A stretch of 39,892 nucleotides of DNA from Deltaproteobacteria bacterium (GCA_024639555.1 JAHEID010000004.1:1-39892); one strand, 5' to 3'. Numbered from the stretch's first letter, positions 1 through 39,892 are shown. A program made the numbers and translations. The notes: generated by a model not told the origin, from the letters alone.

Positions 1-2
1 TC

Positions 3-71
3 CATTTGAAACACCCGGGCCGAATCCCTCCCTGCCCGAAATGCACTAAAACCGAGTTCCGGCGATCATAA
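3..71 (+). CDS. C-terminal end of a truncated zinc-ribbon-like protein (HLKHPGRIPPCPKCTKTEFRRS*)
   Basis: Frame 3 from the window edge is open to TAA at 69-71; contains CPKC and a TEF-R tail typical of zinc ribbons. Too short for certainty. Confidence 0.35.
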   Translation, partial: HLKHPGRIPPCPKCTKTEFRRS

Positions 72-95
72 GCAGGGCACTGGGGAAGAGATAAG

Positions 96-225
96 AAGTC
101 AACATGTCTTGCCACAATCTATGGTTTAGACATACTAAATCTGGCTGAACATATCCACTGGCAATATTGATACTTCAGGAATGGTTCACAACTGTAAAGA
201 GATAGCAGTTATTCAAAGTCGACTA
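96..225. repeat. Dispersed intergenic repeat, copy 1 of 4 (~125 bp)
   Basis: Shares cttgcca..atct, atccactggcaat.ttgatactt.aggaa, ttcac.act and gatagcagttatt.aaagtcg with copies at 964, 2370 and 4144. Confidence 0.8.
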
Positions 226-294
226 TAGAAACATACTGTAAATATTATTTAGTTTTTGGAAGGGATGGTATTCCCTCTTAAGCGCTTGTTTGGG

Positions 295-789
295 CTAATT
301 TACTTCTTTTAAGCAAGGATTTTTAAGCCCACTAATGAGTTTACTAAGTAGCTCACCGAGGTCTTGCAGGTTGGGGAGGTCTTGGTGATTTTCAGTCAGA
401 CTTTCAATTTCAAAATATTCCAAACCTTTTCTGAAATACCAAAAATTTAAATACTTTACGGAGGCTTCATCTTCATTTGTTAACCCAATATAATCAGATA
501 TTCCAAGTTCTTTACACTTTTTCAAAATTATATTCAGGTTATGCCCAAAATTATTTTTTAGTTCTTCTCCCGAAATCCCTTTAAGACGCAAAAAGGCTTT
601 AAAGGACAACTCCAATGAACGAGCTGCCAAATAATATTTTGCCGGGGAGAATGGCCTGTCGCTTGTATGACTTATAAACGCCTCGTAAAAATCCTCACTA
701 TATGAAACAAACTCCAAAGGACTTATAGAATAGTGCCCAGCTTCTGCATGCATTATATCATCTGGCATTGAATTTACTTGCCCTAACAT
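295..789 (-). CDS. HEPN-like domain hypothetical protein
   Basis: 164-aa ORF; pattern AARSLELSFKAFLRLKG...GHNLNIILKKCKELGI resembles HEPN helices. Confidence 0.55.
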   Translation of the reverse strand: MLGQVNSMPDDIMHAEAGHYSISPLEFVSYSEDFYEAFISHTSDRPFSPAKYYLAARSLELSFKAFLRLKGISGEELKNNFGHNLNIILKKCKELGISDYIGLTNEDEASVKYLNFWYFRKGLEYFEIESLTENHQDLPNLQDLGELLSKLISGLKNPCLKEVN

Positions 790-963
790 TATATTAGACG
801 GCTAAATAGCCGTAATATATTACGGCTGTCCTGTTTAACTTCTTTAAAATAAAATCTATCTTAAAAATTCAAAAAAGTAAATACAGCTTAAACAATACTT
901 GCCATTGTTTTGATTTTTTTGAAATGCCAAGCCAGTTAACAATATTAAATATTATCTTTAATC

Positions 964-1080
964 AAAAGTGCAGATGTCTTGCCAACATCTACAGTTTTGT
1001 CATACAACATCTGACTCAATATATCCACCGTACATCTTGATACTTTAGGAATAATTCACGACTGTAAATGTATAGCAGCA
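964..1080. repeat. Dispersed intergenic repeat, copy 2 of 4
   Basis: Aligns by eye with copies 1, 3 and 4; contains agatgt-cttgcca-acatct inverted repeat. Confidence 0.8.
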
Positions 1081-1110
1081 ACCATAAATTACTGATGACT
1101 TGTTTATAAA

Positions 1111-1138
1111 ATAAAAAAGACCCTAGAAAAAATGGGGT
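1111..1138 (-). terminator. Putative Rho-independent terminator downstream of PhnD-like gene
   Basis: Minus strand TACCCCATTTTTTCTAGGGTCTTTTTTATTTT: 6-bp stem (one GU) followed by a T-tract. Confidence 0.6.
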
Positions 1139-1209
1139 ACTGGAAAATAAAAAAGAGAAGACTCCAATGAGTATATATAGTACACCTCCAAAACTTTGTA
1201 CTATGGAGG

Positions 1210-2151
1210 TTACTCGTTCATATAATTGTATTTGCGGAGGTCAAGGCTAACTGTATTGGAATATTCAAAAACCGGAGCATAGTCCTCAACGGTTGTTTCG
1301 ATAAATTTTATTGCCTTAAATTTCTTTAATATTTCCTGCCCCTGTTTATCTTGTTCCATCTGCAGTAGGGTATTTTTAAGTTTTTTAGTTATAGACTTAT
1401 CAAGTTTGTTGCTCACAGCCAGAGTGTTTGACGGCACTTTGGGTGATGTTACCAGGATCTGCAGATCATCTGTTAATCTGCTGTCCTTTTCTGCGAGTCT
1501 GTAAAAAACAGTATTCTTGGCAGCGCCTATATCCGCTTTTTTGTTTAGAACGTCATAAATTGCGTCTTCATGGGTTCCGGCAAAATAAGTTTCAGCAAAC
1601 CAGTTGTTGAAATCCTCAATGCCGGTCACATGGAAAAACTCAAGAGGTAGGAGCCACCCGGCTGTTGTTGCCTTATCCACAAAAGCAAACCTTTTACCTC
1701 TCATGTCATTAGCATTTTTTATCCCACTGTCTTTCCTGACAAAAATCATACCATAGTAGGTTGAGGTGCCATCAAGCCATACAGGCCTAGCAAGTGGTAT
1801 AACCCCAAGTTTCTTTATTGCCAATGCTCCAGTAAAACTACCGAAAAAGGCACCGTTCAGCTGGCCAGAAACGAAATTGTCAATGATGTTGCCATAACGC
1901 GAAAGAATTTTGATTTCAACGTTTAACCCAACTTTTTCAGAAATATAACGGGCAAGTGGCTCATATCTTTCCTTCTGACTGAACAGGTCCTGTTCTGGAA
2001 TAAGTCCCAGGCTGAACTTTTGGATCCGGGTTTCATTTGGGGTTTCATTTTTTGATGGGGTCTCTGGCTGCTCACTGCAGTTTTGCAAAAGCGGCAGGGA
2101 AAAAATAAAAGCCAGAATAACAGAGATATTAATAAAGAATTTTTTGGTCAT
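1210..2151 (-). CDS. PhnD-like phosphate/phosphite/phosphonate ABC transporter substrate-binding lipoprotein
   Basis: Signal peptide with lipobox-like LLQNC; FSLGLIPEQDLFSQKERYEPLARYISEKVGL and AFVDKATTAGWLLPLE are typical of PhnD/PtxB-type periplasmic proteins. Confidence 0.8.
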   Translation of the reverse strand: MTKKFFINISVILAFIFSLPLLQNCSEQPETPSKNETPNETRIQKFSLGLIPEQDLFSQKERYEPLARYISEKVGLNVEIKILSRYGNIIDNFVSGQLNGAFFGSFTGALAIKKLGVIPLARPVWLDGTSTYYGMIFVRKDSGIKNANDMRGKRFAFVDKATTAGWLLPLEFFHVTGIEDFNNWFAETYFAGTHEDAIYDVLNKKADIGAAKNTVFYRLAEKDSRLTDDLQILVTSPKVPSNTLAVSNKLDKSITKKLKNTLLQMEQDKQGQEILKKFKAIKFIETTVEDYAPVFEYSNTVSLDLRKYNYMNE

Positions 2152-2369
2152 CTTCTGAGTCTTCCAGAGTATTCAATTTGTATTGAATTTATGTGAACTA
2201 CCAAGCCCGAATATACTATTTCATAACCCATATCCCTCAAAATATCCCAAGAAAAAAGTGCTGTGATATGGAAATAAGCTGCCTAACAAATATCTATAAA
2301 TATAGCTAAGAGCAATATTTATACAAAAAAAATCATTTTGGGATTTTAACTAAATATGGCTGAGATAGA

Positions 2370-2495
2370 ACTCCACATATCTTGCCAACATCTTGAGTTT
2401 TTTCATACAAAATCTGACTCAATATAACCACTGGCAATCTTGGTATTTTAGGAAGGATTCACGACCTTCAATTGATAGCAGTTATTGAAAGTCGC
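2370..2495. repeat. Dispersed intergenic repeat, copy 3 of 4
   Basis: Shares the same blocks as copies 1, 2 and 4, including gatagcagttattgaaagtcg. Confidence 0.8.
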
Positions 2496-2510
2496 TAATA
2501 CCCTGCATAT

Positions 2511-2541
2511 GAAATAAAAAGCCCCCGACAAAACAGGGGGC
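2511..2541 (-). terminator. Rho-independent terminator downstream of sugar transferase gene
   Basis: Minus strand GCCCCCTGTTTTGTCGGGGGCTTTTTATTTC: perfect 6-bp GC stem plus T-tract. Confidence 0.85.
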
Positions 2542-2696
2542 ATTGGATAAGTCTTTTCTACTTGACACTGTCAGACATATCAGCAGGTATTTAAAATAGA
2601 GTTGTATAATGCTTAAAGTTTGTTCAACAGAAATATTTATCCAGGATTTGGCCAGATGTGCTCAACAAAACTTGCATAGAATATGAGAATCTAGGA

Positions 2697-3842
2697 TTAG
2701 CAAGCTCCTTTGCGATACAATACAGCAGGAATTGTCATAAAAAGCAGTTTCATATCAAGCAGAAATGATTGTTCCCTTTTGTATTTGATATCAAGTCTTA
2801 CCCAGTTCTCAAAAGATTTCTCGTGCCTAGCATAAACCTGCCAAATACAGGTGATACCGGGCTTCACCTCAAGCCTGTAGTTATGCCAGCTTTCATACTT
2901 TGCCACCTCATCCATGGTTGGGGGCCGTGGACCAACCAGGCTCATGTCACCCTTTAAAACATTAATGAGCTGGGGCAGTTCATCAAGGCTCCATTGGCGG
3001 AGAAATTTACCCAGCCTGGTAACACGTGGATCATTTTCCATCTTGAATACTGGCCCGGTGCGTTTATTAAACCGCAGCAGTTCAGCTTTCCGTTTCTCTG
3101 CATCTTCGTGCATGGTGCGGAATTTCAGGAATATAAACGGCACCCCGCCAAGACCAGCCCGTTTCTGCCTGAAAAAGATCGGGCCCCTAGAGGTACACTT
3201 GACCGCAATTGCAATAAGTAATAGCAGGGGCGCCAGGGCAATAAGGGCGCAGATTGACAGGACAATATCAGCCAAACGTTTCCACATTGACATCTTACTG
3301 AAAAAGATCGATTGCAGGCGCAAGGCAGGTTGTCCGTCTGTTGCTTTTTGCTGGTCGTGTGATGGTGAAGCAAATATGGACTGATGACCCAGGGCGGCTG
3401 ATTGCTCTGCAGCAGTATGGTCCGGTTTGCCTTCAGGGTAGCTAAAAATGGAATACTTGTAAAATCTTTTCGGGGGGTAAATTCGCTGGATCTTTCCTAT
3501 AAACTTACCTGCTCCTTCACTTGAGGCATTAAAAAGCAGCAACCCGATCGTCGAGTTATCGAGCCAGCCGATTTCATCGGTGATCCGCATCTCTTTTTTA
3601 AGCAGATCAATAAAGTACTTGGTTGTATCAGTACCGTAATCAAGCGGCCCAACCTCAAAGGAAACAAGAGAAAAAACATGGTTATTCCGGTCAACCCGGG
3701 ACCTTTCTTTTGCTAGGATCGCATAAAATGCGGCTACAGAATTTATATTACCATCCTTGGGACTTTTCTCCCACTTCCAGGCAGTGAAAGGCTCATGATG
3801 GGTTTGTTGAAAATTGGTATTTGTTCTTAGCAGTTTACCCAT
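2697..3842 (-). CDS. Bacterial sugar transferase (exopolysaccharide undecaprenyl-phosphate glycosylphosphotransferase family) with N-terminal GGDEF-like degenerate domain
   Basis: C-terminal KRLADIVLSI...GPIFFRQKRAGLGGVPFIFLKFRTM...QWSLDELPQLINVLKGDMSLVGPRPP is canonical for bacterial sugar transferases. Confidence 0.9.
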   Translation of the reverse strand: MGKLLRTNTNFQQTHHEPFTAWKWEKSPKDGNINSVAAFYAILAKERSRVDRNNHVFSLVSFEVGPLDYGTDTTKYFIDLLKKEMRITDEIGWLDNSTIGLLLFNASSEGAGKFIGKIQRIYPPKRFYKYSIFSYPEGKPDHTAAEQSAALGHQSIFASPSHDQQKATDGQPALRLQSIFFSKMSMWKRLADIVLSICALIALAPLLLLIAIAVKCTSRGPIFFRQKRAGLGGVPFIFLKFRTMHEDAEKRKAELLRFNKRTGPVFKMENDPRVTRLGKFLRQWSLDELPQLINVLKGDMSLVGPRPPTMDEVAKYESWHNYRLEVKPGITCIWQVYARHEKSFENWVRLDIKYKREQSFLLDMKLLFMTIPAVLYRKGAC

Positions 3843-4143
3843 GGCCTCTGACTCAACCTAGAATTTCTTAAATTAGTCCCTAAGTTTGAAAGTTTAATCA
3901 CAGTTAAAGCAATCCCAATCACTTACACAAACTTTCCCAATCATTAGCCTATAAATCTATACTTTCCTAACAAATATAATATGTACTTAAATCTATTTTT
4001 TATATATCTATTGTATCTTGGTACGAATTTATTGTTTTCATAACTTTTTTCTTATCAATAATCATTCCTTATAAGTATTAAGTATTATTTAAAGGTTGTC
4101 AAGAAAAAATGCCACAATGTGGTAGTAAGGTGGGTTGCACGAA

Positions 4144-4228
4144 AGTCAAGATTCCTTGCCACCATCTATGGTTTTTACTTACAAAATTTGACTCAACATA
4201 TCCACTGTACATCTTGATACTATAAACC
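4144..4228. repeat. Dispersed intergenic repeat, copy 4 of 4 (truncated)
   Basis: ccttgccaccatctatggttttt...actcaacatatccactgtacatcttgatact matches copies 1-3; tail missing. Confidence 0.75.
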
Positions 4229-4359
4229 ACTGCCCTACCCCACAAATTATTTTTTAAAACTCAATTTCTAAAATTTTTGCCTCTTCAATTTTCATAGAAC
4301 CAGCATAGAACCAATAGAAAAAGGAACTAACTCAATATGAGTTAATCCCTTGCTATAAC

Positions 4360-4436
4360 TGGTCGGGACGAGAGGATTTGAACCTCCGGCCCCCTGAACC
4401 CCATTCAGGTGCGCTACCAGACTGCGCTACGTCCCG
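4360..4436 (-). tRNA. tRNA-Pro (GGG)
   Basis: Minus strand CGGGACGTAGCGCAGTCTGGTAGCGCACCTGAATGGGGTTCAGG...GGTTCAAATCC...CGTCCCGACCA; cloverleaf with encoded CCA. Confidence 0.95.
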
Positions 4437-4514
4437 ACCTATTTTAAAAAAATCAACAAAAACGGACTCAATTATCTATGAAGCCCCCCCTTGTCAATCC
4501 TTCTCTGTATTGAA

Positions 4515-4919
4515 TTACTTCTTTTCCAGCATCTCCTGCAGCTGCTTCAGGTCGCTTTTGAGTTCCGCGAGCATTGAGCGTGCCTTGACTCTTGGTTTAG
4601 GACTGCTTTTTTTCTCGTTCTTCTTTTCTGTCAGTAGCTTTTTGGCACCTGGGACAGTGTATCCATCCTCGTACAACAATTTCTTGATCGTAAGGATGTT
4701 TTCAACGTCTACCCGCCGGTAAAGCCTCTGCTTTGATGAAGCCCGCTGGGGCCTGATTATTTTGAATTCCGATTCCCAGTACCGGAGGACATGGGGTTCC
4801 ACCCCGGTTATTATTTTTACCTCGCCGATCCTGAAATAAAGCTTATCCGGTATGGTCCCCTGACCAAGGGAAGCTGATAAGGCTTTCTCTTTTGTGTTCT
4901 GGCTGGCTGTTTTATCCAC
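4515..4919 (-). CDS. MerR family transcriptional regulator
   Basis: [66 protein letters not shown]. Confidence 0.9.
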
Positions 4920-4922
4920 TCG

Positions 4923-5213
4923 CTAACTGTTGATTTTCGTCCGCAACCCTTTACTCGGCTTAAAGCTGACCATGCTTCTGCTGCAAATCTCCATGGCTTC
5001 CCCGGTTCTGGGATTACGGCCCTTCCTGGGAGTTTTTTTTCTGACACTCAAGGTGCCGAAATGTACCAGTTTGATTGATTCCCCTTTAATAAGCGTCTCT
5101 TTCATGGTGGAAAAAACCGTATCGACTATTTCTTCCGCACTGCGCTGGGAAAACCCCAATTTCTCATTAATGGCTTTTGCCAGGTCCTTGCGGGTGATAT
5201 TTGATCGTTTCAT
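4923..5213 (-). CDS. ihfA: Integration host factor subunit alpha
   Basis: HU/IHF fold: LVHFGTLSVRKKTPRKGRNPRTGEAMEI; located after pheT as is usual for ihfA. Confidence 0.9.
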   Translation of the reverse strand: MKRSNITRKDLAKAINEKLGFSQRSAEEIVDTVFSTMKETLIKGESIKLVHFGTLSVRKKTPRKGRNPRTGEAMEICSRSMVSFKPSKGLRTKINS

Positions 5214-5253
5214 TTTTTAGTTTGGTTCTAAGATTAATTTTAAAGTTAACGGA

Positions 5254-7689
5254 TTAACCTGCATCACGCAATTTACCCTGAAAACGTTTTTCCAGCATCG
5301 CTATAAGGCGCTGATGCACCTTGTTCACGGTTTTGTCGTCAAGGGTCTGCTCAAGAGAGCGGTAGGTTAAGGAGATGGCGACACTCTTATGCCCAGCATC
5401 AATGGCATCTCCCCGGTAGATATCAAAAATTTCCGCTGCTTCAACAAGTGCTTCACCTGCATAGTCAATGGCTGTCAACAGTTCACCGGAAGCAACCGTT
5501 TCCGGTACGATGAGGGCAATATCCCAGTTGACGGATGGAAATTTGGGCAACTGTGCAAACGATTTCGGCTCCGGCCCATGCTCGGTTATCAGGTCAAGAT
5601 CAAGATCAAAGAAGAACGCAGCCTGCTTGATGCCAAAACTTTTCAGAACATCAGTATCAATTTTCCCAATATAGCCTAGGAGCCTGTCCCCGACCCAACA
5701 AACGATGCAGGAATCAGGCTGGATATAGCTGGGAATAGTACTGCTTTCCTTGCTGAACTCTAATTTGACACCCTTTGCAATCCTAACTTCCTGCAGGATC
5801 GCTTCCACTATTCCCTTGCTGTCGTAAATATCGACCGGTGTACTGCCGAAATGCAGAAGAGGGGCTCCGGGGTATCTGCGCCCGCTGATGACACCGGCTA
5901 CCCGAATATTCTCCTGAGGCAGGGGCTCATCCGCCAGCGGGTGAAAAACCTTGCCGATCTCAAAAAGCCTGATATCATTGCTCTGGCGGCTGGTATTTCT
6001 GGCAATGTTCTGCAATAAGCCCGGCAGCATCATGGTGCGCATGATTTTCTGGTCCTCGGAAAGAGGATTGAGAAGCGCAACGGCCTTACGGATGGGATCA
6101 TTGCCCTGCAGCTGCAGCTGGTCAAAATAATTCTCATCAACAAAGCTGTAGTTTATGGCTTCGAAAAAGCCCTGGGAAACCAGCATTGCGGCCAGTTTTT
6201 TCCGCAACTCCAGGCCCGGCTGCTGTTCCGGAAAACTCATGGGCACGATGGGCATCGTTGTGGGGATTTCATTATAGCCCTGCAGCCTGGCAACCTCTTC
6301 TATGAGGTCAACTTCCCTTTCCAGGTCGACGCGGAAGCTTGGAGGTATAACCAGCAGGGTATCTTCATCCGCTACGGTTACCGTAAGCTCTATGCTTTCA
6401 AGGCAGCGGCCGACTTCCATGACGTCAAGCTGCAGGCCCAAAATATCATTGGTGCGGCTGATGCGCAGTTTGATTGCCTCCCGCGGCTTGATTCCTGCAA
6501 CACAATCATAGCCGTTTGCAACAATCTCAGCCCCGGCAATGTCGACCAGAAGCTGTACCGCCCTTTCCATGGCCCTGGGGGCAACTTCGGGATCCACGCC
6601 CCTTTCAAAGCGATAGGAAGCCTCGGTTCCCAGGTTCAATTGCCTGGCAGTCCTGCGGACACTGAGAGGATTAAAACAGGCGCTCTCCAGCAGAATATCC
6701 CTGGTCGATTCAATAACCTCGGAATTCTCTCCACCCATGACACCAGCGACTGCCACCGGCTTTTCAGCATCACAGATAAGAAGCATTTCCTGGTCAAGCT
6801 GCCTTTTTTCGCCGTCCAGGGTGACAATATGCTCCCCGGCCCGGGCCCGGCGCACAATGATCCTGCCGCCTCCCAGCCTGTGAAAATCAAAGGCATGCAG
6901 CGGCTGCCCGTATTCCAGCATGACAAGATTGGTTATATCCACAACATTATTGATGGGCCGGAGTCCAACCGAGAGAAGTCTTTTCCTCAGCCACCAGGGT
7001 GAGGGGATGATGCTGACATTCTTCAATAGCCTTGCCCCATATCGGGGGCAGTCTTCAGGGTCCAGAACCTCAACGGAAAACGGAACCCCCTCGCCGGTTA
7101 ATTCCGGCAGCTCATTTTTCACCGGCTGCTTCAGTTTCTGGTTGGTGAATCCTGCAATCTCCCTGGCAATTCCGAGAACACTGGTGCAGTCGGGCCGATT
7201 GGGTGTCAAGTCAACTTCTATGAGGGTATCACGCAGGGAAAGCGCATCTGGCAGTGACTGCCCTGCCCTTGCAATGTCCGGCAATTCCATGATGCCGCTG
7301 TGGTCTTCGCTTATTCCAAGGTCCTTTTCCGAACAGAGCATGCCCGAGGACTCCTGGCCGCGGATTGCGGCTTTCCTGACCTCCATCCCTGAAGGCAGGG
7401 TGACACCCGGTAAGGCGATTGCGGTTAAAAGGCCGGGCTTGGCATTGGGAGCACCACAGACGACCTGGAATTCCTCAGCGTCGAGAACAACATCGCACAG
7501 GGTCAGGCGGTCGGCATCGGGATGAGGCCTGACAGTAACAATCCTTGCTACCTTTATTGCATCCAGGTCCCGGTACAACTCAATAACATTATCCACCTCC
7601 AGTCCGAGCATGGTCAACTTGTCCGCCACAACCTCAACAGACAGATCAACATCAATATATTCTTTTAACCAGTTCAGGGTGAATTTCAT
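5254..7689 (-). CDS. pheT: Phenylalanyl-tRNA synthetase beta subunit
   Basis: MKFTLNWLKEYIDVDLS; GLEVDNV; RPHPDADRLTLCDV; NNVVDITNLVMLEYGQPLHAFD. Confidence 0.97.
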   Translation of the reverse strand: MKFTLNWLKEYIDVDLSVEVVADKLTMLGLEVDNVIELYRDLDAIKVARIVTVRPHPDADRLTLCDVVLDAEEFQVVCGAPNAKPGLLTAIALPGVTLPSGMEVRKAAIRGQESSGMLCSEKDLGISEDHSGIMELPDIARAGQSLPDALSLRDTLIEVDLTPNRPDCTSVLGIAREIAGFTNQKLKQPVKNELPELTGEGVPFSVEVLDPEDCPRYGARLLKNVSIIPSPWWLRKRLLSVGLRPINNVVDITNLVMLEYGQPLHAFDFHRLGGGRIIVRRARAGEHIVTLDGEKRQLDQEMLLICDAEKPVAVAGVMGGENSEVIESTRDILLESACFNPLSVRRTARQLNLGTEASYRFERGVDPEVAPRAMERAVQLLVDIAGAEIVANGYDCVAGIKPREAIKLRISRTNDILGLQLDVMEVGRCLESIELTVTVADEDTLLVIPPSFRVDLEREVDLIEEVARLQGYNEIPTTMPIVPMSFPEQQPGLELRKKLAAMLVSQGFFEAINYSFVDENYFDQLQLQGNDPIRKAVALLNPLSEDQKIMRTMMLPGLLQNIARNTSRQSNDIRLFEIGKVFHPLADEPLPQENIRVAGVISGRRYPGAPLLHFGSTPVDIYDSKGIVEAILQEVRIAKGVKLEFSKESSTIPSYIQPDSCIVCWVGDRLLGYIGKIDTDVLKSFGIKQAAFFFDLDLDLITEHGPEPKSFAQLPKFPSVNWDIALIVPETVASGELLTAIDYAGEALVEAAEIFDIYRGDAIDAGHKSVAISLTYRSLEQTLDDKTVNKVHQRLIAMLEKRFQGKLRDAG

Positions 7690-7770
7690 GGATACTTATA
7701 CGAGCATGGAAAAAGTAACGTTTAGGCAGGAACACATAATCCCCGCCTGCATCTTTATGAACTGATTGCC

Positions 7771-8784
7771 TCAGAATTGTTTGAGGAAACGCAGATCGTT
7801 TTCGTAAAATAACCTGATATCATCAATGCCGTACTTGAGCATCGCTATTCTTTCAATGCCCAGCCCAAAGGCGAAGCCGCTGAATTCCTCTGGATCATAA
7901 TCAACCATTTTGAATACTTCGGGGTCAATCATGCCGGCGCCCAGTATTTCGAGCCAGCCCGTCTGTTTGCAGACGCGGCAGCCCTCCCCCCGGCAGATGA
8001 CACAACCGATGTCAACCTCTGCACTCGGTTCGGTAAACGGAAAAAAACTCGGCCTGAAACGCAGTCTGATATCATCCTGGTCAAACATTTTCTGACAGAA
8101 TACGGTCAGAACACCTTTCAGGTCGGCAAAGGAAACCTTGCGATCAACCAGAAAACCTTCCACCTGCTGAAACATGGGCGTGTGGGTGATGTCTGAATCA
8201 CAGCGATAGACCTTGCCGGGTGCTATAATCCGCAGAGGCGGTTTTTCCTTCTCCATGGCCCGGATCTGCATGGGAGAGGTATGGGTGCGCAGCAGGATGG
8301 AATCGTTGATGTAAAAGGTATCGTGCATATCCCTGGCAGGATGATGCAGCGGAATGTTGAGGGCCTCAAAATTGTAATAATCAAGCTCGACGTCCGGGCC
8401 TTCAGCAACTGCAAAGCCAAGATCGACAAAAATGGAGCAGACCTCGTCCATAATCTGGGTCACCGGGTGTAAACGCCCAAAAGGCACCAGGCGTCCCGGC
8501 AGGCTCAAATCATCCCGTTGCCCGGCCGCACCTGTATCGCTGGCACCTAACTCGGCTTTCCTGGTATTGAACTTCTGCTCGAGTTCTTCCTTGATCTTGT
8601 TGGCCAGTTTACCAAAGCGGGGCCTGTCTTCTGCAGAGACTTGCCCGAGCTGGCGCAGGAGGGAAGTAAACAAGCCCTTGCGCCCCAGGTAGCGGACCCG
8701 TATCTCTTCCAGGTCCTTAAGGTTATCAAGGGTTGCAAGGTTCGTTTCTGCATCAGCCTGGAGTTGGCGTAGGTCTTGCTCCAT
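7771..8784 (-). CDS. pheS: Phenylalanyl-tRNA synthetase alpha subunit
   Basis: HPARDMHDTFYI; RCDSDITHTPMFQQVEGFLVD; FGLGIERIAMLKYGIDDIR. Confidence 0.97.
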   Translation of the reverse strand: MEQDLRQLQADAETNLATLDNLKDLEEIRVRYLGRKGLFTSLLRQLGQVSAEDRPRFGKLANKIKEELEQKFNTRKAELGASDTGAAGQRDDLSLPGRLVPFGRLHPVTQIMDEVCSIFVDLGFAVAEGPDVELDYYNFEALNIPLHHPARDMHDTFYINDSILLRTHTSPMQIRAMEKEKPPLRIIAPGKVYRCDSDITHTPMFQQVEGFLVDRKVSFADLKGVLTVFCQKMFDQDDIRLRFRPSFFPFTEPSAEVDIGCVICRGEGCRVCKQTGWLEILGAGMIDPEVFKMVDYDPEEFSGFAFGLGIERIAMLKYGIDDIRLFYENDLRFLKQF

Positions 8785-8812
8785 GATCGTGGGTATTCAG
8801 CAGGTCAAATAC

Positions 8813-9160
8813 TTACTTAATCGCAAGTTTGACAACCTGGGAGAAACCGTTGGGATCAAGTATAGCCATGTTGGAAAGCACCTTGCGGTCCAATTCCACC
8901 CCGGCCTTTTTCAAACCACCCATTAACTGGCTGTAGTTCGTACCATTCTGTTTTGCAGCAGCACTGATGCGGGTTATCCAGAGTCTGCGGAAGTCACGTT
9001 TCCTGTTTCTCCGGTCACGGTAGGCATAACTGAGGGCCCGATCGACAGCTTCCGTAGCTGTTTTGTATAGTTTGCTGCGGCCACCCCGGAAACCCTTGGC
9101 CAGTTTAAGAACCTTATTTCTTCTGCGGCGTGCTTTAAATCCGCGTGTTACACGTGCCAT
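8813..9160 (-). CDS. rplT: 50S ribosomal protein L20
   Basis: [35 protein letters not shown]. Confidence 0.98.
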
Positions 9161-9206
9161 GTATATACCTCTTTCTGTTTCAGCAAATAAAATTTATAAA
9201 TACAAA

Positions 9207-9404
9207 CTAGATGTAGGGTAAAATCCGTTTGATTCCCTTAAGGTTTGTGTCATCAACAAGGCCTGATTTTCTCAGTCCCCTTTTTCTCTTCGTTGTTTTC
9301 TTGGTGAGAATATGACTGGCATAGGCTTTATTCCTCACAATCTTCCCGGAACCGGTGGCCTTAAAACGCTTTGCCGCACCGCGATTTGTTTTCATTTTTG
9401 GCAT
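9207..9404 (-). CDS. rpmI: 50S ribosomal protein L35
   Basis: [36 protein letters not shown]. Confidence 0.98.
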
Positions 9405-9509
9405 AACTCCACTCTCCTAAACACTATAATAATTATCAACTATATTAATTAACGTATTATTCTTTCGTTATTTTTTCAACAAAAAGAATTAAAATATTCC
9501 CTTAACTGT

Positions 9510-9537
9510 TGTCAGCCTCGCTTACACTCCGCCGACA
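9510..9537 (-). promoter_or_regulatory. Stem-loop in infC-rpmI spacer (candidate regulatory structure)
   Basis: Minus strand TGTCGGC-GGAGTGTAAGCGAG-GCTGACA, 7-bp stem including one GU. Confidence 0.4.
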
Positions 9538-9604
9538 GGTATTACGTCTGAAATCTAAAAAATCTATAGGCCCCGTTGATGACTGAAAGTTTATTGTATG
9601 ATCA

Positions 9605-10150
9605 TCAACTCTTGGGGACGACAAACATGACCATTTGCCTCCCCTCCATTGTGGGCTGCTGTACAATTGTTGCCTCTTCACCGAGTGCCTCGGCAATCTT
9701 GTTCAGCACTTCAACACCCTGGCTCTGGGCATAGACTATTTCTCTTCCCCTGAAGCGCAGGGTAATTTTCACCTTGTTTTTATTTGCCAGGAACTTCTTA
9801 ATATTTTTAATCTTGAAATTCAGGTCGTGCTCTTCTGTCTTGGGTCTGAATTTTACTTCCTTGACCTCAACAACTGTCTGCCTCTTTCGTGCTTCGGCCT
9901 GCTTCTTACTCTGCTCATAACGGAATTTGTCATAATTCATTATGCGGCAGACGGGAGGATCAGAAGCGTCAGAAATCTCAACGAGGTCAAGCCCTTCCTC
10001 ATAAGCTTTTTCCAGGGCTTCCCTACTGGACATTAGTCCCAGCTGTGTGCCATCAGCACCGATCAAGCGTACCTGATCGTACCGAATATCTTCATTCAAC
10101 CTGATTTTCAATTCACGTCTGCTGACTGGTTGCCTGCTTTTCCTTTTAAT
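9605..10150 (-). CDS. infC: Translation initiation factor IF-3, ATT start codon
   Basis: ORF track starts at a TTG (10111). An in-frame ATT lies 13 codons upstream at 10150-10148 with GGAGG 6 nt before it; product IKRKSRQPVSRRELKIRLNEDIRYDQVRLIGADGTQLG. Confidence 0.9.
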   Translation of the reverse strand: MKRKSRQPVSRRELKIRLNEDIRYDQVRLIGADGTQLGLMSSREALEKAYEEGLDLVEISDASDPPVCRIMNYDKFRYEQSKKQAEARKRQTVVEVKEVKFRPKTEEHDLNFKIKNIKKFLANKNKVKITLRFRGREIVYAQSQGVEVLNKIAEALGEEATIVQQPTMEGRQMVMFVVPKS

Positions 10151-10209
10151 ACCATACCTCCTTACTTACCTGATTGATAATAACATACAGGCCTGGCGCC
10201 TCTTGCAAT

Positions 10210-12147
10210 TTACCCCAGCGCCGCCGTACACTCTTCCTTGATCTTTGCAGCAAAATCTTTGACAGACATGGGAGGCAGGTTCTTGCCGCTTCTCTCCCGC
10301 ACCGTAACTGTCCCTGATTCAGCTTCGCGATCTCCAATTACCAGCATATATGGAACTTTTGCCAGCTGTGCTTCCCGAATTTTATAATTCAGTTTCTCGT
10401 TCCGCAGATCCTTCTCAATCCTGATACCGGATCGCCGCAGTTCCTGATAGACATCTTCACAGTAACCAGCCTGGGCGTCGGTAATGTTCATGATGCGTGC
10501 CTGCACCGGTGCCAGCCAGATGGGAAAGGCTCCGGCATAGTTTTCTATCAGCACCCCGATGAAGCGCTCTAAAGAGCCCATCAACGCCCTGTGGATCATG
10601 ATCGGCTGATGTTCCCCGCCGTCTTCGCCAATATAGCTTACCTCGAAGCGTTCCGGCAAGTTGAAGTCCACCTGGATGGTGGAGCACTGCCAGGAACGCC
10701 CCAGGACATCCTTAATTTTTATATCAATTTTCGGCCCGTAAAATACCCCTTCCCCTGGGTCAACCTGGTATGCAAGCCCCCTCTTCTCCAGGGCCTGCTC
10801 CAGGGCATCTGTTGCTTTCTGCCAGTGCTCCTCGCTGCCGACATATTTATCAGGCCGGGTTGAGAGGTAAATATCATACTGGTCAAAGCCGAAGGTAGCC
10901 AAAATATTCAAGTTAAGGTCGAGAATATTAAAAATTTCCTCTTCCAACTGGTCGGGCCTGCAAAAAATATGGGCATCATCCTGAGTGAACCCCCTAACGC
11001 GCAAAAGCCCGTGCAGGACCCCTGTTCTTTCATAGCGGTAAACTGTTCCCAGTTCACACCAGCGCAGTGGAAACTCCCGGTAGCTGCGCAACTGTGACTT
11101 GTAGATGGCAATATGAAAGGGACAGTTCATCGGCTTCAACTGGTACTGCACCTCGTCAATGGCCATTGAGGAATACATGTTCTCGCTGTAAAAATCGAGA
11201 TGGCCGCTGGTCTTCCACAGGTCGAGTCTGGCTATATGCGGGGTATAGAGCAATTCATAATCATGCCTGTAGTGCTCTTCCTTCCAGTAATCTTCTATAA
11301 GTCTGCGCAGCAATGCACCCTTTGGCTGCCAGAGGATGAGGCCGGGTCCAACCTGGTCGCTTATGGTAAATAGACCCAGTTCCTTGCCGAGCTTGCGGTG
11401 GTCCCGCTTCTTGGCCTCTTCCAGGTCATTGAGGTATTTCTTCAACCTTTTTTTATGATCAAAGGCTGTACCATACAGACGCTGCAGCATTTGATTGTGC
11501 TCATCGCCACGCCAGTAAGCACCGGCAACCTTGATCAGCTTAAAAACCTGCAGCCAGCTGCTGTTTGGAACATGGGGACCGCGGCACAGGTCCACAAAAT
11601 CACCAAGCTGATACAGGCTTACCGTATCTTCTTCTATCTCCTTGAGAAGTTCAACCTTATACAGCTCGCCCTTCTCTTCAAACAGCGCTATTGCCTCTGC
11701 TTTTGAGACTACCTTTCTTGCAAAGGGGATCCCGCCTTTCACGGTTTCCTGCATCCCGGCTTCTATGGTTTCAAAATCTTCCGGGGTGAATGGGGTTTCC
11801 CGTTCAAAATCATAGTAAAAGCCTTCTTCAATGGCAGGCCCGATGGCAACTTTCACGTTGGGGCCGTAAAGATCCAGGACTGCCTTGGCCATGAGATGCG
11901 CGGTGCTGTGACGCAGGATATCAAGGCCTTCAGCGCTAGAGATTAATACGGGCCGCAGCTCTATTTTTTCCTGGCCCAGGCTGTCGAGCCTTGTTGAAAG
12001 ATCAACCAGAGTATCGCCGACACCAACGGCAACAGTCTGTTTCCGCTGTTTGTTAGAAAGCAGTTCAGCAAGAGCATCAGCTACTGAAGCTTCACCGCCA
12101 AACTTCTTGGCTTCTCCTTCTGGCAATATGACTGTTATCTCAGACAT
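10210..12147 (-). CDS. thrS: Threonyl-tRNA synthetase
   Basis: TGS domain; HSTAHLMAKAV; MNCPFHIAIYKSQLRSYREFPLR; QDDAHIFCRPDQ. Confidence 0.97.
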   Translation of the reverse strand: MSEITVILPEGEAKKFGGEASVADALAELLSNKQRKQTVAVGVGDTLVDLSTRLDSLGQEKIELRPVLISSAEGLDILRHSTAHLMAKAVLDLYGPNVKVAIGPAIEEGFYYDFERETPFTPEDFETIEAGMQETVKGGIPFARKVVSKAEAIALFEEKGELYKVELLKEIEEDTVSLYQLGDFVDLCRGPHVPNSSWLQVFKLIKVAGAYWRGDEHNQMLQRLYGTAFDHKKRLKKYLNDLEEAKKRDHRKLGKELGLFTISDQVGPGLILWQPKGALLRRLIEDYWKEEHYRHDYELLYTPHIARLDLWKTSGHLDFYSENMYSSMAIDEVQYQLKPMNCPFHIAIYKSQLRSYREFPLRWCELGTVYRYERTGVLHGLLRVRGFTQDDAHIFCRPDQLEEEIFNILDLNLNILATFGFDQYDIYLSTRPDKYVGSEEHWQKATDALEQALEKRGLAYQVDPGEGVFYGPKIDIKIKDVLGRSWQCSTIQVDFNLPERFEVSYIGEDGGEHQPIMIHRALMGSLERFIGVLIENYAGAFPIWLAPVQARIMNITDAQAGYCEDVYQELRRSGIRIEKDLRNEKLNYKIREAQLAKVPYMLVIGDREAESGTVTVRERSGKNLPPMSVKDFAAKIKEECTAALG

Positions 12148-12344
12148 TTATTTATCCAAATCATACCGAGTATTGTCTCTCTGTTTTCCGGTCATTGACC
12201 CTTTATTGGAGAGTTGGCCGGGTAACTTGCCCGGCCTTATAAAATCCTGGGCCAGATGCAAGAAGGCTTCGCCAGGTACAAGCCTTTGTGGCAGTCCCAC
12301 CACAGCGAAGCCTACGCTTAATCTCATAACCTGAAAGGCAAATC

Positions 12345-12419
12345 TGGTAGGCGCGGGCGGTTTCGAACCGCCGACTTCTTCCGCGTCAGGGAAGCGCTCT
12401 CCCGCTGAGCTACGCGCCT
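12345..12419 (-). tRNA. tRNA-Val (GAC)
   Basis: AGGCGCGTAGCTCAGCGGGAGAGCGCTTCCCTGACGCGGAAG...GGTTCGAAACC...CGCGCCTACCA; cloverleaf, encoded CCA. Confidence 0.95.
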
Positions 12420-12563
12420 ACATGACCGACCAAATTTACCGGCAATTTCTTCTCAAAAACAAACCGCTTGTTAGAATTTTTATCGACCCAGCTAAAACGG
12501 AAACCAATTACCAGCAATTGCCTTTCCTGTCAAGGAAATATCACTTAAAACATGCAAAATTAA

Positions 12564-13166
12564 TTACTTTGATTCCCGGCGTGTTTCGATAGCTCTGGCC
12601 AGGGTGACTTCGTCAGCGTATTTTATGTCCATTCCCATGGGTATCCCACAGGCAAGCCTTGTTACTTGCACCTGCTCCGTGTGCAGAATCCGGGAAAGAT
12701 AGGCTGCCGTCGCCTCGCCGGGAACCGTTGAACTGGTGGCAATCAATACTTCAGCAATTTTCTCACGCCGGATGCGGTTAACAAGTTCACTTATCTTGAT
12801 CTCATCCGGCCCAATGCCGTCCATTGGAGCCAACACGCCATGGAGGATATGGTAGAGCCCCTGGTAGGCTCCGGTTTTTTCAATGGCTAAAAGGTCATCC
12901 GGTCCCTCCACAACACAGACCACTTCTTTATTGCGGACTGGATCTGAGCAGATTCTGCATGGATCTGTTTCTGAGAAAACAAAGCAACTGGAGCAGAGTT
13001 TGACGGCGGTATGCAGCTCTGCCAGATCGGCGGCGAGGGCCCTGGCTTCCTCGGCAGGACTTCTCATGATATGCAGGGCAAGGCGGCTTGCTGTTTTTTT
13101 ACCGATACCCGGCAGTCTGCTTAAATCCTGGATTAATTTTTCCAGCGCTGGTGGAACGACCTGCAT
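12564..13166 (-). CDS. recR: Recombination mediator protein RecR
   Basis: LSRLPGIGKKTASRLALH; zinc finger; Toprim VCVVEGPDDLLAIEKTGAYQGLYHILHG. Confidence 0.97.
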   Translation of the reverse strand: MQVVPPALEKLIQDLSRLPGIGKKTASRLALHIMRSPAEEARALAADLAELHTAVKLCSSCFVFSETDPCRICSDPVRNKEVVCVVEGPDDLLAIEKTGAYQGLYHILHGVLAPMDGIGPDEIKISELVNRIRREKIAEVLIATSSTVPGEATAAYLSRILHTEQVQVTRLACGIPMGMDIKYADEVTLARAIETRRESK

Positions 13167-13182
13167 TGTCTCTCTCCAGACA

Positions 13183-13491
13183 CTAAAGGATACCCGGAAT
13201 ATTCATGCCGCCGGTGATTTTACGCATTTCTGCCTGGGCCATATCCTGGGCCTTCTTGATGCCTTCATTCACCGCTGAAACAATAAGATCCTGCAGCATT
13301 TCCCGGTCTTCAGGATTGATGACCTCTTTGTCTATCTGCACAGACAAAAGTTCATTCTTGCCATTGAATGTTACAGAAACCATCCCGCCTCCTACGGAAG
13401 CGGTGACCGTCCTGCCGGCCAACTCATTCTGAACCTGGCTCATCTTCTGCTGCATCTGCTGGGCCTGGCGCATTATTTCATTCATATCCAT
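13183..13491 (-). CDS. YbaB/EbfC family nucleoid-associated protein
   Basis: MNEIMRQAQQMQQKMSQVQNELAGRTVTASVGGGMVSVTFNGK; lies between recR and dnaX. Confidence 0.95.
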   Translation of the reverse strand: MDMNEIMRQAQQMQQKMSQVQNELAGRTVTASVGGGMVSVTFNGKNELLSVQIDKEVINPEDREMLQDLIVSAVNEGIKKAQDMAQAEMRKITGGMNIPGIL

Positions 13492-13530
13492 GTTTATAGA
13501 ATCCTGTGTATTTATAATGAGTAAAGTTGT

Positions 13531-13710
13531 AAGTGACTAAAGTTGTAAGTGGCTGTCAGCTGGCAGCTAGTTTATAGTTTCTAGTTCTTAGTTCTCAGTG
13601 TTGAGTTTAAAAGATAAAGATTACGGCAGAAGCACAGCGAGAAAAGATAGTTATTAATTTTGAATAACTCAAAACTCAAAACTTAAAACTCAAAATTGAA
13701 GTTTCCCTAG
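13531..13710. repeat. Low-complexity short tandem repeats
   Basis: taaagttgtaagtgac/taaagttgtaagtggc tandem; ctagtttatagtttctagttcttagttctcagt; aactcaaaactcaaaacttaaaactcaaaatt. Confidence 0.7.
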
Positions 13711-13736
13711 CCCCCTTGAACCCTCAAAACCTTTCA

Positions 13737-15524
13737 TTATCTGCTCCGCGGTCCTGTCCTGATATTTACCACCCTGCCGCCGAGAACTTCGCTGGCCATC
13801 TGTACAAGCGGGTCGTTTGCCAGGGCACGCCGTTCTTCCTGGGGGCCCATGCCATCCTGGTCTGTAATGCCCTGGGAGTCCGCTCCCCGGATCTTGATGC
13901 CTATTTTGAATTCCTTCTGGAAAAAGTCCTGAGAAAATTCAGTGAGAAATTTCATATTCTCCTTGGACTGCAGCATCTTGCAATCAGAAGGGTCATCAAA
14001 TTTCAAGATGAGTTCCGCACCCTCCTCGCGGACTTTGGAACAGAGCCGCAGGGTATGTGCCATCCATTTCTTTCTGTCCATCACATATTCAATGAATTCA
14101 TCCCAGTTTTTACGCACATCCCTGGTTGGAGGCTCGACAGTGTTTTCTGTGGAACCTTTTTCAGTGGCTTGCTGAGAAGGAGCCTCTGCTTCAGCAGGTT
14201 CCTCCTTAACAGGTTCTTCAGCTTTCAGGTTTTTGACAACTTTTTTTTGCTGCTGTCCTGGCTTTTCAGGAATTTCAGTGCTGACTGCTTTTTGTGGCGC
14301 CTCACTTTTTGTTTTCTCTTTGACACTGGGTTTTTGGGCAGGACCCCGGGGAGTTACAGCTTTTTTTATGGATGCAACAACCCCACCTGACTGCATGGTT
14401 TCCAGTTTTCCCAGGAGTTCTGCCACCGGCACCACATTACCCGCCTCGGCGGCCCGGATCAGTGCCATTTCAAAAGCCAGGCGGGGATGGGAAGAATACT
14501 GCATCTCCTCTACACCCTTCAGCAGCATGTTAAAATAAAGCTGCAAACTCTCGGTCGTATGCTGCCCTGCAATTTGGCGCATCTCGGCAAACTCCTGATC
14601 AGGGACATCCAGAAGTTTTTCAGGATTTGCACTGATCCGGCATATTAAAAGTGCCCTGAAATAATAGAGCAGATCATTGGCCAGCCGTTTCAGGTCAACC
14701 CCGTAAGAGGAGGTCTCATCGAGGATTCTGAGGCCGTTGGCAAGATCACTGTTAAATATTGCCGCAGCCATTGAACTTACCACCTGGCTGTCGACCAGGC
14801 CGAGAACCTGGATAACGTCCTCATCGGTTATCTCGTCCCCGCCGAATGAAAAAATCTGGTCCAGCAGGCTGAGCCCATCCCGCACGCTGCCCCCTGCTTC
14901 CCTGACAATAATGTTCAAGGCCCAGTCAGAGATAATGACTTTTTCTTCCTGGGCAATCTTACTGAAAAAAGTAAACAGTTCACTGGATGATACCTTCTGC
15001 AGTTCGTAACGCTGGCAGCGGGAAAGGATGGTTATGGGAATTTTATGCAGTTCCGTGGTGGCAAACATAAAAAATACATGTTCAGGGGGCTCTTCCAGGG
15101 TCTTCAGCAAGGCATTGAAGGCCTCGGTGGTGAGCATATGGACTTCATCGATAATAATAATCTTGTATCTGCTCTTCGTCGGGAAGAAGCGGATATTTTC
15201 CTTGAGCTCCCTGATTTCCTGGATGCCGCGGTTTGAGGCACCGTCGATTTCATGGATATCAATGGCATTGCCGGCTGTTATCTCAGTGCAATGCTCACAT
15301 TTGTTGCACGGGATTTTTGTCGGGCCTCCCTGGCAATTAAGGGCTTTGGCAACCAGCCGGGCAAGGGTCGTCTTGCCTACACCCCTTACACCGCTGAAAA
15401 TGATGGCATGGGGTATACGGTGCCGATCAATACCATTCTGCAGCGTCCGGATAACCGACTGCTGTCCGACAACTTCCTCAAATGTCTGGGGTCGCCACTT
15501 TCTGGCTAAGACTAAATATGACAT
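13737..15524 (-). CDS. dnaX: DNA polymerase III subunit gamma/tau
   Basis: MSYLVLARKWRPQTFEEVVGQQSVIRTLQNGI...HAIIFSGVRGVGKTTLARLVAKALNC; IDEVHMLTTEAFNALLKTLEEPP. Confidence 0.97.
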   Translation of the reverse strand: MSYLVLARKWRPQTFEEVVGQQSVIRTLQNGIDRHRIPHAIIFSGVRGVGKTTLARLVAKALNCQGGPTKIPCNKCEHCTEITAGNAIDIHEIDGASNRGIQEIRELKENIRFFPTKSRYKIIIIDEVHMLTTEAFNALLKTLEEPPEHVFFMFATTELHKIPITILSRCQRYELQKVSSSELFTFFSKIAQEEKVIISDWALNIIVREAGGSVRDGLSLLDQIFSFGGDEITDEDVIQVLGLVDSQVVSSMAAAIFNSDLANGLRILDETSSYGVDLKRLANDLLYYFRALLICRISANPEKLLDVPDQEFAEMRQIAGQHTTESLQLYFNMLLKGVEEMQYSSHPRLAFEMALIRAAEAGNVVPVAELLGKLETMQSGGVVASIKKAVTPRGPAQKPSVKEKTKSEAPQKAVSTEIPEKPGQQQKKVVKNLKAEEPVKEEPAEAEAPSQQATEKGSTENTVEPPTRDVRKNWDEFIEYVMDRKKWMAHTLRLCSKVREEGAELILKFDDPSDCKMLQSKENMKFLTEFSQDFFQKEFKIGIKIRGADSQGITDQDGMGPQEERRALANDPLVQMASEVLGGRVVNIRTGPRSR

Positions 15525-15637
15525 GATCCTGAATCCGTGACTTAACTTGCGACAAATTATATTTAACTTTTTGTCTTATAACGATTTTTTCAGCAAATTC
15601 AAACCCGATATATTCACTAAAAAGAGCAGGATTTTAA

Positions 15638-15650
15638 AGCCCTTCGGGGC
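15638..15650 (-). terminator. Hairpin with GCCC-CGAA-GGGC, terminator-like
   Basis: Minus strand GCCCCGAAGGGCTTTAAAATCC; short stem with GNRA-type loop and modest T-run. Confidence 0.3.
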
Positions 15651-15774
15651 AGCCGAAAGCACCTCGTCTTTGGCGTCATCGCCCGCCCAACATAAATTAT
15701 TATAGTAGAACGGGCTCTTCCTGAAATCCGAATCACTCTCGGTAGCTCACGGATTCAGGATAATCTCGAAAAAA

Positions 15775-15877
15775 GGATAGCCAGGTATTCTGCAACACAC
15801 AAAGTTTCTCACTACCGTTGCTTCCTTCCGGATCTGGCGGGGTTCGCGAGTCTTTGTTGCGCAGAACCTGGCTATCA
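15775..15877 (-). ncRNA. ffs: Bacterial signal recognition particle RNA (4.5S-type)
   Basis: Minus strand GATAGCCAGGTTCTGCGCAAC...CCGCCAGATCCGGAAGGAAGCAACGGTAG...GTTGCAGAATACCTGGCTATCC then TTTTTT; conserved SRP apical motif and long closing stem. Confidence 0.95.
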
Positions 15878-15899
15878 CACTTAAGACTTCCTTAAAGAA

Positions 15900-15985
15900 T
15901 GGCGGAGAGGGTGAGATTCGAACTCACGGTACTTGCGTACACACGCGTTCCAGGCGTGCACCTTAAGCCACTCGGTCACCTCTCC
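15900..15985 (-). tRNA. tRNA-Ser (GGA)
   Basis: GGAGAGGTGACCGAGTGGCTTAAGGTGCACGCCTGGAACGCGTG...GAGTTCGAATCTC...CCTCTCCGCCA with long variable arm. Confidence 0.95.
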
Positions 15986-16128
15986 ACTCACCCTGGTTAT
16001 TCTCGCCGCTGGTTAATACTCTTTTCGTAAAAAATATACAAACAAAAAACAAAGACTAATTTTTCAATTTAACCATTTCCATTGGTAATTTCAACATGCC
16101 GGGAAATAGGAAATATTTTGCGGCACAA

Positions 16129-16425
16129 TCACTTATTATCATTGAATCCGCCATCGACTTCAAATTCTTCACTTTCATCCAAAAAAACTATTTTCAGATA
16201 TCTGTCATCACTCAGATGCAGAATGACATCCTCTGTTGTTCCAACAAAATCTGGGATATTAAGCGTATCGCCCCGTTTATCGTTCACGGTGCCATAGATA
16301 TCCGGTTCATCATCATCGGGGCCTTCTTTTTCAATTATAACTTTATAATATATTTTATTATATGATTTATCACCCCATACAATCTTACCCCAACCAGTCA
16401 GTTCCTGTCGTAAATCATCTTCCAT
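16129..16425 (-). CDS. Small acidic hypothetical protein (98 aa)
   Basis: Start reassigned to ATG at 16425 preceded by aaggagg; product MEDDLRQELTGWGKIVWGDKSYNKIYYKVIIEKEG. The longer track ORF runs into tRNA-Ser. Confidence 0.75.
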   Translation of the reverse strand: MEDDLRQELTGWGKIVWGDKSYNKIYYKVIIEKEGPDDDEPDIYGTVNDKRGDTLNIPDFVGTTEDVILHLSDDRYLKIVFLDESEEFEVDGGFNDNK

Positions 16426-16496
16426 TTCAACCTCCTTATTCAGGCAATTTATGGAAAAAACATAAGAGATAACGTTTTGAAATACAATAAAAAAAG

Positions 16497-16590
16497 TGGC
16501 GGAGAGGGTGGGATTCGAACCCACGTGCCGGCTACTAACCGACAACCCGATTTCGAGTCGGGCCCGTTACGACCACTTCGGTACCTCTCC
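16497..16590 (-). tRNA. tRNA-Ser (CGA)
   Basis: GGAGAGGTACCGAAGTGGTCGTAACGGGCCCGACTCGAAATCGGG...GGTTCGAATCCC...CCTCTCCGCCA. Confidence 0.95.
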
Positions 16591-16767
16591 GGTTCAATGA
16601 CCATAAGGTTTCTTAACTGAAATCACAAAAGCTTCATCTTTACAAAGCCATATCACGCAGCGGAGCAGCACCCCTAAAAACGGGGCATAAACTCCGTAAA
16701 GAAGGGAAAAACGATTCGGCTGCCTGTTCTGTTCGATTATAGGCAGACAAAAAAGAACTCATAAAAT

Positions 16768-17247
16768 CTACCCCCTTTTCTTCCTGAAAAACGAGGTTAA
16801 CAGTTCCGCACATTCTTCAGCCAACACTCCGCCTTCAAATTCCAATTGATGATTAAGCTTTCCGTCCCGGCCTATCCGGTACCGGGAAACTACAGCTCCG
16901 GCCTTATGATCCAAAGCACCGAAAACCAGGCGTCCTATACGGGCGTGGACAATGGCTCCGGCACACATGACACACGGTTCAATGGTGACATACAGGGTTG
17001 TGTTGAGCAGCCTGTAGTTATCAAGCTTCTGCCCTGCTGCCCGCAGTGCTACTATTTCAGCATGTCCGGCCGGGTCACGGTCAACAATGGACCTGTTGCC
17101 TGCGGATGCAAGTACTGTGCCTGTTTCATCAATTATAACGGCACCAACAGGCACCTCGCCGAGCTCCCCGGCTTTACGTGCTTCCTGCAGGGCAAGTCGC
17201 ATAAAGTAAAGATCCGTTTCTGCTGTTTCTTTTTGGATGTCTTCCAT
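16768..17247 (-). CDS. tadA: tRNA-specific adenosine deaminase
   Basis: GHAEIVALRAA and EPCVMCAGAIVHARIGRLVFGALDHKAGAV zinc deaminase motifs. Confidence 0.93.
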   Translation of the reverse strand: MEDIQKETAETDLYFMRLALQEARKAGELGEVPVGAVIIDETGTVLASAGNRSIVDRDPAGHAEIVALRAAGQKLDNYRLLNTTLYVTIEPCVMCAGAIVHARIGRLVFGALDHKAGAVVSRYRIGRDGKLNHQLEFEGGVLAEECAELLTSFFRKKRG

Positions 17248-17420
17248 AGCGATATATTGAGCATGAACCTTATCAACAGTTATAAACTGTTCAGGCTGTT
17301 TACCTTCTTCAATAACTCATTTTTGTATCTTTTCACCATCATAGAGTAGATTATTTTATTAGCCTGTACTATTATAATCAATATACTACCATAATATACT
17401 TACTACTAAGGAGGTTACTC

Positions 17421-17582
17421 ATGGACAAATATGTATGTACAGTATGCGGATATATCTACGATCCGGCTTTGGGAGACCCTGAAAGCGGCATTGCAGCTGG
17501 AACTGCATTTGAAGATCTGCCTGACGACTGGGTCTGCCCGGTTTGCGGAGCGGATAAGGGTCAGTTTGAACTTGAGGCATAG
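17421..17582 (+). CDS. Rubredoxin (53 aa; absent from the ORF track)
   Basis: [53 protein letters not shown]; two CxxC knuckles; aaggagg SD. Confidence 0.97.
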
Positions 17583-18758
17583 GTGAAAAAATATCTCATT
17601 TTAGGCAACGGGGTCGCCGGAACCACCGCTGCTGAGAATATCCGCCGGAATGACGCGACAGGGGAGATAACCATTGTTACTGATGAGGATCTCCCCTTCT
17701 ATTACAGAGTCAGGCTGCCTGATTATCTTGGAGGCGTTGTCGCAGAATCCCAACTAATAGCCAAAAAGAAAGCATGGTATGACGAGAAAAAAATCCTGTT
17801 AAAACTTAATAGCAGAGTAAGCGAAGCTGATACGGACGCAAAACAAGTTATGGCTGCTCATGGAGTGACTCTCAGCTATGACAGGCTGCTGCTGGCCAAT
17901 GGCAGCCACCCTTTTATTCCACCGATCAAAGGCTCTGACATGCAGGGAGTCTTTGCCATCCACACCGTACATGATGTCAGACAAATCGCGCAGGCCGTTG
18001 AAAAAATAAACAATGTAGTTCTTATCGGAGGTGGCCTGCTCGGCCTTGAAGCAGCCAACGCACTTCACAAGCTTGGGAAAAGCATAACCGTAATTGAATT
18101 CTTTCCCCGTCTGCTGCCACGCCAGCTTGATACTGAAGGGGCGGCAAGGCTCCAGCATTTTTTTGAAAACATGAACTTCACTTTCAGATTGGGGACAACT
18201 ACCAGGGAAATTACCGGTGATGACAAGGTGGAGCAGGTTATCCTGGAAAATGGCGATGTCCTGCCAACAGAGATGGTGATAATTTCAGCAGGTGTGAGGC
18301 CCAACCTGGAACTGGCCAAAATGCTTGGCCTGAAAACGGGCAAGGGCATTATTGTCGATGAATTTATGCAGACGAGTCAGACAGACATTTTTGCAGCTGG
18401 TGATGTCATTGAATTTGAGGAAAGAACCTACGGCATCTGGCCCGCAGCCATGGAACAGGGAAAAATTGCCGGCATAAATATTTCAGGAGGCAAAGCGGCC
18501 TATGCAGGGACAACGCTGTCAAATATCCTGAAAGTGGCTGGCATTGATCTTGCCTCAGCCGGGGAAATCGATGAGGAAAACAGGTTCGAGTCAAAGATTG
18601 TGGCATCTGCAGGCATTTACAAAAAAGTAGTCATCGACAACGGCAAGGTAATCGGCTGCATCATGCTTGGTGACAGAAAAAATTTCAACCGCATCAACAA
18701 GGCCATCACTTCCGGGGAAGACATCATCAACGAGCTTGATGCCCTGCTCAACGGTTGA
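17583..18758 (+). CDS. NAD(P)/FAD-dependent oxidoreductase, NADH:rubredoxin oxidoreductase-like
   Basis: GTG start directly after rubredoxin stop; LILGNGVAGTTAAENIRR; VVLIGGGLLGLEAANALHKLGKSITVIE; IFAAGDVIEF. Confidence 0.85.
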   Translation: MKKYLILGNGVAGTTAAENIRRNDATGEITIVTDEDLPFYYRVRLPDYLGGVVAESQLIAKKKAWYDEKKILLKLNSRVSEADTDAKQVMAAHGVTLSYDRLLLANGSHPFIPPIKGSDMQGVFAIHTVHDVRQIAQAVEKINNVVLIGGGLLGLEAANALHKLGKSITVIEFFPRLLPRQLDTEGAARLQHFFENMNFTFRLGTTTREITGDDKVEQVILENGDVLPTEMVIISAGVRPNLELAKMLGLKTGKGIIVDEFMQTSQTDIFAAGDVIEFEERTYGIWPAAMEQGKIAGINISGGKAAYAGTTLSNILKVAGIDLASAGEIDEENRFESKIVASAGIYKKVVIDNGKVIGCIMLGDRKNFNRINKAITSGEDIINELDALLNG

Positions 18759-19676
18759 TCAGCCTTCCGATCTTTTCTGCTTCAAGGCGTAGTTGGCTGC
18801 CTCCCAGCCTGCGACACACCCCTCTCCAACAGCTTTAGCCATCTGGTAGGGATGCCCGGCAATATCCCCAGCTGCATAGACTCCGGTTATATTGGTCTGT
18901 TGTTTTTTATTGCATTCAATATGGGTAAAGGTCTCTGAATCAAGCTGTACCTCGATTGATGTAGCCAGTTCCAGTGCTCCTTTTGCCCCCAACTCAATAA
19001 ATATGCCTTCCACTTCCAGGTGTGTTCCGTTTTCCAGCAAGACACCTTCCACACTGTTTTCACCCAGTATCTCTTCTACCCAGGTATCCCTGTGAACCGT
19101 TACTCCACTTTCCAAAAGTTTTTTGAGCAATTCCTCCGATACGGCAAGCTCCCTGGTAACCAGGTGGACTTCGGAGGCGTATCCAAGAAGGGTAAGGGCA
19201 CCATCCACCGCCGCACTTTCATTACCGACTACAATGACCTTGGCGTTCCGGTAGAAATTGGCATCACAATCCACGCAGTAGCTCACTCCTTTACCGGACA
19301 GTTCCTTCTCCCCTTTCACCTTCAGTTTTTTCCTGGAAGTGCCGGTGGCAAAAATCACGCTTCTTGATTTGATGTTTTTGCCGCTTTCCACTCGTACCGC
19401 AAAAGTTTGTGAAGCATGCTCGACATGCAGAACATCTTCAGGGGAATATTCAGCACCGAATCGTTGAATCTGGTCAATACCTACGGCAAGAAGTTCAGCG
19501 CCTTCCCGGACACCATTAACACAGAGGTAATTTTCTATATGGGCCCTATAGAGGCTGCTCCGTTCCGGTCTACCGAGAACAAGGACCGTTGCCCTTTTAC
19601 GCACTGCATTTATGGCAGCCTGCAAACCGGCAGGACCGGCGCCAATGATCACCACATCATATAATTCTTCGCCCAT
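18759..19676 (-). CDS. Thioredoxin reductase-like FAD-dependent oxidoreductase
   Basis: VVIIGAGPAGLQAAINA; redox YCVDCDANFY (CxxC); GVYAAGDIAGHPYQMAKAVGEG. Confidence 0.88.
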   Translation of the reverse strand: MGEELYDVVIIGAGPAGLQAAINAVRKRATVLVLGRPERSSLYRAHIENYLCVNGVREGAELLAVGIDQIQRFGAEYSPEDVLHVEHASQTFAVRVESGKNIKSRSVIFATGTSRKKLKVKGEKELSGKGVSYCVDCDANFYRNAKVIVVGNESAAVDGALTLLGYASEVHLVTRELAVSEELLKKLLESGVTVHRDTWVEEILGENSVEGVLLENGTHLEVEGIFIELGAKGALELATSIEVQLDSETFTHIECNKKQQTNITGVYAAGDIAGHPYQMAKAVGEGCVAGWEAANYALKQKRSEG

Positions 19677-19953
19677 TGTAATACCCCTGAGATTTATTAT
19701 TAATTTTGATGCCTGAAAAATTTCTCCGTTGGGTCAGCGCAGGAAACTACCTTGCCATGTAAATTCTTAAGATTTTTTTATCCTTATAAAAATAAACTTT
19801 TTATTTTTTTGCCTGACAATATCGACAGAGAAAAAAATATCGGCTATAGTAGCGTGCTTTTGCATTTGGCACCTCCAATCCTTGCCAATGATTGAGGGTG
19901 TTGGAATATGATCATCCTACAAGCACGGAAGTAGACTTTAATCATAAGGTATA

Positions 19954-19972
19954 TATTGGACAAGTTCCAATA
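19954..19972. promoter_or_regulatory. Perfect inverted repeat TATTGGA-CAAGT-TCCAATA upstream of the ketosynthase gene (candidate operator)
   Basis: 7-bp arms with 5-nt spacer, about 105 bp upstream of the 20078 start codon. Confidence 0.4.
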
Positions 19973-20077
19973 GCATAAAAATATATAAAACAATTCTCTG
20001 AAAAAAAACATACACCGCAAACTGACGCCGGAACATACGCTGCACATTATACCACCCGGCCTACTGTATTCATAAAC

Positions 20078-21331
20078 ATGCCGCAACTTTCAGAAAAACA
20101 ACGAATCGTTATAACCGGTGTTGGGCTGGCAGCTCCCAATGCCGATAATCTGCAGGATTATCGCAGCAGCCTCCTGGCAGGTAAGAGTGGTATTGACGAG
20201 ATTGAACTGCGTTATGTCGGCAAGGTACCGGCAGGCATATGTTCCTTCCCGGAGACGAAATACCGCAAGAAGAAGGAAAATAAACGTGGGACCAGGGCAG
20301 GTTGCCTGGGGGTGTATGCTGCCAATGAAGCCATGCAGGATGCCGGCCTTGCAGATTACCTGCACTACAGTCAAAACAGGACCGGTGTTTATATCGGCTT
20401 AACCGAACACGGCACGGTTGAAACAGAAAACGAAATTTATAATTTAAGCCAGTTTGCATTTAATACCGACTTCTGGAGTCATCACCATAATCCACGCACG
20501 GTACTGAACAACCCGGCCGGTGAAATCACCATGAACCTTGGCATAACCGGTCCGCATTACTCCATCGGCGGCGCCTGTGCTGCCGGCAATGCCGCTTTGA
20601 TCCAGGGGACGCAGATGCTTAAACTCGGCGAGGTCGACCTGGCTCTTGCCGGAGGCATCTCTGAAAGCACCGGTTCTTTCGGGATTTTTGCAAGTTTTAA
20701 GGCAGAAGGCGCTCTTGCCGTGCATAAGGATCCAACAAAGGCATGCAGACCCTTTGATACCGGGCGCAATGGCATCGTGGTCTCTGAAGGTGCTTGTGTT
20801 TTTGTCTTGGAAAGGCTCGATAAGGCCCTTGCCAGAAATGTGCGCATCTACGGCGAGCTTGTCGGTTATGCCATGAATTCGGATGCCAGGGATTTTGTGC
20901 TGCCCTATGGTCCGAGACAGGCTGAATGCATGCAGTTGGCCATAGAACGGGCCGGATTGACTCCTAAAGATATCGATATTATCAACACCCATGCAACAGG
21001 CACAAAGCAGGGCGATATTGAAGAATGCAACGCCATACACTCCCTTTTCAAGGACTGCCCCGATACTTATATAAACAATACCAAAAGCATCATTGGGCAT
21101 GCCATGGGTGCGGCAGGAGTCCTGGAACTGGCAGGAAACCTGCCGGCCTTTGCAGACAACCAGGTGCATCCAACGATTAACGTGGATACACTTGATCCGG
21201 CATGCGCCTTACAAAATCTCGTGGCCAATGAACCGAGGCAGCTTGCTACAGTCAATACCATACTGAACAATTCTTTTGGCATGGTTGGCATAAACTCGGT
21301 GGTTGTCGTCAGAAAAATGACCTCTGCCTGA
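20078..21331 (+). CDS. FabF-like beta-ketoacyl-ACP synthase
   Basis: Catalytic triad retained: GGACAAGN (Cys), NTHATGTKQGD (His), NTKSIIGHAMGAAG (Lys/His). Confidence 0.93.
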   Translation: MPQLSEKQRIVITGVGLAAPNADNLQDYRSSLLAGKSGIDEIELRYVGKVPAGICSFPETKYRKKKENKRGTRAGCLGVYAANEAMQDAGLADYLHYSQNRTGVYIGLTEHGTVETENEIYNLSQFAFNTDFWSHHHNPRTVLNNPAGEITMNLGITGPHYSIGGACAAGNAALIQGTQMLKLGEVDLALAGGISESTGSFGIFASFKAEGALAVHKDPTKACRPFDTGRNGIVVSEGACVFVLERLDKALARNVRIYGELVGYAMNSDARDFVLPYGPRQAECMQLAIERAGLTPKDIDIINTHATGTKQGDIEECNAIHSLFKDCPDTYINNTKSIIGHAMGAAGVLELAGNLPAFADNQVHPTINVDTLDPACALQNLVANEPRQLATVNTILNNSFGMVGINSVVVVRKMTSA

Positions 21332-21540
21332 TACATAAATCAGGAAAAACGGCTGAAATTAAGATTTTACTGAAAATTGTCGGCATCGCATAAAGCACGA
21401 TGCGGACAGGTAATGCTCACTTAACACATTGATATTATTAGGCCCTGTTTCTGACTGAGGGACTTTTTAAGAATTAATCAAGATTAAATTGAAAGAATAA
21501 TATTATTCATATATATTATATGATTTTAAGGAGATAATTA

Positions 21541-21792
21541 ATGACAATTGATGAAATAAAAAATGTGGTCCTGGAGATAATCCAGGATATAGATGACGAA
21601 GCTGATCTTGAGAACCTGAACCCAGGCGAAGCGTTGCGGGATCAGTTGGACCTTGATTCCATGGATTTTCTTGACATCGTCATGGAACTCCGTAAACGAT
21701 ACCAGATTCAAATCCCCGAGGCGGACTACCCCCAACTCGCCACCCTGGATAGTTGCGTCAACTATCTTATACCCCGCCTGAAAGCCGCTTAA
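21541..21792 (+). CDS. Acyl carrier protein
   Basis: 83 aa, helix plus DLDSMDFLDIVMEL phosphopantetheine-site motif; aaggag SD. Confidence 0.92.
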   Translation: MTIDEIKNVVLEIIQDIDDEADLENLNPGEALRDQLDLDSMDFLDIVMELRKRYQIQIPEADYPQLATLDSCVNYLIPRLKAA

Positions 21793-21801
21793 TAATGCAC
21801 G

Positions 21802-23223
21802 GTGAGAGAATATCCCCTATTGATCATTGGCGGCGGCCTGTCAGGATTGGCCGCCGGTATCCGCTTCGCCCGTTTTGGTCAGAAAGTACTCATCCTGGAA
21901 AAACACTCTAAAGCAGGTGGCCTCAACTCCTACTATTATCGCAAGGGCAGACTGCTTGAAACCGGCCTGCACGCCATTACTAACTATGCCCCGCCTGAAG
22001 ACAAACATGCACCCCTGAACCGCTTGCTGCGACAGTTAAAAATTCCGCGGCGAACCTTAAAGCTTCGGCAACAGCATACTTCTGAAATACTCTTCCCGGG
22101 GAGAGCAAACCTCTGTTTTTCAAATGACTTCAGTTTGCTGCAGTCGCAGGTTGCTAAACGTTTTCCCGATTCAGTCAAGCAGTTTGAAAAAATGCTGACA
22201 GGGATTGATGCATACGATGCTTTCACCCCGCGCCCCAAAGTCTCGGCCCGAAAATTTGTTTCAACCTTTCTGCAAGACCAACTGCTCGTGGAAATGATTT
22301 TCTGCCCTTTGATGTTTTATGGCGGCAGCGATGAGGATGATATGGACCTCAGCCAGTTTGTCATTCTCTTTCGCTCCATATTCCAGGAGGGATTCTTCAG
22401 ACCTGAAGGAACGATCAAGGATCTGCTTGGTCTTCTCCTGCAGCAATATCAGGATTTTGGCGGCGAAATAGAATTTTCCTCCGGCGTTAAGGAAATTCTT
22501 GCAGTAAATAACAGAATCTCAGGAATTCGGACCTATGCAGGTGAAGAGATCAGCTGTGATTATCTTATATCAACGGCAGGTTTGCCGGAAACAAGAAGAC
22601 TTTTCACAGTTCCAGAAGCAGCTGCAACATTCTCAGAGCTGCCCGAGGACAAAACTTCAGGCCGATTAAGTTTCCTGGAATCGATCTACCTTTTTAACAA
22701 ATCCGCCCGTAATCAACTTCCTCAAGACCGTACTATCATATTTTATAACCTGTCTGGGAAATTCTCATACAGACGTCCTGATGATGCCGTAGATCTCAAC
22801 AGCGGCGTCATCTGTTTTCCCGATAACTTTGAGGGAAGCCGGCAAGACGATATCATTCCGTTGCGGGTCACCCATCTTGCAAATTATGAAAAATGGCTCC
22901 ATGCTTACGATGATGCCGACAAATCACGTTATACAGCCATGAAAACAGACTGGACTGAACGCTCCAGGGAAGTTGTCGGCAAAATTATTGGGAATTGTAG
23001 TGAAAACATTGTATATGAAGACTCTTTTACACCTGTGACTATTGAACGGTTTACTTCCCGGACACAGGGCGCGGTTTACGGCAGTTCGGAAAAAATAAAG
23101 GACGGCACAACAAACTTTGAGAACCTTTACATAGCCGGAACCGATCAGGGATACCTGGGGATAGTTGGAGCCTTGCTCAGCGGTGTTACAATGGTCAACC
23201 AGCACATCTTCAACAGGATGTAA
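21802..23223 (+). CDS. CrtI/phytoene desaturase-like NAD(P)/FAD-dependent oxidoreductase (1)
   Basis: GTG start; LLIIGGGLSGLAAGIRFARFGQKVLILEKHSKAGGLNSYYYRKGRLLETGLHAI; C-terminal NLYIAGTDQGYLGIVGALLSGVTM. Confidence 0.88.
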   Translation: MREYPLLIIGGGLSGLAAGIRFARFGQKVLILEKHSKAGGLNSYYYRKGRLLETGLHAITNYAPPEDKHAPLNRLLRQLKIPRRTLKLRQQHTSEILFPGRANLCFSNDFSLLQSQVAKRFPDSVKQFEKMLTGIDAYDAFTPRPKVSARKFVSTFLQDQLLVEMIFCPLMFYGGSDEDDMDLSQFVILFRSIFQEGFFRPEGTIKDLLGLLLQQYQDFGGEIEFSSGVKEILAVNNRISGIRTYAGEEISCDYLISTAGLPETRRLFTVPEAAATFSELPEDKTSGRLSFLESIYLFNKSARNQLPQDRTIIFYNLSGKFSYRRPDDAVDLNSGVICFPDNFEGSRQDDIIPLRVTHLANYEKWLHAYDDADKSRYTAMKTDWTERSREVVGKIIGNCSENIVYEDSFTPVTIERFTSRTQGAVYGSSEKIKDGTTNFENLYIAGTDQGYLGIVGALLSGVTMVNQHIFNRM

Positions 23224-23255
23224 TCGTACCTTTATAAACATTTCATTAATTCGAT

Positions 23256-24665
23256 ATGCTGCATAATTCAATCAAGGGAGCAAATGGGCGCTACGATGTT
23301 GTGGTAATCGGCTCAGGTCTTGGCGGTCTTACTTCTGCAAACCGTCTGGCCAGAAGCGGCCACACCGTCCTTCTGCTTGAGCATCACCATCAGCTTGGCG
23401 GTCTGGCCACGTGGTTTAAACGCAAGGGACACATCTTTGATGTTTCACTGCACGGTTTCCCCCACGGCATGGTGAAAACCTGTCGTAAATACTGGAACCG
23501 TGAGATCATGGAATCCATTGTCCAGCTTAAAAAAATCGTTTTTGACAATCCCCAGTTTTCCCTTACCACGACATTTGACCGGCAGGACTTTACCTCCATC
23601 CTTATAAATAAGTTCAAAATATCGCAGGCAACAATAAATGATTTTTTTAACACTGTTGCCTCCATGAATTTCTACGACGATCAGAGCATGTCAACCCGTG
23701 AGCTCTTTGAAAAATTTTTTCCCGGCCGCGATGATGTCCATCGGCTGCTCATGGAACCAATAACCTATGCCAACGGTTCCACCCTTGATGACCCTGCTAT
23801 TACCTACGGTATAGTTTTTTCAAATTTCATGAATAAGGGGGTCTTTACCTTCAAGGGAGGAACTGACCACCTTATAGGTATGATGGCAGAAGAACTGGTC
23901 AAAAACGGAGTGACCATCTGCAAGAATTCCAAAGTGGATAGGATTGTCATTGAGAATGGCAAGGTACAGGGTGTCCTGGTAGGCGAGCGTTTCATAGAAG
24001 CGGACAGCGTGGTGTCAAACAGCGGTATTCTCAATACAATCTATGACCTGACAGGCAAAGACGCCTTTCCGGCTGAATTCCTGGGCAAAGTAAAGACAGT
24101 TCGGGTCAATACCTCAAGCTGCCAGGTCTACATTGGCATAAAAAAAGAAGAAACGATTGACGACATCGGCGACCTGCTTTTTGTTTCCTCTGCAGAGCAA
24201 TTTACCTCCGATGAACTGCTGGATATGCATACCAGAAGCAGAACCTTCTCACTCTACTACCCAAAAACCAGGCCTGGCCATAACCGCTTTACAGTGGTTG
24301 CCTCAATGAACGGCAGATTTGACGACTGGGACAGGCTCAATGAAAATACGTATGAAGCTGAGAAACAAGCCATGATCAAAAGGACCCTGGTAGACCTGGA
24401 ACGCTATATTCCAGGTGTTCGACAAAAAATTGACTGGCTTGAGGCCGCAACCCCGAAAACCATTCAGCGCTATACTCTGCACACCAAGGGAACTTCTTTC
24501 GGAACAAAATTTGAAGGGTTGGATATTTCCCGCTCCATTTTTAAGGCGGTACCGGGTCTATTTCATGTGGGTTCTGTGGGAATTATCATGTCCGGCTGGC
24601 TGGGGGCCATTAATTATGGAGTTATTGTGGCAAATGATGTTGATGGATACATACGTGGCTTGTAA
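23256..24665 (+). CDS. CrtI/phytoene desaturase-like NAD(P)/FAD-dependent oxidoreductase (2)
   Basis: VVVIGSGLGGLTSANRLARSGHTVLLLEHHHQLGGLATWFKRKGHIFDVSLHG; C-terminal GLFHVGSVGIIMSGWLGAINYGVIVANDV. Confidence 0.88.
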   Translation: MLHNSIKGANGRYDVVVIGSGLGGLTSANRLARSGHTVLLLEHHHQLGGLATWFKRKGHIFDVSLHGFPHGMVKTCRKYWNREIMESIVQLKKIVFDNPQFSLTTTFDRQDFTSILINKFKISQATINDFFNTVASMNFYDDQSMSTRELFEKFFPGRDDVHRLLMEPITYANGSTLDDPAITYGIVFSNFMNKGVFTFKGGTDHLIGMMAEELVKNGVTICKNSKVDRIVIENGKVQGVLVGERFIEADSVVSNSGILNTIYDLTGKDAFPAEFLGKVKTVRVNTSSCQVYIGIKKEETIDDIGDLLFVSSAEQFTSDELLDMHTRSRTFSLYYPKTRPGHNRFTVVASMNGRFDDWDRLNENTYEAEKQAMIKRTLVDLERYIPGVRQKIDWLEAATPKTIQRYTLHTKGTSFGTKFEGLDISRSIFKAVPGLFHVGSVGIIMSGWLGAINYGVIVANDVDGYIRGL

Positions 24666-24757
24666 TTATTTCTATGATATATTCCCTGATGTAAGATCAG
24701 TTTTCGCGTCTTGCTATTTATTTAAACTCAAAAATACAATGATTCCAGGAAACCTAT

Positions 24758-25510
24758 ATGACTGACTTTCATGGAAGAAAAGCTGTAATTTCCGGCGCGA
24801 CAAAAGGTATCGGAAAAACTATTGCCAAAGCTTTCCTTGAAACCGGCGCCACGGTAATCGGCGTTTATGGTTCCGACCGCAATGCAGCCGACGCATTCAT
24901 GCTGGAATGGGAGGCAGATGCTTCCTACCGGGAAAACAGGCTTTTTTTATTTCCCTGTGATGTATCTGACGAATCCGCAGTGCTGGCGTTCTTTGCAGAA
25001 GTCGAAGAAAAATTCGATATAATTGACATCCTGGTAAATAATGCCGGTATCCGGAGAGATGCAGTCCTTGCCATGATGCATTCCGCTGACTGGCACCGGG
25101 TTATCGAAGTCAACCTGACAGGAACATTCAATATGTCAAAACAGGCGGTACTGCTCATGATGAAGCAGAAATATGGCAGAATAATTCATATCACTTCACC
25201 CATGGCCCATATGGGCTTTGAAGGACAGGCCAACTATGCTGCTTCCAAAGCCGGCCAGATCGGCATGATGCGCTCCCTGTGCAAAGAAACAGCAAAACGC
25301 AGGATTACAGTCAACTGCGTTTCACCCGGCTTTATCGACACCGAGTTGCTTGAAGGGCTCTCTGCAGAGCAATTGGACAAATACAAAAAGATGGTACCCA
25401 TGAAACGGTTCGGCAAGACGGAGGAAGTTGCTGCTGCCGTGCTTTTTCTGGCTGGGGAGCAGGCATCATATATCAGCGGTGCAGTCCTGGAGGTCACAGG
25501 TGGGCTTTAA
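24758..25510 (+). CDS. 3-oxoacyl-ACP reductase (FabG-like SDR)
   Basis: SGATKGIGKTIAKAF; LVNNAGIRRDAVLAMM; GQANYAASKAGQIGMMRSL (YxxxK); PGFIDTELL. Confidence 0.93.
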   Translation: MTDFHGRKAVISGATKGIGKTIAKAFLETGATVIGVYGSDRNAADAFMLEWEADASYRENRLFLFPCDVSDESAVLAFFAEVEEKFDIIDILVNNAGIRRDAVLAMMHSADWHRVIEVNLTGTFNMSKQAVLLMMKQKYGRIIHITSPMAHMGFEGQANYAASKAGQIGMMRSLCKETAKRRITVNCVSPGFIDTELLEGLSAEQLDKYKKMVPMKRFGKTEEVAAAVLFLAGEQASYISGAVLEVTGGL

Positions 25511-25949
25511 TCGCGAGATTTACGAGGCAATCCCGCACCGGCCTCCTTTTCTCTGGATTGATTCGATTATATCGTTCGATACAGGGACAATTGTTACGGA
25601 AAAATTCATTTCACCGGACCTTGATTTTTTTAAAGGCCATTATCCGGATTATCCCATAATGCCCGGAGTTCTTCTCTGCGAAGCTGTTTTTCAGACTGGT
25701 GCCCTGTTCATGGCCAAATTGCTGCAGGAAGCCGGACACACCCAAGGGAGCGGGGGAAAAACTCCTGTACTTACCAGAATAAAGGCGGCAAAGTTCAAAA
25801 GAGAAGTGAAACCCGGCGATACGATCAGGATGCATGTTAGCCTTGATGAAAACATCGGCAACGCCTGGTTTTTTAAAGGCAAGGTACTTATTGGCAGCAA
25901 GACGGCTGTAAAAGTGGATTTCGGTTGCACCATAACCGATATGAATTGA
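25500..25949 (+). CDS. 3-hydroxyacyl-ACP dehydratase (FabZ-like hotdog)
   Basis: Start reassigned to GTG at 25500, overlapping fabG by 11 nt; IPHRPPFLWIDSI...FFKGHYPDYPIMPGVLLCEAVFQTGA keeps catalytic His and Glu. Confidence 0.9.
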   Translation: MGFNREIYEAIPHRPPFLWIDSIISFDTGTIVTEKFISPDLDFFKGHYPDYPIMPGVLLCEAVFQTGALFMAKLLQEAGHTQGSGGKTPVLTRIKAAKFKREVKPGDTIRMHVSLDENIGNAWFFKGKVLIGSKTAVKVDFGCTITDMN

Positions 25950-26195
25950 AGGGCAGGCAGCATATGCAATTTGACAATATCCAGTCATGTAATACAGGCG
26001 TATGCTTCGTGACCTACCGGTGTAGGACGATTTCAAATAAAACACACTCTTTCCCCCGCTTATTGACATGTACCATAAAAGCTATATAGTATTGTCCGTC
26101 TTGCAATATCGCAAAAGCTCTACATGAAAGCGACATCCCTTTTGTCCTGCAATGACAACTAACTTACTAATACGTTTTAGAAAGGAAATATATTC

Positions 26196-26894
26196 GTGCA
26201 AAATTTAAGCATTTTCCAAATGATTATTGATGCAGGTCCGATGGTGAAGTTTGTTATGCTTCTCCTCCTTGTTTTTTCGCTGGTTTCATGGACCATAATA
26301 ATTATGAAACATCTATCGTATAAAAAGGCCCGGTCTGAAAGTGAATTCTTCCTTGACGTCTTCTGGAAGAGCAAGAACCTTGCCGATGCCTATAAAGCTG
26401 CCAAGGAAATACCGGACAGTCCTGCAGCTTCAATCTTCATCCTCGGATTTAATGAACTGCAGAAACTTGGCCGCAGCCGGGTGTCAAAAAAGAGTTCCGA
26501 CAACACCCTTGAGATGCAGCTGGCCAGCATGGATAACCTGAAAAGAGCGCTACGCAAAGCGGAAAGCAAACAAATGACCCGCCTGGGCATGTATTTATCC
26601 TTCCTGGCAACCACCGGAAGCGCCGCACCTTTCATAGGTCTTTTCGGTACGGTCTGGGGAATTATGACATCATTCCAGGAGATCGGCATGCGCGGCTCTG
26701 CCTCACTTGCCGTGGTCGCCCCAGGTATTTCCGAGGCGCTCGTTGCCACAGCAGCCGGGCTTGCCGTCGCGATTCCATCGGTTATCTTTTATAACTATTA
26801 TTCCAATAAGCTCTCTAGCCTGGAAAATGATATGCAGGGCTTTTCTGCCGATTTTCTGAACCTGGTGGAAAGGGACCTGTTGTCCAAAGCATAA
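26196..26894 (+). CDS. tolQ: TolQ/ExbB-family proton channel
   Basis: GMYLSFLATTGSAAPFIGLFGTVWGIMTSFQEIG...VAPGISEALVATAAGLAVAIPSVIFYN. Confidence 0.93.
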   Translation: MQNLSIFQMIIDAGPMVKFVMLLLLVFSLVSWTIIIMKHLSYKKARSESEFFLDVFWKSKNLADAYKAAKEIPDSPAASIFILGFNELQKLGRSRVSKKSSDNTLEMQLASMDNLKRALRKAESKQMTRLGMYLSFLATTGSAAPFIGLFGTVWGIMTSFQEIGMRGSASLAVVAPGISEALVATAAGLAVAIPSVIFYNYYSNKLSSLENDMQGFSADFLNLVERDLLSKA

Positions 26895-26915
26895 TTTTTT
26901 TGAGGATTGAAAGCC

Positions 26916-27338
26916 ATGGCATTCGGTAGTACCAACGGCTCAAAAAGACTGGTTTCCGAGATCAACGTAACTCCGCTTGTTGATGTGATGCTCGTGCTTC
27001 TCATTATTTTCATGGTAACCGCCCCCATGATGACCCAGGGAGTCGATGTAGACCTCCCTGAGACGACTGCAAAACCCTTACGGCAGAAGGAAGATCCGCT
27101 CATTGTCACCATCAAGAAAGATGGCCAGATATATTTTAACAAAATCAAGCTGGATCAGACCCTGCTTAAACAGCAGTTGAGCGCCCTGTCAAGGGCTGAG
27201 CATGAAAAAGCCATATTTTTGAAAGCAGACAAGTTGGTGCCTTACGGTCTTGTTGTCTCGGTCATGGCGGATATCAAGGATTCCGGTTTTGACAAACTTG
27301 GGATGATAACCCAGCCGGCTGATGACAAGAAGCCATGA
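26916..27338 (+). CDS. tolR: TolR/ExbD-family protein
   Basis: SEINVTPLVDVMLVLLIIFMVTAPMMTQGVDVDLPET; ATG at 26916 preferred over track TTG at 26907. Confidence 0.92.
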   Translation: MAFGSTNGSKRLVSEINVTPLVDVMLVLLIIFMVTAPMMTQGVDVDLPETTAKPLRQKEDPLIVTIKKDGQIYFNKIKLDQTLLKQQLSALSRAEHEKAIFLKADKLVPYGLVVSVMADIKDSGFDKLGMITQPADDKKP

Positions 27339-28249
27339 AACTTCTTGGTTCTAACGGCTTAACAACTCCACTCAGCATGTTATCCACCGATTGGCGTAAA
27401 CCTTTTAATATATCCATTGGCCTGCATGTTATAGTCATGGCCCTTGCCATGCTGGCGCCGAGCCTCTTCGACCGGCAGCCAAGACTGCCGGAAATATATA
27501 CAGTAAACCTGTTCACCGCTACTGAGGTAGCAGAACCCGAAGCGCGGGCTTCTGCAAAGCCTGCGGCCAGACAACTGGAACCGGAGACAAAAAAACCGGC
27601 TGTCTCCATTCAACCTTCAAAACCTGAGGTTGCACCCCCTGTTAAGACCTCAATTGCCAAACCGGTTTCCCTGCAACCACTCAAGGAAAAGGTCAAGCTC
27701 GGCAAGACCAAGGAAGAGGAAGAACTGGATAAGGCAAAATTGTCTCGGGTCCGACAACGACTCAAAGCAAGTGCCGCGCAAAAAGAAACCAGGGAAGCGG
27801 CAGATGAGGCCGCAAAAGATGCTGTCAGCAAACTGGCCGATGCCCTCAAGACAAGTCCCGCAATAACAACAGGGACCGCTGCAAAAGCAGCCGGCCCATC
27901 TACTACTACACAATCAGCGGGAATCTCAGGCCCCAGGGGAACCGGCATCGAACCTGATTTTTACATGAAACAGTACCTATCAACCGTTTACCAAAAAATT
28001 CATGAACATTGGGTCTTGCCAGACTTGCAAAATTGGGATAATTCTCTTGAAGCCGTATTGGTTATCACCATCAGGAGAGACGGGGTCGTTACAAACAATT
28101 TCTTTGAAAGAAAATCTGACAACATCTATTTTAACCAGTTTGTTTTAAAAGCGCTAAAAGATGCTTCACCGCTGCCCCCATTTCCCAACCAATTAAAAGA
28201 AAACACCTTGGAGATAGGTTTGCGATTCAAACCAGGTGAGCTCTATTAA
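27335..28249 (+). CDS. tolA: TolA/TonB-family energy transducer
   Basis: ATGA overlap with tolR; TM helix, charged Ala/Lys-rich middle, C-terminal TonB-like YLSTVYQKIHEHWVLPDL...LEIGLRFKPGELY. Confidence 0.85.
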   Translation: MKLLGSNGLTTPLSMLSTDWRKPFNISIGLHVIVMALAMLAPSLFDRQPRLPEIYTVNLFTATEVAEPEARASAKPAARQLEPETKKPAVSIQPSKPEVAPPVKTSIAKPVSLQPLKEKVKLGKTKEEEELDKAKLSRVRQRLKASAAQKETREAADEAAKDAVSKLADALKTSPAITTGTAAKAAGPSTTTQSAGISGPRGTGIEPDFYMKQYLSTVYQKIHEHWVLPDLQNWDNSLEAVLVITIRRDGVVTNNFFERKSDNIYFNQFVLKALKDASPLPPFPNQLKENTLEIGLRFKPGELY

Positions 28250-28270
28250 CCCTTTTTCTGCTGAAACGTT

Positions 28271-29563
28271 ATGACTCTTCGAAAAATAGTATATGTGAGC
28301 GGTCTGGCTTTGTTTATGGGCTTTTTGTTCACCTCCATGGCCCAAGCACGGGTTTACCTTGATATAACCTCCCCTGATTTTCGCAAGGTTCCCTTTGCTG
28401 TCCCCTATTTCACAGATAAAAACAATCCCGGCAGAATTGACAAGGCTGATCGGGACATGACAGCCCTGCTTACAAAGGCCCTCGAATTCCATGGCTTTAT
28501 TTCAGTGGTTCCACCGGACAAATATGGCGGCTACAATAACATTGACTGGCCCAAGCTGGGCGTTGATTTCACCATTGTCACCGATTACAAGACCTCTGGA
28601 GGGACCATGTCCTTTGAGTTCAGGCTGATTGATGTAGCCGAGGACAAAATGCTTTTCGGCAAACGCTACAAGGGCTCTCCGGACATCCGGGATAAAATGA
28701 TACTGCGGTTTTGTAATGAGGTCATTTACCAGCTCACCGGCGAACGGGGCATCAGCCTGTCCAATATAACTTTTGCTTCAGACGTAGCCGGCGGTTATAA
28801 GGAAATTTTTGTCTCAGATGTTCTGGGCAGGAATATCAAGCAGATAACGAAGCACAAAAGCTTGACGGTCTCTCCCAAATTCTCCCCTGACGGCAAACTG
28901 CTAGCCTATACAACTTATCACCCGGGAAACCCGAATCTTTATATCACCGACTGGCAGGAAGCTAAAACCACCAAGTCCGTTTCCCGTCGTCCCGGGCTCA
29001 ATCTTGCTCCCGCCTGGTCGCCTGACGGTAAAACCATGGTCATTACCCTCAGCACAGAAGGCAATCCCGACCTCTACCTGATAAGTAAGGAAGGCACCAT
29101 TCTCGAAAGGTTGACAAACAATACCGGCATTAATGTATCTCCGGCCTGGTCTCCGGATGGCAAACATATTACCTTTGTATCCGACCGCAGCGGCACTCCA
29201 CAAATTTATATCATGAATGTAAAGACAAAATCTGTTAGACGTATTACATTTCAGGGTAATGACAATACAGAGCCAAGCTGGTCGCCCGATGGCGGGTGGA
29301 TTGCTTACTCTGGACTGTATGACGGCAACTACCAGATCTTCATAATAAAACCTGAGGGAGGACAGGCCCTGCAGCTCACATGGTACAGGGATGACCATGA
29401 ATCACCTTCATGGTCACCGGATTCAAGGCAGGTAGTATTTACACGCCGCCATAATAATGACAGGGATATCTGTACGGTCTTCAGAAACGGCACAGGTTTT
29501 CGCACCCTGTTCGAACTTAATGGCCACCAGTCATCACCGGAATGGTCAACAAGAATGGATTAA
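28271..29563 (+). CDS. tolB: Tol-Pal system beta-propeller protein TolB
   Basis: Repeated P.WSPDGK/SWSPDG blades (LNLAPAWSPDGKTMVITLS; INVSPAWSPDGKHITFVSD). Confidence 0.95.
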   Translation: MTLRKIVYVSGLALFMGFLFTSMAQARVYLDITSPDFRKVPFAVPYFTDKNNPGRIDKADRDMTALLTKALEFHGFISVVPPDKYGGYNNIDWPKLGVDFTIVTDYKTSGGTMSFEFRLIDVAEDKMLFGKRYKGSPDIRDKMILRFCNEVIYQLTGERGISLSNITFASDVAGGYKEIFVSDVLGRNIKQITKHKSLTVSPKFSPDGKLLAYTTYHPGNPNLYITDWQEAKTTKSVSRRPGLNLAPAWSPDGKTMVITLSTEGNPDLYLISKEGTILERLTNNTGINVSPAWSPDGKHITFVSDRSGTPQIYIMNVKTKSVRRITFQGNDNTEPSWSPDGGWIAYSGLYDGNYQIFIIKPEGGQALQLTWYRDDHESPSWSPDSRQVVFTRRHNNDRDICTVFRNGTGFRTLFELNGHQSSPEWSTRMD

Positions 29564-29588
29564 AAATATTATATTAATGAGGACATCC

Positions 29589-30698
29589 ATGAAACGAGCT
29601 GTTTTATACTCCGTAGTGCTTCTCGGCTTATCAATCCTCCTGGTTCAGTGTGTCGCCACACAGCAAGACGTGGAATACACCAATGTCAAAGTGCGCGAAA
29701 TGGACTCGAAAGTTGACGATATTAATAAGGATATTGAGGACCTGAAGAAACAGACGGTGCAAAGCGTACAGGCCCGCCAGGCGGAAACCGGCGATCGTCT
29801 GGACTATCAGCAGTCCGAAATACTGCGGCTGCAGGGTGAGATCGAAGAGAACAATTTTCTCATGCGGCAGGTGCAGGAAGAAAACAGGGAACTGAAAAAG
29901 CTGCTGTTAACACGTATGGATAGTTCCGAACAGAGCAGGTCTGAGGAAATCAACAGGCTCAATGAGAGACTGGCACTCACTGATGAACAACTGCTCAAAG
30001 CCATGGAACGTGTTGGTTATGCCGAGAGCGAAATCATGGCTATCAAGGAAGCCCGCAGTCAAGAAGCATCGCAACGGGCCATGGAAGCCGCCCAGCGGGC
30101 AAGGGAGGCTGAGAGAAAGGCAAGAATGTCCGCTGAGCAGGAAGTCAGAAAGCCTCCGCGACAAATTGAGCCTGACGCTTATAAAATTGATGTCAGCAGC
30201 CAGAACATTACCGAATCATCCCCTGATGAAAAAGAAGCCGAAAAGGTTGAGCCGACAATCGAGGTGAAAACTGCAGCTCCTCCACCACCACCTCCATCAC
30301 CTCCATCACCTCCATCACCTCCGGCCGTCGCTAATTCGTATGGTCAGGGTATGAGCCTGTTCAAGCAGAAAAAATACAGAGACGCCTATAATAGTTTTGC
30401 GGAATATCTCGTTAAAAATCCTTCAGGTTCCAAGGCTGTCGATGCCCGCTATTATGGTGCAGAGAGTCTTTATGGGGACAAGGATTATGAACTGGCTATC
30501 CTGGAATATCAGAAGGTAATTGTAGAGCACTCCAAGCATGAACTGGCACCCAGGGCCTTATACCGGCAGGGACTCTCCTTTGAAAAGATAGGTGATCCGG
30601 AAACAGCCCGCATTGTGTATAACAAGCTTGTTGACACCTATCCCAAGAGTAAAGAAGTATCATCTGCAAGAACCAGGCTTGAATCATTGAAGAGATAA
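29589..30698 (+). CDS. CpoB/YbgF-like TPR protein with lipoprotein signal, coiled coil and Pro-rich linker
   Basis: MKRAVLYSVVLLGLSILLVQC lipobox-like; coiled coil; C-terminal TPR YGQGMSLFKQKKYRDAYNSFAEYLVKNP...ALYRQGLSFEKIGD. Start moved from 29457. Confidence 0.85.
   Translation: MKRAVLYSVVLLGLSILLVQCVATQQDVEYTNVKVREMDSKVDDINKDIEDLKKQTVQSVQARQAETGDRLDYQQSEILRLQGEIEENNFLMRQVQEENRELKKLLLTRMDSSEQSRSEEINRLNERLALTDEQLLKAMERVGYAESEIMAIKEARSQEASQRAMEAAQRAREAERKARMSAEQEVRKPPRQIEPDAYKIDVSSQNITESSPDEKEAEKVEPTIEVKTAAPPPPPPSPPSPPSPPAVANSYGQGMSLFKQKKYRDAYNSFAEYLVKNPSGSKAVDARYYGAESLYGDKDYELAILEYQKVIVEHSKHELAPRALYRQGLSFEKIGDPETARIVYNKLVDTYPKSKEVSSARTRLESLKR
30291..30323 (+). repeat. In-frame 9-bp tandem repeat cctccatca (x3 plus partial) coding for PPS
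   Basis: cctccatca cctccatca cctccatca cctcc in linker of CpoB-like protein. Confidence 0.9.
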
Positions 30699-30713
30699 GC
30701 AGGAAATTTCTTA

Positions 30714-31970
30714 TTAACTGCCCTGTCTCATACTTGCGTCTATTTCTTCATTGCTGCTGCCCCAAGGGGCAATCCAAATAAGCAGGAGCATGCCCGGCAG
30801 TGCTACCAGGGCACAGACAATATAAAAGCCGCTCCAGCCAAGATATTCTGCCATATAACCTGTGATAGCTGCAGCAACTGTGCCGGGAATTGCCATTAGA
30901 CTTGTCATCATGGCATACTGGGTGGCAGTAAACCGCTTATTCGTCTGCACAGCCATGTAGCTGGCATAAGCCGCCTGCCCCAAACCTGTGGCCAGAAATT
31001 CAAATGCCACAATCCCTGTGAGAAGAACGTGATTTTTACCAAAAATGACCAGGAGTGCGAAGCAGGCCGTTGAAATTGCCTGGAGGATGCCAAAGACCCA
31101 GAGTGAATTTGCAATTCCAAGCCGAATCATAACAATTCCACCCAAAAAGGCCCCGCCAAACAGTGCAAACATCCCGATACCCTTGACAATGACGAAATAC
31201 TCCTGCTTAGTGAATCCCATCTTCAAAATAAACGGGATGTTCATGGCTCCGGCCATGTTATCCCCAATCTTATAAAGCAAAATGAAGGTAAGCACCCACC
31301 AGGCGCCGCCGCGGCTGAAAAACTCGCGAAAAGGCTCAATGACAGCCTCTTGAAGGGTCTGCGGAGCAGATACCCCGGTATCTGGCTCAGGTACAAACAG
31401 GGTTGTTATGATGCCGATGCCCATCATGAGACTCAACACCAGATGCACATTCGGATAGCCGATACTATCGGACAGGAGAAATGCCGTTCCCGTTGAGGCA
31501 ATCATGCCAAAGCGCCAGGCATTCATCCATATACCTGTTCCAAGGCCGAGTTCTTCGTCTGTCAGATATTCGCGCCGAAAAGCATCCAGGACGATATCCT
31601 GGGATGCACTGAAAATGGCGATACAGAACGCGACCACAGCCATCATTTTCAGGGATTTTGTCGGATCAAGCTGTCCCATTGCGGCAATGAGAATGAGCAA
31701 GCCAATCTGGGTCATGAGCATCCAGCCTCGCCTTCTGCCAAGAAAAGGAGGAGTGACTCCGTCCATGACAGGTGACCAGACAAACTTCCAGGTATAAGGC
31801 AGGGCCACGGCCGAAAAAAGACCTATGGTGCCGAGATCGACATTGGCATCCGTAAGCCAGAGTTTGAGAACATCACGCACAATATAAAATGGAAAACCGG
31901 ATGCAAAACCGAGTGTAAACATGGCGAGCATTTTCGGGGAAAGAATAATTTTAATTGTGCTTCTGGGCAT
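30714..31970 (-). CDS. MFS transporter, AmpG-like permease
   Basis: ML-FTLGFASGFPFYIVRDVLKLWLTDANVDLGTIGLFSAVALPYTWKFVWSPVMDG; SASQDIVLDAFRREYLTDEELGLGTG. Confidence 0.85.
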   Translation of the reverse strand: MPRSTIKIILSPKMLAMFTLGFASGFPFYIVRDVLKLWLTDANVDLGTIGLFSAVALPYTWKFVWSPVMDGVTPPFLGRRRGWMLMTQIGLLILIAAMGQLDPTKSLKMMAVVAFCIAIFSASQDIVLDAFRREYLTDEELGLGTGIWMNAWRFGMIASTGTAFLLSDSIGYPNVHLVLSLMMGIGIITTLFVPEPDTGVSAPQTLQEAVIEPFREFFSRGGAWWVLTFILLYKIGDNMAGAMNIPFILKMGFTKQEYFVIVKGIGMFALFGGAFLGGIVMIRLGIANSLWVFGILQAISTACFALLVIFGKNHVLLTGIVAFEFLATGLGQAAYASYMAVQTNKRFTATQYAMMTSLMAIPGTVAAAITGYMAEYLGWSGFYIVCALVALPGMLLLIWIAPWGSSNEEIDASMRQGS

Positions 31971-32085
31971 GGTAAGAATATATAATATTATTGAAAATTT
32001 AAGAAATTGAAGATTGAAGATTGATTGTAAAAATTAAATCACTAAAAGAGAAGAATTAAATTACGTTGACAGCATACCCTGCCCC

Positions 32086-32835
32086 ATGAAAATTCGCCTT
32101 GATAAACTACTGCTGGAAAAAAAACTGACCCCCAGCAGACAGAAGGCCCAGGCCTTGATTGCAGCCGGGCAGGTCCTGGTAAATAACAGGCTGGCTGATA
32201 AGCCCGGTACACTCGTGGAAGATTCCGTTACCATTGAGGTCAAGCAATCATGTCCTTATGTGAGCAGGGGCGGCTATAAGCTTGAGGCAGGCCTTGAGTA
32301 TTTCAAGATTAAACCTAGGGGGTTTGTCTGCCTTGATATAGGTGCTTCCACAGGGGGCTTCAGCGACTGCCTGCTAAAAAATGGGGCCGCAAAAGTCTAT
32401 GCAGTTGATGTGGGGTACGGCCAACTGGCCTGGGAGCTGCGCCAGGATCCCCGGGTCATGGTAATGGAACGCACCAATGCCCGTTATCTTACAGCTGAAA
32501 ATTTTGCAGATCTGATTGATTTAGCTGTTATCGATGCCTCCTTTATTTCGCTTAAATTGCTTATCCCGCCATTGCTGCCATTGTTTAGAAAGCAGATTTC
32601 AATCCTGGCCCTGATAAAACCTCAATTTGAGGTAGGTCGCGGCAAGGTAGGTAAAGGAGGGGTTGTGCTTGACCCTGCTTTACACCAGGAAGTTATCGAT
32701 GAAATAGGAGCTTTTTGCAAAACCCTGGGATTACAAAGCCGCGGTGTTACCCCCTCCCCCATCCTGGGGCCCAAGGGCAATAAAGAATTTCTCATTCACC
32801 TGGTTTCAAATCAGGGACCTGAAGAAAAAAACTAA
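32086..32835 (+). CDS. TlyA family rRNA (cytidine-2'-O)-methyltransferase / S4-FtsJ protein
   Basis: S4 domain MKIRLDKLLLEKKLTPSRQKAQALIAAGQVLVN; FtsJ LDIGASTGGFSDCLLKNGAAKVYAVDVGYGQL. Confidence 0.93.
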   Translation: MKIRLDKLLLEKKLTPSRQKAQALIAAGQVLVNNRLADKPGTLVEDSVTIEVKQSCPYVSRGGYKLEAGLEYFKIKPRGFVCLDIGASTGGFSDCLLKNGAAKVYAVDVGYGQLAWELRQDPRVMVMERTNARYLTAENFADLIDLAVIDASFISLKLLIPPLLPLFRKQISILALIKPQFEVGRGKVGKGGVVLDPALHQEVIDEIGAFCKTLGLQSRGVTPSPILGPKGNKEFLIHLVSNQGPEEKN

Positions 32836-32850
32836 AAAGAGAAAAAATCC

Positions 32851-33525
32851 ATGTCCAGAGTCATTGCGGTCTTACTTATACTCCTTACAAGCCCCTCCGG
32901 CTTACTGGCTGAGAATTCTTCAGTAATACCGGAGTGTGAAATTGTCATTGATGATTTTGCCAATGGCATCAAGCCCGAGTGGAAGTCCAAATCATTCAAA
33001 GGAACAACAGAGTACACCTGGATTAATGAGGACGACAGAAGGTATGTCAGGGCAACCAGCAGGGGTACAGCATCCGGACTCTATTATGAGATAGAGATTG
33101 ATCCGCAGCAGTACCCCTACCTCACATGGCAGTGGAAGGTGGACAGTATCATTGCCAGTGGCGATGCCTCACAGAAATCAGGTGATGATTATGGCGCCAG
33201 GATATATGTTGTCTTCCCCTCCTTTTTGTTTTGGAACACCAGGGTAATAAATTATATCTGGGCCAACAAGCTGCCCAAAGAAAAGGCTGTGCCGAATCCG
33301 TATACTGCAAATGCTATTATGATCAGTGTTGAATCCGGCCTGGCCGAAACCGGCAAATGGATTACAGAAACAAGAAATATTTATGAAGATTACAAGCGTT
33401 TCTTTGGCAAAGAACCGTCAAAGGTCGGTGCCATTGCGATCATGACCGACACCGATGATACCGGGGAAAGTGTTTCAGCAGATTACGGGCCGATAGCACT
33501 GTGTGGCCGCGATCCCCAAAAATAA
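32851..33525 (+). CDS. DUF3047-like secreted protein
   Basis: Signal peptide; IDDFANGIKPEWKSKSFKGTTEYTW...YPYLTWQWKVD...GDDYGARIYVVFPS. Confidence 0.75.
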   Translation: MSRVIAVLLILLTSPSGLLAENSSVIPECEIVIDDFANGIKPEWKSKSFKGTTEYTWINEDDRRYVRATSRGTASGLYYEIEIDPQQYPYLTWQWKVDSIIASGDASQKSGDDYGARIYVVFPSFLFWNTRVINYIWANKLPKEKAVPNPYTANAIMISVESGLAETGKWITETRNIYEDYKRFFGKEPSKVGAIAIMTDTDDTGESVSADYGPIALCGRDPQK

Positions 33526-33673
33526 AGTTTTTCCTTCATTTTTTCATCAAGAACTGATTTGACTTGATGACCTGATAATGCTATACATTTGTGCAATCAA
33601 AAACCGTTTTAGGGGTCTGATGATGAGCAGACAGATCAACCTATAAATAAAAACACTCAGGAAGAATTTTACT

Positions 33674-34144
33674 ATGAAGACTACGACTTTCCAACGGCTA
33701 TTTCTTGGTACTGTTGTTGCCCTGTTTATTGTGTCTCTCGCTGCAACCGGGCTGGCAGCAGAGTATGTCAGTGTAAAAAAAGACGGCGTCAACATGCGTT
33801 CAGGACCCGACACCCAAAGCAAGGTGATCTGGCAGGTTTTTGAAAGCTTTCCCCTTGAAGTCATGAAAAGGGAAGGCAAATGGGCCTACGTTGTTGACTT
33901 TGAGGGAGATAAAGGCTGGATTTACGAAACCCTCATTTCAAGCAAGAAAACCGTTATCGTCAATGTTGAAACAGCCAATATGCGCTCTGGTTCAAGCACG
34001 AGCGATTCCGTTATCGCCACGGTCAAAAAAGGTGTGGTTTTTGAAGTGCTGGAGATGAAAGGCAACTGGATGAATGTCAGTTACAAAAATGAAATTACCG
34101 GCTGGATGCATAACTCTGTGCTTTGGCCCAGCAACCCCCGCTAA
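33674..34144 (+). CDS. Secreted SH3-domain protein (two bacterial SH3 repeats)
   Basis: Signal peptide; VSVKKDGVNMRSGPDTQSKVIWQVFESFPLEVMKREGKWAYVV and VNVETANMRSGSSTSDSVIATVKKGVVFEVLEMKGNWMNV. Confidence 0.85.
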   Translation: MKTTTFQRLFLGTVVALFIVSLAATGLAAEYVSVKKDGVNMRSGPDTQSKVIWQVFESFPLEVMKREGKWAYVVDFEGDKGWIYETLISSKKTVIVNVETANMRSGSSTSDSVIATVKKGVVFEVLEMKGNWMNVSYKNEITGWMHNSVLWPSNPR

Positions 34145-34232
34145 ACAAAAAATTCGTAATCCCTTATTCTCTGGTATGATGCAAACGCTTGCCCCCAGAG
34201 AAGTATGCGTTAGATCTCTCTTTTATCATGGC

Positions 34233-37136
34233 TTAACGCGAGAAGTCTACAGGTAAGCGGACAATGGCCCCTGCCTTGTTTTTAAAGAGAAGGTAGCGGT
34301 TTTCCAGCCCGAAGAGGAAAATATCCCTGGTAATTTTTACATCCTGGCGGCAGTAGCTTATTATTTCCTCCATCTTGCCCTCTTTATACCACTGGAGAGC
34401 CTGCAGGCCGTTGGCTGACTTTTTAATTCCCAGGGTATGCTCGGCCAGACGATCAAGACTCAAGCGGTACCCCAGCCTGTTGCTAATCTTCTCCATGATA
34501 TCCAGTGTCGGTAGTGTTGCGAGGTTGAATACCGAATACGCTGAGAGCACTTTGTTGTCAAAGCGTTTGTTGTTAAAGCCGACCACCAGGTCAAATGTCT
34601 GCAGATCACGGATCAGGTTCGGAATATCCTTCTCAAGGTAAGTTTTAAAGCTGTCTGATACTGAATCGTAGAGAATTGCCACGGAGATGCCCATCCTGTC
34701 AGCCCTGTGCCAGCCGCCAACTTCAGCGGCACTCCGCTGGGTCTCAACATCAAAGACTCCATAGCGGGCCGGCGGTTCAGCCTTTGCGATTTTTCTTTCA
34801 GGCCCTGCTGTCCTGAACTCTGGAGGAATACTTCTTGCTGTTTGGATGCGGCCATGCGCAGCAGTATTTCTTTTCAATAAGGCAGAAAGTATCTCCAGGG
34901 CCGACTGCTTGTCTATCGGCCTGTTGCCGGAACCGCACTTCGGGGAATGAACGCAGGATGGACAGCCGAATTCACAGGGACAGCCGCTGATCGTTTTCTG
35001 TGTCAGGTGCAGCAGTTCCTCAATTTTCTCATAGGCCTTGCGGGCCAGCCCTACCCCACCAGGATAGCCGTCGTAGATAAAAACAGCAGCTTTGGAGAGC
35101 TGTTCATGGAATGGATGGGCAATACCCCCGACATCATTACGGTCGCAGAGGACCAGCAGGGGGAATATGGAGATGGCCCCATGCTCCAGGGCATGGATAC
35201 CACCCATGAAATGATACTGCTCAGACTCGATGCGCTTCTGCACTGCTTCCGGGATTTCAATCCACAACCCTTCTGTTTCAAAGACCAGGGGGGGGAGATC
35301 AAGCTGCTCCATGCTGATCAGTTTCTGCCCCGTCACCAGCCGCCGCTGAAAACCGCTCACAGTATCGGTAACCCGGAGATACCCGAAGGACACGCGAAAA
35401 TTGTACATTTCAACTGAGTGGTAGGTTTTAAGGATTTCCGTAGTCTTGTTACCCATGGTCCGGGTGAAATAATTTACGTTTTTCCTGACAGCGGTCACCT
35501 CGCGGGTTTCAAGATCCAGGTCGGTTATAAGCCAGGTCTTGCCACGGTGCAGGTAGACTGCCCCGGGATGGCATTCCTTGAAGCAGCGCATGAAATCTAT
35601 TTCACCCAGCCTACTCCCGTCAGTATTGTTGCGGATAACAAATGTCTGCCCGGTGCCCCGCAGATCCACCTCCCGGTGAGGATACTTCCTGGACCCCACC
35701 CAATAGTTTTCGTCCGCTGTCAAAAGCAGGGATGCTTCCTCAACAAGTTCATTCACCACTTCACGCACAGCAGCATCCTGCACAAGGAGCTCATCTGTCT
35801 TTATCGGTTGTTCGGCCGCGGCACAGATAAGATGCCGCTTGACAATTGTTTTGTTTGAAGGATTCAAGACAGTTGCTTCAACCTCACGGCTGAAAAAATC
35901 CTTCGGGTTACGCATGAAATGCTGATCCAGGCCGTCTTCTAGCGCAATCAGGATAATAAGTGATTCATTCTGCTTGCGCCCCACCCTTCCACCGCGCTGC
36001 CAGGTTGTCATTACGGTACCCGGATATCCGACCAGTATACAGATATCCAGATCGCCGATATCTATTCCCAGTTCGAGTGCACTGGTGGCTATGACGCCAA
36101 GCAGCGACCCACCTGACAGCCGGGCTTCTATCTCCCGCCGTTCTTCCGGCAGATATCCGGCCCGGTAGGAAGTCAGCTTGTTCGACAATTTGCCTAAACG
36201 CTGTTGCGTCCAGATGGAAACCAGTTCTGTCAGCTTTCGTGACTGCGTGTAGACGATGGTGCGCAGCCCTCTTTTCAAACTTGCCTCGATCAACTGACTG
36301 GCTGCTGTTGCAGCACTGTCCAATGGATTTAAGAAAATAAAATTCCTTTTTGCCCGTGGGGCACCGGATTCACTGATGACCGTTGCCTCTTCACCGAGAA
36401 GATCACGGGCCAATTCGTCCGGATTTGCAACCGTGGCCGACGAGAGGATGAACCGAGGCCTGGAGCCGTAGTAAGCGCATATGCGTTTCAAACGCCGCAG
36501 GACCCAGGCCATGTGTGACCCGAAAACCCCCCGGTAGGTATGAACCTCATCTAAAATGACATGGGTCAGCCGTGCAAAAAAACCGGACCAGGCTGAATGG
36601 TATCCCAGCATGGAAAGATGCAGCATATCAGGATTGCTTATGAGAATATTGGGCGGCTTGTCACGAAGTTTTTTCCGCTTGTAAGCTGTTGTGTCACCGT
36701 CATAGATTGCCGCTGCCGGCACTAACTCTTCCGGCAGCATGGAAGCCAGTTCCTGGATTGCGCGCAGCTGGTCCTGTGCCAGGGCCTTGAGGGGAAAAAG
36801 ATAAAGAGCAGTGGAATCAGGAGCCCGCATGATCTGCTCAAACACCGGCAGATTGTAAATCAGGCTCTTGCCGCTGGCAGTTGGGGTTGACACAATGACA
36901 TTTTCTCCCCTGCGCACTGCATCGGTGGCACTTGCCTGATGCTGATACAATCCATCTATCCCCATCTGTTTGAGTGCTTCCTCCAGAACCTTGGGCCAAT
37001 CGATCCTGTTTTTCCCAAAAAAGGCAGGATGCGCAGCCAGCACTTCATGGTGCACCACCTGCTGGCCTAAACGGGGAGAAGACTTGAGGGCTGCGAGATA
37101 GTCTGCTACAGATCCATTTTCTTGAAAATTATCCAT
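34233..37136 (-). CDS. DEAD/DEAH-box helicase with DUF1998-type Cys motif fused to C-terminal DEDD exonuclease-like domain (MrfA+MrfB/YprA+YprB-like)
   Basis: VIVSTPTASGKSLIYNLP, ILDEVHTYRG, WQRGGRVGRKQ; CPCEFGCPSCVHSPKCG; C-terminal YGVFDVETQ, VVGFNNKRFDNKVL, YCRQDVKITRDIF. Start moved to MDNFQENG at 37136. Confidence 0.88.
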   Translation of the reverse strand: MDNFQENGSVADYLAALKSSPRLGQQVVHHEVLAAHPAFFGKNRIDWPKVLEEALKQMGIDGLYQHQASATDAVRRGENVIVSTPTASGKSLIYNLPVFEQIMRAPDSTALYLFPLKALAQDQLRAIQELASMLPEELVPAAAIYDGDTTAYKRKKLRDKPPNILISNPDMLHLSMLGYHSAWSGFFARLTHVILDEVHTYRGVFGSHMAWVLRRLKRICAYYGSRPRFILSSATVANPDELARDLLGEEATVISESGAPRAKRNFIFLNPLDSAATAASQLIEASLKRGLRTIVYTQSRKLTELVSIWTQQRLGKLSNKLTSYRAGYLPEERREIEARLSGGSLLGVIATSALELGIDIGDLDICILVGYPGTVMTTWQRGGRVGRKQNESLIILIALEDGLDQHFMRNPKDFFSREVEATVLNPSNKTIVKRHLICAAAEQPIKTDELLVQDAAVREVVNELVEEASLLLTADENYWVGSRKYPHREVDLRGTGQTFVIRNNTDGSRLGEIDFMRCFKECHPGAVYLHRGKTWLITDLDLETREVTAVRKNVNYFTRTMGNKTTEILKTYHSVEMYNFRVSFGYLRVTDTVSGFQRRLVTGQKLISMEQLDLPPLVFETEGLWIEIPEAVQKRIESEQYHFMGGIHALEHGAISIFPLLVLCDRNDVGGIAHPFHEQLSKAAVFIYDGYPGGVGLARKAYEKIEELLHLTQKTISGCPCEFGCPSCVHSPKCGSGNRPIDKQSALEILSALLKRNTAAHGRIQTARSIPPEFRTAGPERKIAKAEPPARYGVFDVETQRSAAEVGGWHRADRMGISVAILYDSVSDSFKTYLEKDIPNLIRDLQTFDLVVGFNNKRFDNKVLSAYSVFNLATLPTLDIMEKISNRLGYRLSLDRLAEHTLGIKKSANGLQALQWYKEGKMEEIISYCRQDVKITRDIFLFGLENRYLLFKNKAGAIVRLPVDFSR

Positions 37137-37294
37137 GTGGTAAATGCTGCTATATGTAAATTTCTCTGTAATGACACGTATTTTGAATTGAATAGCGTCC
37201 GGGTTATATAGTAAGTATAAATATTTTATTCGATAATGTGTAAGAAAAACTGGCAATCACTCCAGGTGAATTTCAGCAATTAAAGGACAAGTCC

Positions 37295-38974
37295 ATGAAA
37301 TCCATAGCTACATTGGGTCCAGAGGGGTCATCCTCATGGCAGGCAGCCAAACAGGTTGATCCTGAGGCCGAAATAAAGCTTTTTCCGAACACGCCTTTAG
37401 TAATAAAAGCGTTTACGGAAAAGCTGACAGACCTTGCCCTGATCCCTGTATACAATACCCGGGAAGGCGAGAGTATTGAGTATTTCCGCATCATGGAAAA
37501 ACTCAGCAAGGCAAACTGGATTGACAATGTGGTTCTGCCCATTCATCTTTCGCTCGGTGCCATAGATGACGCGCATCCACTTTCCATGCTCATTGGCAAA
37601 AGCAACAGCTTCAGGCAGTGCGAAGAATATATAACAAACAACTATCCCCTGCTGCCGCAGTTGACTGTAACCGATCTGCAGCAGGCAATAAATGAGGCCA
37701 AGAATAAGAATATGCCTGATCATGGCTTTGTTGCCACAGAAGAATTTCTAGTGGCAAACGGCCTGCTCATCCGGGAAAGGGAATTGGCACCACACAACCA
37801 GACCCGATTTGCCGTCATCAGTGCGACCCCTGCAGAGCCAAGCGGATATGATGCCACTGCCCTGTTGACCCGGCCCCTGAAAGATCGGGTTGGTCTTCTA
37901 GTTGATATCCTTGGGGAATTCACCAGGCGCGGTATCAATATTATTGATATGCGGACAGAAAGCGACATCAAGACCCAGAAACTGCAAATCTATATTGAGG
38001 CTGAAGGCCATATCAAGGACAAAAACCTTGCCGATGCAGTAAAAGCCATAAGCGAGCATATCATTCAGGACCCCGGTTCTTTCCAGGTTCTGGGCAGCTT
38101 CCCAAGGGTTGACATGCGCACCAAGCACATATCCTCTTTTGGCTTTATAGGCACTGGGGATATGAGTAAATGGTTTGCCAAACGGCTGGAAAACGAAGGT
38201 TACAAATCCCTGCTTACAGGCCGCACAAGTGATCTGAAACCCGAGGATATGGTTCCCCAGGTTGATGTGGTTGTCATCTGTGTGCCCATAAGCGCAACAG
38301 CCGATGCTGTAAACAAATACGGACCGCTCCTTAAAGACGGACAGGCCCTGATTATCCTTGCAGGAGTGGCTGAAAACGCGCTGAATGCAGCCCTTGAAAA
38401 GACCCGGCCCGGCGTCGAAGTCATGCTTGTCCACAACCTCTGGGGGCCCCAGGCAAAAACCATGAAGGATAAGAATGCCACCGTGGTGCGGACAAAGAGA
38501 AGCGGCCTTCTCTGCAGTGAATTCGAAGCCTTTTTATACAAGCACGGTGCACTGATCAACCAGGACAGCCCCTCCAAACATGATCTGCTGATGGGTGTAG
38601 GCCAGAAACTGCCCACAACGGTTTCCGTGGCACTTGCCATGACCCTGAAGGATAACCAGATTCCCCAGGATGAGATCGGCAGCCATTCCACCCTCACATC
38701 CTTGTACGGCATCATGGCCATGGCCCGGGTTCATACCCAGAATCCCAGGACCTATGCGGAGATAATGGCCACCACAGGGGACGGACGCAAGATTGTCAAG
38801 AGCTTTGCTGAAAACCTGATCAAGCTAATGGACATGGCCAATGAGGGAAAAATTGACGCGCTTTGTAAGATCATCGATGAAAACAGGCACTACCTGACAG
38901 ATGAGTTTTTAAAGGCCAGGATGCAGCAGTCCCTTGCCGTTGATGAGACCCTGAGCAAGATTATCCGCTCCTAA
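37295..38974 (+). CDS. Prephenate dehydratase-like domain + ACT domain + prephenate dehydrogenase fusion
   Basis: N-terminal LGPEGSSSWQAA and TRFAVIS (PDT-like); DRVGLLVDILGEFTRRGINIIDMRTES (ACT); FGFIGTGDMSKWFAKRLENEGY and HNLWGPQAK (TyrA-like). Confidence 0.85.
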   Translation: MKSIATLGPEGSSSWQAAKQVDPEAEIKLFPNTPLVIKAFTEKLTDLALIPVYNTREGESIEYFRIMEKLSKANWIDNVVLPIHLSLGAIDDAHPLSMLIGKSNSFRQCEEYITNNYPLLPQLTVTDLQQAINEAKNKNMPDHGFVATEEFLVANGLLIRERELAPHNQTRFAVISATPAEPSGYDATALLTRPLKDRVGLLVDILGEFTRRGINIIDMRTESDIKTQKLQIYIEAEGHIKDKNLADAVKAISEHIIQDPGSFQVLGSFPRVDMRTKHISSFGFIGTGDMSKWFAKRLENEGYKSLLTGRTSDLKPEDMVPQVDVVVICVPISATADAVNKYGPLLKDGQALIILAGVAENALNAALEKTRPGVEVMLVHNLWGPQAKTMKDKNATVVRTKRSGLLCSEFEAFLYKHGALINQDSPSKHDLLMGVGQKLPTTVSVALAMTLKDNQIPQDEIGSHSTLTSLYGIMAMARVHTQNPRTYAEIMATTGDGRKIVKSFAENLIKLMDMANEGKIDALCKIIDENRHYLTDEFLKARMQQSLAVDETLSKIIRS

Positions 38975-39026
38975 ACCTAGCCGGCGTGTTTATTGACTTT
39001 TATACTATCATGCTTACTCTAATCCT

Positions 39027-39140
39027 ATGGAAAAAAATCCCGAGAAAAAGAAGAGTGAAAACCCTGTAGTTGTTCTCATTATTTTTATTTTGCTCTTGAT
39101 TCCAATTCTTATCCTGTTTGGCGGTAAACCGTATACCTGA
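39027..39140 (+). CDS. Small single-pass membrane protein (37 aa)
   Basis: MEKNPEKKKSENPVVVLIIFILLLIPILILFGGKPYT*; Lys-rich N-terminus and one TM helix. No strong SD. Confidence 0.45.
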   Translation: MEKNPEKKKSENPVVVLIIFILLLIPILILFGGKPYT

Positions 39141-39244
39141 AATGTGAATCAGCCATTGCCCCAGTTAGGAGCAGACCAAACCATTTCTTCGCCAAAGTAG
39201 TTTTTTTATTAATTTCTCTGACGTGCATCCCCTGGAGGATATTC

Positions 39245-39892
39245 ATGTTAAATTCCTGTAAGAAATACCTTGATGAAAAACATTTCTGCCCCCATTGCAA
39301 AGAGCAGCTCTCCTGCTGCAGCACCCCGCCCATCCATGTCGGCGATGGACTGGGCTGGGGCACCGAGGCCTATTTTATCTGCTTAAACGATGAATGTTCC
39401 CTCTTTAAAAATGGCTGGGAGCACATTGAGATGCAGTTCGGCCATCGGGCCTCCTACCGTTATATGCTTCTGCCCGGCAATACGGAGGGTACGCCAATGA
39501 TGGTCGGCAGCAGGGACGCCTTCAAGAATTGTGTCATTGATCCGGAAAGCATCAAGTTGCAGGATGAACGTTATGCAAGGGAAAAAGAAGCCCTGGCCAA
39601 GCTGGATACCTGTGTTGCAGAAAAAAACCTTGAACCGGTTCTTTATTTGCTCCTTGATGAAGCTGTTGACAGGAAAAACCGTGAACGTGCGGCTGATCTG
39701 TTGGTCGAGCTCAATGATCTGTCATGCATAGATCCTATCCGCAACCATACTTTCAGGGATGACACCCTGGTCTACAAGGTGAATCTGGCCATTCAACAAC
39801 TGCTGAAGACAAATTTCAAAAAAGAATGCCAGGCCTGCGCGGAAATAATAAAAGCCCAGGCCAAGAAATGCCAGCACTGCGGTAAAGAATTT
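39245..39892 (+). CDS. Zinc-ribbon protein, partial (runs off the window)
   Basis: Open for 216 codons: MLNSCKKYLDEKHFCPHCKEQLSCCSTPPIHVGDGLGWGTEAYFICLNDECSLFKNGWEH...CQACAEIIKAQAKKCQHCGKEF; gaggatattc upstream. Confidence 0.8.
   Translation, partial: MLNSCKKYLDEKHFCPHCKEQLSCCSTPPIHVGDGLGWGTEAYFICLNDECSLFKNGWEHIEMQFGHRASYRYMLLPGNTEGTPMMVGSRDAFKNCVIDPESIKLQDERYAREKEALAKLDTCVAEKNLEPVLYLLLDEAVDRKNRERAADLLVELNDLSCIDPIRNHTFRDDTLVYKVNLAIQQLLKTNFKKECQACAEIIKAQAKKCQHCGKEF

Follow-up and report, generated by a model that had tools for sequence, protein, structure and literature searches.

In bacteria that carry a Pfa PUFA synthase, OleA draws 16:4 from acyl-ACP to give the 31:9 hydrocarbon (PMC6463001), and C31:9 has been modelled as two 16:4 chains (PMC4882568). 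The Pfa synthase and OleABCD together form the hentriacontanonaene pathway of Shewanella, Colwellia and Geobacter bemidjiensis (PMC6463001, PMC3098273, PMC4882568). Hydrocarbons of this type are also known from Desulfotalea psychrophila, in which C31:8 makes up 4% and C31:9 makes up 1% of total lipid (Rattray et al. 2009, PMC2649909). The sections of that paper drawn on here report no ladderanes in this organism and no PUFA-type polyketide synthase in its genome, and the fatty acids they list are saturated or monounsaturated, with the polyunsaturation found in the hydrocarbons. They also describe FASII clusters in which three genes are phytoene-dehydrogenase-like, among them DP2405-DP2406 with consecutive numbers; a novel anaerobic PUFA pathway was proposed there. 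The isotope data were read there as showing that monounsaturated fatty acids are the hydrocarbon precursors, a reading that fits true desaturation equally well.

The six-gene module in the window

Here we analyzed a 39,892-nt stretch of DNA, referred to as the window, from Deltaproteobacteria bacterium (GCA_024639555.1 JAHEID010000004.1:1-39892). The host genome (G000) is a 2.4 Mb draft that is ~85% complete. Its order is Desulfobulbales, since the same-order genome G048 is Desulfocapsa sulfexigens DSM 10523 (Desulfobulbales, Desulfocapsaceae), identified by a plasmid 100% identical to NC_020305.1. A sequence-only reading had described six same-strand genes, KS-ACP-CrtI-CrtI-FabG-FabZ, with catalytic motifs at 20078-25949, and the + strand does carry all six ORFs, with their motifs intact:

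20078..21331, + strand: KS, a module-specific FabF-like elongating ketosynthase (PF00109/PF02801; motifs intact)
21541..21792, + strand: ACP, a dedicated acyl carrier protein (PF00550; Ser in DLDSMD)
21802..23223, + strand: CrtI1, a CrtI-superfamily FAD enzyme in its own subfamily, with a GTG start (PF01593; GxGxxG FAD motif)
23256..24665, + strand: CrtI2, a second and more conserved FAD enzyme, CrtI/CrtISO-like (PF01593; GxGxxG FAD motif)
24758..25510, + strand: FabG, a 3-oxoacyl-ACP reductase (YAASK; TIGR01830, 273 bits against a cut-off of 298)
25500..25949, + strand: FabZ, a 3-hydroxyacyl-ACP dehydratase (PF07977; PHRPPF and PGVLLCE; NF000582, 111.8 bits against 113)

From KS to FabZ, the intergenic gaps are 209, 9, 32, 92, and -11 bp. 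The last value reflects a refined fabZ start, which most likely is the GTG at 25500, inside fabG and preceded by GGAGG, rather than the mechanical ORF start at 25428. Upstream of the module is a divergent thioredoxin-reductase-like gene, and tolQ-tolR-tolA-tolB begins 246 bp downstream. Promoter and terminator scans returned nothing specific.

The catalytic residues of the module KS are the Cys in GGACAAGN, the His in NTHATGT, and the Lys/His in NTKSIIGH. Against the NCBIfam fabF model TIGR03150 it scores 307 bits, with a cut-off of 493.75. The host genome has two KS genes only, and the other, at G000:C190, is a better-scoring FabF. With this second fabF, the concern raised at the outset, that the module KS might be the housekeeping FabF of a genome with no other fabF, does not apply. 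The module KS forms its own clade at 100% support. For the window FabZ, the best PDB match is 3d6x, and a special relationship to the FabZ of 7qv0 was rejected on this basis. The only other FabA/FabZ-family gene in the host is a FabZ between genes reading as lpxD and lpxA, and no FabA was found in the recovered ~85% of the genome.

The two flavoproteins are only ~23% identical to each other, and CrtI2 is 54-77% identical across relatives. CrtI1 scores below every NCBIfam cut-off; among the NCBIfam models, CrtI2 matches a carotenoid isomerase best, with 110 bits where the cut-off is 587. Neither reaches the cut-off of 238.1 bits for the curated CrtI family TIGR02734, with CrtI1 at 57.5 and CrtI2 at 88.2 bits. 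The predicted models have pLDDT values of 91.7 for CrtI1 (closest folds 4rep and 4dgk) and 87.7 for CrtI2 (closest fold 4rep, CrtD), and the closest solved folds of both proteins are carotenoid desaturases. Both models confidently show a predicted CrtI-superfamily fold, which alone fails to separate an isomerase from a saturase or a desaturase. Grouping with characterised carotenoid desaturases had been named as an outcome that would count against a lipid pathway. CrtI1 and CrtI2 fall in their own clades, tentatively apart from Pantoea CrtI, in a tree built by a quick method in which the Pantoea CrtI row has a very long branch. A plain carotenoid function was rejected on the family scores, the tree, and the gene neighbours.

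A larger gene set and its distribution

Synteny was mapped at 20 loci of relatives and is strongly conserved. ACP is kept beside KS and CrtI1 in most of them. In several Desulfobulbales families, fabI-like, oleA, oleB, oleC, and oleD come after the six genes in the same orientation; by protein family, these downstream genes encode a FabI-like reductase, a KAS III-like protein, an alpha/beta hydrolase, an AMP-binding enzyme, and a 3-beta-HSD-like protein. The AMP-binding enzyme (the L029 homologue) scores 503.9 bits against the OleC olefin beta-lactone synthetase model NF045786, below the cut-off of 900. A full-length alignment of the host KAS III-like protein with Xanthomonas campestris OleA (3row) scores 232 bits, and E97, C123, H276, and N306 of the host protein correspond to E117, C143, H285, and N315 of the X. 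campestris protein. Because of the synteny and the OleC and OleA matches, the full set can be written KS-ACP-CrtI1-CrtI2-FabG-FabZ-FabI-OleA-OleB-OleC-OleD. The pathway is therefore larger than six genes, adding the FabI-like reductase and OleABCD.

The same gene set occurs in a different order outside the Desulfobulbales. In family f44, one contiguous eleven-gene run reads KS-ACP-CrtI1-OleA-OleB-OleC-OleD-CrtI2-FabG-FabZ-FabI, with the ole genes between CrtI1 and CrtI2. Where OleC and CrtI1 are on one contig, they are at most 25 kb apart in 32 of 34 genomes. The host has OleA, OleB, OleC, and OleD, but in three unlinked groups on separate contigs: the module, fabI-like with oleA (contig C228), and oleB-C-D (contig C7). 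In the family to which the window belongs, tol rather than ole adjoins the six genes. They also precede tol in the Desulfocapsaceae, in which oleB-C-D is roughly 10-20 kb away in most mapped genomes. The sequence-only reading had placed the FAD enzymes in the position of an enoyl reductase; this part does not hold, since the gene set includes a dedicated FabI-like reductase, which in the host is on another contig beside oleA.

Of 96 Desulfobulbales genomes, 69 have a CrtI1 orthologue, and CrtI2 adjoins it in nearly all mapped loci, which places the module far beyond chance. With completeness of 90% or more and contamination of 5% or less required, CrtI1 is present in 54/54 Desulfocapsaceae genomes; this is the family of D. 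psychrophila. The D. sulfexigens genome (G048) has CrtI1 together with OleA, OleC, and the FabI-like gene. Outside the order, CrtI1 was detected in 10 of 395 genomes drawn from the phylum, at 43-46% identity. CrtI1 and OleA co-occur strongly across the 96 genomes (62/7/3/24, with 62 having both, 24 neither, and 10 discordant; Fisher 2e-13, a value that ignores shared ancestry), with counts of 52/4/3/18 in the genomes at least 90% complete. The distributions of OleC and the FabI-like gene relative to CrtI1 are alike. Families f4, f9, f10, and f14 lack CrtI1, OleA, and OleC, as do G081, G068, and G017 inside families that otherwise carry them.

Several of the discordant genomes (G052, G059, G062, G006, and G078) reflect contig-edge or completeness effects. 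For example, L057 of G062 begins just before fabG, the CrtI2 match of G052 is at contig base 131, and fabI of G059 is at a contig end. Within the order, the real exceptions are a divergent f2 pair, which has the module and lacks Ole, and G011 (98% complete), which has OleA, OleB, and OleC with no CrtI1 match. Outside the order, OleA is present in 6 of the 10 module genomes. The three genomes of family f26 have the module with no OleA orthologue and with MBOAT and GT28-type glycosyltransferase genes nearby, and G098 also has the module with no OleA orthologue.

Pfa-like megasynthases are present in 19 of the 96 genomes and show no association with CrtI1 (p = 0.78, ignoring common descent); 50 genomes have CrtI1 and Ole with no Pfa-like genes. 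A type I PfaA megasynthase with tandem ACPs was looked for in G000, and there is no TIGR02813 match. A Pfa synthase as the true PUFA source was rejected on the missing association and its absence in most carriers.

Comparison with anammox loci

For comparison, 19 anammox loci and 13 anammox genomes were drawn by a scan with the FabZ sequence from PDB entry 7qv0, which we took to be from an anammox bacterium; the matches (Scalindua, Brocadia, Jettenia, and Kuenenia) confirmed this. These loci are of the type ACP-FabZ-FabF-FabF-CrtI and, like the module, combine ACP, FabZ, FabF, and a CrtI-like protein in one locus (the Kuenenia kuste3603-3608 type). Unlike the module, they have two FabFs and an unmatched gene of ~486 aa next to CrtI, which in Kuenenia is the radical SAM kuste3608. 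No radical SAM gene was seen among the annotated genes adjoining the module in the window. The anammox CrtI is 24-28% identical to CrtI2 and about 22-25% identical to CrtI1, and the anammox FabFs are nearer to the host housekeeping FabF than to the module KS. In quick trees with long branches, CrtI1, CrtI2, and anammox CrtI separate from one another, and the module KS separates from host FabF and both anammox FabFs. The anammox CrtI and KS are thus non-orthologous to those of the module. An OleA orthologue is absent from the 13 anammox genomes, in which FabH-like proteins at 22-29% were the only matches.

A cluster for ladderanes or their precursors, in common with anammox bacteria, could explain the similar list of protein families, and the consulted sections of Rattray et al. 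note synteny between the D. psychrophila and Kuenenia clusters (PMC2649909). However, the placement of the anammox CrtI in another clade, the nearness of the anammox KSs to housekeeping FabF, the lack of OleA in anammox, the missing radical SAM gene in the window cluster, and the report of no ladderanes in D. psychrophila (same sections of PMC2649909) together make such a cluster extremely improbable. Ladderane membership was rejected on these 19 loci and 13 genomes, and we regard it as already largely refuted. Of the original proposal of a "ladderane-like or polyunsaturated acyl pathway", the part concerning dedicated polyunsaturated acyl chains is supported and the ladderane part falls. The related cluster that the same reading mentioned for a sulfate-reducing deltaproteobacterium was traced to D. 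psychrophila DP2405/DP2406, as described in PMC2649909.

A candidate route to polyunsaturated hydrocarbons

The module probably encodes most of a dissociated, oxygen-independent type II polyunsaturated acyl-ACP synthase that feeds Ole to form long polyunsaturated hydrocarbons. From gene content, synteny, and co-occurrence without Pfa, we infer that it supplies the chains for C31:8/C31:9; the individual reactions suggested below for CrtI1 and CrtI2 are candidate assignments. The module KS would extend a chain on its own ACP, and FabG and FabZ would generate trans-2-enoyl-ACP in each round. In some rounds the FabI-like reductase (beside oleA on C228 in the host) would remove the double bond, and in others the two CrtI-type flavoproteins would move or re-set it such that it survives the next extension.

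Methylene-interrupted double bonds need 2,3 and 2,2 isomerisation, for which Pfa synthases use DH domains. Carotenoid isomerase performs a redox-neutral isomerisation with reduced FAD. Since no FabA was found in the recovered host genome, another isomerase would be needed, and two conserved, ACP-linked CrtI/CrtISO flavoproteins would fit two isomerisation jobs without net redox. The most economical model would be redox-neutral isomerisation, with one CrtI catalyzing a 2,3 shift and the other trans-2 to cis-2, the pair doing the jobs of the FabA-type DH domains in Pfa synthases. Once complete, the polyunsaturated acyl-ACP (16:4-like) would pass to OleA, where two chains would be condensed head-to-head, and OleB/C/D (contig C7 in the host) would convert the OleA product to a long polyunsaturated hydrocarbon, for example C31:9. 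The way in which OleA draws 16:4 from acyl-ACP in Pfa bacteria fits a dedicated ACP together with a dedicated OleA. More tentatively, and at somewhat less than even confidence, the module may represent an uncharacterised oxygen-independent dissociated PUFA synthase that uses CrtI flavoproteins as acyl-ACP double-bond isomerases, is core to the Desulfobulbales, and contributes importantly to the C31:9-type hydrocarbons of anoxic environments.

The CrtI enzymes could instead be true desaturases, as in the original idea of Rattray et al., with saturated or monounsaturated acyl-ACP from ordinary FAS oxidised stepwise, a quinone as acceptor, and the chains passed on to Ole. This would agree with the carotenoid desaturases as closest folds and with hydrocarbon isotope values that resemble those of some 16:1/18:1 isomers in the consulted sections of PMC2649909, but a post-synthetic desaturase would leave the module's own KS, ACP, FabG, FabZ, and FabI-like reductase superfluous, and we consider it unlikely. 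It is less probable still that KS-FabG-FabZ cycles proceed without reduction, so that a conjugated polyene grows on ACP and the CrtI enzymes trim it as saturases or isomerases. Aryl-polyene systems offer a precedent, as they form conjugated polyenes from a KS, KR, and DH with no ER, and CrtI2 has its best score with the carotenoid-isomerase model. However, the module co-occurs with a FabI-like enoyl reductase of its own, and the product measured in the family, according to the same sections of PMC2649909, is C31:8/C31:9 and no pigment.

The destination of the chains can also be questioned. They might go mainly to membrane lipids or glycolipids, with the co-occurrence of Ole due to shared ancestry and shared habitat. 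Family f26, which lacks an OleA orthologue and has MBOAT and GT28-type genes nearby, would fit such a role, as would the position of the module beside tol-pal in the host and elsewhere, with the host ole genes unlinked. Conversely, the ole genes are interleaved within the module in f44 and contiguous with it in many families of the order, and the polyunsaturation of D. psychrophila is in its hydrocarbons, the fatty acids listed in the consulted sections being saturated or monounsaturated (PMC2649909). Use mainly in membranes or glycolipids therefore seems improbable to us, and we retain the type II synthase feeding Ole as the preferred reading.

For the C31:9 of D. psychrophila, which in 2009 had no known route to polyunsaturated chains, the module offers a concrete and testable one. 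This route extends across an entire order of bacteria that metabolise sulfate and sulfur, may explain C31:9 in the absence of the usual giant enzyme, and separates the hydrocarbon question from ladderane biosynthesis, with which such genes have been associated from 2009 onward. Action of CrtI-type proteins on acyl-ACP, if borne out, would be new enzymology, in which small separable proteins make polyunsaturated chains independently of oxygen. It would be of use in engineering and would bear on how polyunsaturated hydrocarbons in sediments are interpreted as biomarkers. Anaerobic PUFA synthesis for such clusters was already known as a proposal from the consulted sections of Rattray et al. 2009 (PMC2649909), and the present additions are the link with Ole, the partnership with FabI, and the distinction from anammox. 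A literature search found no paper naming both oleABCD and phytoene; most subscription papers were outside its scope, making it weak evidence of novelty.

CrtI1 and CrtI2 share their fold and FAD motifs with the carotenoid enzymes CrtI, CrtD, and CrtISO, but differ from them in scoring far below the family cut-offs, in forming their own clades, and in having KS, ACP, and Ole as genomic partners. Judged by its description in the consulted sections of PMC2649909, the DP2405/DP2406 FASII cluster of D. psychrophila, with its adjacent phytoene-dehydrogenase-like pair, is very probably the same module. In those sections, the hydrocarbons are explained by fatty-acid decarboxylation, with no tie to OleA, to the module FabI, or to a family-wide distribution. 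In our view the module is a type II equivalent of the Pfa-Ole route to hydrocarbons, and the 2009 hypothesis of Rattray et al. is its precursor in the literature. Like the Pfa-Ole route, it would provide an anaerobic supply of polyunsaturated acyl-ACP to OleA and then OleBCD, with C31:9 as the proposed end product, and its genes are either clustered with ole or elsewhere in the genome. Pfa-like genes are absent in the host and most module carriers. In Pfa, the FabA-like DH domains are part of a type I megasynthase, whereas the module consists of separate type II proteins, with FabZ only and two CrtI-superfamily flavoproteins.

Cell-envelope and other genes beside the module

A tol-pal operon adjoins the module in the window's own family (window 26196-29563) and in the Desulfocapsaceae. 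In family f36, which lies outside the host's order, tol-pal is found at the opposite side of the module, with tolB adjoining the KS gene. The link between the module and cell-envelope genes is recurrent (window locus; also loci L096 and L102). One flank gene of the window is unrelated to the module finding:

32851-33525, DUF3047 protein

Other genes neighbor the module in two further genomes. A B12-binding radical SAM protein adjoins CrtI1 on the same strand in genome G278 (locus L089, 380-1750; order OleA-KS-ACP-CrtI1-radical SAM), and Fe-S and FAD/NAD electron-transfer genes lie immediately upstream of the 11-gene run in G394 (L090, 2518-7863).

Versions with fewer genes

The module of family f26 (L093, genome G178) is accompanied by a FabI-like gene, and no OleA orthologue was found in that genome. 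Genes for MBOAT acyltransferases lie nearby, as does one for a glycosyltransferase of the GT28 type, and this arrangement suggests that the chains have a fate other than OleA. Family f2 (L028 of G012; G025) carries a divergent, reduced module, KS-ACP-CrtI1-FabZ, adjoined by mqn-type menaquinone genes; CrtI2, FabG, and Ole genes are all absent from this version, and the start of its FabZ was seen in DNA only.

Candidate fused synthases

Open frames of approximately 3200 amino acids on two contigs (G066:C103 and G081:C91) match PfaA, the type I PUFA megasynthase, and weakly match the CrtI FAD domain. They are possibly large fused synthases.
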